From SAR202 cluster bacterium (GTDB lineage Bacteria; Chloroflexota; Dehalococcoidia; Lucifugimonadales; UBA6952), in contig VFGE01000032.1 in the NCBI GenBank assembly GCA_009392515.1, positions 1 to 45,978 of the forward strand: a stretch of DNA of 45,978 nucleotides. Reading direction: 5' to 3'. The notes beneath the pieces are model-generated. The model saw nothing but the letters and a program-made list of their open reading frames with translations. It made no database searches and was not told the origin of the DNA. Shown here piece by piece: positions 1-45,978 of this stretch. A program made the translations under genes and the position numbers. Position 1 is the stretch's first letter, and every line of letters begins with the position of its first letter.

Positions 1-581
<581 letters not shown>

Positions 582-972
582 ACAAAAAATCCCTGACAGA
601 AAAAAAGACAGAAACTAATAAAAATTAGTTTTGTTTTCGAGAAATGAAGAATTAATATTCTTCATTCTTTTTGTCAACTTCAACATTAATGAATCCGCAT
701 TGTAGGGAATCATCAATGTCATTTATAGTTCTCTAACTAACTGGAGATAAACCTTTAGTTAGGAACTACTCTTATATTAAGAAAAACTATTCAATTATTA
801 AGGTAAAAATAAAGACGCTGCCAGAAACTTCTAGCACCGCCTTAAGTCTGGTCTTTAAATCTTTTATGTTAGACTAAAATTATTGTCAATTCACACTCCA
901 AATTTAAACTGAACTACAATATTACCAATTCCCTTCGATATCGTCAATGTTTTTCTGGCAATAAATTTGAAT
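582..972 (-). other. 23S rRNA leader/upstream region with several hairpins
   Basis: This 391-base gap between the HAD gene and the 23S gene has no credible coding frame. It holds four inverted repeats: 612-631 (8-bp stem, AAAA loop), 643-666 (10-bp perfect stem, 4-base loop), 733-762 (8-bp stem, 14-base loop), and a longer, more GC-rich element at about 811-856 whose outer arms AAAGACCAGA and TCTGG..TCTTT pair on the minus strand with a small bulge. A likely promoter lies at 919-947. In context these are probably rRNA leader and processing structures, with 811-856 possibly terminating the HAD transcript. The individual roles are inference. Confidence 0.55.
919..947 (-). promoter_or_regulatory. 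Probable sigma-70-type promoter for the solitary 23S gene
   Basis: On the minus strand TTGACG (942-947) is followed after exactly 17 bases by TAATAT (919-924), a near-consensus pair. It lies about 340 bases upstream of the 23S 5' end and downstream of the HAD stop codon, as expected if 23S is transcribed without 16S. A second, weaker candidate, TTGACA at 672-677 with TAATTC at 649-654, lies closer to the gene. Confidence 0.5.
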
Positions 973-1707
973 TTAAATTATATCTTTGATTTCTTCCAAT
1001 CTTTCTATTGTATATGTAGGAGGGGTTATAATATCCCTATTATCATACCCTTTTACCCATATTGCGCTTAAACCACTACTCATGGCACCATGAATATCTG
1101 AATATAAATTGTCTCCAACGTGGATTGTGTCTTCAGGCATAACTTGTAAATCAATTAAGCTTTTCATAAATATTTTCCCAGATGGCTTGCTAATCAATAA
1201 TTCATCTGAAAAAACCATAGAATGAAAAAATTCAAGTATTCCTAGTTGCTCTAAATATGCTTTTACAATTATCCCTGGTGTCGTTCCAGAATTAGAAATT
1301 AAACCTATTTTCAACTGCTTAGACTGGGCGTACTCAAGTATATCTAATGCACCTATTGCCAATTCAGGTGGGGCCTCATAAAAAGCAAAGCCATAATCAT
1401 TTATAATTTTTCTAATAGAAGATTCACTTAACTCTTCAACAATTCCCTCTTTGATAAATGATAAATACATTAATACCTGATCTCGAAAAGATATATCTAA
1501 ACCATTTTTTCTTAGCTCATCACATTCTTCATAAGTTTGTTTATAAGCATGTGCAATTTGATCCAATTCTACAGAAATATTATTCTCTCTAAGTATTTCG
1601 TAAGAACTATTTATACGTACATCCGAACGTGTTTTACCCCATTCTTGTTGATCAACTATGAGAGTTTGCCATAAATCAAAGGTTATACATTCATAAGTTT
1701 TATCCAT
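973..1707 (-). CDS. HAD-superfamily hydrolase (haloacid dehalogenase/phosphatase type)
   Basis: This 244-residue protein has the four HAD motifs in order. Motif I is FDLWQTL near residues 10-16, with Asp11 as the expected nucleophile. Motif II is LISNSG near 135, the motif III Lys lies in SKPSGKIF near 175, and motif IV is HVGDNLYSDIHGA near 197-209. The second acidic residue of the classic DxD is Trp, as in the FDLWGTL subgroup. An inserted helical cap fills residues 20-110. Substrate cannot be read from sequence; small phosphorylated metabolites are typical. It is cytosolic and stands alone, divergent from the molybdenum hydroxylase operon and upstream of the 23S gene on the same strand. 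The ribosome binding site is weak. Confidence 0.85.
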   Translation of the reverse strand: MDKTYECITFDLWQTLIVDQQEWGKTRSDVRINSSYEILRENNISVELDQIAHAYKQTYEECDELRKNGLDISFRDQVLMYLSFIKEGIVEELSESSIRKIINDYGFAFYEAPPELAIGALDILEYAQSKQLKIGLISNSGTTPGIIVKAYLEQLGILEFFHSMVFSDELLISKPSGKIFMKSLIDLQVMPEDTIHVGDNLYSDIHGAMSSGLSAIWVKGYDNRDIITPPTYTIERLEEIKDII

Positions 1708-1763
1708 ACTAAATCTTTTCTACCCAATTATTAAAATTTATACAAAACAATTGTTATTATAGC

Positions 1764-1808
1764 TTGTGATATCAATAAAAAAATATGATATAATTCTCGC
1801 CATATCAC
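1764..1808 (+). promoter_or_regulatory. Possible promoter and inverted repeat ahead of the molybdenum hydroxylase operon
   Basis: TATAAT at 1789-1794 is a consensus -10. TTGTGA at 1764-1769 could serve as -35, but the spacing of 19 bases is long. The promoter is bracketed by a perfect 7-base inverted repeat, GTGATAT (1766-1772) and ATATCAC (1802-1808), which could be a split operator. The -10 is convincing; the operator is speculative. Confidence 0.35.
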
Positions 1809-1860
1809 CAAAAAAGCCTTATTGGCAAAGTTTTTCAATATGAAACCGGGGGGTGCTGAA

Positions 1861-2736
1861 TTGAAATGGATAGATTATAGTAGTCCAGAGACCCTTGCTG
1901 AAGCCTTATCTTTACTTAATGAATATCAAAAAGATGCAGGTATTTTAGCAGGAGGAACTGATTTAATTGTTAAAATGAGGGCAGACCGCATTAATCCGGG
2001 TCAAATCATTGACATTAAATCAATACCTGAACTAAACCAAGTAAATATTAATTCAAATAACGATTTAACAATAGGGTCTGCAATCCCTTGTTACAAAATA
2101 TATAACAATGATGACATTATGAATCTTCGCCCAGAATTGAAAGATTCTGCCTCTATCATTGGTGGTACCCAAATACAAGGAAGAGCCTCGTTTGGTGGAA
2201 ATATTTGTAATGCTGCCCCAAGTGCTGATTCGGTACCTCTATTAATATCTCTGGGCGCAACGTGTAATGTACAAAGCGTTAATGGAGAAAGAGCTATCGC
2301 ATTAGAAGATTTGTTCTCAGGCCCAGGCCAAACCGTACTTGAGCCAAATGAACTTCTTATTTCAATCACAATACCTAAAAAGTCAGATTTATCTGGAGCT
2401 AATTACATCCGATTTATACCAAGAAATGAAATGGATATTGCTGTTGTAGGCACAGGCGTTTCAGTAACCTTGAGTTCTAATAAAAAGAATTTCGAATCTG
2501 TAAGGGTTTCCCTTGCTTCAGTTGGGCCAACCCCAATTTTTGTGGACGGCATTGATAAGGAAGTCTCTGGGCAAGAAATAAATGATGAAAGTATTAGAGT
2601 AGTATCAAATATGGCTAAAAATGCTTCTAAACCTATAAGCGATATGAGAGGTACTGCAGAATTTAGACAACATCTTTGTGAAGTTCTCACTAGAAGAGCT
2701 TTGATAACAGCTGTAGAAAGGGCCAAGGAAGCATAA
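1861..2736 (+). CDS. Molybdenum hydroxylase FAD-binding subunit (CoxM/CutM family)
   Basis: This is the medium subunit of a xanthine dehydrogenase/CO dehydrogenase-family enzyme. It passes electrons from the 2Fe-2S subunit to FAD and on to an acceptor. The FAD-binding signature AGGTDLIVKMR lies about 30 residues in, and the second, GGNICNAAPSAD, near residue 115. The C-terminal CO-dehydrogenase flavoprotein domain follows. The start is chosen at TTG 1861, preceded by a GGGGGG run, because MKWIDYSSP then matches the usual family N-terminus. In-frame ATG 1840 (7 residues longer) and TTG 1822 are alternatives. The stop overlaps the next start by one base, so the three subunits are translationally coupled. 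Confidence 0.9.
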   Translation: MKWIDYSSPETLAEALSLLNEYQKDAGILAGGTDLIVKMRADRINPGQIIDIKSIPELNQVNINSNNDLTIGSAIPCYKIYNNDDIMNLRPELKDSASIIGGTQIQGRASFGGNICNAAPSADSVPLLISLGATCNVQSVNGERAIALEDLFSGPGQTVLEPNELLISITIPKKSDLSGANYIRFIPRNEMDIAVVGTGVSVTLSSNKKNFESVRVSLASVGPTPIFVDGIDKEVSGQEINDESIRVVSNMAKNASKPISDMRGTAEFRQHLCEVLTRRALITAVERAKEA

Positions 2737-3218
2737 TGACACAATCAAAAACATATGTACGTTGCACAATAAATGGAGAGGACACAGAATTTCTATGTGA
2801 ACCAAGGCAAAGTCTTCTTGAATGTCTAAGAGACGTCTTACGACTAACTGGAACAAAAGAAGGTTGTAATGATGGGAACTGCGGAGCTTGTACTATAATG
2901 CTAGATGACAGAATTGTTACTAGTTGCTTGGTTCTTGGAGTTGAGGTTAATGGTAAAACAATTACCACTATAGAAGGTATGGCTTCACCCGAAGGACTCC
3001 ACCCAGTACAACAAGCTTTTCTTGAAGAAGCTGCTTTACAATGTGGAATATGTACTCCAGGATTTCTAATAGCATCTAAGGCTCTACTAGATACAAATCC
3101 TAATCCAACCGAGGAAGAAATTAGGTTTTGGTTAGCAAATAATCTATGTCGATGCACAGGTTATGACAAAATAGTCCGTGCGGTAGTTAAAGCTGGTGAA
3201 AAGATAAGAGAGGGATAA
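2736..3218 (+). CDS. Molybdenum hydroxylase 2Fe-2S subunit (CoxS/CutS family)
   Basis: This 160-residue small subunit carries two 2Fe-2S clusters. The plant-ferredoxin-like N-terminal cluster is seen as CNDGNCGACTIMLD. The C-terminal helical-bundle cluster is seen as CGICTPGFL and CRCTGYDKIV. All eight expected cysteines are present and the length is typical. It relays electrons from the molybdenum centre to the FAD subunit encoded just upstream. It starts at ATG overlapping the preceding TAA by one base and ends three bases before the large-subunit gene, so it lies in the middle of a tight operon. Confidence 0.95.
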   Translation: MTQSKTYVRCTINGEDTEFLCEPRQSLLECLRDVLRLTGTKEGCNDGNCGACTIMLDDRIVTSCLVLGVEVNGKTITTIEGMASPEGLHPVQQAFLEEAALQCGICTPGFLIASKALLDTNPNPTEEEIRFWLANNLCRCTGYDKIVRAVVKAGEKIREG

Positions 3219-3220
3219 TA

Positions 3221-5521
3221 ATGGCAACTGTAAAAAAAGATTACAAAGTTATTGGAAGTCGACCAGTACGGCATGACGGAGTAGACAAAGTAACTGGAAA
3301 AGCTATCTATAGTGCTGATTTTTCAATTTCAGACTTACTTCACGGGAAGGTTCTAAGAAGCCCAATCGCTCATGGAATTATTAAAAAAATAGACACTTCA
3401 AAAGCAGAAAAATTGCCTGGTGTACGAGCAATTGTCACATCTAAAGACTTTATTGGTTCATCAGATAAAAATATTGAGACTGCAGAAGATAGAAACGAAG
3501 GTGAAACCACCAGACTTAAATATCTTCGAGATAATGTTCTGGCTTCAGACAAACTCTTATATATAGGCCAGCCTGTAGCTGCAGTTGCTGCAACCTCATC
3601 ACATATAGCAGAAGAAGCTATAAGCCTTATAGAACTTGAATATGAAACTTTGGAGCCTGTATTGAACACAACCCAGGGATTGGCTTCTAAATCAATAATC
3701 CACCAAGAACTTGAAACTAAAGAATTAGGTACAAAAGTCCCTGGTAAAACAAACTTAGCAGAACATATTCAGCACAAACTTGGTGATCCAGAGGAAGCAT
3801 TTAAGCATGCTGAAATAATTGTAGAAAGAGAATTAACAACTGAAACTGTCCATCAAGGCTACATAGAACCTCATGCTGCTACTGCTTTATGGAGTAAAGA
3901 TAACCGGATAACTGTTTGGTGTAGTACACAAGGGGCATTCCCTGCAAGAGATACAACAGCCGATATATTAGGTGTGCCTATTTCACAAGTTAAAGTAGTT
4001 CCTTTAGAAATAGGTGGAGGATTTGGTGGCAAAATACCAGTTTATTTAGAACCTGTAGCCGCATTATTGTCCAAAGCTACTGGCCACCCTGTTAAATTAG
4101 TTATGTCTAGAAAAGAAGTATTTGAATGCACAGGCCCAACTCCTGGAACATTAATGCGAGTCAAAATAGGTGCAGATAAATCGGGAAAATTTCTTGCTGC
4201 ACAAGCACACCTTGAATTCGAAGCAGGAGCATTCCCTGGATCCCCTGTAGCTGCCGGTAGTTACTGTGTTTTTGCTGCATACGATATCCCTAATGTATTA
4301 ATTGACGGGTACGATGTAATCGTAAATAAAGCTAAAACTGCTGCTTATCGCGCCCCAGGGGCAACGATGGCGGCTTTTGCGACTGAAACAGTAATTGATG
4401 AAGTTGCAGAAAAATTACAAATGGATCCTGCGGAAATAAGACTAATCAATACTGCAAAAAAAGGTACTCGTCGAGCTGACGGACCTGTATATCCAACTAT
4501 AGGATGTGAAGAAGTTATAAAAACAATTAAGGACAGTGAACATTACAATTCCCCTATTACTGAACCGCATGTTGGCAGAGGAATAGCAATAGGTTACTGG
4601 TTCAATGTAGGGCTGGAATCAGCCTGTACTATTAGCCTTAGTAAAAATGGAACCATAAACCTTGTTGAAGGATCAACAGATATTGGCGGTACAAGAACAT
4701 CAATAGCAATGCAAGCTGCGGAAGTACTTGGTTTGTTACCTGAAGATGTTATCCCTTCTGTTGTTGATACTGATTCAATAGGATTTACATCTGTAACTGG
4801 TGGAAGTCGTACTACTTACGCCACAGGATGGGCTGCATACGAAGCAGCAATTGACGTTAAAAATCAAATGATAGCTAAAGTTGCTGGTATTTGGTCTATT
4901 GATGCTGACAATGTTGAATTTGAAGATGGTGTATTCTTCTCAAAACAAGACACAGAGTTAAAAATGACTTTCAAAGAATTAGCTGCCAAGTCTGGAGCAC
5001 CTATTGTAGGTAGAGGAAGTGTAAGTAAAGGAGGAATGGGTGCAGGGGGAGGATCATTTGCAGGCGCAATATGTGATGTAAAAATTGACCCTGAAACTGG
5101 AAAAACTACTATTTTACGATTCACTTGTGTACAAGACGCTGGAAAGGCGATATACCCAAGCTTTGTTGAAGGACAAATGCAAGGTGGGAGTGTACAAGGT
5201 ATTGGCTGGGCATTAAACGAAGAATACTTTATGACAGATGATGGCAGAATGACAAACTCTAGTTTACTTGATTATCGTATGCCTACTTCTTTAGATTTAC
5301 CAATGATTGACACAATAATTGTTGAAGTCCCTAGCGATGGACATCCTTACGGAGTTAGAGGTGTTGGAGAAGCTAATATAGTTTCACCTCCTGCTGCAGT
5401 AGCTAATGCAATTTACAATGCAACTGGAGTAAGACAATCCAGATTACCAATGAATCCAGCTTCAATAACTAAAGGTATTCAGGATCACAGATCTGACATC
5501 TTAAATTCTATGAATTGCTAA
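3221..5521 (+). CDS. Molybdenum hydroxylase catalytic (molybdopterin) subunit, not CO dehydrogenase
   Basis: This 766-residue large subunit has the ald-oxidase/xanthine dehydrogenase a/b hammerhead domain first (about 25-150) and the molybdopterin-binding domain after. GGGFGGK lies near 265-271 and the MoCo loop EGSTDIGGTRTS near 480. The catalytic Glu is in GVGEA (about E717). The active-site loop reads AYRAPG (about 375-380). Form I CO dehydrogenase would have AYxCSFR and form II AYRGAGR, so neither fits; oxidation of an aldehyde, purine or aromatic N-heterocycle is more likely. Cytosolic, with no signal peptide. It is the third gene of the operon and its stop overlaps the start of the sulfur-carrier gene. 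Confidence 0.9.
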   Translation: MATVKKDYKVIGSRPVRHDGVDKVTGKAIYSADFSISDLLHGKVLRSPIAHGIIKKIDTSKAEKLPGVRAIVTSKDFIGSSDKNIETAEDRNEGETTRLKYLRDNVLASDKLLYIGQPVAAVAATSSHIAEEAISLIELEYETLEPVLNTTQGLASKSIIHQELETKELGTKVPGKTNLAEHIQHKLGDPEEAFKHAEIIVERELTTETVHQGYIEPHAATALWSKDNRITVWCSTQGAFPARDTTADILGVPISQVKVVPLEIGGGFGGKIPVYLEPVAALLSKATGHPVKLVMSRKEVFECTGPTPGTLMRVKIGADKSGKFLAAQAHLEFEAGAFPGSPVAAGSYCVFAAYDIPNVLIDGYDVIVNKAKTAAYRAPGATMAAFATETVIDEVAEKLQMDPAEIRLINTAKKGTRRADGPVYPTIGCEEVIKTIKDSEHYNSPITEPHVGRGIAIGYWFNVGLESACTISLSKNGTINLVEGSTDIGGTRTSIAMQAAEVLGLLPEDVIPSVVDTDSIGFTSVTGGSRTTYATGWAAYEAAIDVKNQMIAKVAGIWSIDADNVEFEDGVFFSKQDTELKMTFKELAAKSGAPIVGRGSVSKGGMGAGGGSFAGAICDVKIDPETGKTTILRFTCVQDAGKAIYPSFVEGQMQGGSVQGIGWALNEEYFMTDDGRMTNSSLLDYRMPTSLDLPMIDTIIVEVPSDGHPYGVRGVGEANIVSPPAAVANAIYNATGVRQSRLPMNPASITKGIQDHRSDILNSMNC

Positions 5522-5790
5522 TGTTACATGTATTTATTCCATCATTAATGCGAAAACTTACCAACGATAAACATATCGTTGAAATTAATGCTTCGAGTAT
5601 TACTGAATTAATAAATAAGTTGGACGAAGAATACCCGGGTATGAAACAACAATTAACCGAGGGAAATCTTATTAAAGATGGATTGTCTGTTGTTATCAAT
5701 GATGAAATATCAAACAATCCTTTATTGGAACATCTTGAAGATGGATTTGAAATACATTTTGTTCCAACTATAGGTGGAGGTACTTTTTAA
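5521..5790 (+). CDS. CysO/MoaD-like ubiquitin-fold sulfur-carrier protein with an extended tail
   Basis: This 89-residue protein aligns from memory with Mycobacterium CysO and MoaD. It starts MLHVFIPSLMRKL, has a central acidic helix, then VVINDEI and a C-terminal strand running into glycines. Carriers of this family end in Gly-Gly, which is adenylated and thiocarboxylated. This one ends IGGGTF, so two or three residues would have to be removed, as with QbsE (GGCF) or HcyS. ATG 5521 overlaps the CoxL stop by one base and sets the start. It may supply sulfur for molybdopterin (MoaD role) or for cysteine synthesis with the CysM and E1-like proteins at 29751-31567. The choice is open. Confidence 0.78.
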   Translation: MLHVFIPSLMRKLTNDKHIVEINASSITELINKLDEEYPGMKQQLTEGNLIKDGLSVVINDEISNNPLLEHLEDGFEIHFVPTIGGGTF

Positions 5791-5804
5791 CAAAGGAATA
5801 GATT

Positions 5805-6206
5805 ATGAACAATAAAAGTGATAAATATAAAAAATCTCTTGAGGAAACATACGATCAAACAACTTTGTATACCCAAGAAATCAATGACAGCACATTAGAT
5901 ACAAAACTAAGTTCAAAACAAAGTGTCCGCACAGTACTACAAAATCTTATAAGTGAATACCACGGCACACGTGAACAACTCTTATGGACAAAATGGGGAC
6001 AAGGAATTCCACGAAGCGAAAGCAGAAGCTTGATTGCAGATTTATCTGCAGCTCGCATAGAGTTTATTTCATACTTTTTAGATATGAATGATAACCAATT
6101 GGAACAAAATGTTGCTCCAGCTGAAGGAGAATCTGCTGAAAGTCTTATAAACAAAATGTTGTTATTGGAAAAACAGTTACTATCTTTATTAAAAGAAAAT
6201 AAGTAA
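5805..6206 (+). CDS. Hypothetical protein, possibly DinB-like helical
   Basis: I do not recognise this 133-residue protein securely. It is predicted to be helical and hydrophilic, with no signal peptide or membrane segment. Residues 40-130 (VRTVLQNLISEYHGTREQLL, then a WTKWGQGIP turn and two more helices) resemble half of a DinB/DUF664 four-helix bundle, and the next gene is a clearer DinB-like protein. It follows the sulfur-carrier gene by 14 bases with an AAAGGA ribosome site, so it is probably part of the molybdenum hydroxylase operon. Whether it assists that enzyme is unknown. Confidence 0.6.
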   Translation: MNNKSDKYKKSLEETYDQTTLYTQEINDSTLDTKLSSKQSVRTVLQNLISEYHGTREQLLWTKWGQGIPRSESRSLIADLSAARIEFISYFLDMNDNQLEQNVAPAEGESAESLINKMLLLEKQLLSLLKENK

Positions 6207-6239
6207 CCCATTTAAATATTATTATAGAGGTGTTGTATT

Positions 6240-6710
6240 ATGAGCGATGGAATTTCATCCGAATTAACAAACGAATTAAATGATCAATTAAATGCCGCAA
6301 TAGAATTAGTTAACAGTTTATCTGAAAAAGATCTTGAAACATTCCATTCTGAAGATACTGGAGAAGAGGGTCCTATGACTGTGAGAAGATTACTTCATAG
6401 GATTAACACTCACCACAAAGATCATATACAACATATAATCAAAGTAAGAAAAAAGCTAGGTTTTCCTGTTTCGGAGGTTGAAACTAACATTGCAGAAATT
6501 AGAGCTTCAAGAGCTTATCTAACAAGTATCATTCACTCATTAAGTGATGAAAATATGAATAAAGATATAGAAGAAAAAACCGATTTAGGTAATCTTGCCT
6601 CAGTTAGTGCTGGCGAAAACAGGTACACTATAAAAAGAATAATAGGGCACGTCATGGAAATGACTAACAATAGATTAAATCATATACGAGATTCAATTAA
6701 AAACAAATAA
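6240..6710 (+). CDS. DinB-like four-helix-bundle protein
   Basis: This 156-residue helical protein has the layout of the DinB/YfiT superfamily: a first helix beginning ELNDQLNAAIELV, a loop, then TVRRLLHRINTHHKDHIQHI with several histidines, and a final helix (RYTIKRIIGHVMEMTNNRLNHI) carrying another His. Family members bind a divalent metal through three histidines and are often thiol-dependent S-transferases or of unknown function. Candidate ligands here are the HH/H cluster near residues 59-65 and a His near 139 or 148. AGAGGTG lies upstream of the ATG. The stop abuts the convergent Mrp stop with no spacer. Confidence 0.65.
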   Translation: MSDGISSELTNELNDQLNAAIELVNSLSEKDLETFHSEDTGEEGPMTVRRLLHRINTHHKDHIQHIIKVRKKLGFPVSEVETNIAEIRASRAYLTSIIHSLSDENMNKDIEEKTDLGNLASVSAGENRYTIKRIIGHVMEMTNNRLNHIRDSIKNK

Positions 6711-7502
6711 TTACTTATTTGTTAAACTTGATAAAACTTGATTGGCAATGACTTCATATTCGGCATTAGCTTCTTCATTTTTTACAATAGTTGGGGTATC
6801 CATTAATTGATAATCGTCACGAAGATTTATACATCCTAAGAACGGAACGTCCATCTCTTCTGCAAGGCTTTCTCCACCACCACTGCCAAATTGACCACCT
6901 GAAAAGTTTTCAACCACACCGATAACATCAACGTTCATTTTTCTTATCATGTTAATAGAACGCTTTGCATCAAGTTTTGCTAATTCATGCGGAGTAGTAA
7001 CTACAACAAACCCATCAAGCTGTAAATTTTGCATCACACTTAACGGAGCATCCGAAGTTCCTGGTGGTAAATCAACTACTAGAATATCCAAATCACCCCA
7101 TTCAGTTGTTTGTAGAAACTGATTTATTGCATTATGAATCATAGGGCCACGCCAAATAATTGCCTCTTCTTCATTTTCTTGAAAAAACCCCATAGATACT
7201 ACTTTAACACCGAATGCTTGGCCTGGTGTTATTACGCCGTTTTGATAAATTGCATCTTGATGAACTCCGATAATTTTTGGAACGTTAGGGCAGTCAACAT
7301 CTGTGTCTAATATACCGACTTGTTTATCTTTATTGCCTAGCGAAACTGCCAGATTTACTGCCACGGTAGTTTTTCCAACCCCGCCTTTTCCACTATACAC
7401 ACCAATCTTATAAGCTATCTTGTCTAATTTGTCGTTGATTTCTTTTTTTTGTTGCCAAGATTTCTTCAAGGCCTCCAATTTAGCATTGTTTGGCTGATTC
7501 AT
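6711..7502 (-). CDS. mrp: Mrp/ApbC/NBP35-family P-loop ATPase lacking the CxxC motif
   Basis: This 263-residue protein has a deviant Walker A SGKGGVGKTT near residues 37-46, Walker A' DTDVDCPN and a switch region VDLPPGTSD, all typical of Mrp/ApbC iron-sulfur scaffold and transfer proteins. The normal CxxC that holds a bridging 4Fe-4S cluster at the dimer interface follows the VVEN motif in the family. Here that stretch reads VVENFSGGQFGSGGG with no cysteine. Cluster binding is thus doubtful and the protein may act in another way. The upstream DUF59 gene, 28 bases away, encodes the domain often fused to Mrp, so the two probably work together. Confidence 0.85.
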   Translation of the reverse strand: MNQPNNAKLEALKKSWQQKKEINDKLDKIAYKIGVYSGKGGVGKTTVAVNLAVSLGNKDKQVGILDTDVDCPNVPKIIGVHQDAIYQNGVITPGQAFGVKVVSMGFFQENEEEAIIWRGPMIHNAINQFLQTTEWGDLDILVVDLPPGTSDAPLSVMQNLQLDGFVVVTTPHELAKLDAKRSINMIRKMNVDVIGVVENFSGGQFGSGGGESLAEEMDVPFLGCINLRDDYQLMDTPTIVKNEEANAEYEVIANQVLSSLTNK

Positions 7503-7530
7503 TACACATCCTTGTTTAATTATATAGAGA

Positions 7531-7833
7531 TCAAATACCTAATACAGCTTTTCCATCTTCTGTAATAAGATCAGGAGACCATGGTGGGTCAAATGTCATT
7601 TCAACACTTACGTCATTGATTTCCTCAATTTCAGCAATTGCCCATTCAGCTTGTTGAGCTATATAGGGGCCCATCCCGCATCCAGGCGCTGTTAAAGTCA
7701 TCAACACATGAATATTATTATCACTCACATCAATATTGTATATTAATCCTAGATCTACTACATTGACTGGAATTTCTGGATCATAAACTTCTTTTAATTT
7801 TTCTAATACTTGAGCTCTAGAAACATCACTCAT
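7531..7833 (-). CDS. DUF59 (MIP18/PaaD/SufT-like) iron-sulfur assembly protein
   Basis: This 100-residue protein reads EVYDPEIPVNVVDLGLIYNI, then LTAPGCGMG and TFDPPWSPDLITEDGK. These are hallmark segments of DUF59, including the conserved Cys (LTxxxC) and the DPPW motif. Such proteins take part in iron-sulfur cluster assembly or delivery and often occur as the N-terminal domain of Mrp. ATG 7833 is preferred over an upstream in-frame ATG at 7896, because an excellent CGGAGG site sits 9 bases in front and the family begins near this residue. It is followed by mrp and preceded by a small unknown gene, within the uvrB-mrp run. Confidence 0.9.
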   Translation of the reverse strand: MSDVSRAQVLEKLKEVYDPEIPVNVVDLGLIYNIDVSDNNIHVLMTLTAPGCGMGPYIAQQAEWAIAEIEEINDVSVEMTFDPPWSPDLITEDGKAVLGI

Positions 7834-7902
7834 TATAAAACCTCCGGATAAACTTCTATTTCTTGATTTTATTATACATTGAATTGTAAACGACAACTAG
7901 AA

Positions 7903-8094
7903 CTATAACACCAGTAAGTTGTCTTCTGGTACTATAACATGTCCTGCTAAACCTCCAAGAGGCCATTCGAAAACTACTTTCCATTCTTTATTTGTCTTAG
8001 GACCGAAGGCTTGCAATATACCAATTCTCCCATCGTAGCCACGATCAAAGTTTTGTATTTTAACCTTACAACCGTCAAAAAATTTTGGTTTCAT
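7903..8094 (-). CDS. Small conserved-looking hypothetical protein (63 aa)
   Basis: This 63-residue protein is not recognised. It reads as a small beta-rich domain (GCKVKIQNF, DGRIGILQAFG, EWKVVFEW, GHVIVPEDNLLVL), similar in pattern to SH3/KOW-like or DUF1918-like barrels; there are no membrane segments. A strong GAGGA ribosome site precedes the ATG. The gene lies 11 bases after uvrB and about 70 bases before the DUF59 gene, in the same direction, which supports it being real. No function can be assigned. Confidence 0.6.
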   Translation of the reverse strand: MKPKFFDGCKVKIQNFDRGYDGRIGILQAFGPKTNKEWKVVFEWPLGGLAGHVIVPEDNLLVL

Positions 8095-8105
8095 ACTATC
8101 CTCAT

Positions 8106-10172
8106 TTATATATTCTCTTCAATTGCCATTATAGGTAGTTTATCATCATCTTCAATAATCAATATGTTTCGCAATTCTTTTATTTGGTCTCTAATCATTG
8201 CAGCTTTCTCAAATTCCAGTTGAGTTGCATATTTTTTCATATCTCGTTCCAGATCTTTGATCATATTTGCTATCTGTGCTTTATCAACAGTTAACGGTTC
8301 ATTTGATTTAGAATCAGTATTTTCGTCAAATCCTGAAATTTCACGTACTCGATCAGTAATATCTTTAATACTTTTACTTATTCCAGTAGGTTCTATATTA
8401 TGACAAACATTATACTGCATTTGTAGTTCACGACGTCGATTTGTTTCACTAATTGCCAAATCCATTGATCTTGTTAATTTATCAGCATACATTATCACAT
8501 GGCCTTCAACGTGCCTTGCCGCGCGGCCTATAGTTTGTATTAGTGCAGACTGTGACCTCAAGTAACCTTCCTTATCAGCATCCAAAATAGCAATCAAACT
8601 GACCTCAGGTAAATCAAGCCCTTCACGAAGTAAATTAATACCTACAACTACATCATAAATACCAAATCGTAGATCTCGCAAACGATCAGTCCGTTCTAAG
8701 GTGTCTAGATCAGAGTGCAAATATGCTGTTTTTATTTTCATTTCCAGTAGATATTCTGCTAACTCCTCAGCCATCCTTTTAGTCAAAGTTGTAATTAAAC
8801 ACCTTTGTTTTTTGCTAATTCTATCTCTAATCTCTACAAGAAGATCATCAATTTGCCCTATAGTTGGCCTCACCTCAATAACAGGATCAAGTAATCCAGT
8901 TGGCCTTATTACTTGTTCAACAACAGATTCGCTATTCTTTAATTCATATTCCCCAGGCGTAGCAGAAACATATACAATTTGACTCACTTTTTCTGTAAAT
9001 TCATCATAATTTAATGGACGGTTGTCTAATGCAGAAGGAAGTCTAAAACCATATTCAACTAAGGTTGTTTTTCTAGACATATCACCACGATACATGCCAT
9101 GCAACTGTGGCAAAGTCATATGCGACTCATCTAAAAACACTATAAAATCGTCCGGAAAATAATCCAAAAGAGTCCAAGGAGCACTTCCTTTAGATCGTTG
9201 AGATAAATGTCTTGAATAATTCTCTATGCCAGAACAATAGCCCAGCTGCTGAAGCATTTCCAAATCAAAATTGGTTCTTGATTCGAGACGTTGCACTTCT
9301 AATAATTTTTCCTCTATTCTCAATTCTTTTAATCTTGTGTCTAATTCATCTCTGATAGTTCCAATACTGGTTAGCAATTTTTCTTCTGGAGTTACAAAAT
9401 GTTTTGCAGGATATAATTCTACAGTTTCTCTCTCCCTCAAAACTTCGCCTGTTAAAGGGTCGAAATCCTGAATTTTCTCAACTTCATCTCCCCAAAATTG
9501 AATTCGAACTGCTAAATCTTGATAAGCAGGGACTAAGTCAATAATATCGCCCTTTAACCTAAATCTTCCACGTGCTAAATCCATATCATTTCTATCATAT
9601 TGCATACCAATAAGTTGTCTGATCAATAAACCAATTTTCTTTTTGTCTCCAGTAGATACAGTAAGAACAAAACTCTGATAGTCATGAGGATCGCCAAGGC
9701 CGTATATGCACGAAACCGAAGCAACAATTATTACATCTTTTCTGCTAAGCAAAGATCTAGTTGCTGAAAGCCTAAGTTTATCAATATGTTCATTAATACT
9801 TGCATCTTTTTCAATATAGGTGTCGGTTTGAGGAACATACGCTTCTGGTTGATAATAATCATAATAACTAACAAAATATTCAACAGCATTATGAGGAAAA
9901 AATTCTCTAAATTCTGTTGCTAATTGAGCTGCTAATGTTTTATTTGGCGCCATAACAAGAGCTGGTTTTTGCATTTTTTCTATTGTTTTAGCCATGGTAA
10001 ATGTTTTACCAGAACCTGTAACACCTAAAAGAACCTGTTTTGACATGCCCTTTTGCAGCCCTTTAACTAAGTTATTTATTGCCTGTGGTTGATCTCCTGT
10101 TGGTGAAAAATCCGAAACAATTTTAAATGGAATAGATTCATCATATCCTGTAATTGTATTATTGCTTACCAT
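8106..10172 (-). CDS. uvrB: Excinuclease ABC subunit B
   Basis: This 688-residue damage-recognition helicase belongs to nucleotide excision repair and is loaded by UvrA, recruiting UvrC. Seen in order: Walker [13 protein letters not shown] near 50-61, the beta-hairpin region [20 protein letters not shown] near 105-125, [11 protein letters not shown], the DEXX box [16 protein letters not shown], the C-terminal helicase motifs including [10 protein letters not shown], and a UVR domain at the end (about 640-680, [17 protein letters not shown]) that contacts UvrC. Length is normal. Its ATG overlaps the ruvA stop by one base, so it is translationally coupled to the Holliday-junction genes; uvrA and uvrC are not in the window. 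Confidence 0.98.
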
Positions 10173-10756
10173 TAATTCAGTTCCGCAATTTTTTGTAGCA
10201 AGGTTTTAATTTTATCTTCAAAAGAAAGGCCATCTTCAAGTTTCGTATCCCTAATTGCATTTCTTATTTCTCTGTCAGAATAACCAAGGCCCTGCATAGC
10301 TGAAAAAATATTCACATCGTCAGAAGAGGTTTCTTCTGACTGAAGCCCAACAAATTGATCTAATTTATCCTTGAGCTCTAAAACTATCCTTGCTGCTGTT
10401 TTTGGACCTATACCCGAAACCGAATTTAGCATTGTTGAATCACCAATTGTTATAGAATTAACAATTTGGTTGATTTCTAAAGAATCTAATATTGCCATCG
10501 CATTTTTAGGCCCAATACCACTAACGCTAGTCAGAAAACTAAATATGGTTTTCTGACTAGTATTTACAAAACCATAAATAGTTGGATAGCCATCTTTTAC
10601 AACTAAACTGGTATATAATACTGCACGTTTTCCAATTAAATTATATAAATTTCCTGACTTAGTAAGAACATTTATCGTAATGCCAAATCCTCCAACTCGT
10701 AGCGTGATGGAGTCGTCAAAAATTTCATCTATTATTCCTTCTATATATGCAATCAT
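10172..10756 (-). CDS. ruvA: Holliday junction DNA helicase subunit RuvA
   Basis: This 194-residue tetrameric Holliday-junction binding protein starts [12 protein letters not shown] (OB fold). It has two helix-hairpin-helix motifs, [16 protein letters not shown] near 90 and [20 protein letters not shown] near 115, and a small C-terminal RuvB-binding domain. It partners RuvB in branch migration and RuvC in resolution. The gene lies two bases after ruvC and overlaps uvrB. The usual downstream ruvB is absent from this cluster and must lie elsewhere. Confidence 0.96.
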
Positions 10757-10758
10757 AA

Positions 10759-11244
10759 TTATCCTATTATTTTATTTATTTTGATTTGTTGAGCGTGAGT
10801 TAAAGCTACAGCTATAGCATCTGCTGAATCAAAGGAAAGACCGTCTTTGACTTGTAATTGCATTTTAACACTATTTTCAACCTGAATCTTAGAGGAGTTC
10901 CCATATCCGGTTATATTGATTTTTACTTCTCTTGGCGAATAGCTTTTACAGGGGATATCTTTCTCACCAGAACCAAGAAAGACCAAACTCTGCGCTTGGC
11001 CTATTGCAATTGCAGATTTTACATTCTTATCAACAAAAGGATGTTCAACAGCTAATTCAGCGGGATTATGGATGTTTAAAATATTTATTAATTGCTGGTA
11101 GATTAAATATAAGCGCTTACTCAAATCTAAATTTGGTTTAGCTTTTAACACTCCGAAGTCAATAAGCTGGATTGCGGATTGTTGAACTTCAATAACCCCG
11201 TATCCCATTTTAATTGTTCCTGGATCGAACCCAATAATCTTCAA
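10759..11244 (-). CDS. ruvC: Crossover junction endodeoxyribonuclease RuvC
   Basis: This 161-residue Holliday-junction resolvase has the RNase H-like fold. The catalytic acids are visible: Asp in IGFDPGTIKMGYGV (D7), Glu in AVEHPF near 67, and the C-terminal pair in SFDSADAIAVALTHA. The family motif for the cut-site loop, FVDKNVKSAIAIGQAQ, is present in a slightly divergent form. The length is typical. It sits between yebC and ruvA in a continuous minus-strand run that begins at recA. Confidence 0.95.
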   Translation of the reverse strand: MKIIGFDPGTIKMGYGVIEVQQSAIQLIDFGVLKAKPNLDLSKRLYLIYQQLINILNIHNPAELAVEHPFVDKNVKSAIAIGQAQSLVFLGSGEKDIPCKSYSPREVKINITGYGNSSKIQVENSVKMQLQVKDGLSFDSADAIAVALTHAQQIKINKIIG

Positions 11245-11271
11245 ACTTAGTTTTCCATTAAATGCGTGAAT

Positions 11272-12033
11272 TTAAATTGTTTGTGCATACGCTTCCAAAG
11301 CTTGGTCTGAAAAATCTGCATTAGTATACACTTTTTGAACATCATCTAGATCTTCAAATTTATCCAATAATTTTAGTATTTGAATAGCAACATTGGTCTC
11401 AACATTTAATAGTGTTTTCGGTATTTTAGATAATTCCGATTTAATTATAACCACCCCAAACTCTTCCAAGCTCTTACGAACATTTTCTAACATTTCGATA
11501 GGTGTTCTTATTTCAATATTATCATCATTGACATCCACGTCCTCAGCGCCATTATCAATGGCAAATAATACAACTTCATCTTGATCAAAATCTCCAGTTT
11601 CAACAACCACAATACCTTTTGATTCAAAATTCCAGGAAACTGATCCTGGTTCCCCAAGGTTTCCTCCTGATTTTGAAAAAGTACTACGTATTTCAGCCAC
11701 AGTGCGATTTAAATTATCAGTAACAGCTTCAATAAATATTGCGGCGCCTCCTGACGCATAGCCTTCATAAGAAACTTCTTCAAATCGTTCTGTACTGTCC
11801 CCTGAAGTTCCTCCTCCTCTTTGTATTGCACGTTCAATATTTGCCAAAGGCATATTATTATCTCTGGCTTTTTGAACAGCCAATCTTAACTGAAAATTCA
11901 TATCAACGTCCGTACCACCAGATCTTGCAGCTATTAATATCTCTCTTGTTAATTTAGTAAATAGCTGGCCTCTTTTAGCATCAGCAGCACCTTTTTTTCG
12001 TTTAATTGTTGACCATTTTGAGTGACCTGACAT
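11272..12033 (-). CDS. yebC: YebC/PmpR-family transcriptional regulator/translation factor
   Basis: This 253-residue protein starts with the diagnostic MSGHSKWSTIKRKKGAADAKRG and continues NMPLANIERAIQRGGG, then the three-domain YebC architecture. Members act as DNA-binding regulators (some affect ruv genes and quorum sensing) or, as shown more recently for some, as translation factors for difficult proline motifs. Placement next to ruvC is the classic arrangement in many bacteria. Eleven bases separate it from recA, so co-transcription is likely. Confidence 0.96.
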   Translation of the reverse strand: MSGHSKWSTIKRKKGAADAKRGQLFTKLTREILIAARSGGTDVDMNFQLRLAVQKARDNNMPLANIERAIQRGGGTSGDSTERFEEVSYEGYASGGAAIFIEAVTDNLNRTVAEIRSTFSKSGGNLGEPGSVSWNFESKGIVVVETGDFDQDEVVLFAIDNGAEDVDVNDDNIEIRTPIEMLENVRKSLEEFGVVIIKSELSKIPKTLLNVETNVAIQILKLLDKFEDLDDVQKVYTNADFSDQALEAYAQTI

Positions 12034-12044
12034 AAAACTATCTC

Positions 12045-13043
12045 CTATACACTGGATTTTGCTTTTCTTACTTCACGAATTTTATTCTCGATATCTCCAC
12101 AAATATCTTGGTTCTCTTTGAGATACTCTTTAACCTGCTCTCTTCCTTGTCCAAGCCTAACATCTCCATATGAATAAAAAGAACCACTTTTTGTTAAGAC
12201 TTCTTCTGTTACTCCAAGATCTACTATATCGGCCTCTCTACTTATTCCTTGACCAAACATAATATCAAATTCTGCTACACTAAATGGAGCCGAAACTTTA
12301 TTTTTTACTATTCTAGCCCTCGATCTATTACCAATATTTTCTGTACCCCTTTTCAAGGTTTCAACTCTTCTCAAATCAATTCTTACAGAACTGTAGTATT
12401 TTAAAGCTCGACCGCCAGGAGTAACTTCTGGATTACCAAATACTACACCAATTTTTTCTCGGATTTGGTTGATAAAGATAACTGCTGTATTAGATTTGCT
12501 TACCCCTCCAGTAAGCTTACGTAGGGCCTGTGATAACAAACGAGCCTGAAGTCCCATATGTGAGTCTCCCATATCGCCTTCTAATTCAGCCCGAGGCACT
12601 AACGCAGCCACACTATCAACAACAACTAGGTCAACACCACCACTACGCACCAAATAGTCTACAATTTCTAAGGCTTGCTCAGCATCATCAGGTTGTGAAA
12701 TAAGTAAATCCTCAATATTTATTCCACACTTTTCTGCGTATGACGGATCAAGCGCATGCTCCACATCGATAAAGGCTGCTATGCCTCCTGCTTTCTGTGT
12801 CTCTGCAGCAACATGATAAGCTAATGTTGTTTTACCAGATGATTCTGCACCAAATATTTCGGTTATTCTCCCTTTTGGGATACCTCCGGCACCCAATGCC
12901 ACATCAACTGCAAGTGAACCTGAAGAAATTACCTCCACTGAAACTGCATCCGAGGCACCCAGTCTCATAATTGAGCCCTTGCCGAACTCTTTTTCTATTT
13001 GATTAATAGCTAAATCTAATGCTTTTTCTTTTTCTGTAGTCAT
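12045..13043 (-). CDS. recA: Recombinase RecA
   Basis: This 332-residue strand-exchange and SOS co-protease has Walker [10 protein letters not shown] near 65-73, the IDVEHALDP segment, [20 protein letters not shown] (Walker B and loop L1), [21 protein letters not shown] (L2) and [13 protein letters not shown]. The C-terminus (AKSSV) is short and lacks the acidic tail seen in E. coli, as in many AT-rich small genomes. It is the first gene of the repair run. A TATAAT -10 is seen upstream at 13080-13085, but no LexA-type palindrome is evident in the 87-base gap. Confidence 0.98.
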
Positions 13044-13079
13044 GGCGTTCCTCTATAATAATTATCATACCTATCTTAT

Positions 13080-13085
13080 ATTATA
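13080..13085 (-). promoter_or_regulatory. Candidate -10 element of the recA promoter
   Basis: TATAAT (minus strand) lies 37 bases upstream of the recA ATG. No good -35 is seen at 16-18 bases (ATTTTG at best). It is the only strong promoter-like element in the short gap between recA and the LLM gene. Confidence 0.3.
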
Positions 13086-13130
13086 CCCAGAATATATCTA
13101 AACAAAATAAATTACACAAGTATTTATATT

Positions 13131-14114
13131 TTATCTAAAATGTTTTATTACATCCTTCATTTTTTTAATTGAATTTAATGTGAGTTCTTGTGGCATTTCC
13201 GGCCACTGCATTCTAAAAATTATACTTTCAACCCCCAAAGATTCATATCTTTTAATTTCTTCTACACACTCTTCTACATTTCCAATTATAAATCTATCTT
13301 TGACTATTTCGTCAAAAGATGTATCAAGCCGATCTGCGTCAGGTAAATCTCTTGCATGTCCCAACGAGGCTCTATCGGCATACAGAGCTTCAGCATACGG
13401 CCTTATAGTTTCTATGGCTTTTGCTTTGCTTTCATGAACATAGCATTCTCTCCAAGCCCATATTGTACCTTCAGTGCTATACTCTTTTAGAGCTTCTTTA
13501 TGTAAAATTGATTGTCTGGCTATAGTTTCATATTTCGCTCTTGTGCTTATTAACCAACCATTAGCTATTCTTGCAGATCGCTTAATTCCCACATCTGCAT
13601 TTGCTGCTATAAGTATTTTAGGATGAGGAGTTTGGTGAGGTTTTTTGATCCCTCTTTCAAACTCTAAATTATAAAATCTTCCTTCGTGTTTGAATGTGGA
13701 TTTTTGCCATAAAGACTTCATAATATCTAGGGTTTCCAAAAACCTTGGCAATCTTTCTTTAGGGTTGAGACCAAATGCTTTAAATTGAAATTCTCTCCAA
13801 CCTAACGAAACAGCTATTGTAAGCTTACCTTCTGTCATTACATCAAGTGCTGCAATTTCCTCGGCCAATGTAACTGGATTTTCTAAAGGGAGTAAATATA
13901 ACGCCCCAAACTCCATGTTAGACAATTTGCCTGAAAGTCGGGACAGGAGCAATGTAGTATTAAGCATCCCATCGCCACTTGCATGGCCTCCAGCACCCCA
14001 TATTCCATCAAAACCAGACTCTTGTGCCGTTAAAGTTTGTTGTTCTATATTATTTAACCAATCTTTTGAATTATGATTCGCAGAACCACTAAATAATAAT
14101 AAAGAAAATTTCAT
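13131..14114 (-). CDS. LLM-class flavin-dependent oxidoreductase
   Basis: This 327-residue luciferase-like TIM-barrel protein contains MEFGALYLLPLENPVTLAEE, LDVMTEGKLTIAVSLGW and FKHEGRFYNLE, which are typical bacterial luciferase-family segments. Members use reduced FMN or coenzyme F420. Sequence alone does not decide between them, although the Ddn-like protein at 40642 hints that F420 may exist in this organism. The substrate is unknown; monooxygenation or hydride transfer on organic compounds is usual. It follows the transporter gene by 19 bases and may be the last gene of a nadE-amidohydrolase-transporter-LLM transcript. It stands directly downstream of the transporter, which may import its substrate (inference). 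Confidence 0.88.
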   Translation of the reverse strand: MKFSLLLFSGSANHNSKDWLNNIEQQTLTAQESGFDGIWGAGGHASGDGMLNTTLLLSRLSGKLSNMEFGALYLLPLENPVTLAEEIAALDVMTEGKLTIAVSLGWREFQFKAFGLNPKERLPRFLETLDIMKSLWQKSTFKHEGRFYNLEFERGIKKPHQTPHPKILIAANADVGIKRSARIANGWLISTRAKYETIARQSILHKEALKEYSTEGTIWAWRECYVHESKAKAIETIRPYAEALYADRASLGHARDLPDADRLDTSFDEIVKDRFIIGNVEECVEEIKRYESLGVESIIFRMQWPEMPQELTLNSIKKMKDVIKHFR

Positions 14115-14133
14115 TTTATCTCCTATCCAATGA

Positions 14134-15519
14134 CTATATGTTAAAAGTCCACCAAGGTACCCCTACAAATAATACAACGATTACACATATTGCAAGCATT
14201 AATAGAGCAAATCGAAAAATCTCAGGTCCAGGTACATTTCCTTTACCAAATACTAATATCCCTGATGTACCTGCAGATACATAAAAAACCACACCATCTC
14301 CTAATATTAATGCCATCAAACCTGTAACAATTGGATCTATTCCATAAGTAGTTCCAATTAAAGTTGCTAATGGAATTACTATTGCAAGATATCCTACAAT
14401 ATTTGGTATCAAAAAACGTATAACAGAACAAACTACTGTTAACAACAAAAGTACTGTAAAAGTACTGTCACTACCTAATTCAACAAAGCTATTGGTTATG
14501 TCTTTAATCCAATTTGCCAAACCTGAATCTGTTATCGCAAAAGCTAAAGAAAACGAAGCGGCTATCAGTATTATTGTACCCCAATCAATGCCCTGCTCCA
14601 CAACTTTCCACGAAACAACACCAAATTTAGGTAGAAGCAATATTATATTTGCAATAAGTATTGGAATTGCAGGATGAATATCATGAAAAGAATCAGTAAA
14701 CCATACAAAACCTGCAAAAAGTAAAAGGGCTATGACTTTTATTTGATCTGAATTTAAATTGGTTTTTTCCAAATTCCAATTTTTCTTTTCAACACTTTGA
14801 AAACCTTTCCTATATATAAAAAATAAAAATAGTCCCCCAATAAACAATATGAAATAATAAGGAATACTTAAGAGAACAAACCATTTAAACCAGGAAATAT
14901 TCATATCTAGCAAACCTGCTGCTGCAATTGGAGCGATACCACCAGTTAAAACTGCTGAAGATGCTAATCGATTCAAGGACCCTAAAGATAAAGTTATAGC
15001 TTTACCAAATCCACCACTAGGGTCTATATTCCATAAGCTGAATACTTCATCATAAACTGGAACTAAAATAGCATTTCTTGTTGTGGCTGACGGAATGAAA
15101 AATGTAAGTACTACAAACGAAAGTAAGGTTTGAAAGAAAAGTAATATAGGGTTACTTTTTGCTAACCCTATTAATATATATGCCATTTTTTCTCCCAGAC
15201 CAATTTCTCTGACAATTACACCCATACCTAAAACCCCAAATAAAAATAGTGTTATAGGATTTGAGAAACCAATAAAAACGTTAGCTACACTTGTTTTGTC
15301 TGCAAATAGTCCCAAGAGTGTAATAGCCAATAAACCTGTAAGAAATGCAGGTATTATCTCAGTTATCCATAAGGATATTGCCAAAAGTAAAACTACAAAT
15401 GTAATTCTTGCGTTGAGGGCTAAATCTAAATCTAATAAATTAAAACCAATGAAAACTACGAAAAACACATTAATAAATACAACTAATAATAATTTTATCG
15501 AATTTGAACGCATAGCCAC
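14134..15519 (-). CDS. SLC13/DASS-type anion transporter
   Basis: This 461-residue integral inner-membrane protein has about 11 hydrophobic segments. It resembles the divalent anion:Na+ symporter (SLC13/CitMHS/ArsB-like ion transporter) family. Typical features are WITEIIPAFLTGLLAITLLG near the N-terminus, PSATTRNAILVPVYDEV (SNT-like hairpin region) near 140-160, and a second repeat later with SFSLAFAITDSGLANWI. Likely substrates are dicarboxylates or sulfate-like anions; the residues do not allow a choice. It is co-directional with the amidohydrolase 20 bases upstream and the LLM gene downstream. Confidence 0.85.
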   Translation of the reverse strand: MAMRSNSIKLLLVVFINVFFVVFIGFNLLDLDLALNARITFVVLLLAISLWITEIIPAFLTGLLAITLLGLFADKTSVANVFIGFSNPITLFLFGVLGMGVIVREIGLGEKMAYILIGLAKSNPILLFFQTLLSFVVLTFFIPSATTRNAILVPVYDEVFSLWNIDPSGGFGKAITLSLGSLNRLASSAVLTGGIAPIAAAGLLDMNISWFKWFVLLSIPYYFILFIGGLFLFFIYRKGFQSVEKKNWNLEKTNLNSDQIKVIALLLFAGFVWFTDSFHDIHPAIPILIANIILLLPKFGVVSWKVVEQGIDWGTIILIAASFSLAFAITDSGLANWIKDITNSFVELGSDSTFTVLLLLTVVCSVIRFLIPNIVGYLAIVIPLATLIGTTYGIDPIVTGLMALILGDGVVFYVSAGTSGILVFGKGNVPGPEIFRFALLMLAICVIVVLFVGVPWWTFNI

Positions 15520-15539
15520 ACCCGGTTATAAACAAAATT

Positions 15540-16784
15540 TTAATTACTAATGTCTTTTACAACTTTACCCTCAATAATAACAACTTTAATTTTATCAATA
15601 TCTTTTAAAATCGATATGTCTTTTTCAGGATTACCATCAACTAATATGATATCAGCAGTTTTACCAACTTCTATTGATCCTAATTCTTTATCAATACCTA
15701 GTAACTCAGCACTTTTTAATGTTGCTGAATTAATTGCTGATAAATTATCCATACCAGCACTTACTAATAATTCAATTTCTCTCGCGTTTGAACCTGGTGG
15801 TGAACCAGGTCTTGGTCCATCTGAACCAACGGCAATTGGGAGTTTATGTTTAAGGTATTCTTCAAAATTATCTCTTTGTATCGTAGCCATTGGTCTTCCT
15901 CGATTTAATCTGTATTGAGGATAACGTTGCTCAGCGTCAGGTTGTAGATAACTATTAAATGCATTCATGGTAGGTACTAAAAATGTACCATTATCAGCCA
16001 TTAATTTTATAGTTTCCAAATCAATCATGACTCCATGTTCGATACTATCAATACCTTCTAACACACAGTCTCTAACCGATTCAGATGAATATGCGTGTGC
16101 TGCAACCTTGCGATTTAATCTATGAGCTTCATCTGTAATAGCTTTTATTTCTGATCGTTCTACTTCAGTATCCCATGGAAGAGTATATGCGTCTGATCCA
16201 ACTCTACCACTAGCGATTAATTTAATAACGTCAGCTCCATGATAAAACTGATACCTAGCAGCTCTTCGCGCTTCATCTGCACCAGAGAATATACCAGATT
16301 TCATATCAGGTATATCTATTTCATGTCTCAAATACCCAAGCTCACCTGAAACAGTTGACATAAGCATCTCGCCAGAAGCAATCATTCTGGGGCCAGCAAT
16401 CATTCCTCTTTGAAAAGCATTTTTCATAGCCACGTCTATAAATCCATATGTCCCCATATTTCTTACAGTAGTGAATCCAGATTGTAGAATCTTTTCACAA
16501 CTATCTATTGCTCTAACAGTTAGAAATGGAATCGTTTCAGTTAAAAATCCACTTTGGTCTACTTCATAACCCTGTGTGATATGAATATGAGTATCCATCA
16601 TACCTGGCATGACAGTAATTCCAGCGATATCTAACACTTGATCATCTATATTTATTTCATACGGAAACTCATCACTATTACCAATCCATTCAATTTTTCC
16701 GCTATCAATGCGGATTGATTGGTTTTTAACTGGAGCATTGCCCGTACCATCAATTACATTACAATTTTTAATTACTAGTACCAT
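15540..16784 (-). CDS. Metal-dependent amidohydrolase (imidazolonepropionase/Xaa-Pro dipeptidase-like)
   Basis: This 414-residue protein has an amidohydrolase TIM barrel between two halves of a beta sandwich. Metal ligands are visible in order: HIH (H66, H68) after VMPGMMDT, a Lys in ADVIKLIASG near 187 (potentially carboxylated), His in KVAAHAYS near 228, His in SIEHGVMI near 247, and Asp in AVGSDGPRPG near 320. The pattern matches the prolidase/imidazolonepropionase-related group, which hydrolyses cyclic amides or dipeptides. No signal peptide is seen, so it is cytosolic. It lies 10 bases downstream of nadE and 20 bases upstream of a transporter gene, suggesting uptake and hydrolysis of a small substrate. 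Confidence 0.88.
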   Translation of the reverse strand: MVLVIKNCNVIDGTGNAPVKNQSIRIDSGKIEWIGNSDEFPYEINIDDQVLDIAGITVMPGMMDTHIHITQGYEVDQSGFLTETIPFLTVRAIDSCEKILQSGFTTVRNMGTYGFIDVAMKNAFQRGMIAGPRMIASGEMLMSTVSGELGYLRHEIDIPDMKSGIFSGADEARRAARYQFYHGADVIKLIASGRVGSDAYTLPWDTEVERSEIKAITDEAHRLNRKVAAHAYSSESVRDCVLEGIDSIEHGVMIDLETIKLMADNGTFLVPTMNAFNSYLQPDAEQRYPQYRLNRGRPMATIQRDNFEEYLKHKLPIAVGSDGPRPGSPPGSNAREIELLVSAGMDNLSAINSATLKSAELLGIDKELGSIEVGKTADIILVDGNPEKDISILKDIDKIKVVIIEGKVVKDISN

Positions 16785-16793
16785 AAAAAATCC

Positions 16794-18485
16794 TCACCAA
16801 TTTTTATACTTGTTAATTAACGGAATCCTTCTATCCCTACCAAAATTTCTAGGGGTAATTTTTACCCCAGGAGGAGACTGCTTTCTTTTATATTCACTCC
16901 TATCAAGTAACAATGTAGCTCTTTTAACCACCGCTTCATCATAACCTAGATCAACAATTTCTTGAAAAGATCTATCTTCCTCCACATAATATTTTAAGAT
17001 TGCATCTAGTATGTCATAGGGAGGTAAAGAATCTTCATCCTTTTGATCTTCTCTTAATTCTGCACTAGGTGGTTTGGTAATTATCATTTCAGGTATTAGA
17101 TCTGTATTTTGTATGGTATTTATATATCTACACAATTCATATACTAATGTCTTTGGAACGTCTTTTAGTACAGCAAATCCACCAGCCATGTCACCATACA
17201 AAGTACTATAACCAGTTGCCATCTCGCTTTTGTTACCTGTAATCAAAGTAATCCAATTAAATTTATTAGATAAGGCCATTAATATATTACCGCGTATTCT
17301 TGCTTGAAGATTTTCTTCAGCAACATCTATACTAGTACCTTCAAAAGACTCAGATAGCATTTCTAAAAACGCAATATACGCAGGTTCTATAGGTATGATT
17401 TTTGTCTGTATTCCAAGATTACTTGCCAGTAGTTGTGAATCAGTAATACTACCCTCAGAAGAAAAACGAGAAGGCATAATAACCCCTAATACATTTTCTT
17501 TCCCAAAAGCTTGTACGGCAATATAACAAGTTAATGCTGAGTCAATACCTCCCGATAACCCCAATAAAACTTTTGAAAATCCACTTTTATTTACATAATC
17601 CCGAGTGCCTAAAATTAATGCTTTACGGATTTGCTCTAATTTATCGATTTCTACATTGTGATTATTAGGTATTGTTCTGAGTTTTTTATTCTTAAAAGTG
17701 TTTGAAACAAAAATATTTGTATTACTTTCTACAAAATTTCCTGTTTCTTCTAGATTAAGATCAGTGATTATAAGATCTTCTTCAAAAGCCTTTCCTCGGG
17801 AAATAATTTCTCCAGCCGGATTTAAAACCACACTTCCTCCATCAAAAACAAGCTCATCTTGCCCACCAACCATATTTGTATAACTAATATACAAATTATT
17901 GTGTAATGCGCGCTCTTTAAGCATATTTTCACGAATATATCTTTTTTCTGTATCGAAAGGAGAACCATTAATATTCAATATTAATTGTGCACCTAAACCA
18001 GCTTGATCTTTGGTTGGTCCATCTTCAAACCAAATATCTTCACATATATTTATCCCTACAGTTATTCCGTTAATTAAATATACAGGGTTGTTTTTTCCAG
18101 ATATAAAATATCTCTTTTCGTCGAATACACCATAATTGGGGAGGATCTTTTTATCATAAAAATTAATGATTTTTCTGTCATGTATAACAGCTGCAGAATT
18201 TAGTAGTCCACTATCCTCTCGCGCTAAACCAATGATTGCAGTTATTCCTTGTGTAGACTTTGTAACTTCTTCTAAATGTTTCTTTATGTCATTTATGAAG
18301 TGAGTCTTAAATAGTAAATCTTCAGGTGGATATCCAGTTAAAGCAAGCTCTGGAAAAGTGATAACATCTACATTTTCCTTTTGAGCTTGTTTTATGTAAT
18401 TCTTAATCTTCTCCGTGTTGCCTTGAATATCGCCCACAACCGGATTAATTTGCGCCATTGCTATCCTAAGCGTTTGCATATCCAC
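16794..18485 (-). CDS. nadE: Glutamine-dependent NAD+ synthetase
   Basis: This 563-residue two-domain enzyme converts deamido-NAD+ to NAD+ using ATP and glutamine. The N-terminal nitrilase-like glutaminase has its triad: Glu in TFPELALTGYPPEDLL, Lys in DKKILPNYGVFDE and Cys in GINICEDIWF. The C-terminal synthetase has the ATP pyrophosphatase loop LGLSGGIDSALT near 310 and the family segments TGNKSEMATGYSTLYGDMAGG and KPPSAELREDQKDEDSLPPY. Length is normal. Its position just after the GOGAT operon ties another glutamine-consuming enzyme to the nitrogen block; nadD, the preceding step, is at 42673. Confidence 0.97.
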   Translation of the reverse strand: MDMQTLRIAMAQINPVVGDIQGNTEKIKNYIKQAQKENVDVITFPELALTGYPPEDLLFKTHFINDIKKHLEEVTKSTQGITAIIGLAREDSGLLNSAAVIHDRKIINFYDKKILPNYGVFDEKRYFISGKNNPVYLINGITVGINICEDIWFEDGPTKDQAGLGAQLILNINGSPFDTEKRYIRENMLKERALHNNLYISYTNMVGGQDELVFDGGSVVLNPAGEIISRGKAFEEDLIITDLNLEETGNFVESNTNIFVSNTFKNKKLRTIPNNHNVEIDKLEQIRKALILGTRDYVNKSGFSKVLLGLSGGIDSALTCYIAVQAFGKENVLGVIMPSRFSSEGSITDSQLLASNLGIQTKIIPIEPAYIAFLEMLSESFEGTSIDVAEENLQARIRGNILMALSNKFNWITLITGNKSEMATGYSTLYGDMAGGFAVLKDVPKTLVYELCRYINTIQNTDLIPEMIITKPPSAELREDQKDEDSLPPYDILDAILKYYVEEDRSFQEIVDLGYDEAVVKRATLLLDRSEYKRKQSPPGVKITPRNFGRDRRIPLINKYKNW

Positions 18486-18540
18486 ACCTAATACAAAAAG
18501 TAAATAAACTGAAGTATACCATAGTCTGTAATCGTATATA

Positions 18541-20004
18541 TTATCTAGGTAATGCCCCCGGTAAACTCTGAGGTAATTCAGTAACTCCCATAAGATATTT
18601 ATCTATATGATATGCAGCTTCTCTACCTTCAGCTATAGCCCAAACAACAAGCGATTGTCCTCTATGCATATCGCCAGCAGAAAAAACCTTATCAATATTC
18701 GTCATATGTTGCATATTTGTATTAACGTTATTGCGTCCGTCAAGTTCAATTCCAAGTTGGTCAATAATCCCTTCTTGTTGTGGATGCACAAAACCCATTG
18801 CCAATAAAACTAAATCAACTTCTATTTCAAACTCAGTGCCCGGAATTTCTGACATTTTTGGCCTTCCATTTTCATCCTGTGTCCACTCAATTTTTATACC
18901 TTGTAATGATTTTAGTATACCATTCTCGCCAGAAAAGGATTTGGTTAGCACGCTAAATTCTCTTGTGCCTCCTTCTTCATGGGCAGAAGAAATTCTAAGA
19001 ATAAGAGGCCAATAAGGCCATGGATTATTGACTGATCTTTCAACTGGTGGCTCTGAAAGTAATTCGTATTGATAAATTATTTCTGCTCCTTGTCTATGTG
19101 CTGTTCCTAAGCAATCTGCACCAGTGTCACCACCACCAATAATAACAACCTTCTTACCTTCAGCAGAAATTTTTTTATCTGGATTTATATACTCTCCAGA
19201 AAGTTCTTTATTTTGCTGACTTAGATATTCCATTGCAAAATAAACCCCTTTAAGATCTCTTCCCGGGATCGGTAAATCCCGAGGTATAGTTGATCCTCCA
19301 CTTAAACAAATAGCATCATATGAGTCTAATAATTCATCGTGTTTTATATCAATTCCTATATTAGTTCCAGTTACAAACTTAATCCCTTCTTCAGACATTA
19401 AATTAACTCTTCTCTGAACAACAGATTTTTCTAGTTTAAATTCAGGAATTCCGATTCGTAATAATCCTCCAATGTAATCATCTCTCTCATAGACTGTGAC
19501 CGAGTGTCCAGATTTATTTAATTGATGTGCAGCAGCTAAGCCTGCTGGTCCTGAACCAACGATAGCAACCTTTTTTCCAGTTCTTATTTTGGGTTGTTGA
19601 GGCACAACCCATCCGTTTTCAAAACCTGTTTCTATAATCGATTTTTCAATGTATTCTATAGTCACAGGATCCTGATTAATATTTAAAACACAAGCTGCTT
19701 CACATGGAGCAGGGCAAATTCTTCCTGTAAATTCAGGAAAATTGTTTGTTGAATGCAATACTTCTAGTGCCTTTTGCCATTCGCCTTTATAGACTAGATC
19801 ATTAAATTCTGGAATTATATTTCCTAAAGGACATCCAGTGTGACAAAATGGAACGCCACAATCCATGCAGCGAGCTCCTTGATCTCTTATCTCTGATTCT
19901 GGCCATTTCAAATATATTTCTTTCCAATTTGCTATTCTTGCATTAGCATCTATTTTTTTTGGTGTTTCTCTTTTAAAATCCTTGAATCCCAATGGTTTAC
20001 CCAT
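18541..20004 (-). CDS. gltD: Glutamate synthase small subunit
   Basis: This 487-residue NADPH-binding FAD subunit of GOGAT delivers electrons to GltB. The N-terminal 4Fe-4S cysteines are seen in CMDCGVPFCHTGCPLGN and in RICPAPCEAACVL. The FAD Rossmann motif GSGPAGLAAAHQL lies near 150 and the NADPH motif GGGDTGADCLG near 290. A C-terminal FAD-contacting segment, SAGDMHRGQSLVVWAIAEGR, follows. The ATG overlaps the end of gltB by eight bases, so the two are translationally coupled. Confidence 0.97.
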   Translation of the reverse strand: MGKPLGFKDFKRETPKKIDANARIANWKEIYLKWPESEIRDQGARCMDCGVPFCHTGCPLGNIIPEFNDLVYKGEWQKALEVLHSTNNFPEFTGRICPAPCEAACVLNINQDPVTIEYIEKSIIETGFENGWVVPQQPKIRTGKKVAIVGSGPAGLAAAHQLNKSGHSVTVYERDDYIGGLLRIGIPEFKLEKSVVQRRVNLMSEEGIKFVTGTNIGIDIKHDELLDSYDAICLSGGSTIPRDLPIPGRDLKGVYFAMEYLSQQNKELSGEYINPDKKISAEGKKVVIIGGGDTGADCLGTAHRQGAEIIYQYELLSEPPVERSVNNPWPYWPLILRISSAHEEGGTREFSVLTKSFSGENGILKSLQGIKIEWTQDENGRPKMSEIPGTEFEIEVDLVLLAMGFVHPQQEGIIDQLGIELDGRNNVNTNMQHMTNIDKVFSAGDMHRGQSLVVWAIAEGREAAYHIDKYLMGVTELPQSLPGALPR

Positions 20005-23000
20005 TCAAAATCTTCTCCATTTCTTTCGGTAATGCTAAACCTTGTTGTTCCAAAACAAGCGCATATGCACTTGGCATAACTTTTATAAACGATTCTTTTG
20101 CCTGTTCCCAATTATTGAGAATTTTATTTGCATTTTCACTACCTGTATATTCAAGATGATTTTCAATCAAATTTTTCAAAACAATCTCATCTTCAGAAAT
20201 ATCTAAAGGGCCAATTTTTACCATTTCACCATTACATTTATCGATAAATGTTCCATATGGATCATAAACATATGAAATACCTCCACTCATACCTGCAGCA
20301 AAATTTCTGCCAGTACTTCCTAAAACCACAACGATACCACCAGTCATATATTCACAGCCATGATCACCAACACCTTCAACAACCGCCATTGCACCACTAT
20401 TTCTTACAGCAAACCGCTCGCCAGCCATTCCTCTCAAATACATTTCGCCACCAGTAGCGCCATACAAACTAACGTTACCAGTAATGATATTTTCTTCAGG
20501 GATAAATTTAGATTCCTTAGGAGGTTTTACCGAGATTCTTCCTCCAGACATTCCCTTACCAATGTAATCATTTGCATCACCTTCTAAATTGAAAGTTATT
20601 CCTTTGGCCAAAAAAGCCCCAAAGCTCTGACCTGCAGAACCTTTGAACTCTACATTTATGGTGTTCTCTTTTAGTCCATCCTCACCATATTTTTTTGCCA
20701 CCTCTCCACTTAACATCGCACCAACTGTCCTATTAGAATTCTTAATTTGATGTGAAATGGTTACCTTTTCCCCGGTATTAATAGCTAATTCTGCATTTTC
20801 AATCAAAATATTATCTAATGCTTTATCCAAAGCATGGTCTTGATCTGAAACACAGTATGTATCTACTTCGTCAAATCTTTGTGGTTTATATAGTAATTTA
20901 GAAAAATCTAATCCTTTTGCCTTCCAATGATCAATCGCTACTCTACTATCTAGCTTATCTACTCGACCAATCATTTCATTAACTGTTTTAAATCCTAAAC
21001 TTGCCATAATTTCTCGCATATGTTCAGCTATGAAATAAAAATAATTTATAACGTATTCAGGCTTTCCTGCAAAATTTTTCCTCAGTTCAGAATCTTGAGT
21101 TGCTATACCTACAGAACAAGCATTTAAGTGGCATTTTCTCAACATAATGCAACCCATTGTTACCAAAGGTGCTGTAGCAAAACCAAATTCCTCTGCGCCA
21201 AGCAAACAAGCAATTGCTACATCTCTTCCTGTTTTAAGTTGGCCGTCTGCCTGAACAACAATTCTCCCTCTTAAATCGTTTTCTACTAAAACCTGTTGAG
21301 TTTCAGCAATACCTAATTCCCAAGGCAATCCAGCATGTTTAATTGATGTTTCGGGAGAGGCTCCTGTTCCCCCACTATCTCCACTTATAAGCACGACGTC
21401 GCCATGCCCTTTTGATACACCAGCAGCAATGGTGCCAACTCCTGCTTCAGCTACTAGCTTTACATGTATTCTTGCATTTGAGTTTACATTTTTTAAATCA
21501 TGGATAAGTTGTGCTAAGTCCTCTATAGAATAAATATCATGATGGGGGGGTGGTGAAATTAATTCAACACCAGGCGTTGTATGTCTAACCCATCCAATAT
21601 AGTCATCCACTTTATGTCCTGGTAATTGCCCGCCTTCTCCAGGTTTTGAACCTTGTGCCATTTTAATTTGCAAATCTGTTGCATTGACTAAATAGTTAGT
21701 AGTAACACCAAATCTTCCAGAGGCTACTTGTTTTATAGCGCTGTTTCTATTTTCGCCATCTTCATCTAAAGAAAACCTTCTTGAATCTTCGCCGCCTTCC
21801 CCCGTATTGCTACGAGCTCCTATTTTGTTCATGGCAATAGCTAAGGTTTCATGGGCTTCAGGACTAATTGCTCCTAGTGATATAGCACCTGTAGCAAACC
21901 TTTTAACTATATTGTCGGCAGATTCAACTTCAGAGATATCTAAGGGTGTAGATATTTCCTTAAATTCTAATAAGCCACGCAAAGTAGATAATTGCTGATC
22001 TTGTTTATCAATCAATTCTGCAAATTCTTTGTAAACAGAATATGAGCCTATTCGAGCTGATTCCTGGAGTTTGGCTATAGCAAAAGGATTATACATATGA
22101 TATTCACCATCACGTCTCCATTGATATTGTCCTCCTGAATCCAAATCTAGTAATGTAGGACCTCTCTCCTCGGAAAAACCTTTAGAATGCCTTTCAATCA
22201 TATCTAATTCTAATTCTTCTATACCAATTCCACCAATTCTTGATGGAGTCCAACAAAAGTATTTTTCTATTAATTTATCATTAAAACCTATGCACTCAAA
22301 TATTTGAGCTCCACGATAACTCTGAATAGTAGAAATACCCATTTTTGATGCGATTTTTAACAAACCTTTGTGAATAGCTTTTTTATAATTTAGAACAGCA
22401 TATTCTAAATCTTTAACATTTATTTCTCCCTTATCTAACATTGAACCAAGAGTTGCGTAAGCTAGATAAGGATTAATTGCTGCTGCACCATAACCTAGCA
22501 AAAGAGCAAAGTGCATTACTTCCCTTGGTTCTCCAGATTCAACAATTAATCCAGCCTTGGAACGCAAACCTCTTCTAATTAAATCATGATGAACTGCAGC
22601 AAGGATTAAAAGTGAGGGAATTGCAGCCATTTCACCTGAAACCCCCCGATCAGATAAAATTATCAGGGTATTACCTTCATTTATAGCATCCGAAACTCTT
22701 TCACAAATTTTGTTGATAGTTTCTTCTAAATTCTCATTTTTATTTTCAATACTATACAAACAACTGACAGTTGCTGTTTTTAAACCAGGATTATTCAAGT
22801 TTTTTATTTGTGCTAATTCTTGATTAGTTAAAATAGGTGATGATAGTTTTAATTGCCGGCAATGAATGTCAGTTTCCTTAAACAATTCCTGCTCGCAACC
22901 AACAGGTGCCTCTAATGAAGTCACCAACTCTTCTCTTATTGCATCTAATGGCGGATTACTAACCTGTGCAAATAATTGTTTAAAATAAGAAAATACAGAT

Positions 23001-24547
23001 TGTGTTTTATTTGAAAGAATAGCGATAGGTGTATCTGTTCCCATAGAACCAATAGCCTCAGCTCCATTTTGTCCCATTGGTACTAAAAGCATCCTTAATT
23101 CTTCATCCGTATAACCGAAGGACCTTTGTAATTGTGATACATTCTCAATATTATCTTTTGTTTCGGCAGTAGATGTTTTAGGTAAATTCTCTAATCTAGT
23201 TAGATTTTCAGTCACCCATTTCTGATAAGGCTGTAGTTTAGCAAGATCTTCTTTTATTTCATTGTCAAAAATAATCCTGCCTTGTTCTGGGTCAACAATC
23301 ATCATTTTTCCTGGTTGTAGTCTTCCTCTGGTTTGAATTTTTTCAGAATCTAGTTCTAAAACACCTGTTTCTGAAGACATCACAATTAAACCATCATTTG
23401 TAACAGAATAACGAAATGGCCTTAATCCATTTCTGTCTAAATTGGCACCGATTTGTTTTCCATTGGTAAACGCAACGAGAGCAGGTCCATCCCAAGGCTC
23501 CATAAGACACGAATGATATTCATAAAATGCCCGAAGTTCAGGAGAAATAGAATTATCACCTTCCCACGCCTGTGGTACCATCATAGCCATTACATGTGGT
23601 AATGAACGACCACTCAATGTAAGTAATTCAAATACTTTATCTAGAGAAGCTGTGTCGCTATCGCCTTGTTCAAGTATAGGAACAATTTTTGTAACATCTT
23701 CCCCAAAAGAGTCAGATGTTATAATCTTTTCTCTAGAAGACATCCAATTACTATTTCCTCTAACAGTATTAATTTCACCATTATGGGCAACATATCTGTA
23801 AGGGTGTGATAATTTCCATTTCCCTAAAGTATTCGTACTAAATCGAGAATGAACTAATCCAAACCAAGATTTAAATAAAGTATCTTTCAAATCTGGATAG
23901 AAGTCTTTTACTTGTTCAGGGGTTAATAGCCCTTTGTAAACAATTGTTCGACAAGAAAAACTACAGAAATAAAAATCATCAGGACTGTTTAAATCTATTG
24001 AAGAAGAAGATATTTCTATCCTTCTTCTAAGTACGTATAATTTTTTTTCAAAATCATCTTCATTATTTATATTAGAAGGTTTTTTAACAAAAACTTGCAT
24101 AATCAAAGGCATAGAAGATTTAGCATCATACCCAATTATTTCATCCTTTACCGGGACTTCTCTCCATGACAATAATTCAATATTTTCGTCTTTAACTATT
24201 TCTTCAATTAGATTTTTGCAAACTTCTTTGTCTTTTGTATTATTGGGTATAAAAACCATACCTACGGCATATTCACCTATATCAGGTATATTCACATTGC
24301 TTGCCATTAATTGTTTTGCAAAAAATTCATGTGGAATTGAAAGTAATATACCTCCTCCATCTCCAGTATCAGGGTCAGCCCCACAAGCACCTCTATGGGC
24401 TAAATTATCCAGAATTGTTAACCCTTGCTCTATTATTTTATTTGAAGCCTTACCATGAATGTTCGCAACCATTCCAACACCACATGCATCGTGATCGAAT
24501 GATGGATAATACAAACCTTTATTTTTATTATTATAATTAAAACTCAC
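19997..24547 (-). CDS. gltB: Glutamate synthase large subunit
   Basis: This 1,516-residue enzyme makes two glutamates from glutamine and 2-oxoglutarate. Residues 1-21 are a short propeptide; cleavage would expose the Ntn nucleophile Cys22 in HDACGVGMV. The class II glutaminase domain runs to about 430, followed by a central domain, then the FMN-binding synthase barrel (GGQLPGHKVDDYIGW, SGDSGGTGASPETSIKHAGL). The 3Fe-4S cysteines lie in GCIMLRKCHLNAC near 1133-1145. A C-terminal beta-helix has many Gly repeats. Length matches bacterial GltB. It lies 11 bases after the second glutamine synthetase gene, giving a glnA-gltB-gltD operon for the whole GS/GOGAT cycle. Confidence 0.98.
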   Translation of the reverse strand: MSFNYNNKNKGLYYPSFDHDACGVGMVANIHGKASNKIIEQGLTILDNLAHRGACGADPDTGDGGGILLSIPHEFFAKQLMASNVNIPDIGEYAVGMVFIPNNTKDKEVCKNLIEEIVKDENIELLSWREVPVKDEIIGYDAKSSMPLIMQVFVKKPSNINNEDDFEKKLYVLRRRIEISSSSIDLNSPDDFYFCSFSCRTIVYKGLLTPEQVKDFYPDLKDTLFKSWFGLVHSRFSTNTLGKWKLSHPYRYVAHNGEINTVRGNSNWMSSREKIITSDSFGEDVTKIVPILEQGDSDTASLDKVFELLTLSGRSLPHVMAMMVPQAWEGDNSISPELRAFYEYHSCLMEPWDGPALVAFTNGKQIGANLDRNGLRPFRYSVTNDGLIVMSSETGVLELDSEKIQTRGRLQPGKMMIVDPEQGRIIFDNEIKEDLAKLQPYQKWVTENLTRLENLPKTSTAETKDNIENVSQLQRSFGYTDEELRMLLVPMGQNGAEAIGSMGTDTPIAILSNKTQSVFSYFKQLFAQVSNPPLDAIREELVTSLEAPVGCEQELFKETDIHCRQLKLSSPILTNQELAQIKNLNNPGLKTATVSCLYSIENKNENLEETINKICERVSDAINEGNTLIILSDRGVSGEMAAIPSLLILAAVHHDLIRRGLRSKAGLIVESGEPREVMHFALLLGYGAAAINPYLAYATLGSMLDKGEINVKDLEYAVLNYKKAIHKGLLKIASKMGISTIQSYRGAQIFECIGFNDKLIEKYFCWTPSRIGGIGIEELELDMIERHSKGFSEERGPTLLDLDSGGQYQWRRDGEYHMYNPFAIAKLQESARIGSYSVYKEFAELIDKQDQQLSTLRGLLEFKEISTPLDISEVESADNIVKRFATGAISLGAISPEAHETLAIAMNKIGARSNTGEGGEDSRRFSLDEDGENRNSAIKQVASGRFGVTTNYLVNATDLQIKMAQGSKPGEGGQLPGHKVDDYIGWVRHTTPGVELISPPPHHDIYSIEDLAQLIHDLKNVNSNARIHVKLVAEAGVGTIAAGVSKGHGDVVLISGDSGGTGASPETSIKHAGLPWELGIAETQQVLVENDLRGRIVVQADGQLKTGRDVAIACLLGAEEFGFATAPLVTMGCIMLRKCHLNACSVGIATQDSELRKNFAGKPEYVINYFYFIAEHMREIMASLGFKTVNEMIGRVDKLDSRVAIDHWKAKGLDFSKLLYKPQRFDEVDTYCVSDQDHALDKALDNILIENAELAINTGEKVTISHQIKNSNRTVGAMLSGEVAKKYGEDGLKENTINVEFKGSAGQSFGAFLAKGITFNLEGDANDYIGKGMSGGRISVKPPKESKFIPEENIITGNVSLYGATGGEMYLRGMAGERFAVRNSGAMAVVEGVGDHGCEYMTGGIVVVLGSTGRNFAAGMSGGISYVYDPYGTFIDKCNGEMVKIGPLDISEDEIVLKNLIENHLEYTGSENANKILNNWEQAKESFIKVMPSAYALVLEQQGLALPKEMEKILNG

Positions 24548-24558
24548 GACTCCCCTTC

Positions 24559-25905
24559 CTATAGCATCGATAGGTATTTATCTATCTCATAACCACTAAC
24601 GTGACGGCTATATTCAGCCCATTCTAATTTTTTATTTTTTATAAAGTTATAAAACGCATCTTCTCCAAGACAATTGTACATTAATTCACTATTCTCAAAA
24701 AAGTGCAATGCTTCCGAAAGATTAGTGGGTAAAGACTCTATACTCTGGGCACTTCTTTGAATCTGGTCCATCTTGTTTATATCTTGTTCAACAGGAATAG
24801 GAATCTCGTACTTGTTTTCTATACCTGCCAAACCCGCTGCAAGAATAGCACTAAATGCCAGATAGGGATTACATGCTGAATCAGGTGATCGATATTCAAT
24901 TCTAACAGAATTTTCTCTTCCTTTTCTGTATGATGGAACCCTAATAAGATCTCCCCTATTAAGTTTTGACCATGAAATGTATCCTGGTGCTTCAAATCCA
25001 GAAACAAGCCGTTTGTAAGAGTTGACCCATTGATTAGTTATAGCCGTAATTTCTTTGGCATGCTTCATAAGCCCAGCAATAAAATACTTCGCAGTATCTG
25101 AAATAAAATCGTCACCTGTTCCATCGTCTTTATAAAATTGATTTATATCTCCTTTAAACAAAGACATATCCATATGCATTCCATTACCATGTAAACCTTC
25201 TACTGGTTTGGGCATAAAACTCGCGTGAATTCCGTGTTTCTGTGCAATTTCTTTGACAGCAAGTTTATAGGTCATAACATTATCTGCCATAGTTAACGCA
25301 TCTGTATGCCGTAAGTTTATTTCATGTTGACTCGGAGAAACCTCATGATGGCTATATTCAACAGGTATTCCTATTTCTTCTAAGGCTAATACTGTTTCTC
25401 TTCGAAGTTCTGTTCCTATATCAGAGGTTTGGTCAAAATATCCAGCAGAATCTAATATTTCAGTTGAATTAGAGTCTTTGAAATAATAGTATTCTGTTTC
25501 TGGAGACAATAAAAAGGTGTAACCAAGCCGATATGCCCTTTCTAAGTTTGATTTTAGTATAGCCCTAGGATCGCCTAAATGAGGTGAACCGTCTGGTCGA
25601 AACACATCACAGAACATTTTACCAACAGCCCCATCTGAAGGACGCCATGGTAAAACCTTAAATGTGGTGGGGTCAGGAATTAAAACTAGGTCACTTTCCT
25701 CGTTTCTAGCTATTGCTCCTATAGATGCTCCGTCAAAAGTCATACCATCTCTTAGAGAATTTTCGAGCTCAGCCACATTTAAGGACACGCCCTTTAAGTT
25801 ACCTAAAATATCAGTAAACCAGAGTCGCACAAAACGAACATCACTGCCATGTACGGTCTCTGTGACAAATTTAATAGCTTCATCTCTACTTTTTTCTTGA
25901 TCCAT
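24559..25905 (-). CDS. glnA: Glutamine synthetase type I, alpha-like
   Basis: This 448-residue GS resembles the short GSI-alpha class of Bacillus: no 25-residue insertion, no adenylylation-site NLY segment, and a C-terminus (EYSRHVSGYEIDKYLSML) ending like B. subtilis GS. Active-site segments are clear: SPETEYYYF, HHEVSPSQHEINLR, GNGMHMDMSL, NSYKRLVSGFEAPGYISWS and RIEYRSPDSACNPYLAFSA. The Arg in IARNEESD corresponds to the feedback-sensing Arg62 of Bacillus GS (from memory). It heads the operon with gltB and gltD. Start ATG 25905 has only a weak GGA site and sits about 21 bases after a strong hairpin. Confidence 0.95.
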   Translation of the reverse strand: MDQEKSRDEAIKFVTETVHGSDVRFVRLWFTDILGNLKGVSLNVAELENSLRDGMTFDGASIGAIARNEESDLVLIPDPTTFKVLPWRPSDGAVGKMFCDVFRPDGSPHLGDPRAILKSNLERAYRLGYTFLLSPETEYYYFKDSNSTEILDSAGYFDQTSDIGTELRRETVLALEEIGIPVEYSHHEVSPSQHEINLRHTDALTMADNVMTYKLAVKEIAQKHGIHASFMPKPVEGLHGNGMHMDMSLFKGDINQFYKDDGTGDDFISDTAKYFIAGLMKHAKEITAITNQWVNSYKRLVSGFEAPGYISWSKLNRGDLIRVPSYRKGRENSVRIEYRSPDSACNPYLAFSAILAAGLAGIENKYEIPIPVEQDINKMDQIQRSAQSIESLPTNLSEALHFFENSELMYNCLGEDAFYNFIKNKKLEWAEYSRHVSGYEIDKYLSML

Positions 25906-25926
25906 AGAAATTCCATTTCTGACAAG

Positions 25927-25955
25927 AATAGGGGAGAACTAAAGTCTCCCCTATT
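25927..25955 (-). promoter_or_regulatory. Strong hairpin in the leader of the glnA-gltBD operon
   Basis: A perfect 11-bp stem (25927-25937 with 25945-25955) encloses a 7-base loop. On the minus strand it ends 21 bases before the glnA ATG. No T-run follows on either strand, so it is not a standard terminator. It could affect mRNA stability, ribosome access or termination/antitermination. Confidence 0.55.
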
Positions 25956-25988
25956 TGAATTCTTATTGCTTCAATAACGCTTAAATTT

Positions 25989-26017
25989 AGTGTAAGTAAT
26001 AGATTTGTACTTGTCAA
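25989..26017 (-). promoter_or_regulatory. Promoter of the glnA-gltB-gltD operon
   Basis: On the minus strand consensus TTGACA (26012-26017) is followed after 17 bases by TACACT (25989-25994). This lies 84 bases upstream of the start codon and 34 bases before the leader hairpin. The good -35 contrasts with the poor one at glnA1. Confidence 0.65.
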
Positions 26018-26071
26018 CGAAATCTACTCTCACTTAAATAAGTAAGATTTACTGGGCACACATATCAATAA

Positions 26072-27514
26072 TTAAGCATCAAAACTTAAATAAAATTCAT
26101 ATGGATGAGGGCGAAGCCTAACAGGATCTACGTCATTTTCACGTTTAAAATCAATCCATCCTCTAATAAGGTCCTCGGTAAAGACACCACCTTTTAATAA
26201 AAATTCATGGTCATCTTCTAATGCCTGCAGCGCTTCTTCCAAACTACTTGGAACTTGAGGTAATTTTGCCATATCTTCAGCACTTAATGAGAAAAGGTCT
26301 GATTCTAATGGGTCTCCTGGTTCATAGCCATTTTCAATACCATCTAATCCTGCCATTAACATTGCAGCAAATGTTAAATATGGATTACATGTTGGGTCTG
26401 CCGAACGGAATTCTACTCTCTTCGCTTTAGGATTTTGAAAATACATAGGAATCCTGCATGCTGCAGATCTGTTCCTTGCTGAAAGCGCCAAAATTGTTGG
26501 TGCTTCAAATCCAGGAGTTAGTCGTTTGTATGAGTTTGTAGTTGGTGCTGCCAAAGCCATTAATGCTTTTCCATGTTTGATAAGCCCACCAATATAGTTT
26601 AAAGCAAGCTTTGATAGACCAGCATATTCATCACCAGCAAATAACGGAACTCCGTCTTTCCAAATAGATTGATGTGTATGCATTCCTGTCCCATTATCAT
26701 TAAAGAGAGGTTTTGGCATAAATGTAACGACTTTATCATATTTAGCGGCTACATTTTTCACAACATATTTATAGTTCATTACATTATCTGCTGTTTGTAC
26801 AAGACTATCAAAAACTATATCTATTTCGCCTTGTCCTCCTGTAGCAACTTCATGATGATGTTTTTCAACAGCAATATTAAATCCATTTATTAAAGTCCTA
26901 ACCATTTCTGAGCGAATATCTTGTAAAGTATCAACAGGGGGTACAGGGAAATATCCTTCTTTATGTCTAGGCCTCATCCCTTTATTAAGTGTTGTACCGT
27001 CTAGCATTGTCAAATCACCAGAATTCCATATACCTTCATCTGAATCAACAAAATGATACCCGTGATTTGCTCCATAGCTAAATCTCACTGAATCAAATAT
27101 AAAAAATTCTACTTCCGGACCCCAAAATGAATTGTCACCAATTCCTGTGGTTTTTAAATATGCTTCAGCTTTTTTTGCAACATTTCTAGGGTCCCTAGAA
27201 TAACTTTCACCAGTCAATGGATCCCTTATATCTGCAATAACTGTTAATTGACCATCGTTAAAAGGATCTTTCTTAACGGTAGATACATCCGGAACCAGCA
27301 ACATATCCGATTCATCAATTGATTGAAAACCTCGTATAGATGATCCGTCAAATCCTGTTCCGTCTTGAAACAAAGACTCTGTAACTTCACTTGTGGGAAC
27401 AGAAACGTGTTGCCATGTACCTGGTAAATCTATAAATTTAATATCAAGGATATCACTCCCTGTATCTTGCATTAGTTTTAGTACATCGCTTATATTTTTT
27501 GGTTCATTTGCCAT
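26072..27514 (-). CDS. glnA: Glutamine synthetase type I, beta-like, with Phe at the adenylylation position
   Basis: This 480-residue GS condenses ammonia and glutamate with ATP. Segments seen: GTGFDGSSIRGFQSIDESDM near 52-71, GPEVEFFIFD near 129, HHHEVATGGQGEID near 217, NGTGMHTHQS near 275, a Tyr-Lys-Arg-Leu-Thr-Pro-Gly-Phe-Glu-Ala-Pro loop near 345, and KRVEFRSADPTCNPYL. Length fits GSI-beta. The C-terminal segment that holds the adenylylated Tyr in GSI-beta (KNLYDLP in E. coli) reads SDLFSLSAED here, with Phe near residue 408, so GlnE-type control at this site appears impossible. It has its own structured leader and probable GlnR-type promoter. The plain symbol glnA is used for both paralogues. 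Confidence 0.95.
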   Translation of the reverse strand: MANEPKNISDVLKLMQDTGSDILDIKFIDLPGTWQHVSVPTSEVTESLFQDGTGFDGSSIRGFQSIDESDMLLVPDVSTVKKDPFNDGQLTVIADIRDPLTGESYSRDPRNVAKKAEAYLKTTGIGDNSFWGPEVEFFIFDSVRFSYGANHGYHFVDSDEGIWNSGDLTMLDGTTLNKGMRPRHKEGYFPVPPVDTLQDIRSEMVRTLINGFNIAVEKHHHEVATGGQGEIDIVFDSLVQTADNVMNYKYVVKNVAAKYDKVVTFMPKPLFNDNGTGMHTHQSIWKDGVPLFAGDEYAGLSKLALNYIGGLIKHGKALMALAAPTTNSYKRLTPGFEAPTILALSARNRSAACRIPMYFQNPKAKRVEFRSADPTCNPYLTFAAMLMAGLDGIENGYEPGDPLESDLFSLSAEDMAKLPQVPSSLEEALQALEDDHEFLLKGGVFTEDLIRGWIDFKRENDVDPVRLRPHPYEFYLSFDA

Positions 27515-27557
27515 CTTTCACCTCAAACCTTCACTTTTTTGATTTCCTTATAGCACT

Positions 27558-27609
27558 GATCGATATATGCATTTCTTCGAGGCTTGACTAAGAATTACAT
27601 ATACCGATC
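27558..27609 (-). promoter_or_regulatory. Long hairpin at the predicted 5' end of the glnA1 mRNA
   Basis: On the minus strand a 12-bp outer stem (27598-27609 with 27558-27569, one G-U pair) encloses a small internal loop, a 5-bp inner stem (TTCTT/AAGAA) and a 12-base apical loop. The predicted start site, about 7 bases after the -10, falls at the base of the stem. The transcript would therefore begin with this hairpin, about 44 bases ahead of the start codon. Confidence 0.6.
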
Positions 27610-27614
27610 TAGTG

Positions 27615-27667
27615 ATTATACCAAACAGTTAGAATTTTTCTTCGCTTTTTGGTTACAATTGTGTTAA
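27615..27667 (-). promoter_or_regulatory. glnA1 promoter with GlnR-box-like 11-bp direct repeat
   Basis: TATAAT (27615-27620, minus strand) is a consensus -10, but the -35 position (27638-27643) reads GAAGAA, which is poor and suggests activator dependence. Just upstream, written on the plus strand, GTTAC (27652-27656) and GTTAA(C) (27663-27668) form a direct repeat with an 11-bp period. This resembles the actinobacterial GlnR box GTnAC-n6-GnAAC (known from memory), with the second half matching GnAAC only if shifted one base. The repeat occupies about -44 to -59, a normal activator position. Confidence 0.55.
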
Positions 27668-27682
27668 CAAATTAAATACACT

Positions 27683-28888
27683 CTAGGCATCAGCACCATC
27701 AGCTACATATCCACGCTCTCCATGAGATGTTAAATCTGTTCCAATATCTTCATCGGTTTCAGAAACGCGTAATCCCATCACCATATCTAAGGCTTTAAGT
27801 ATTACTGCACTTACAATAAAACCATAAACAAGGGTAGCTACTACTGCTATTATTTGCTCAATCATAATTGATCCATTTCCTTCAAGTAGCCCCTTTGTGC
27901 CCCCTATGGCTTCGACTGCAAAAACTCCAGTCATAATTGCTCCCCAAATACCACCTATACCATGAACAGGAAAAACCTCTAAAGCATCGTCTAGATTAAA
28001 ATTTGAGCGCACTATAACTGCACCATAACAAAGAGCGCCAGCGCCTGCACCAATAACAAGTGCTCCTAATGGGTTTACAAAACCTGAGGCAGGAGTAATA
28101 GCCACCAAACCACCTACAGCTCCAGATGCAGCACCTACAGCACTAAATCTGCCAGTCTTTAGGTATTGTAATATCACCCATACTGTTAGAGCTGTTCCTG
28201 CGGCTATGTTTGTCACTAAAAAGGCCATAGTTGCCCGGGCATCAGATGCGAGTTCAGACCCTGCATTAAAACCAAACCATCCAAACCAAAGCAATCCTGC
28301 TCCTAATAAAACAAAGGGTACACTGTGTGGCTCAACTCCTGAACTTATATTTCTTCTAGGACCTAGAAGCCATGCTGCAGCGACTGCTGCAATTCCTGCG
28401 TTGATATGAACTACAGTACCACCAGCAAAATCTAAAGCACCTCTTTTAAATAACCAACCATCTGAGGCCCAAACCCAATGACAAATAGGAGCGTATACAA
28501 AAGTTAGCCAAAGTACTAAGAAAACCATATATGTTGAAAACTTAAATCTTTCAGCAAATGCTCCTGTAATTAGTGCAGGTGTAATAATTGCAAACATACC
28601 TTGAAATGCTACAAATATAATTGTATCTCCATCAGTTACGTCTAAACCATTTAAACCAATCATTTCTAAATTACCAATAAAAGCACCGCCACCACTAAAT
28701 GCTAAACTATACCCCCAGAGAACCCATACAATGGTTGCAAGGCCCATAGAAATAAAGCTGAACATCATGGTATTTACTATGTTTTTAGCTCGTACCAAAC
28801 CTCCATAGAAAAAAGCTAACCCGGGCGTCATTAATAGGACTAATGCACTCGCGGTGATCATCCATGCTAAATTACCAGTATCGTTCAT
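27683..28888 (-). CDS. amt: Ammonium transporter Amt
   Basis: This 402-residue integral membrane channel has 11 predicted helices. Family segments are clear: TPGLAFFYGGLVRAKN near 21-36, GAFAERFKFSTYM near 117, DFAGGTVVHINAGIAA with the first pore His near 165, and PVHGIGGIWGAIMTGVFA with the second pore His. The C-terminal tail (TDEDIGTDLTSHGERGY) has the conserved form that couples to PII gating, though no PII gene is adjacent. ATG 28888 is chosen over an upstream in-frame ATG at 28930 because TTGGAGG sits just ahead of it. Two repeat arrays for an OmpR-type regulator lie in its upstream gap. Confidence 0.96.
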   Translation of the reverse strand: MNDTGNLAWMITASALVLLMTPGLAFFYGGLVRAKNIVNTMMFSFISMGLATIVWVLWGYSLAFSGGGAFIGNLEMIGLNGLDVTDGDTIIFVAFQGMFAIITPALITGAFAERFKFSTYMVFLVLWLTFVYAPICHWVWASDGWLFKRGALDFAGGTVVHINAGIAAVAAAWLLGPRRNISSGVEPHSVPFVLLGAGLLWFGWFGFNAGSELASDARATMAFLVTNIAAGTALTVWVILQYLKTGRFSAVGAASGAVGGLVAITPASGFVNPLGALVIGAGAGALCYGAVIVRSNFNLDDALEVFPVHGIGGIWGAIMTGVFAVEAIGGTKGLLEGNGSIMIEQIIAVVATLVYGFIVSAVILKALDMVMGLRVSETDEDIGTDLTSHGERGYVADGADA

Positions 28889-28987
28889 TTTAACCTCCAA
28901 GTAGAATTGTCGAATAATAAATATCGACATTAGTGAAATAATTAAATTAATGATGCATTGGTAAAATTACATAGTTATTTCTTGTAT

Positions 28988-29003
28988 GTTAAATATTGGT
29001 AAA
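28988..29003 (-). promoter_or_regulatory. GlnR-type direct repeat upstream of amt (proximal)
   Basis: On the plus strand GTTAA (28988-28992), six bases, then GTAAA (28999-29003): an 11-bp-period direct repeat similar to that at glnA1. It lies 100 bases upstream of the amt start. A possible -10, TTTAAT (28941-28946, minus), is 41 bases further on. The background is very AT-rich, so chance matches are possible. Confidence 0.4.
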
Positions 29004-29029
29004 AAAAATAAAGAAATAATTACACAGAA

Positions 29030-29056
29030 GTTAATTAAATGTTAATTATATGTAAA
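29030..29056 (-). promoter_or_regulatory. Triple 11-bp direct repeat upstream of amt (distal)
   Basis: On the plus strand GTTAA (29030-29034), GTTAA (29041-29045) and GTAAA (29052-29056) follow each other at exactly 11-bp steps. OmpR/PhoB-family dimers bind such head-to-tail repeats. The array lies just downstream of the GlnR-like gene's stop codon, in the gap in front of amt. Confidence 0.5.
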
Positions 29057-29082
29057 TTTAGTGATTGGGTTTAGCAAAATAT

Positions 29083-29733
29083 TTAGATGAATTTATAGCC
29101 GACATTTCGTATAGTTTCTATAAAAAAATTACCGTTAATTTCTATCTTGCTTCTTAATCTTCTTATATGTACATCAACTGTACGGGTCCCACCATAATAA
29201 TCGTATTCCCATATATCCGTTAATAAAACTTCTCGAGAAAATACTCTACCTGGGTTTGCTGCCAAAATACAAAGTAATCTATATTCTTTGTACGTCAACA
29301 TTACTTTTGTATTTGCAACAAAAACCTCGTATTTCTCTGTGTCAATTCTTAGGTTTTGAGCCGTAATAATACTAGGAATAGAATTATTTATACCTAAATT
29401 ATTCTCAGACTTCTGCTTTATTCGTGCAGTAAATTCACCAAGGTGATATGGATTCGTTAAAAAATCGCGACCACCCCATGAACTATCATAAAAAGGAAGC
29501 ACTTCTTTTGTAACAGCTAAAAAAAATGGGACTCCAAGTTTTGTAGAAATGTCATTAGCTTTATTGATAACATCGTGATCTATTTTTGTAAGTTCAAGCA
29601 GAATCCCATCTAAACCTATTGAAGAATCTTCAGATTCCAAAATCGAAAAGAAAGAAATATCCTCTGCCTTGAGAGCAGATTCTAATTCTTCAGATATATC
29701 ACCATTAGTCGAAATAACATGTAAATTTAACAT
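29083..29733 (-). CDS. GlnR-like orphan OmpR-family nitrogen regulator
   Basis: This 216-residue regulator has a receiver-like N-terminal domain and an OmpR/PhoB winged helix (about 125-216). The DNA-binding half matches actinobacterial GlnR closely from memory: LTYKEYRLLCILA, PGRVFSREVLL, YYGGTRTVDVHIRRLRSKI and TIRNVGYKFI. The receiver lacks the key residues. The phospho-Asp position is Glu47 (ILLELTK), the N-terminal acidic pair is missing, and the usual Lys is Asn94 (FLTNPY). It therefore probably works without phosphorylation, as GlnR does. No histidine kinase is nearby. Adjacency to amt, both glutamine synthetase genes and gltBD, plus repeats at amt and glnA1, supports the role. It is probably co-transcribed with cysM 17 bases upstream. 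Confidence 0.85.
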   Translation of the reverse strand: MLNLHVISTNGDISEELESALKAEDISFFSILESEDSSIGLDGILLELTKIDHDVINKANDISTKLGVPFFLAVTKEVLPFYDSSWGGRDFLTNPYHLGEFTARIKQKSENNLGINNSIPSIITAQNLRIDTEKYEVFVANTKVMLTYKEYRLLCILAANPGRVFSREVLLTDIWEYDYYGGTRTVDVHIRRLRSKIEINGNFFIETIRNVGYKFI

Positions 29734-29750
29734 TTTTCTCCGTTAATAAA

Positions 29751-30719
29751 TTACCACCAAAGTTTGCTTTCAAGTTCTTCTTGAAGATCTTCATATTCTT
29801 TGGTCCATAAATTTGTACTAAGGTATTTCCAACCAGCGTCTGCTAATAGACAGACAATATTTGCTTTATCCAAACGTCTAGCCACCTTTAAAGCGCTTGC
29901 TACCACGGCTCCACATGATATTCCTGCAAAGATACCTTCGTCATCTAACAGCATTTTTGTTGCTTTAAACGCCTCTTCACTTGTCACCATTATTCTTGCA
30001 TCCAATAAGTCTAAATCTAATATGGGAGGAACAAATCCATCCTCTATACTTCTCAGAGCTTGTATAGCATCCCCAGGCTGAGGAGCAGCTGCAACAACTT
30101 TAATTTCTGAGTTAAATTCTTTTAATCTTCTGCCTGTACCCATTAATGTGCCACCTGTACCCAAACCTGCAACAAAAATATCAATTTCTGGTAATTGTTC
30201 TATTATTTCTTGCCCTGTCCCATAATAATGAGCTAAAGGGTTTGCTTCGTTCCCATATTGATAGGGGAAAAAATATTTCCCTGAGGCTACCATTTCTTTA
30301 GCAACATCTATAGATCCATTTGTGCCCTTAGCTCCGTCAGAAAAATGAATTTTTGCACCATAGGCAGTCAATAACTGCACTCTTTCTGGACTTACATTTT
30401 CAGGAAGAACAATTTCAAGTTTGTACCCTTTTAATTTACAAACCATGGCTAAACCTATGCCAGTATTTCCGCTTGATGGTTCAAGAACAGTGTCTCCCTT
30501 TTTAATTTCACCGTTCTCTTCTGCCATCTCAATCATTTGCAAAGCTATCCGATCTTTAACACTACCGGTAGGATTTGCTCCTTCTAATTTGGCATAAAGC
30601 CTCACATCTTCACTAACAGAAATATTTGGCATTTCAACTAAAGGGGTGTTTCCTACAGCTTTTAAAATCCCGGGGCGTTCAATTTGGTTATTATTCTTTG
30701 ATTTTAACTCTTTAGACAA
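29751..30719 (-). CDS. cysM: O-phosphoserine/CysO-dependent cysteine synthase-like PLP enzyme
   Basis: This PLP-dependent enzyme of about 323 residues belongs to the cysteine synthase family. The PLP Lys is in NPTGSVKDRIAL, the substrate loop is EPSSGNTGIGLA, and the phosphate-binding glycines are GTGGTLMGTGRRL. The C-terminus (ADAGWKYLST, ending LESKLWW) looks strikingly like mycobacterial CysM, which uses thiocarboxylated CysO as sulfur donor. TTG 30719 is preferred: a GGATAGGT site precedes it and overlap with the upstream gene is avoided. TTG 30773 would add 18 residues that do not look like the family. It follows the E1-like gene and precedes the GlnR-like gene. Confidence 0.88.
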   Translation of the reverse strand: MSKELKSKNNNQIERPGILKAVGNTPLVEMPNISVSEDVRLYAKLEGANPTGSVKDRIALQMIEMAEENGEIKKGDTVLEPSSGNTGIGLAMVCKLKGYKLEIVLPENVSPERVQLLTAYGAKIHFSDGAKGTNGSIDVAKEMVASGKYFFPYQYGNEANPLAHYYGTGQEIIEQLPEIDIFVAGLGTGGTLMGTGRRLKEFNSEIKVVAAAPQPGDAIQALRSIEDGFVPPILDLDLLDARIMVTSEEAFKATKMLLDDEGIFAGISCGAVVASALKVARRLDKANIVCLLADAGWKYLSTNLWTKEYEDLQEELESKLWW

Positions 30720-30736
30720 TATTATACCTATCCGAA

Positions 30737-31567
30737 TTAACCAACCAGTTCGCTTGAAGCTGGTAGTCCGCAAAATTCTAAATAATCAATAAGTTCTGTT
30801 TGGGATCCGTTACACAAAGGGCAGTCTTTATTTTTTCTATACTTCACAACCCTAAAGTCTAAACTCAATCCATCATATAGTAATAATCTATTTACTAAAG
30901 GTGTTCCTATACCTAATAGTACTTTAACAACCTCAGTTGCTTGAATACTTCCAATAGTGGCAGTAAGTGCCCCTAAAACACCAGCTTCGGCACAAGTTGG
31001 AACCGACCCTGGTGGTGGTGGCTCTTTAAACAAACATCTGTAACATGCATTATCCGTTCCAGGAATATAGGTTGTTGCTTGCCCATCAAACATAAGAATG
31101 CTTCCGTCTACTAGAGGTTTCTTTAAAAAATAGCAAGCATCATTAACAAGGTAACGGGTAGGAAAATTATCGGCACCATTTATAACAATGTCATATTGAC
31201 CAAGAATCTCCATTGCATTTGTAGAATTTATTGGGGTTTCGTGAGTTACAACATTCACATTTGGATTGTATCTTTTTAGAGTTCTAGACGCAGATTCCAC
31301 CTTGGGCATTCCGATTGATTCACTATCATGTAAAACCTGTCTTTGTAAATTTGTTAAATCTACTGTATCAAAATCAACAATCCCTATAGTTCCCACCCCG
31401 GCCAAAGCAAGGTAAAGAGCAACTGGGCCGCCCAGGCCTCCAGCTCCAATCACAACTGCTTTTGAATTTATCAGCTTTCTTTGGCCCAAACTACCTATTT
31501 GAGGCATAATTATATGTCTACTATACCTATTGACTTGTTCAGGCGTTAACGCATTGCCTTGAGTCAT
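30737..31567 (-). CDS. MoeB/ThiF-family sulfur-carrier adenylyltransferase without rhodanese domain
   Basis: This E1-like protein of about 276 residues adenylates the C-terminal glycine of a ubiquitin-fold sulfur carrier. Seen: RYSRHIIMPQIG, the nucleotide loop VVIGAGGLGGPVALYLA near 35-50, DFDTVDLTNLQRQ, the DNFPTRYLVND motif, a Cys in PTCAEAGVLG, and two zinc-binding pairs, CYRC and CPLC. It ends LIDYLEFCGLPASSELVG, where MoeZ-type relatives continue into a rhodanese domain, so that domain is missing and sulfur must come from another protein. ATG 31567 has GAGGGGG ahead of it. It leads the cysM-glnR run. Confidence 0.9.
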   Translation of the reverse strand: MTQGNALTPEQVNRYSRHIIMPQIGSLGQRKLINSKAVVIGAGGLGGPVALYLALAGVGTIGIVDFDTVDLTNLQRQVLHDSESIGMPKVESASRTLKRYNPNVNVVTHETPINSTNAMEILGQYDIVINGADNFPTRYLVNDACYFLKKPLVDGSILMFDGQATTYIPGTDNACYRCLFKEPPPPGSVPTCAEAGVLGALTATIGSIQATEVVKVLLGIGTPLVNRLLLYDGLSLDFRVVKYRKNKDCPLCNGSQTELIDYLEFCGLPASSELVG

Positions 31568-31670
31568 CACAGCCCCCTCAAGAAATTTTTGTTTCTTATG
31601 AATTATAGACTATACATGATATCTTAGATTTATGTAAAATAGCAAAATTAGGTCTATTTATCATTAAAGG

Positions 31671-31698
31671 TTGACATAATCTATAAACTTCTTAGAAT
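31671..31698 (+). promoter_or_regulatory. Promoter of rplY (bL25/CTC)
   Basis: TTGACA (31671-31676) and TAGAAT (31693-31698) are separated by 16 bases, about 50 bases upstream of the bL25 start codon. It is among the best promoter matches in the window. Confidence 0.65.
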
Positions 31699-31749
31699 AG
31701 TTATTTCTTAGATATTAATTAATTAAATGATTTCAAGGTATATATAAAA

Positions 31750-32418
31750 ATGGCAAATTCAGGTTTGGAGATAAAAGTTCAAAAAAGAGATGTTATTGGG
31801 AAAAATGTTCGTTTCCTTCGTAAAAACGGAAAAACACCAATACACCTTTATGGTAATGGTATCGAATCGGTTTCTTTAGAAGTAGAAACTGATGAGTTAA
31901 CTAGACTCCTAAATAGAGCAGGTCCAAACACACCAGTATCTGTAACAATTGATAATGATAAAGAGCCTCGTTTTACATATTTAAGAGAAGTTCAAAAACA
32001 TCCTGTAACAGAAAAAGTTTTGCATGTAGATTTTCTTGAAGTATCCACTACCCAAGAAATTATATCTAATATTTCAGTAGGTTTAGTCGGTGAATCTCCC
32101 GCCATTAAATCTTATGGCGGAAGAATAAACCAAACCATGAGAACCATACGTGTTTCAGCACTACCGAAAGATCTACCGGAAAGGCTTGAGATAGATCTAT
32201 CGTCTTTAGATTCTTTCGAAAAAGTTTTACGTGTGTCTGATATTAAAATTTCCAGCGATGTTTTATTACTAACAGATTCTGACTCTGTAGTGGTAAGGAT
32301 ATCTGCGCCTAGAAGGGCTGCAACTACTGGCGGTAGCGGCGAAATTCAAGAACAACCTGTTTCAGACGATACTTCTTCAGACGAAAACGCTGAAGAAGAA
32401 ATTACAGAAGATCAATAA
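31750..32418 (+). CDS. rplY: 50S ribosomal protein bL25, CTC form
   Basis: This 222-residue protein has the N-terminal 5S rRNA-binding bL25 domain (about 1-95: RDVIGKNVRFLRKNGKTPIH, and near the end VEKVLHVDFLEV-like sequence) and the C-terminal TL5/CTC beta domain (about 100-190: ISVGLVGESPAIKSYGGRINQ, LPERLEIDLSSL). An acidic tail of Glu/Asp/Ser closes it. It binds 5S rRNA in the large subunit; the long form is linked to stress response in Gram-positives. It is a single gene with its own promoter, and its stop is one base from the convergent fmt stop. Confidence 0.93.
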   Translation: MANSGLEIKVQKRDVIGKNVRFLRKNGKTPIHLYGNGIESVSLEVETDELTRLLNRAGPNTPVSVTIDNDKEPRFTYLREVQKHPVTEKVLHVDFLEVSTTQEIISNISVGLVGESPAIKSYGGRINQTMRTIRVSALPKDLPERLEIDLSSLDSFEKVLRVSDIKISSDVLLLTDSDSVVVRISAPRRAATTGGSGEIQEQPVSDDTSSDENAEEEITEDQ

Positions 32419-32419
32419 T

Positions 32420-33388
32420 TCATCCCAGAGTTGAGCCAATAAAATTAGGCTTACCACGAACAAAATCTTCAATATCCTGTGAAGAACTTCCTTCTAGTTT
32501 CACATGTGTGAGTACAAGAAAACCTTCGCCACATACAACCACTGTAACAACTTCGCCATTCAACACTGTTTGGGTAACATAACCCGGGTTTTTATTATGC
32601 TCAGAGCTAAGTTGTGGATTAATCACTGAAAAACCTTTTTCAATGATTAATCTTTTGGAAGAAAAACTTGTAAAAGTACTTGGCCAAGGATTAAAAGCCT
32701 GAATTTGTCTGGCTATAAATTCGCAATTAGAGCCCCAGTCAACAAACCCATCATCTTTTGTTAACAGTTTGGTAGTTGTCGCATTTTCTGTATTTTGCTT
32801 AATGGGGGTTATTTCTCCAGACACCCATGGCGGAATTGTTGAAACAAGAAGTTTAGCCCCGATTTGAAATAATTCTTCAGTTAATGTTTGTGTATTGTGT
32901 TCAGCCCTTATACTGAATTTTTCGGCTGCTAGTATTGGTCCAGTATCCATGCCTTCATCAAGCATCATTATACTTACTCCTGTTATTGACTCACCATTTA
33001 ACAATGCAGAGGCTACGGGAGAAGGGCCTCGATATTTTGGTAACAAAGATGGATGTATATTAATCACTCCATATCTAGGGATATCTAATATTTCTTTAGG
33101 TATTATTAACCCATAGGCCGCTACAATAATTAAATCTGGGGATAATTGTATAATTTGTTCAATTATGGCATCATTTCTAAGAGATTTGGGTTCAAATATG
33201 GGTAGGTTCAAACTTTTTGATAATTGTTTTACTGGGCTTTCTAATAATTTTTTTCCTCTTCCGTTAAAACTATCTGGCCTTGTAAAAACACCAACTATGT
33301 TTATTTTTTCTTCACTGATTTTTTGAAGCACATGGGCAGATATTTCAGGAGTTCCAAAATAAATTATATTGATTTTTGATGATTTCAT
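32420..33388 (-). CDS. fmt: Methionyl-tRNA formyltransferase
   Basis: This 322-residue enzyme formylates initiator Met-tRNA with 10-formyl-tetrahydrofolate. The N-terminal formyltransferase domain starts INIIYFGTPEISAHVLQ. It has the catalytic Asn/His in INIHPSLLPKYRGPSP near 108-123 and the Asp in MMLDEGMDTGPI near 145, followed by the C-terminal OB-like tRNA-binding domain from about 210. Length is normal. It is divergent from dnaA across 132 bases and convergent with rplY with essentially no gap. Confidence 0.96.
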   Translation of the reverse strand: MKSSKINIIYFGTPEISAHVLQKISEEKINIVGVFTRPDSFNGRGKKLLESPVKQLSKSLNLPIFEPKSLRNDAIIEQIIQLSPDLIIVAAYGLIIPKEILDIPRYGVINIHPSLLPKYRGPSPVASALLNGESITGVSIMMLDEGMDTGPILAAEKFSIRAEHNTQTLTEELFQIGAKLLVSTIPPWVSGEITPIKQNTENATTTKLLTKDDGFVDWGSNCEFIARQIQAFNPWPSTFTSFSSKRLIIEKGFSVINPQLSSEHNKNPGYVTQTVLNGEVVTVVVCGEGFLVLTHVKLEGSSSQDIEDFVRGKPNFIGSTLG

Positions 33389-33520
33389 TTTTTTTTGCCT
33401 TTAATTCTTACTTTGGTACAGAATACATCAAAATTCATAAAAATTGCATTTCTTCTCTCTTGGAGTTGAGTGCGGTAAAAGTGATATCCTAGTTTTCCGG
33501 CCCTAACTAACATCGGAATT

Positions 33521-34891
33521 ATGTTTAATATGACACAAAATATCCCTGAACATAATAATATTTGGTCAGCAACTCTTGGTTTACTTGAAATGAAAATTCC
33601 AAAAGCCAGCTTTGAAACATGGCTAAAAGATACTTTTGTTTTGAATTCCAAAAATAACGTACTGACTATTGGAGTTTCCTCATCGTTTGTTTCAGAATGG
33701 TTGAATAAAAAGATGAAAACTCAAATAGAATCAGCCGTCAAAGAAGTAAGTTCTATAAAAACAAAAGTCGTTTTTACTGTTGCAAAAAATAGAGAAACCC
33801 CTACAAAAACACCAGCTAATATAGACATAAAAGCAACAAAAAAACCAGTTTCAAAATTTAATAAATCAAATTACCGGTTTGATAATTTTGTAGTAGGTGA
33901 ATCTAATAAGCTTGCATATTCATCTGCATTAAGTGTAGCAACAGAGCCTGGAGGAAGATTTAATCCTCTATTTATTTACTCAGGTGTTGGATTAGGTAAA
34001 ACCCACCTTTTACAATCAATAGCGGACCTGATGCGAAAAAATAGCCAAAGCATACTTTATGTAACCACTGAACAATTTACTAACGAATTTGTAACAGCTA
34101 TACAGAAAAGAAAAACAGATGAATTTCGCGCCAAGTATCGAAATGCTGATGCGCTAATCTTAGACGATATACAATTTCTACAAGGTAAAGAACAAACACA
34201 AGAAGGACTGTTCCATACTTTTAACGATCTACATGATTCAAACAAACAAATCGTATTAGCATGCGACCGACATCCCCAATATGTTGATTTTATCCATGAC
34301 CGTTTATTGTCCAGATTTCAATGGGGACTAGTCGCAGATATTCAAAGCCCAGAAATAGAAACTAGAGCAGCTATTGTTTTAAAAAAAGCCGAGCAAGCAA
34401 ATATACCCATAACTGAAGATGTAACTAGCCTTCTGGCCACTTTATATACCCATAGTATTAGAGAACTAGAAGGTAATTTAAATAAATTGATTGCCTACTC
34501 AGAATTTTCTGGGGTAAATATTAATTTAGACTTGGCAAAATTAGCACTTGGTCTTGATACTGAATCTTATAACTTGCCAATCACTGAGGTTTCTCCTGAA
34601 GATTTAATATCAATCGTTGCCAAATATTACAAAATTAGTGTAGAAAAAATACAAACCAAACAAAGTGGCAGGGTTTCTGAGCCTCAAAAAGTTGCTATGT
34701 ATCTTGCACTAGAAATCTTAAAATTAAGGTATCAAGAAATTGTGCCACTTTTTGGAAACTGGACAACTAAAACAATTAGAGCCTCAAACAATTGGGTAAA
34801 AAATGAATTGTCTTCAAATAATGAATTTGCAAAAAAAATAACTTCAATAAAATCAATTATTTCACCAAAACTATCTTATAAACTAAATTAG
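33521..34891 (+). CDS. dnaA: Chromosomal replication initiator DnaA with divergent domain IV
   Basis: This 456-residue protein begins with domain I (IWSATLGLLEMKIPKASFETWLKDT). The AAA+ domain III is intact: Walker A GVGLGKTHLL near 156-165, DDIQFLQGKEQTQE, the box VII-type Arg region HDRLLSRFQWGLVADI. Domain IV is unusual. The DnaA signature GGRDHTTV inside the helix-turn-helix reads GNWTTKTI (residues 412-419), and the basic residues before PQKVAMYL are mostly lost. In E. coli Arg399, Asp433, His434 and Thr435 read the DnaA box; none is kept. Start ATG 33521 is assumed; ATG 33530 is an alternative. It lies near gyrB but without dnaN or recF. Confidence 0.92.
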   Translation: MFNMTQNIPEHNNIWSATLGLLEMKIPKASFETWLKDTFVLNSKNNVLTIGVSSSFVSEWLNKKMKTQIESAVKEVSSIKTKVVFTVAKNRETPTKTPANIDIKATKKPVSKFNKSNYRFDNFVVGESNKLAYSSALSVATEPGGRFNPLFIYSGVGLGKTHLLQSIADLMRKNSQSILYVTTEQFTNEFVTAIQKRKTDEFRAKYRNADALILDDIQFLQGKEQTQEGLFHTFNDLHDSNKQIVLACDRHPQYVDFIHDRLLSRFQWGLVADIQSPEIETRAAIVLKKAEQANIPITEDVTSLLATLYTHSIRELEGNLNKLIAYSEFSGVNINLDLAKLALGLDTESYNLPITEVSPEDLISIVAKYYKISVEKIQTKQSGRVSEPQKVAMYLALEILKLRYQEIVPLFGNWTTKTIRASNNWVKNELSSNNEFAKKITSIKSIISPKLSYKLN

Positions 34892-34954
34892 TTGAGATTA
34901 TAATAATATATTTGTATAGTTAATTATAAATATATTAGGATTGGATGATTTTAA

Positions 34955-35506
34955 TTGGAAAAACATCGCCATTTTTCATTACTAGAAAACGAAAAAATTG
35001 TTTATCTTTTCGGCAATGAAACAGGAAAAATTCATACAAGTAGATACAGTCTTACAGATAATAATGACTCAGAATATTTAACTTTAACTAATTTTCGACT
35101 AATTTATGAATCTTTTACCGAAGAAAAAGATATAACGCAAGTAATCAAAACAAACGATATATCAAGCACAGAGCTATCTTTACCCAAAAAAACTTATACA
35201 GATTTATTATGCGGAATAGGTTTTGGTATTGCCTCTCTTGTTTGGGTGTGGTTTTCTTTTGCCTTTGGATTTACTTCTATACTTACTTGGCTTATTTTGT
35301 TAACAATAGCTGGATTCTCTGGTATTAATCTTTTTTCATATTTTGCCACTCAAGAAATCCCAAAATTAAAAATTAAAACTGGCTCAAACGAACTCGTTAT
35401 TGATTTAATGTCAAAGACTGCATTATCTGACTCAGAGGAAATTATCAATTTTATATATAGCCAAAGCGCCGGAATTGGTATACCCATATCTATAGATAAT
35501 TACTAA
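34955..35506 (+). CDS. Hypothetical membrane protein, two TM segments, PH-like N-terminal part
   Basis: This 183-residue protein is not recognised as a named family. Residues 1-75 look like a soluble beta-rich domain (EKIVYLFGNETGKI, EYLTLTNFRLIYES), with the L-T-N-x-R-L-I-Y pattern seen in bacterial PH/GRAM-like domains. Residues about 85-130 form two adjacent hydrophobic helices. A short cytosolic beta part, LKIKTGSNELVIDL, follows. The TTG start is set by GGATG about 8 bases upstream. It lies between dnaA and tsaD, and its last 17 bases overlap the convergent tsaD end. Confidence 0.7.
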   Translation: MEKHRHFSLLENEKIVYLFGNETGKIHTSRYSLTDNNDSEYLTLTNFRLIYESFTEEKDITQVIKTNDISSTELSLPKKTYTDLLCGIGFGIASLVWVWFSFAFGFTSILTWLILLTIAGFSGINLFSYFATQEIPKLKIKTGSNELVIDLMSKTALSDSEEIINFIYSQSAGIGIPISIDNY

Positions 35507-36527
35507 CAGGGTCATCTTCTATAGACAAACCAGGATTAACGTCTAACTCTATATTATGCTCATATTGCTTAAAATAAGCACAGGCTGCTATCATGGCACC
35601 ATTATCAATACACAAACCGGGGCGAGGTATTACCACCGGAACTTGCCTGATTTCGCCTTCAATTCTTTCTCTCAATCTAGCATTTGCTGCCACTCCTCCT
35701 CCAACAATAGCCATTTTGGCACCAGATATATTAATTGCCCGTTCTATTTTCGTCGCTAAGACTTCTGTAATGGCTTCCTGAAATTCCCAGGCCATTCTGG
35801 AGACAAGTTGTGAGTCTTGTGTCAAATCAAAACCAATTTCTTTAGATTTTGCCCTAGCCTTATTTAAAAAAGCTGTTTTTAAACCACTAAAGCTAAAATC
35901 CAAACCTTCTCTTAACAGTGGCCTAGGCATAACTAAATCAGATACATCTAATTCATTTGATGCGTGTTTTTGTATTTCAGGCCCCCCTGGGTAACTTAAG
36001 CCAAGAACTCTAGCAGCTTTATCAAAAGCTTCTCCCGCGGCGTCATCTTTGGTTTGGCCTAAAATTTCATAATCTCCGTGATTTCTCATCAAAATTAATT
36101 CCGTGTGGCCACCAGAAGCAACCATACAAATCAAAGGAAATTTTGGAGAGAAGTTGTCCTTTTCCAACCAGGAGCTATATATATGTGCCTCTATATGGTT
36201 AATACCTAATAAAGGTTTTTTGTAAATATAGGCTAGGGTTTTTGCAAGATTTACACCTACTAAAAGAGATCCAGCCAATCCAGGGCCAAAAGTTACTCCT
36301 ATTTTATCTACTTCTTCAATTTTTACATTTGCATTATTTAGCGATTGTTGCAAAGCTGGGATAATTGCAGCAACATGGGCTCGCGATGCGATCTCGGGCA
36401 CAATCCCCCCATGTTGGGCATGGATTTCCACCTGAGAACGAATTACATTTGATAATAAATTCGAACCATTTTCTACAACAGATATGGCCGTTTCGTCACA
36501 AGATGTTTCTATTCCTAGTATTATCAT
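35490..36527 (-). CDS. tsaD: tRNA N6-threonylcarbamoyladenosine transferase TsaD
   Basis: This 345-residue ASKHA-fold enzyme transfers threonylcarbamoyl to A37 of ANN-decoding tRNAs, with TsaB, TsaC and TsaE. It starts with the phosphate-binding segment ILGIETSCDETAISVVE. It holds the iron-binding pair in NHIEAHIYSSW near 110, then VASGGHTELILM and the C-terminal GGVAANARLRE and CIDNGAMIAACAYF. Length is normal. Divergent from gyrB across 172 bases; its 3' end overlaps the membrane-protein gene. Confidence 0.97.
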   Translation of the reverse strand: MIILGIETSCDETAISVVENGSNLLSNVIRSQVEIHAQHGGIVPEIASRAHVAAIIPALQQSLNNANVKIEEVDKIGVTFGPGLAGSLLVGVNLAKTLAYIYKKPLLGINHIEAHIYSSWLEKDNFSPKFPLICMVASGGHTELILMRNHGDYEILGQTKDDAAGEAFDKAARVLGLSYPGGPEIQKHASNELDVSDLVMPRPLLREGLDFSFSGLKTAFLNKARAKSKEIGFDLTQDSQLVSRMAWEFQEAITEVLATKIERAINISGAKMAIVGGGVAANARLRERIEGEIRQVPVVIPRPGLCIDNGAMIAACAYFKQYEHNIELDVNPGLSIEDDPVSNYL

Positions 36528-36595
36528 AATTCTCCATTCAATACTATATATTGTGCATTCTTTACTATTAAATACAAATATTGGTGTTTATTACT

Positions 36596-36624
36596 TTGAC
36601 TGTATATATCTATTTTGTTAAAAT
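36596..36624 (+). promoter_or_regulatory. Promoter of gyrB
   Basis: TTGACT (36596-36601) and TAAAAT (36619-36624) with 17-base spacing, 75 bases upstream of the gyrB ATG. One DnaA-box-like 9-mer, GTATACACA (36634-36642), lies just downstream, but it is solitary. Confidence 0.55.
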
Positions 36625-36690
36625 AACGTATCCGTATACACAAACATAGAACATATTACAAGACGATTAAAAGATAGTAAAACTTAATGA

Positions 36691-39240
<2,550 letters not shown>

Positions 39241-39248
39241 GGAAGTAG

Positions 39249-40637
39249 ATGGTGGATGCAACTAAAGATACGCTAAGCTCATACGCATACGATTTATCAT
39301 TTTCAGATCTAGATGGCAAAACGGTTCATCAGGTTAAAAGAACATTATTAGATAGTATTGGTTGCCTCTTAGGCGGATTTAATTCCAAAACAGCAATAAT
39401 AGCAAGAAAAATAGCCCCAAAGGCCACCGAGTCTCCCATATCAAGAGTTATAGGAACAGCAAATAATACAACCATAGATGTTGCTGCGTTTGCCAATGCT
39501 GTTGCTATTAGATATCTAGATTTCAATGATTCTTATTTTTCACCTGGTGGTGGCCATCCTAGCGATATGGTGTCAGCTTCACTTGCAGCAGGCGAATACC
39601 AAGAATCTACCGGAAAAGAGATTATTACTAGTATAGCTCTAGCATATCAGGTATTTTGTGGTATATCAGATGTTGCACCCATGTTGGGTGGCAGAGAATG
39701 GGATCAAGGTTTATGTGTGGGGATAGGCGCAGCGCTTTCCTCGGGCAAATTACTCGGTTTGTCACAAGAAGAATTGGGCCACTCACTTTCCATCTCCTTA
39801 GTTCCTAATTTACCACTCCTTGCCACAAGAGTGGGTGAACTATCCTTATGGAAAGGTTGCGCTACAGCTAATGCAACAAAAGCAGGAGTGTTTGCCTCAG
39901 TATTAGCAAAAGAAGGAATGGAGGGCCCTTATGAGCCCTTTGAAGGAAAAAATGGTCTATGGGAAAAATTAAACGTGACTCCAACAAAACCTCAGATAAT
40001 AAGTATTTCTTCTGCTATATCAGCACGATTTGAGCCTTTTGGCATAACAAGAACAGATTTTAAATTTTTTCCAGCCCAAATTCTCACCCAAGCACCTACA
40101 GGCCTTGCATTAGAAATAGAAAAATTAATTAATATAAACGAAATAAAATCTATACAAATAGAAACATATTCTAATTGTGTAAGTACTCCAGAAAGCCATC
40201 CGGAAAAATGGGATCCCAGAACAAGAGAAAGCGCCGACCATAGTATTCCTTTTATGGTTGCTTCTGCTTTTTTATATGGAGATATAGGAATAAATAGCTT
40301 TACTGAAGAAAGAATAACAAGTCAAGAAATCAGAAACATTATCTCAAAAATAAAAATCATAGAAAACCCATCGTTTACAAATAAACGGCCAGAGGAATCA
40401 AACTGTAAAATGAGAGTGGAACTTATTGGAGGGGAGATTATTACCAAAGAAACTAGTTATCCCAAAGGCCATTACAAAAACCCTTTAACTGACGATGAGC
40501 TAACAAACAAGTTTACAAATCTGGCAGAAACCATGATCTCCAAAGAACAGTCATCAAAAATATCCACATTGATTTGGGATTTAGAAAATCAAAAAAACTT
40601 AACAACGTTATTAGATGCTTTGATTATCGAAAGGTAA
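39249..40637 (+). CDS. MmgE/PrpD-family protein
   Basis: This 462-residue protein has the family start SYAYDLSFSDLDGKTVHQVKRTLLDSIGCLLGG. It continues with RYLDFNDSYFSPGGGHPSDMV, AYQVFCGISDVAP and KGCATANATKAGVFASVLAKEGMEGP, then a smaller lid domain near 265-400 (KFFPAQILTQAPTGLALEIE). Known members are 2-methylcitrate dehydratase, cis-aconitate decarboxylase and relatives; the substrate here cannot be read. It lies eight bases after gyrB and four before the next gene, so read-through from gyrB is likely. Confidence 0.9.
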   Translation: MVDATKDTLSSYAYDLSFSDLDGKTVHQVKRTLLDSIGCLLGGFNSKTAIIARKIAPKATESPISRVIGTANNTTIDVAAFANAVAIRYLDFNDSYFSPGGGHPSDMVSASLAAGEYQESTGKEIITSIALAYQVFCGISDVAPMLGGREWDQGLCVGIGAALSSGKLLGLSQEELGHSLSISLVPNLPLLATRVGELSLWKGCATANATKAGVFASVLAKEGMEGPYEPFEGKNGLWEKLNVTPTKPQIISISSAISARFEPFGITRTDFKFFPAQILTQAPTGLALEIEKLININEIKSIQIETYSNCVSTPESHPEKWDPRTRESADHSIPFMVASAFLYGDIGINSFTEERITSQEIRNIISKIKIIENPSFTNKRPEESNCKMRVELIGGEIITKETSYPKGHYKNPLTDDELTNKFTNLAETMISKEQSSKISTLIWDLENQKNLTTLLDALIIER

Positions 40638-40641
40638 AAAA

Positions 40642-41088
40642 ATGAAAGAATATATTCCAAGTCCACGACAGTGGGTTGCCGACCAAGTTGAATTATATGA
40701 AAAAAGTGGAGGAACTAAAGGAATAACATTAAGAGACACGGGCTTGCCTTGTATTATAATCACCCACATTGGTTGGAAAACAGGTGCTATCAGAAAAACC
40801 CCTGTAATGACTGTTCAAGACAAACAAAACTATGTGTTGATTGCATCAATGGGCGGTGCGCCCAAAAACCCTCTTTGGTATTATAATTTAAAAGAAAACC
40901 CTTTGGTTGAAATACGTGACAGAACAGAAGTATATAAAATGAAAGTTAGGGAAATTAATGAAGGCCCCGAACGCCAACGGTTATGGAACCTAGCTGTTGC
41001 AGCTTATCCACCCTATAAAGATTATCAAGAAATAACAGACAGAATAATACCTGTATTTATAGCAGAACCATACAAAGGAGAACACTAA
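40642..41088 (+). CDS. Ddn-like deazaflavin (F420)-dependent nitroreductase-family protein
   Basis: This 148-residue protein resembles the DUF385/Ddn family of split-barrel F420H2-dependent reductases. It has the pattern ITHIGWKTGAIRKTPVM, then YVLIASMGGAPKNPLWYYNLKENPLVEI, which are the family's core cofactor-binding segments, and YKDYQEITDRIIPVFI at the end. Mycobacterial members reduce quinones and nitroimidazoles. If it truly uses F420, this organism should make F420; no fbi/cof gene is in the window. It is translated close behind the MmgE/PrpD gene and three bases before the MaoC-like gene's start. Confidence 0.85.
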   Translation: MKEYIPSPRQWVADQVELYEKSGGTKGITLRDTGLPCIIITHIGWKTGAIRKTPVMTVQDKQNYVLIASMGGAPKNPLWYYNLKENPLVEIRDRTEVYKMKVREINEGPERQRLWNLAVAAYPPYKDYQEITDRIIPVFIAEPYKGEH

Positions 41089-41090
41089 TT

Positions 41091-42038
41091 ATGAATGTTT
41101 TAGAATGGGATCAAATTTTAATAGGCACATCTGCAAAACCAACCTCAATAAATATCACAAAGGAAATGATACTTAATTATAATGAATCTATTGAAGATAA
41201 TGCTGCTACTGGCAAGGGGGATTCTCTACATGCTCCGGCAGGGATGTTTTTTATTTATGCTCCTGCACGTAGATTAGACGTAATGCATGAAAACGGTTTT
41301 ATTTCACCAGAAGAAGCAGAACAGAATAGTCGCTCTACACCTTTTGTTGGAACAGATATAGAATGGAAAGGGACTCCAATTAAAGAAAACGACACTATTA
41401 CAAGTACTGCTTTCTTTGAAAAGAAATGGGAAAGCTCTTCAGGAAATAGATTTTTATCCATAGGTGTAGAGGCAAAAAATCAAAATAACGAACCTGTCAT
41501 TAATTATAGATATAATGTAATGTGGGAATTCTCGAAAGGCCAAAAATCAAGAAGCCCCGGAACGGCCCAAACAATAAGCGCAAATATTGGAACCGAAACA
41601 AATAATTTTGATATTAATAATATATCTGAAGGCGATATTATCCCTCAATTACAACGAGCTATCTCTCAAGAAACTATCAATAAGTACCATGAGCTAAACA
41701 ACTGGTCCAACAAGGAGCCTAGCCCAACTGCTTTGCTTCATGTAGACGAAGCTTTTGCAGAAGCTACTGTTTTCAGTGGAACAACATTATCTGGCCCTAC
41801 TGCTGTTGGATTTATGCTACATCTTGTAGAAAAAACGTTTGGCAAAAATGCTATTATTAACAGCACTTTTAATGAACGCGCTCTCGAGCCTGTGCGCCCC
41901 GGAGATATAATTACTTATTCTGGAAAAGTTCTTGCAATTAATAACACCGAAAAAGAAAAAAGGTTAGACCTTGAAGTAAGGGGAACAAATCAGTTAGGCC
42001 AAACCACTTCTCTGGCTTCAGTAAATCTCCCTCTTTGA
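41091..42038 (+). CDS. MaoC-like double hot-dog protein (putative enoyl-CoA or hydroxyacyl dehydratase)
   Basis: This 315-residue protein appears to contain two hot-dog domains. The first (about 1-150) includes APAGMFFIYAPARRLDV, DIEWKGTPIKENDTI and FEKKWESSSGNRFL. The second (about 190-315) includes LLHVDEAFAEATVFSGTTLSG and a MaoC-like EPVRPGDIITYSGKVL. The canonical hydratase D-x4-H is not clear, so activity is unproven. In context (MmgE/PrpD, F420-type reductase) it could act on a CoA-bound or free organic acid. It ends eight bases from the convergent pyrE stop. Confidence 0.72.
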   Translation: MNVLEWDQILIGTSAKPTSINITKEMILNYNESIEDNAATGKGDSLHAPAGMFFIYAPARRLDVMHENGFISPEEAEQNSRSTPFVGTDIEWKGTPIKENDTITSTAFFEKKWESSSGNRFLSIGVEAKNQNNEPVINYRYNVMWEFSKGQKSRSPGTAQTISANIGTETNNFDINNISEGDIIPQLQRAISQETINKYHELNNWSNKEPSPTALLHVDEAFAEATVFSGTTLSGPTAVGFMLHLVEKTFGKNAIINSTFNERALEPVRPGDIITYSGKVLAINNTEKEKRLDLEVRGTNQLGQTTSLASVNLPL

Positions 42039-42046
42039 TTTATATA

Positions 42047-42673
42047 TTAAATGTCTGAGTTAAAAGGGCCTGTTCTTAACCAATCTTCAACTAGTTTAAT
42101 TTCTTTCGAGGAAAGATAGTTATTTTTGAGTGCGGTTTGTAAGATTTCGTCAATCCCAAACAAAAATGAGTGTTTTATTTGTAGTTCTTGAAATCTTTCT
42201 TTGGCTAGTTTGGATTTATATGAGCAAATACTATAGCAAGAAAGAACTTCTATATTTTCTGAGTGAATCGCTTCAACAGAACGAATTGCAGACCCCCCGG
42301 TGCTAGTTAAATCTTCTATAACAATGACCTTTCGTCCCTTATCTATACTGCCTTCGATTTGTTTTCCTAGACCATGATCTTTTGGCTCTGGTCTAACATA
42401 TGCTAAGGGTTTATTAAGCCTTTGTGCTAATAAAGATGCCCAAGGAATACCAGCAGTAGCAACTCCCACTACCACGTAGTTATTAAACCTTTCTCTTTCG
42501 ATTAGATCAGCTATCTTATTTATAATCTCTCCACGTGTTTCTACATCCGATAAGAGCTTCCTCATATCACAGTAAATTGGACTATTTACACCTGAAGCTA
42601 ATATATAAGGCATTGTTGGATCTACGACAACAGCCTGGTTTGATAAAATTTTTTCTGGAATTGTTTTATTCAT
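42047..42673 (-). CDS. pyrE: Orotate phosphoribosyltransferase
   Basis: This 208-residue enzyme makes OMP from orotate and PRPP in pyrimidine synthesis. The PRPP-binding motif VIVIEDLTSTGGSA lies near 115-128, and the flexible-loop Lys/His segment RPEPKDHGLGKQIEG near 94-108. An N-terminal VDPTMPYILASGVNSPIYCDMR segment matches the family. Its start overlaps the nadD stop by one base. It is the last gene of the obg-nadD-pyrE run. Confidence 0.95.
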   Translation of the reverse strand: MNKTIPEKILSNQAVVVDPTMPYILASGVNSPIYCDMRKLLSDVETRGEIINKIADLIERERFNNYVVVGVATAGIPWASLLAQRLNKPLAYVRPEPKDHGLGKQIEGSIDKGRKVIVIEDLTSTGGSAIRSVEAIHSENIEVLSCYSICSYKSKLAKERFQELQIKHSFLFGIDEILQTALKNNYLSSKEIKLVEDWLRTGPFNSDI

Positions 42674-43260
42674 TACACTTGTTTTTTATATAAATTATTT
42701 TTAAAAATATACTCTTCTACGTTTTTAGGCACAAGTCCTTGTAACGAATCATTGGTTTGAACCTTTTTTCTTATTAAAGTGCTGCTTATTTCCTCTATTT
42801 CTTCATCAATTATGGTAACGGTATGATTTATAGTTTCTGGTAGAGTGTCACCCTTGCGAGTAAATAATATTATCCTCACAATTTCGATAATTTCTTCTGG
42901 ATTTTTCCATCTACTTATTTCTTTATAAGAATCACTGCCTAAAATTAAATGATATTCTTTTTGGGATTTATCTACACCTAGTTCCTTTAGTGTGTCTATT
43001 GTGTATGTGTTTCCTAGTCTCTTTATTTCTATATCAGAAATACAAAATGAAGAATTATTTCCTATAGCCAAATTAACCATATTTAATCTATGGATTGGAC
43101 TTGTAATCAACGTGTCTTTTTTCATCCAAGGATTACCTGCTGGTATAAATAAAACTTTATCCAAATTGCACTCAACCATCGCTATTTCTGCTAACTTTAT
43201 GTGTGCTGTATGAATAGGGTCAAAAGTTCCTCCAAGTATGCCTATCTTATTTATTCCCAT
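42673..43260 (-). CDS. nadD: Nicotinate-nucleotide adenylyltransferase
   Basis: This 195-residue enzyme adenylates nicotinate mononucleotide. The nucleotidyltransferase motif GGTFDPIHTAHIKLAE (with the TxxH pattern) is at 10-25, FIPAGNPWMKK near 40-50, and the C-terminal ISSTLIRKKV near 160. It supplies deamido-NAD for the NadE at 16794. Its start overlaps the 3' end of obg by 10 bases, a common obg-nadD arrangement; rsfS, often next, is replaced by pyrE. Confidence 0.96.
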   Translation of the reverse strand: MGINKIGILGGTFDPIHTAHIKLAEIAMVECNLDKVLFIPAGNPWMKKDTLITSPIHRLNMVNLAIGNNSSFCISDIEIKRLGNTYTIDTLKELGVDKSQKEYHLILGSDSYKEISRWKNPEEIIEIVRIILFTRKGDTLPETINHTVTIIDEEIEEISSTLIRKKVQTNDSLQGLVPKNVEEYIFKNNLYKKQV

Positions 43261-44480
43261 ATGAACTCTTTCTTGCCTATTTTTACATTGTCTCCTTGTT
43301 TTACCCCTGCCTTTTCAAGAGCATCTATTACCCCCATAGTATTTAGCTCTTTTCTTAATTGTATTCTTGCAGCAAAACTTCTTTGGTCCGGTAACACAAC
43401 GAGTCTTTCAGCTCTAGAATTAAAAACAACATATCCTTCGCTGTTTTTTTCAACCTTAGTTATGTTTTTTTCTTCAGTTGTATGAATAACATTGTTTTTT
43501 TCCAATTGTTTTTTGTATAAAAATTCTTTATTTAAAATATTTATGGCTTTCTCTTTTATATGCCTTATTATGTTTTCTGATTCTTTTTCATACTGGATTA
43601 AGTCTACATATTCAGCTTGTTTTTGCTCAATATATTCTTCCCCTAATAAATCAAGCTCTTCCTTAATAAATGTAATTTCTGGACTACGGGTATATATAGT
43701 ATTTGAAGCTAGAAATTGGGCAATATTTTCAATATTTATATCAACTTCATCAAGTTCTAAAACTAGGATTATAACCTTGGCCCTTTTAATTAAATTTAAG
43801 CTTTCTTGCAACTGATCAACATTGTTATTTGAAAAAGAGATTAATCCAATTTGGTACTTAGTCCAATTCAGTTCTACTTCTCTTACCTGAAAGGAGCTAT
43901 GTGGTGCGATATTAACCTCTTCATTCTGTTGACCACGGTTAATATTGGTTATACTTTCAAATATACTTTTAGCATATCCCGAAAGATCACCCATTACACA
44001 AATATCTACCAAGGGGAAAAGTTCCATTACTACTTTTTTTTCTTCCCCAGGACCTCCTGTTTCTGCTAAAAGAGGTATTTTATTTCGAGAAGTAGAAAAG
44101 CGAGTGTTTCCTTTTCCATAAACTCCCCCCTGAGCCACCAATAACTGTTCCCCTTCTTCCATTATTTCTCCTATAATTTTCCCAGTTACTGTGTCACTAA
44201 CCCTAGTTCCCAACGGAACATTTATAATATTATTTTCCCCTGCTTTTCCTGTTTTCTTCCTACTTTTTCCCTCTTCTCCCCTGGCTGCTTTTATAATATT
44301 TCTACCTTTAATTTTTCGTAAGTCGTATTCTGCGGTAGTCCCTTTAAGAATAACACTTCCACCAAACCCACCATCTCCTCCGTCAGGTCCACCTTTAGGA
44401 ACGTATTTTTCTCTTCGGAAACTAATACATCCGTTTCCACCAGTTCCTCCCTGAAAAGTTATATTTATTTCTGTTTCCAC
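43251..44480 (-). CDS. obg: Obg-family protein with degenerate GTPase domain
   Basis: This 409-residue protein has an intact glycine-rich Obg fold (1-158: FRREKYVPKGGPDGGDGG, GNTRFSTSRNKIP) and a C-terminal OCT domain (about 346-409). The middle G domain (about 158-318) has lost all GTPase motifs. G1, normally GFPNxGKST, is GDLSGYAKS (164-172); the G2 Thr, G3 DxPG, G4 NKxD and G5 SA cannot be found. Beta strands at the expected places remain (VDICVMG, IGLISFS, AKVIILVLEL). It is in the normal obg-nadD position. Obg normally assists 50S ribosome assembly and is essential, so this copy is either GTP-independent or a paralogue. It starts with GTG. Confidence 0.9.
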   Translation of the reverse strand: METEINITFQGGTGGNGCISFRREKYVPKGGPDGGDGGFGGSVILKGTTAEYDLRKIKGRNIIKAARGEEGKSRKKTGKAGENNIINVPLGTRVSDTVTGKIIGEIMEEGEQLLVAQGGVYGKGNTRFSTSRNKIPLLAETGGPGEEKKVVMELFPLVDICVMGDLSGYAKSIFESITNINRGQQNEEVNIAPHSSFQVREVELNWTKYQIGLISFSNNNVDQLQESLNLIKRAKVIILVLELDEVDINIENIAQFLASNTIYTRSPEITFIKEELDLLGEEYIEQKQAEYVDLIQYEKESENIIRHIKEKAINILNKEFLYKKQLEKNNVIHTTEEKNITKVEKNSEGYVVFNSRAERLVVLPDQRSFAARIQLRKELNTMGVIDALEKAGVKQGDNVKIGKKEFIWE

Positions 44481-44584
44481 TCTTATTTAACTCTCTTACT
44501 ATTATTAGTATTATTATCATTACATATTATATAAATATATTAATATATATAGTTATATTATTAATTATAATCAATAATACTTTC

Positions 44585-44612
44585 TTGACATCATTTTTTG
44601 AATATATATACT
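44585..44612 (+). promoter_or_regulatory. Promoter for tRNA-Ile (and probably hflK)
   Basis: TTGACA (44585-44590) and TATACT (44607-44612) are separated by 16 bases. The tRNA starts 27 bases downstream of the -10. No terminator is visible between tRNA and hflK, so hflK may share this promoter. The bases from 44481 to 44584 hold only very AT-rich spacer. Confidence 0.65.
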
Positions 44613-44639
44613 TCTGATAGATAGAGCAAATAAACTTTT

Positions 44640-44716
44640 GGGCGATTAGCTCAGCTGGTTAGAGCGCAGTCCTGATAAGACTGAGGTCCCTGGTTCGAGT
44701 CCAGGATCGCCCACCA
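44640..44716 (+). tRNA. tRNA-Ile (anticodon GAT), CCA encoded
   Basis: The cloverleaf folds fully. The acceptor GGGCGAT pairs with ATCGCCC, the D stem is GCTC/GAGC, the anticodon stem CAGTC/GACTG carries the loop CTGATAA with anticodon GAT at 44674-44676, and the T stem CCTGG/CCAGG carries TTCGAGT. The discriminator is A and CCA is encoded at 44714-44716. This isoacceptor often sits in the 16S-23S spacer; here it is on its own. Confidence 0.97.
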
Positions 44717-44726
44717 CTAACCCTTG

Positions 44727-44769
44727 TAATTCAACCCTAAAAATAATAAACTGGTATTACGTTGAATTA
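44727..44769 (+). other. Inverted repeat between tRNA-Ile and hflK
   Basis: TAATTCAAC (44727-44735) and GTTGAATTA (44761-44769) are perfectly complementary, with a 25-base loop. The 3' arm ends three bases before the AGGAAAC ribosome site of hflK. It could mark tRNA/mRNA processing or control of hflK translation. Confidence 0.45.
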
Positions 44770-44780
44770 ATAGGAAACAT

Positions 44781-45863
44781 ATGAAAAGTAAGATCTTAAG
44801 CCTTTTTCAACAAAGGCCTCAACAAGAAATAGATTTAGATGAACTTTTTGAAAAAATCAAAAGTTCGTTTTCTGGTGGGTTTGGTGGATTTAGTCCCCAA
44901 ATTGGACGTTTTTTCATACCTGGTATACTTCTTGCCTTAATACTTGTATGGGCAGCAACTGGACTTTATAGGGTTGAACCCTCCGAACAGGCTGCCGAAA
45001 AATTACTTGGATCTTTTACCAATAATTTAAGGGGACCAGGCCTTCATTGGTTTTGGCCAGCACCTATAGGACAGGTTCAAAAAGAGGTTGTTACAGAAAC
45101 CAAAAGACTTGAAGTTGGATTTAGAACAGGTCCGGGTGGTGCAATACAAGATGTTGGCGAAGAAGCATTAATGATTACAGGAGATCTTAATCTTGTTGAT
45201 GTACAACTCATTGTTCAGTATAGAATCGGTGACCTAGGTGCTTATTTGTACAATGTAGACGATCCTGGAAGTCCAGATAGAGAAATTAGAGAGGGCGCTC
45301 CAGACGGACTAACAATTCTTGATGCCACGGAAGCATCGTTGCGGCAGGTAGTTGGGCAAAGAAGTGTTGATGATATTTTGACCACAAACAAAGAAGCTGT
45401 TCAAACAGACACTCTTCTTATGTTGCAAGAGATGCTTAGCTCTTACGAAACAGGTATTGAAGTTCTTGAAGTACGACTTCAAAACGTAAGGCCACCTGAC
45501 GAAGTTAGAGAAGATTTTGACGATGTTGTTCGAGCAAGGGTCGACAAAGAGTCCGTTATAAACGCGGCATTGGCTTACGAACAAGACCAGCTTCCTAAGG
45601 CAAGAGGTGACGCAGAGAAGGTCACTAATGCAGCTCAAGCATACAAGGAAGAAAGAATATTAAAAGCAACAGGTGAGGCAAATAGATTTTCTGCCCTACT
45701 TGACGAATATAAAAAATCAAAAGAGGTAACAAGACAGCGACTATATCTAGAGGCAATGGAAGAAGTTCTTCCTGGTGTTAAAAAGTATGTTCTTGACCCT
45801 GAAAACGAAGGCAACTTATTACAATTTTTACCATTAAACGAAAGTAGTAGTACAACACCGTGA
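44781..45863 (+). CDS. hflK: HflK-like SPFH/band 7 membrane protein
   Basis: This 360-residue protein has a cytosolic Gly/Phe-containing N-terminus (FSGGFGGFSPQIGR) and one TM helix near 47-65 (FIPGILLALILVWAATGLY). An SPFH domain follows (YRVEPSEQAAEKLLGSF, GPGLHWFWPAPIGQVQ, MITGDLNLVDVQLIVQYRI), then a long coiled coil to about 335. HflK pairs with HflC to cage and modulate the FtsH protease. The length is somewhat short of E. coli HflK (about 419). The stop overlaps the GTG of hflC as GTGA. Confidence 0.93.
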   Translation: MKSKILSLFQQRPQQEIDLDELFEKIKSSFSGGFGGFSPQIGRFFIPGILLALILVWAATGLYRVEPSEQAAEKLLGSFTNNLRGPGLHWFWPAPIGQVQKEVVTETKRLEVGFRTGPGGAIQDVGEEALMITGDLNLVDVQLIVQYRIGDLGAYLYNVDDPGSPDREIREGAPDGLTILDATEASLRQVVGQRSVDDILTTNKEAVQTDTLLMLQEMLSSYETGIEVLEVRLQNVRPPDEVREDFDDVVRARVDKESVINAALAYEQDQLPKARGDAEKVTNAAQAYKEERILKATGEANRFSALLDEYKKSKEVTRQRLYLEAMEEVLPGVKKYVLDPENEGNLLQFLPLNESSSTTP

Positions 45864-45978
45864 GAAAACTACAACTATTAATTGGGGCTTTGGTCATAGC
45901 AGGATTCTTCGGGATCCAGGCCTTATTTATTGTTGACGAAACGGAATATGCCGCAATTGTTAGGTTTGGTGCTATACA
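45860..45978 (+). CDS. hflC: HflC-like SPFH protein, 5' end only
   Basis: The frame opens with GTG at 45860, overlapping the hflK stop, and encodes a short basic start, a hydrophobic helix (LLIGALVIAGFFGIQALF), then IVDETEYAAIVRFGAI, which matches the HflC start (FVVDETEQAIV-like). The gene runs off the right edge after about 39 codons. It is the partner of HflK in the FtsH-modulating complex. Confidence 0.88.
   Translation, partial: MRKLQLLIGALVIAGFFGIQALFIVDETEYAAIVRFGAI

Follow-up and report, generated by a model that had tools for sequence, protein, structure and literature searches.

The window, a stretch of 46 kb that was analysed as a whole, is contig C32 of an assembly of 1.55 Mb (62 contigs, 98% complete). 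Its minus strand carries, in this order, moeB, cysM, the regulator gene P0001, amt1, glnA1, glnA2, gltB and gltD. A sequence-only reading of this DNA had placed the regulator beside amt and two genes of the glutamine synthetase type; our gene calls agree, with gltBD on the same strand as well. The genes and features that concern us are:

29083..29733, minus strand: P0001, a GlnR-type regulator of 216 aa with an atypical receiver and an OmpR/PhoB winged-helix DNA-binding domain
29030..29056, minus strand: predicted three-unit operator array upstream of amt1, TTTAC-n6-TTAAC-n6-TTAAC in gene direction
28988..29003, minus strand: predicted two-unit operator upstream of amt1, TTTAC-n6-TTAAC in gene direction
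27683..28888, minus strand: amt1, ammonium transporter, start ATG at 28888 with GGAGG in front
27652..27667, minus strand: predicted two-unit operator upstream of glnA1, TTAAC-n6-GTAAC in gene direction
27620-27615, minus strand: -10 element of glnA1, TATAAT, extended by a preceding TGG, with a poor -35
26072..27514, minus strand: glnA1, type I glutamine synthetase (TIGR00653, 612 bits, cut-off 429)
24559..25905, minus strand: glnA2, second gene of the glutamine synthetase type
19997..24547, minus strand: gltB, glutamate synthase large subunit
18541..20004, minus strand: gltD, glutamate synthase small subunit

For amt1, a longer open reading frame reaching 28930 is a less likely start than the ATG behind GGAGG. 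The 166-bp gap upstream of glnA2 contains no array. The only other PF00909 gene of the genome, amt2, lies on contig C28. No kinase gene is present in the cluster around P0001, whose neighbours are moeB, cysM and amt.

By Pfam, the sole match of P0001 is a Trans_reg_C domain, and its receiver domain is unmatched. Its top three sequence matches in the PDB are the actinobacterial GlnR entries 8hig, 8hml and 8hih, and a search of a Streptomyces genome with P0001 returned first the GlnR gene of that genome, identified by its full-length match to M. tuberculosis GlnR (8hih, 1.6e-90). In the reverse search, Streptomyces GlnR found P0001 first in this genome (2.4e-31), with the next match at 2e-18; other OmpR-type regulators are present in this genome. 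The recognition helix of the Trans_reg_C domain is conserved, reading TRTVDVHIRRLRSK in P0001 and TRTVDVHVRRLRAK in Streptomyces GlnR. Phylogenetic placement of the regulator, which the sequence-only reading had proposed, was carried out in a tree of 88 rows, where P0001 groups with actinobacterial GlnR and sits inside the Chloroflexota branch. GlnR-type proteins form one clade (100/99) with the canonical OmpR/PhoB regulators outside it, and P0001, a long branch of unusual composition, falls within a Chloroflexota clade (96/94). This nested position lends no support to a recent transfer from Actinobacteria. The actinobacterial rows cluster at 99/96, including one row from a Myxococcota MAG, and the Chloroflexota rows at 89/76, including one Massilia row; the sister relationship of the two groups is poorly supported (85/27).

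The structure model of P0001 (pLDDT 90, pTM 0.62) matches the isolated GlnR receivers 4o1i (Z 13.8, 2.4 Å over 110) and 4o1h (Z 13.5, 2.3 Å over 107) and the GlnR DNA-binding domain 8hig (Z 15.9, 1.4 Å over 93, 48% identical). Since the domains of YycF, PrrA and PhoP reach Z-scores slightly above those of GlnR against the same model, structure alone cannot separate GlnR from other OmpR-type regulators.

An alignment of receiver rows confirms that P0001 carries Glu47 and Asn94 where the sequence-only reading had noted the loss of the phospho-acceptor Asp and the conserved Lys. The acidic pocket and the Lys are indeed gone, but this loss turns out to be a family trait, whereas Glu47 is unusual. 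GlnR-type proteins have lost the acidic pair and mostly also the Lys (retained in 4 of 38 Chloroflexota rows), whereas the receiver Asp persists in most rows, 34 of 38 from Chloroflexota and 18 of 22 from Actinobacteria. Canonical paralogs keep both Asp and Lys in 22 of 22 rows; P0001 has neither, and a canonical receiver of the PhoB/PhoP type, with Asp, acidic pair and Lys, was not found in it. In the available text of the published work, the receiver Asp48 of M. smegmatis GlnR is essential (PMC4950008), and Asp50 of A. mediterranei GlnR is unphosphorylated and joins the homodimer together with Arg52 and Thr9 (PMC10704036). The position of Arg52 is Thr49 in P0001; among actinobacterial rows 18 of 22 have Arg there, among Chloroflexota rows 3 of 38. 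With two residues of the Asp50-Arg52-Thr9 dimer contact of GlnR replaced (Glu47, Thr49), we file P0001 as a variant and not as a typical GlnR member. Glu47 also rules out aspartyl phosphorylation at the usual place as the carrier of the signal.

Upstream of amt1 and glnA1, the direct repeats described in the sequence-only reading lie exactly where it put them and at exact 11-bp steps: GTTAA at 29030 and 29041 and GTAAA at 29052, GTTAA at 28988 and GTAAA at 28999 and, for glnA1, GTTAC at 27652 and GTTAA at 27663. A scan of both strands of the 46 kb window with GT[TA]A[AC]-n6-GT[TA]A[AC], a pattern picked after the sites had been seen, gave 4 matches. All 4 share a strand and fall within the amt1 or glnA1 gap; the remaining 11 gaps of at least 60 bp have zero. 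These repeats could be chance matches in AT-rich intergenic DNA, and the sequence-only reading had named an equal frequency of such repeats in random DNA as counting against its proposal. In dinucleotide shuffles the amt1 gap proved far beyond chance (3 observed, mean 0.03, with 0 of 5000 shuffles reaching 3), whereas the glnA1 gap (1 observed, mean 0.018) gave P = 0.017, so the glnA1 pair on its own is modest evidence.

Letter for letter, the published box GTnAC-n6-GnAAC has 0 matches in the window; the AC-n9-AC spacing of GlnR boxes is present upstream of amt and glnA1 in this genome. With a matrix built without this genus, the amt1 array ranks first in the window when three units are scored and the glnA1 site ranks first with two units, at 14.3 just above a site inside gltB at 13.5. 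The arrays of this genome (TTAAC, TTTAC, ATAAC) are weaker than the consensus of the order.

Over the whole genome the two-copy pattern shows no enrichment (66 matches versus 142 for the reversed control), and therefore it is the location of a site that counts. For the three-copy pattern GTWA-n7-GTWA-n7-GTWA there are 3 matches at 2 places (4 for the reversed control), one place upstream of amt1 and the other upstream of amt2, the genome's only amt genes. The motif scan that the sequence-only reading had advised was uninformative for pairs taken alone; the triples are restricted to the two amt upstream regions. The array of amt2, which that reading had not seen and which played no part in defining the motif, is the longest of the genome, with four phased units in gene direction (TTTAC-n6-ATAAC-n6-GTAAC-n6-TTAAC). 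It is kept in the congener G001 as a 57-column stretch with one mismatch, while the flanks diverge. The two-copy count below its control and the modest P value at glnA1 are what speaks for chance. It is largely refuted by the triples found at amt genes only, the conservation of the amt2 array between diverged flanks and the order-wide counts of the spacing-6 box given below. The confinement of the window matches to two gaps and the occurrence of similar operators in regions of 50-60% G+C argue in the same direction, and we consider chance extremely improbable.

As a means of finding further regulon members here, the two-copy motif was rejected: besides amt2, no evident nitrogen gene lies downstream of the 55 distinct sites, which come from the 66 matches with the 4 of the window and about 7 others left aside, and 9 of the 55 have no overlapping open reading frame of at least 120 aa. 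A stricter triple, KNAACA(n5)x3, has 0 matches in this genome. G001, of the same genus, has the amt2 array and neither a GlnR-like gene nor a GlnA match. We tentatively read these absences as an assembly gap, and G001 was dropped as a natural negative control, GlnA being likewise missing there. Its second, distant amt (C15) has no phased triple.

Across the order, we gathered 114 upstream regions from this and related genomes (83 amt, 31 glnA1), with 5 named amt/glnA loci outside the list of handled genomes left out and 2 duplicates removed; amt1 of this genome is represented in the set by a 132-bp piece without arrays. A GlnR-like gene was scored as present at a best E of <=1e-26, our own cut-off, based on one protein. 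The 51 genomes of the order with such a gene provide 102 amt/glnA regions, among which GTnAC-n6-GnAAC at spacing 6 occurs in 36 in gene direction and 5 in the other direction; spacings of 3-5 and 7-10 gave 0 or 1 of 102. The triple [GT]n[AT]AC-n6 was found in 33 of the 102 regions, against 7 in reverse orientation and a shuffle mean of 0.06 (maximum 2); these counts come from related genomes whose independence is incomplete. The published box is missing in 66 regions and the triple in 69. None of the 33 triple regions comes from this genus, so the order-wide test is independent of the sites on which the finding rests. The operator unit of the order is GTAACAnnnnT, and the A after AC, which was not a selection criterion, is present in 110 of 130 units. 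It agrees with the M. smegmatis GlnR consensus Gn2AC-n6-GnAACA as given in the accessible part of PMC3662644.

Counted by genome, 29 of the 51 that have a GlnR-like gene show the triple upstream of amt or glnA1, as does 1 of the 10 that lack one (Fisher P = 0.012); by region, genomes without the gene have it in 1 of 12. A second array in that group, at amt2 of G001, is missed by the triple expression. Of the 79 genomes of the order that were scanned, 32 carry the strict triple. A wider sample from the phylum (121 genomes, including 2 from the order) yielded 9 genomes with it and 10 matches versus 5 in control columns, which is near background. At this sensitivity, the arrays are, within Chloroflexota, a feature of this order.

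Grouped by hand, the strict-triple matches form 46 clusters, and 36 of these precede amt, glutamine synthetase, P-II or urtA. In 15 the next gene is amt and in 19 it encodes a glutamine synthetase, either of type I or GlnII; P-II and the urea-transporter gene urtA follow in 1 each. Some assigned genes begin up to about 600 bp downstream. The other 10 stand before an amidase-AllH operon (1), a CBS-domain protein (2), a pstA-like gene (1) or no gene (1), or are GGAACA repeats of G023 (5); the amt of L313 and the pstA-like gene were named by eye.

A different regulator could use such arrays. If they were PHO boxes, a PhoB/PhoP-type regulator would tie amt and glnA to phosphate. PHO boxes too are 11-bp direct repeats that occupy the -35 position beside the -10, the genome holds other OmpR-type regulators, and one strict array in relatives stands ahead of a pstA-like gene (L339). 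In Streptomyces, moreover, PhoP competes with GlnR at amtB, according to the accessible part of PMC5826061. However, the array before the pstA-like gene comes from G057, a genome without a GlnR-like gene at our cut-off, and it is the 1 cluster of 46 ahead of a phosphate gene, against 36 ahead of nitrogen genes. The triples are commoner in genomes with a GlnR-like gene, and the unit GTAACA fits the GlnR box. We therefore regard a phosphate regulon as quite improbable.

Promoter geometry bears on the mode of action. In 12 of 37 arrays a -10-like hexamer resembling TATAAT begins 10 nt past the last half-site; among the other offsets up to 59, none has more than 3. This peak places the half-sites at -35, as in the pho boxes of OmpR/PhoB activators. 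At glnA1, the consensus -10 TATAAT and poor -35 that the sequence-only reading had described are both there, with TG in the extended position; here TATAAT begins 31 nt past the array, and the 10-nt geometry of the relatives is not followed. The amt2 promoter loosely fits this geometry, with TAGATT at 10 and TATAGA at 8, and amt1 would fit weakly through its second array, which has a weak putative -10-like TAACTA 10 nt downstream (28977-28972). In S. coelicolor, amtB has three GlnR boxes and is promptly activated (PMC5826061).

The protein might also bind the arrays as a repressor, or answer to a signal other than nitrogen, so that amt and glnA stay off until another input relieves them. Glu47 could, for example, lock the receiver in one state, and M. 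smegmatis GlnR both activates and represses (PMC3662644). Against this, an array that takes the place of the -35 and ends 10 nt before the -10 is the arrangement of an activator, and glnA1 has an extended -10 with a poor -35. We judge repression or a foreign signal to be unlikely.

Orthology, operator conservation, target identity and promoter geometry in relatives were computed; from here we infer binding by P0001, activation over repression and nitrogen limitation as the signal. Very probably, judging by the sequence evidence, GlnR-family P0001 binds 11-bp-phased half-sites and activates amt1, amt2 and glnA1 when nitrogen is short. The protein would bind head to tail on half-sites of the form [T/G/A]TWAC in gene direction, its targets in this genome would be amt1, amt2 and glnA1, and nitrogen shortage would lead it to activate both amt genes and glnA1. 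Where a promoter is typical of the order, the array would replace the -35, with the -10 ten nt past the last half-site; at glnA1 here it would act from further upstream of an extended -10. The suggestion that the logic of GlnR operates outside Actinobacteria gains support at the sequence level from orthology (tree and reciprocal best match), GlnR-box operators throughout a Chloroflexota order and common target genes.

P0001 resembles GlnR of Streptomyces, Mycobacterium and Amycolatopsis as an ortholog by tree and reciprocal best match and in having a receiver without acidic pocket or Lys, and its DNA-binding domain is 48% identical to that of S. erythraea GlnR. The GTnAC-n6-GnAAC box is shared through the relatives of this genome, and so are the targets amt and glnA, joined in the relatives by glnII and P-II. 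It differs in its Chloroflexota host, in Glu for Asp and Thr49 for Arg52, and in a gene position between moeB-cysM and amt-glnA-gltBD, with no P-II gene found by a PF00543 search. The regulon is like that of GlnR on all tested points except the Asp-centred receiver contact. With PhoB/PhoP and their PHO boxes it shares a winged-helix fold and 11-bp direct repeats replacing the -35; unlike them it lies in the GlnR clade, which leaves canonical regulators outside (100/99), has nitrogen-gene targets and has no kinase gene in its cluster. With GlnR/TnrA of Bacillus it shares only the name and the control of glnA: those proteins are of the MerR family, and P0001 has no MerR domain by Pfam. In the available text of PMC10704036 they belong to another protein family.

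P-II (PF00543) gave no match in this genome or in G001, though two amt genes are present. The same search found it in 41 of 79 genomes of the order, often adjoining amt, and in 13 of 14 control genomes. A real absence would mean that the nitrogen signal cannot come through P-II in this genome. It is conceivable, and we put it forward tentatively, that this genus has a GlnR regulon that works without receiver phosphorylation or P-II and senses nitrogen otherwise, and that the regulon existed before Actinobacteria and Chloroflexota diverged, or passed between them early. P0001 might, for example, directly contact glutamine synthetase or a metabolite.

Published descriptions, in their accessible parts, present GlnR as a regulator of Actinobacteria whose input signal is unresolved. 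In the open-licence literature we found no paper on GlnR in Chloroflexi, Chloroflexota or Dehalococcoid organisms and nothing relevant on SAR202. The spread of a GlnR regulon through a Chloroflexota order suggests how ammonium assimilation is controlled in organisms represented in this analysis mostly by metagenome assemblies, and a regulator-operator pair present in both phyla points to an old split or a transfer. P0001, a naturally occurring GlnR that lacks the receiver Asp and apparently has no P-II beside it in the genome, leaves fewer suspects for the signal question.

Several further observations were made along the way. The genes cysM and moeB (29751-31570) lie directly upstream of P0001, and the regulators of the relatives L009, L011, L014, L017, L021, L026 and L031 likewise have either or both of them as flanking genes, a link to sulfur assimilation that a nitrogen role of the regulator leaves unexplained. 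Some MAGs with the labels Latescibacterota, Omnitrophota and Myxococcota carry GlnR-type regulators as well (L042, L044, L064, L091); binning errors are possible there. The regulators L013 and L022 are separated by zero branch length, yet their genomes belong to different families (G012, f12; G070, f20), which possibly reflects a binning artefact or recent transfer. The GGAACA-type 11-bp tandem repeats of G023, at five places (for example C1:1428893-1428942), match the strict pattern and look like another element, and a GlnR-like gene is absent from that genome at our cut-off. In G029 (C7:45008-46211), amt lies in two overlapping frames, that is, a frameshifted gene or a sequencing error. At L346 (G064:C74), a strict array stands ahead of an operon with an amidase and an AllH-like gene, which suggests the breakdown of nitrogen compounds as an additional target.

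Follow-up and report, generated by a model that had tools for sequence, protein, structure and literature searches.

The window analysed here, a stretch of 45,978 nucleotides from a SAR202 cluster bacterium (contig VFGE01000032.1), carries a dnaA gene (33521–34891, plus strand) for a protein of 456 residues and, further downstream, obgE (43251–44480, minus strand). It belongs to a 1.55-Mb draft genome that is 98.45% complete (G000), from the family which we refer to as f1. In relatives, obgE immediately follows dnaA, with oriC in the intervening spacer. In the window, obgE was moved to its present place by an inversion: the segment obgE–pyrE–gyrB–tsaD (window 34892–44780) is inverted relative to the related genome G026, and the predicted origin lies about 10 kb from dnaA.

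DnaA and its domain IV

Domains I and III of the protein are ordinary, as had been claimed in the original prediction made from this DNA. The full-length profile TIGR00362 matches residues 15–446 with 428.1 bits (cut-off 343.9), the Pfam profile Bac_DnaA scores 215.7 bits, and the Walker A and B motifs of the AAA+ domain (GVGLGKTH and DDIQFL) are intact. Comparison of domain IV with the Pfam profile Bac_DnaA_C, proposed along with the prediction, gave 37.9 bits over profile positions 1–56 of 69, and the alignment breaks off at the recognition helix. A second, canonical dnaA, which had been named as a possible counterargument, is absent from the 98.45%-complete genome: Bac_DnaA_C has a single match there, and the remaining tblastn matches are weak and AAA-like.

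Domain IV (34583–34867, plus strand, residues 355–449) is divergent. Substitutions are numbered here by the domain IV sequence of Escherichia coli DnaA. In the basic-loop region TKQSGRVSEPQK (34655–34690, plus strand, residues 379–390), R399 is replaced by S, R407 by Q and Q408 by K. The helix-turn-helix (34730–34816, plus strand, residues 404–432) reads N-W-T-T-K-T-I-R in place of G-R-D-H-T-T-V-L, that is, R432 is replaced by W, D433 and H434 by T, and T435 by K, with T436 unchanged. The predicted replacement of the DnaA-box recognition signature is therefore borne out, and both peptides quoted for it are present (FGNWTTKTIRAS, residues 411–422, and VSEPQKVAMYL, residues 385–395). The span given at that time, 34664–34777, corresponds to residues 382–419, so that the end of the motif lies just outside.

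R399 is known to insert into the minor groove at the 5'-TTA of the DnaA box, while the helix of residues 434–451 reads its 3' portion TnCACA; box binding is defective in the mutants T435M and R399A (reviewed in PMC5742627). The canonical TTATNCACA-reading residues R399, D433, H434 and T435 are all absent from the window protein, which has S, T, T and K instead.

The divergent domain is under purifying selection. Comparing the window with a close relative, we obtained dN/dS values of 0.02–0.04 for domains I and III, 0.94 for the linker, 0.06 for the helix-turn-helix and 0.07 for domain IV, the latter being approximate because synonymous divergence is near saturation in this domain. An AlphaFold2 model based on 48 natural sequences predicts domain IV with high confidence (pLDDT about 87–96) as a normal fold with a normal helix-turn-helix; helices are predicted at residues 387–398, 404–411 and 416–432, all with high pLDDT. 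The best structural matches of the predicted fold in the PDB are DnaA structures, headed by 8btg, a Bacillus subtilis DnaA complex. The window DnaA is apparently a functional, single-copy protein with a re-specified domain IV.

A clade of variant DnaA proteins

Judged by DnaA, the closest relatives are PBVE01000021, a same-genus-like draft with about 90% identity, and genomes from three further families of the same order. We found seven variant DnaA proteins, from four families, which form one clade (SH-aLRT 97) in a tree of domains I–III, computed with domain IV excluded and by a quick method without bootstraps. The other 55 proteins of this tree are canonical. The variant domain IV arose once, in the common ancestor of the four-family clade, a group of uncultured Chloroflexota in a Dehalococcoidia-like order. 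Common to all seven variants are W432, K or R at position 435, T436, Q407 and K or R at position 408; the clade pattern is GxWxx(K/R)T for GGRDHT(T/S) and Q-(K/R) for R-(Q/H). The helix-turn-helix sequences are GNWTTKTIRAS in f1, GDWNRRTVSNS and GSWNRRTVTNS in f30, GKWHERTVRNT in f13 and GGWSPRTVRNS in f26.

Variant-like scores (91–154 bits) were found for six of 250 genomes of the order. The rest score at most 63 bits, and the next best protein (63 bits) is canonical. Outside the order, none of 393 sampled genomes of the class reaches 70 bits; the top score is about 68 bits, and three of these best matches, when inspected, were all canonical. A survey of relatives had been suggested with the prediction, and it reveals the same replacement in four families of the order. 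Because the same pattern recurs in four families, the replacement is not due to chance; it is a lineage trait and not decay.

Entry PBVE01000021.1, which is named Rhodospirillaceae, shares its gene order with the window over the dnaA region at about 90% identity and is probably mislabelled. In both, the dnaA–tsaD interval codes for a predicted membrane protein (window 34955–35506, 183 residues) with a weak, sub-cut-off match to CLU_N. A 92%-complete bin of the same genus as the window (G001) gave no match for dnaA, obgE or hflC; most likely the contig around the origin is missing from it, which would be a gap in the bin and not biology.

Replication origins and candidate DnaA boxes

In this order, obgE is usually the next gene after dnaA, and canonical boxes cluster in the spacer between them. 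The typical layout is three inverted boxes at intervals of about 21 bp and, after them, forward copies, of which the last stands before a run of DnaA-trios. We measured skew as GC skew at fourfold sites per gene strand, which removes the effect of gene direction; plain GC skew of the window was dropped as it is confounded by this effect. The skew flips at the dnaA–obgE spacer in the canonical genome G045 (p=7e-5, plus genes) and in the variant genome G026 (p=7e-14 for plus and 4e-9 for minus genes), and that of G013 is weakly consistent with a flip. Genome G030 has dnaA and obgE on separate contigs and no clean flip at either. The dnaA–obgE spacer is oriC in the order, as boxes cluster there in canonical members and the skew flips there in G045 and G026. 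The variant DnaA of G026 thus still adjoins the apparent origin. A search for paired TTATNCACA sites recovers the canonical origins in a few relatives and has no hit in G000. The use of parS as a landmark was abandoned, as there were no clear sites.

Four variant spacers could be compared, with 559 bp in total (G026, G013, G084 and G048, a second f13 genome, the contig of which ends before dnaA). Even with up to two mismatches, TTATCCACA does not occur in any of them, compared with a mean of 3.5 per canonical spacer. TTATNCACA boxes are likewise absent from the four orthologous origins and from the candidate f1 origin. The pattern TTWTNCACA is not enriched in G000 (178 sites genome-wide versus 171 for the reversed pattern), and its two sites in the window are not clustered. 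One TTATCCACA-N12-TTATCCACA pair was seen in a variant-DnaA genome (G013:C60:14483–14512), close to a gene of phage-like appearance on visual inspection; it may perhaps belong to a mobile element or to a contig of foreign origin that carries canonical boxes of its own.

An unbiased scan of the variant spacers for all 6-mers ranks GTTTCC first (P=0.008 against 1000 dinucleotide shuffles, taken across all 6-mers), a motif discovered in the same data, from the three independent lineages f13, f26 and f30. It occurs five times in these 559 bp versus four times in 9404 bp of canonical spacers. As a control, the same scan of canonical spacers recovers TCCACA. The f19 and f20 spacers yield no significant 6-mer. 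Where canonical spacers have their final box ahead of the trios, we find GTTTCCTTA in G026 (after tandem GTTTCCAGC and GTTCCCTA), GTTTCCGCC in G048, ATTTCCACC in G013 and GTTTCCATT in G084, where the trios are weak. The skew of G026 flips exactly at the GTTTCC/trio site. In whole-genome searches of G026 and G048, GTTTCC followed by four trios within 5–25 bases was found at the origin only. The spacer between box and trios is 7–14 bp when GTTTCC is taken as the box, and GTTTCC followed by at least three trios within 16 bp is present in the window (44473–44522), G026 and G048, an arrangement that is BUS-type only if GTTTCC is the box. Triple clusters of GTTYCC are confined to the origin in G026; G013 has two matches, both outside the origin, and six other genomes have none. 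An GGTATTGTG block upstream of dnaA, common to f13 and f30, was rejected as a candidate, as it resembles a promoter -10 region.

In the window itself, the candidate re-specified box GTTTCCACT (44473–44481, plus strand) overlaps the start codon of obgE. It is separated by 14 bp from the DnaA-trio-like tract TTACTATTATTAGTATTATTATCATTA (44496–44522, plus strand; TTA CTA TTA TTA GTA TTA TTA TCA TTA), one of the two top-scoring tracts across the whole comparison. This is followed by a candidate DNA unwinding element (44511–44610), which at 90% AT is the most AT-rich 100-bp segment in the window. The arrangement GTTTCC-N5-25-trios has two matches in the whole of G000, the one at 44473 and one inside a gene; GTTTCC had been derived from other families, so that the f1 match is partly independent. 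Further GTTTCC sites lie inside the obgE coding sequence at 44433–44438 (plus strand), possibly coding-driven, and at 44417–44422 in inverted orientation (minus strand). The GTTYCC group at 44417–44442 is partly coding-derived, because the first 70 nt of obgE hold three RTTYCC here and other obgE genes hold 0–3. Repeats in the fmt–dnaA, dnaA-3' and tsaD–gyrB spacers of the window are not box-like.

Skew in G000 was evaluated on individual segments near the relevant loci. There is no change at dnaA (fourfold skew, p=0.5–0.7). The skew pattern is opposite in contig C15, which continues the window contig through hflC, and the best change point falls between 44480 and about 47 kb; leaving out the flip makes the model fit 15 log units worse. 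The original prediction had noted that boxes are lacking near dnaA and gyrB and had proposed a skew search for the origin. The former is true, but the place was wrong, since the change point adjoins obgE, at 44.5 kb or just to the right of it, and the inversion has separated it from dnaA. We infer that 44473–44610 is oriC of G000. Both the exact box and this f1 origin are to be read as probable, judged by sequence features. As hflK itself (44781–45863) does not have flipped skew (9 G, 18 C), the f1 origin could also lie to the right of hflK, in the contig gap. Box and trios of f1 point away from obgE, opposite to their direction in the relatives.

Smaller box shifts occur in canonical relatives. 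The DnaA of G006 (locus L028) has D433A and its boxes are shifted to TTATCGACA; that of G033 (locus L034) has S433 and R434, with a shift to TTATNNAAC. The box shifts appear to track changes of the helix-turn-helix in these otherwise canonical proteins. In f19, the dnaA–obgE spacers (L129 and L131) contain CTCTCCACC-like repeats, together with H434R.

Initiator and origin in the variant families

The change of DnaA and the loss of canonical boxes are well supported. We consider it probable that domain IV was re-specified and that the origin boxes changed together with it to a GTTTCC core. The broader version, a switch throughout the clade by which a DnaA with W432, K/R435, Q407 and K/R408 recognises boxes that share the core GTTTCC and differ by family in their 3' part, giving pairs of initiator and origin that are orthogonal to TTATNCACA, is slightly favoured. 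In the common ancestor of the four families, the TTATNCACA-reading residues would have been swapped for these four, and the origins would have traded TTATCCACA boxes for the GTTTCC-core box with its family-variable 3' part. Domain IV is predicted to bind tandem GTTTCC-core boxes via the new conserved residues; the AAA+ domain would then assemble on the DnaA-trios beside the AT-rich element, and the duplex would open. As to which residue reads which base, the invariant core may be matched by the invariant W432, K/R435, Q407 and K/R408, and the family-specific 3' part of the box by residues 433–434, which are likewise family-specific.

The original prediction had offered two possibilities, a DnaA that reads another sequence and one that binds with little specificity. 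The former agrees with the clade-conserved residues, the dN/dS of 0.07, the lost canonical boxes and GTTTCC at the expected position. A protein that has lost base reading and uses mainly backbone contacts, with specificity provided by trios, AT-richness or a helper protein, would be compatible with the change of all major-groove readers plus R399 in G000, with candidate boxes that differ in their 3' part between families and with the extremely AT-rich region upstream of obgE. We regard it as unlikely: it is disfavoured because the new residues are conserved across four families, and strong purifying selection on the helix-turn-helix and the enrichment of one specific 6-mer at the expected site also argue against it.

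Origin firing independent of DnaA has been reported for some cyanobacteria. If it applied here, domain IV might be kept for, e.g., transcription control, and both the separation of the f1 origin from dnaA and the lack of enrichment of canonical boxes would be accounted for. However, purifying selection on domains I and III is stronger still (dN/dS 0.02–0.04) and the G026 origin still adjoins dnaA with a box-plus-trio architecture, which makes this reading very improbable. There is equally little to recommend a DnaA that still reads an TTATCCACA-like site via other residues, with boxes that are few or elsewhere in the genome. TTAT-type boxes do persist in some relatives despite drift of the helix-turn-helix, and the G013:C60 pair consists of TTATCCACA itself, but this pair lies in a short stretch without a recognisable replication gene, in a bin with a listed contamination of 6%, and neither genome-wide enrichment in G000 nor a single site in the variant origins was found.

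A DnaA with a non-canonical box is already known, and Thermotoga maritima is a precedent for the joint change of domain IV and boxes which we favour. Its DnaA reads the 9-mer ACCTACCAC, which is not an TTATNCACA box (PMC10316083). It also combines ordinary domains I and III with a domain IV signature that departs from GRDHTT (SHPVVV at this position in our alignment), but both the replacement residues and the box differ from those described here. Moreover, Thermotoga is deep-branching, whereas the present variant arose inside one order, the other families of which mostly have canonical boxes. Canonical DnaA proteins of the order (e.g. that of G045) share domains and dnaA/oriC/obgE synteny with the variants; they have R/K432, D433, H434, S/T435 and TTATCCACA-type boxes, whereas the variants lack both. 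The architecture resembles the basal unwinding system of B. subtilis oriC, which consists of tandem DnaA-boxes and DnaA-trios (PMC8287927): box, short spacer, repeated trinucleotides and AT-rich DNA are found between dnaA and the next gene. The variants differ in having a GTTTCC core instead of TTATCCACA and obgE instead of dnaN as next gene, and in f1 the box–trio unit is apart from dnaA. The open literature, with subscription papers mostly outside the search, contained no report of a re-specified DnaA in this group.

The pairing of DnaA with TTATNCACA is among the most conserved protein–DNA codes in bacteria. If the proposed switch is true, the variant families possess an orthogonal initiator–origin pair, and origin finders keyed to TTATCCACA and the position of dnaA would miss such origins. 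The box shifts in G006, G033 and f19 form a natural series from which the specificity of DnaA could be decoded. A switch placed on the tree within one order, next to canonical and intermediate-looking families, may show how an initiator and its sites can change together without lethality.

Follow-up and report, generated by a model that had tools for sequence, protein, structure and literature searches.

Obg is a near-universal ribosome-assembly switch protein. For Escherichia coli ObgE, PMC4028186 reports that K27, K31, R76, R82, R136 and R139, which are located on three loops, contact the peptidyl-transferase centre, and that the substitutions K27E/K31E or R136G/R139G nearly abolish binding to the 50S subunit. 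According to the same text, apo ObgE binds 50S weakly and guanine nucleotides, ppGpp most of all, raise this binding. In PMC6982127, nucleotide binding is reportedly abolished in ObgE* N283I and D286Y, which support viability as the sole copy, but another binding-dead allele, G166V, does not; the essential job of Obg was inferred from these mutants to need no nucleotide binding. The gene itself is variably retained: PMC12641178 states that more than 99% of symbiotic or parasitic bacteria keep obgE, that approximately 60% of CPR bacteria do so, and that in the CPR class ABY1 obgE can be missing with der kept. A yeast pre-40S assembly factor, Tsr1, has all five G motifs disrupted and is described in PMC4895721 as an inactive structural mimic.

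Here, we describe a bacterial Obg protein that has lost every one of these motifs. Among the matches listed in the open-licence literature, none described a motif-less Obg. To that extent the statement in the first-pass annotation of this DNA that no such case was known holds for Obg itself, but it has to be narrowed in view of Tsr1 (PMC4895721) and the ObgE alleles reported to be viable without nucleotide binding (PMC6982127).

Genomic context and domain content of the window obg gene

The window, meaning the whole 45,978-nucleotide stretch of SAR202 cluster bacterium DNA that was analysed, carries obg next to nadD, with the following features:

43251..44480, minus strand: obg, 409 aa with a GTG start, predicted pseudo-GTPase Obg; PF01018 and DUF1967 over cut-off, no G-domain model
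44013..44480, minus strand: Obg fold, residues 1-156; PF01018 match at residues 5-154
43491..44012, minus strand: decayed G domain, residues 157-330
43965..43991, minus strand: G1/P-loop site, residues 164-172; GDLSGYAKS in place of GxPNxGKST (ObgE GMPNAGKST)
43887..43910, minus strand: G2/switch I site, residues 191-198; IAPHSSFQ in place of DYPFTTxx, Thr lost
43830..43850, minus strand: G3/switch II site, residues 211-217; D-x-P of DxPG deleted
43491..43742, minus strand: second half of the G domain, residues 247-330; expected place of G4 and G5, neither recognisable
43257..43460, minus strand: OCT (DUF1967/PF09269), residues 341-408
42673..43260, minus strand: nadD, overlapping obg by 10 nt; named from its sequence and from matches next to obg in relatives
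42047..42673, minus strand: next gene after nadD, which we take from its sequence to be pyrE-like

Reading of the ORF revealed no internal stop in its 409 codons, in agreement with the open frame noted previously. Pfam recognised the Obg fold (PF01018; E 4.4e-48, 163.3 bits against a cut-off of 27) and the OCT domain (PF09269; E 1.6e-12, 47.8 bits against 27), and the protein also passed the NCBIfam OCT model TIGR03595 (44.7 bits against 37.65), while no GTPase-domain model was found in it by Pfam at E values up to 1. The curated NCBIfam equivalog cut-offs for Obg were all missed: 171.6 against 280.25 bits for TIGR02729, 209.6 against 406 for NF008955, 169.7 against 300 for NF008956 and 147.3 against 377 for NF008954. 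By sequence, the closest PDB relatives are Thermus Obg (1udx) and E. coli ObgE.

The gene lies in its usual place before nadD, as had been claimed: nadD adjoins obg in 82 of the 93 obg-bearing loci of the order that were examined, several of the other 11 loci being incomplete. Because the flanking domains are real Obg domains, the two reading frames overlap and the nadD neighbourhood recurs in the order, the resemblance to Obg is not due to chance. Judged by its sequence, the window gene appears to be Obg by descent, with a product that fails the definition of an Obg GTPase. The genome comprises 1.55 Mb in 62 contigs and is 98.45% complete. Its single PF01018 match is the window obg, and a second, canonical obg copy was therefore not found by this search.

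A tRNA-Ile (GAT) gene, the only tRNA in the window, is located just upstream of obg (44640-44716, plus strand). Further away, genes that are presumably dnaA-like and gyrB-like from their sequences lie within 32000-40000, where the GC skew changes sign; a replication origin may lie near this region, around 5-10 kb from obg. GyrB has approximately 640 aa in many bacteria, and the gyrB-like gene of the window (36700-39240) is longer, at 846 aa, with what seems to be an insert before the C-terminal part.

Loss of the nucleotide-binding motifs

Motif positions were read from an alignment of the window Obg with E. coli ObgE. The string GDLSGYAKS occupies residues 164-172, exactly as numbered in the first-pass annotation, and the Lys171-Ser172 pair left in the G1 region is shifted one place late and follows Ala instead of Gly. 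At G2, the YPFTT of ObgE aligns with APHSS, and at G3 the DIP of ObgE is deleted, leaving Gly alone. G4 and G5 have no counterpart in the window Obg, in a region where the ObgE alignment is unreliable. All five nucleotide-binding motifs are lost from the window Obg, a claim of the first-pass annotation that was borne out both by this alignment and by the motif scoring of 188 Obg rows described below.

A frameshift that would restore the motifs was sought in six frames and none was found. The 174 G-domain codons contain no stop, where 9.3% per codon would be expected from base composition (chance approximately 4e-8), and GC by codon position is coding-like (0.43/0.21/0.23). The pattern GxxxxGK[ST] is absent from all six frames, and frame 2 of the coding strand contains one TKLD among 40 stops. 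When the G domains of 88 relatives were compared with the six frames, 15 weak matches were obtained (best E 0.023), with no signal of a shifted frame.

Comparison of Obg proteins across the order

PF01018 was found in 190 of the 201 genomes of the order with at least 80% completeness. Motifs were read in 190 Obg rows from the order survey and the relatives search, a set that includes some genomes below 80% completeness, holds two rows from some genomes and leaves part of the order's obg places outside; 188 rows were scored after two truncated ones were left out. The GK[ST] of G1 is kept in 186/188 rows, the only two failures being the window Obg and L056 (Lys to Arg), and the G2 Thr is kept in 187/188, with the window Obg as the sole row lacking it. 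Conservation was lower for the PG of G3 (176/188), G4 as [NT]KxD (161/188) and G5 as S[AGSTV] (170/188). The window Obg alone fails all five motifs.

The strict G4 pattern is missed by 27 rows, 17 of which feature SKxD in mostly otherwise largely intact proteins. SKxD was rejected as a sign of G4 decay, since 13 Obgs of a large-genome genus, otherwise largely intact, carry SKLD, as does one other Obg. The thirteen Obgs of this genus, g73 (L237, L239, L243, L244, L251, L252, L254-L259 and L275), carry AKPNAGKS in G1 together with SKLD in G4, which appears from these sequences to be a conservative variant common to the genus.

For each domain, identity to the rows from other families was then averaged (88 rows, 5 short ones excluded). 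The first-pass annotation had described the Obg fold and OCT as well kept, and this is how they behave: the Obg fold of the window scores 0.41 (median 0.42; rank 26/88 from the bottom) and its OCT 0.31 (median 0.31; rank 47/88 from the bottom). The G domain has a mean identity of 0.16 against a median of 0.40, the lowest of the 88. Divergence of the window Obg is confined to the G domain.

A profile of full-length relatives scored the window Obg at 256.1 bits, against 236.5 (sd 3.0) when its middle was shuffled, and 0/500 shuffles reached the true score. Taken alone, the first half of this domain gave z 8.3 (0/500 shuffles); the second half gave z 1.9 (19/500), falling to z 0.7 (117/500) with a profile of nearer relatives, and the whole G domain, excised and scored alone, tied with the best of 200 shuffles. 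Homology in the first half, with none detectable in the second, points to a decayed G domain that is recognisable in its first half and by position alone in its second. The earlier identification of the middle domain as a G domain is thus upheld for the first half and not demonstrably so for the second.

Alignment with ObgE also showed which residues reported to touch the ribosome are retained. K27, K31 and R76 of ObgE are present in the window Obg as K25, K29 and R74, and R136 is replaced by Lys, R82 by Ala and R139 by Leu. The Arg at the R82 and R139 positions is also missing in most members of the order.

Graded motif decay in relatives and lack of a detectable Obg in one family

G4 is altered beyond SKxD in eight rows: L059 (MGKE), L099 and L100 (THCD), L065 (SKSN), L055 (NSFH), L060 (NRGD), L069 (TKSH) and L076 (NKSE). 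G5 failed in all eight and the P-loop is kept in all eight. The obg gene of G052 (L058; 75% complete) has an in-frame stop that divides it into two open stretches, 259 and 132 aa long; in G018 (L055), from the same genus, the obg frame is open over 390 aa and lacks G4 and G5. The decayed rows and the window belong to families f1, f12, f18, f26 and f29, and every genome concerned is at most 1.6 Mb. With SKxD counted as lost, 12/13 G4-lost rows come from genomes of at most 1.6 Mb, versus 23/77 others, and a kinship-corrected comparison of genome size, with 3 supported independent pairs, is without power. Small-genome Obgs that keep the P-loop and have G3/G4/G5 weakened or lost include L043, L065, L066, L069, L070, L081, L099 and L100 (g29), and genus g57 has two of the same type (L075 and L076). 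It is possible, from their sequences, that these g29 and g57 proteins are intermediates, with either a different bound nucleotide or no nucleotide binding at all.

Selection was assessed by the Nei-Gojobori method on 16 hand-picked pairs of relatives, with dS near saturation in several. In four of the six decayed pairs, defined by at least one member without G3, G4 or G5, dN/dS is 0.19-0.39 for the G domain versus 0.03-0.16 for the Obg fold. In the other two, the G domain is not above the Obg fold (0.27 versus 0.35, and 0.17 versus 0.25), the latter being the pair with the in-frame stop, compared over 97 codons. Eight of the ten largely intact pairs have both ratios, with 0.05-0.15 for the G domain and 0.04-0.10 for the Obg fold, and two are saturated. 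Because of these differences between the two domains, partial motif loss in relatives is mostly accompanied by selection that is relaxed, chiefly in the G domain, yet remains purifying.

A second sequence of the window family's Obg was not found among the relatives searched. The only other family member examined, G001 (same genus as the window, 92% complete), lacks both obg and nadD, and the gyrB-obg DNA of the window matches only two tRNAs there. G001 was therefore rejected as a case of Obg loss, since the missing nadD and the tRNA-only matches make an assembly gap an equally likely explanation.

In family f5, PF01018 was found in 0/3 genomes even at E 10 (L115, L116 and L117, corresponding to G005, G042 and G137; 82, 91 and 94% complete, from 3 genera). 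All three have nadD-pyrE, with a gene that we take from its sequence to be fmt-like directly upstream of nadD, where obg would be expected, and all three keep Der and HflX. If gaps are independent, incompleteness alone would produce three such misses with a chance of approximately 0.001. This pattern of matches indicates a probable loss of Obg outside the CPR, and it follows that Obg is perhaps losable in this order. The position of f5 relative to the window's family was not resolved by Der and HflX from 7 genomes. The window genome has ten PF01926 places at E values up to 0.001, named by NCBIfam as Der (two), HflX, IF-2, SelB, TypA/BipA, YchF, EF-Tu, EF-G and an ABC-transporter ATPase; none of the ten was named Era, EngB, RbgA or MnmE in this PF01926 search.

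Predicted structure

AlphaFold2 modelled the window Obg alone with a mean pLDDT of 32. A second model, for which the alignment consisted of the window Obg and five Obgs from IMG/VR contigs, reached a mean pLDDT of 57, with the Obg fold mostly above 60 and the G domain at approximately 30-55. Its middle domain features strands at residues 158-164, 195-200, 206-215, 234-240, 271-273 and 294-296 and helices at 169-178, 221-231, 248-259, 281-290 and 301-328. The model matches 1udx with Z 18.7 and rmsd 5.1 over 305 residues (Foldseek, VIA-align), and residues 157-328 match Rab/Ras and pre-60S GTPase chains with Z of approximately 11-12 and rmsd mostly 3.3-4. Persistence of the G fold, raised in the first-pass annotation, is supported by the Ras-like order of these predicted strands and helices and weakened by the pLDDT of the domain. 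Residues 157-328 may accordingly be modelled as a Ras-like fold at low confidence, and the canonical Obgs in the small alignment may have imposed that fold.

Discussion

We consider it somewhat better than an even chance (roughly 0.55) that this protein is a pseudo-GTPase Obg that works as a nucleotide-independent 50S scaffold. It would be a genuine Obg descendant with a pseudo-GTPase central domain, and the most likely role remaining to it would be that of a scaffold with late 50S-assembly and anti-association functions. The Obg fold would extend its basic loops to the peptidyl-transferase centre, OCT would supply additional contacts and the dead G domain would act as a structural spacer, with binding and release governed by affinity or by other factors. 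The ObgE 50S-contact data, taken with the residues kept in the window Obg, suggest a scaffold of this kind that binds the peptidyl-transferase region without nucleotide, and the ordinary conservation of the flanking domains argues for retained function. We infer that the protein is expressed, binds 50S, does not bind nucleotide and has a cellular role. Several results count against the scaffold: no Obg was detected in f5, ObgE without nucleotide is reported to bind 50S weakly, the G166V allele did not support viability, R82 and R139 are replaced, two of the six decayed pairs have no raised G-domain dN/dS and the pLDDT of the G domain is low. The GTP-independent assembly factor suggested at first pass therefore remains plausible on account of its ordinarily conserved flanking domains, and is tempered by graded decay in relatives and by f5.

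The wider reading, to which we give slightly less than an even chance, is that this is a naturally evolved nucleotide-independent Obg used in 50S maturation and the extreme of a trend within the order. This trend would begin with loss of guanine recognition (G4 and G5) in proteins that retain the P-loop, go on to the complete GTP site and end, in a different family, with the gene itself. Judging from this case, Obg may be retained for something other than its GTP switch.

The main competing explanation, unlikely in our estimate but well ahead of the others, is that Obg is in terminal decay: assembly would no longer need it, the G domain would have gone first and the rest would be a passing remnant. 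Graded motif decay in several families and the lack of a detectable Obg in f5, which keeps Der and HflX, make it possible that a dispensable Obg is being observed late in its decay; the in-frame stop in the G052 obg and the loss of Obg from part of the CPR, as reported in PMC12641178, agree with this. General decay should, however, hit all three domains, and terminal decay is disfavoured because the window protein has not diverged further in its Obg fold and OCT than relatives whose G domains are intact; its frame is also open. An assembly or binning artefact, in which the gene would be a chimera or carry sequencing errors and the true obg would have been missed, is improbable. The assembly is of the metagenome type and in 62 contigs, but it is 98.45% complete and has a single obg at the usual place before nadD, the G domain has a coding-like composition without a frameshift signature, and homology extends across the domain's first half, which therefore contains no foreign insert.

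Two further explanations would give the altered domain a new activity. Non-canonical binding of a nucleotide or other ligand through the displaced Lys-Ser of GDLSGYAKS seems very improbable: the pair does lie next to the old P-loop, and the surrounding strand and helix are kept in the model, but the Gly before Lys, the switch I Thr, DxPG and any NKxD were lost together, and no relative supports the new pattern. Slightly less probable again is that the second half of the G domain was rebuilt for a new task, such as protein or RNA contact. A 17-residue insertion seen in the alignment, the long predicted helix 301-328 and the failure to detect homology with G domains in this half would fit such a change, but Pfam gives no significant family for the stretch and no relative shows a conserved new motif.

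If the scaffold reading is correct, the conserved core of Obg would be a scaffold that probes the peptidyl-transferase centre, and control by GTP and ppGpp would be an optional layer. A natural Obg without the site would then provide an independent evolutionary test of the inference drawn in PMC6982127, as well as a ready reagent. The partly decayed relatives would represent intermediate stages, and f5 would show where to seek compensating changes in the ribosome or in other factors.

Among known systems, the window Obg shares with Obg/CgtA/ObgE (TIGR02729; 1udx, 5m04, 1lnz, 4csu) the Obg fold, the domain order, OCT and the obg-nadD neighbourhood and, by a low-confidence model, the Ras-like middle fold; unlike these proteins, it lacks all five motifs and falls under the NCBIfam Obg cut-offs. 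The CPR/Patescibacteria (PMC12641178) are comparable to f5 as small-genome bacteria in which obgE can be missing with der kept (class ABY1), and differ from the window in that the gene is missing, in place of a motif-less protein. The binding-dead ObgE alleles resemble the window protein as an Obg predicted to be without nucleotide binding, but are single engineered laboratory substitutions in an otherwise intact G domain. Tsr1 (PMC4895721) is likewise a GTPase-related ribosome-assembly protein with five disrupted motifs, but it is eukaryotic, acts on the small subunit, has an EF-Tu/SelB-like architecture and has a solved structure.
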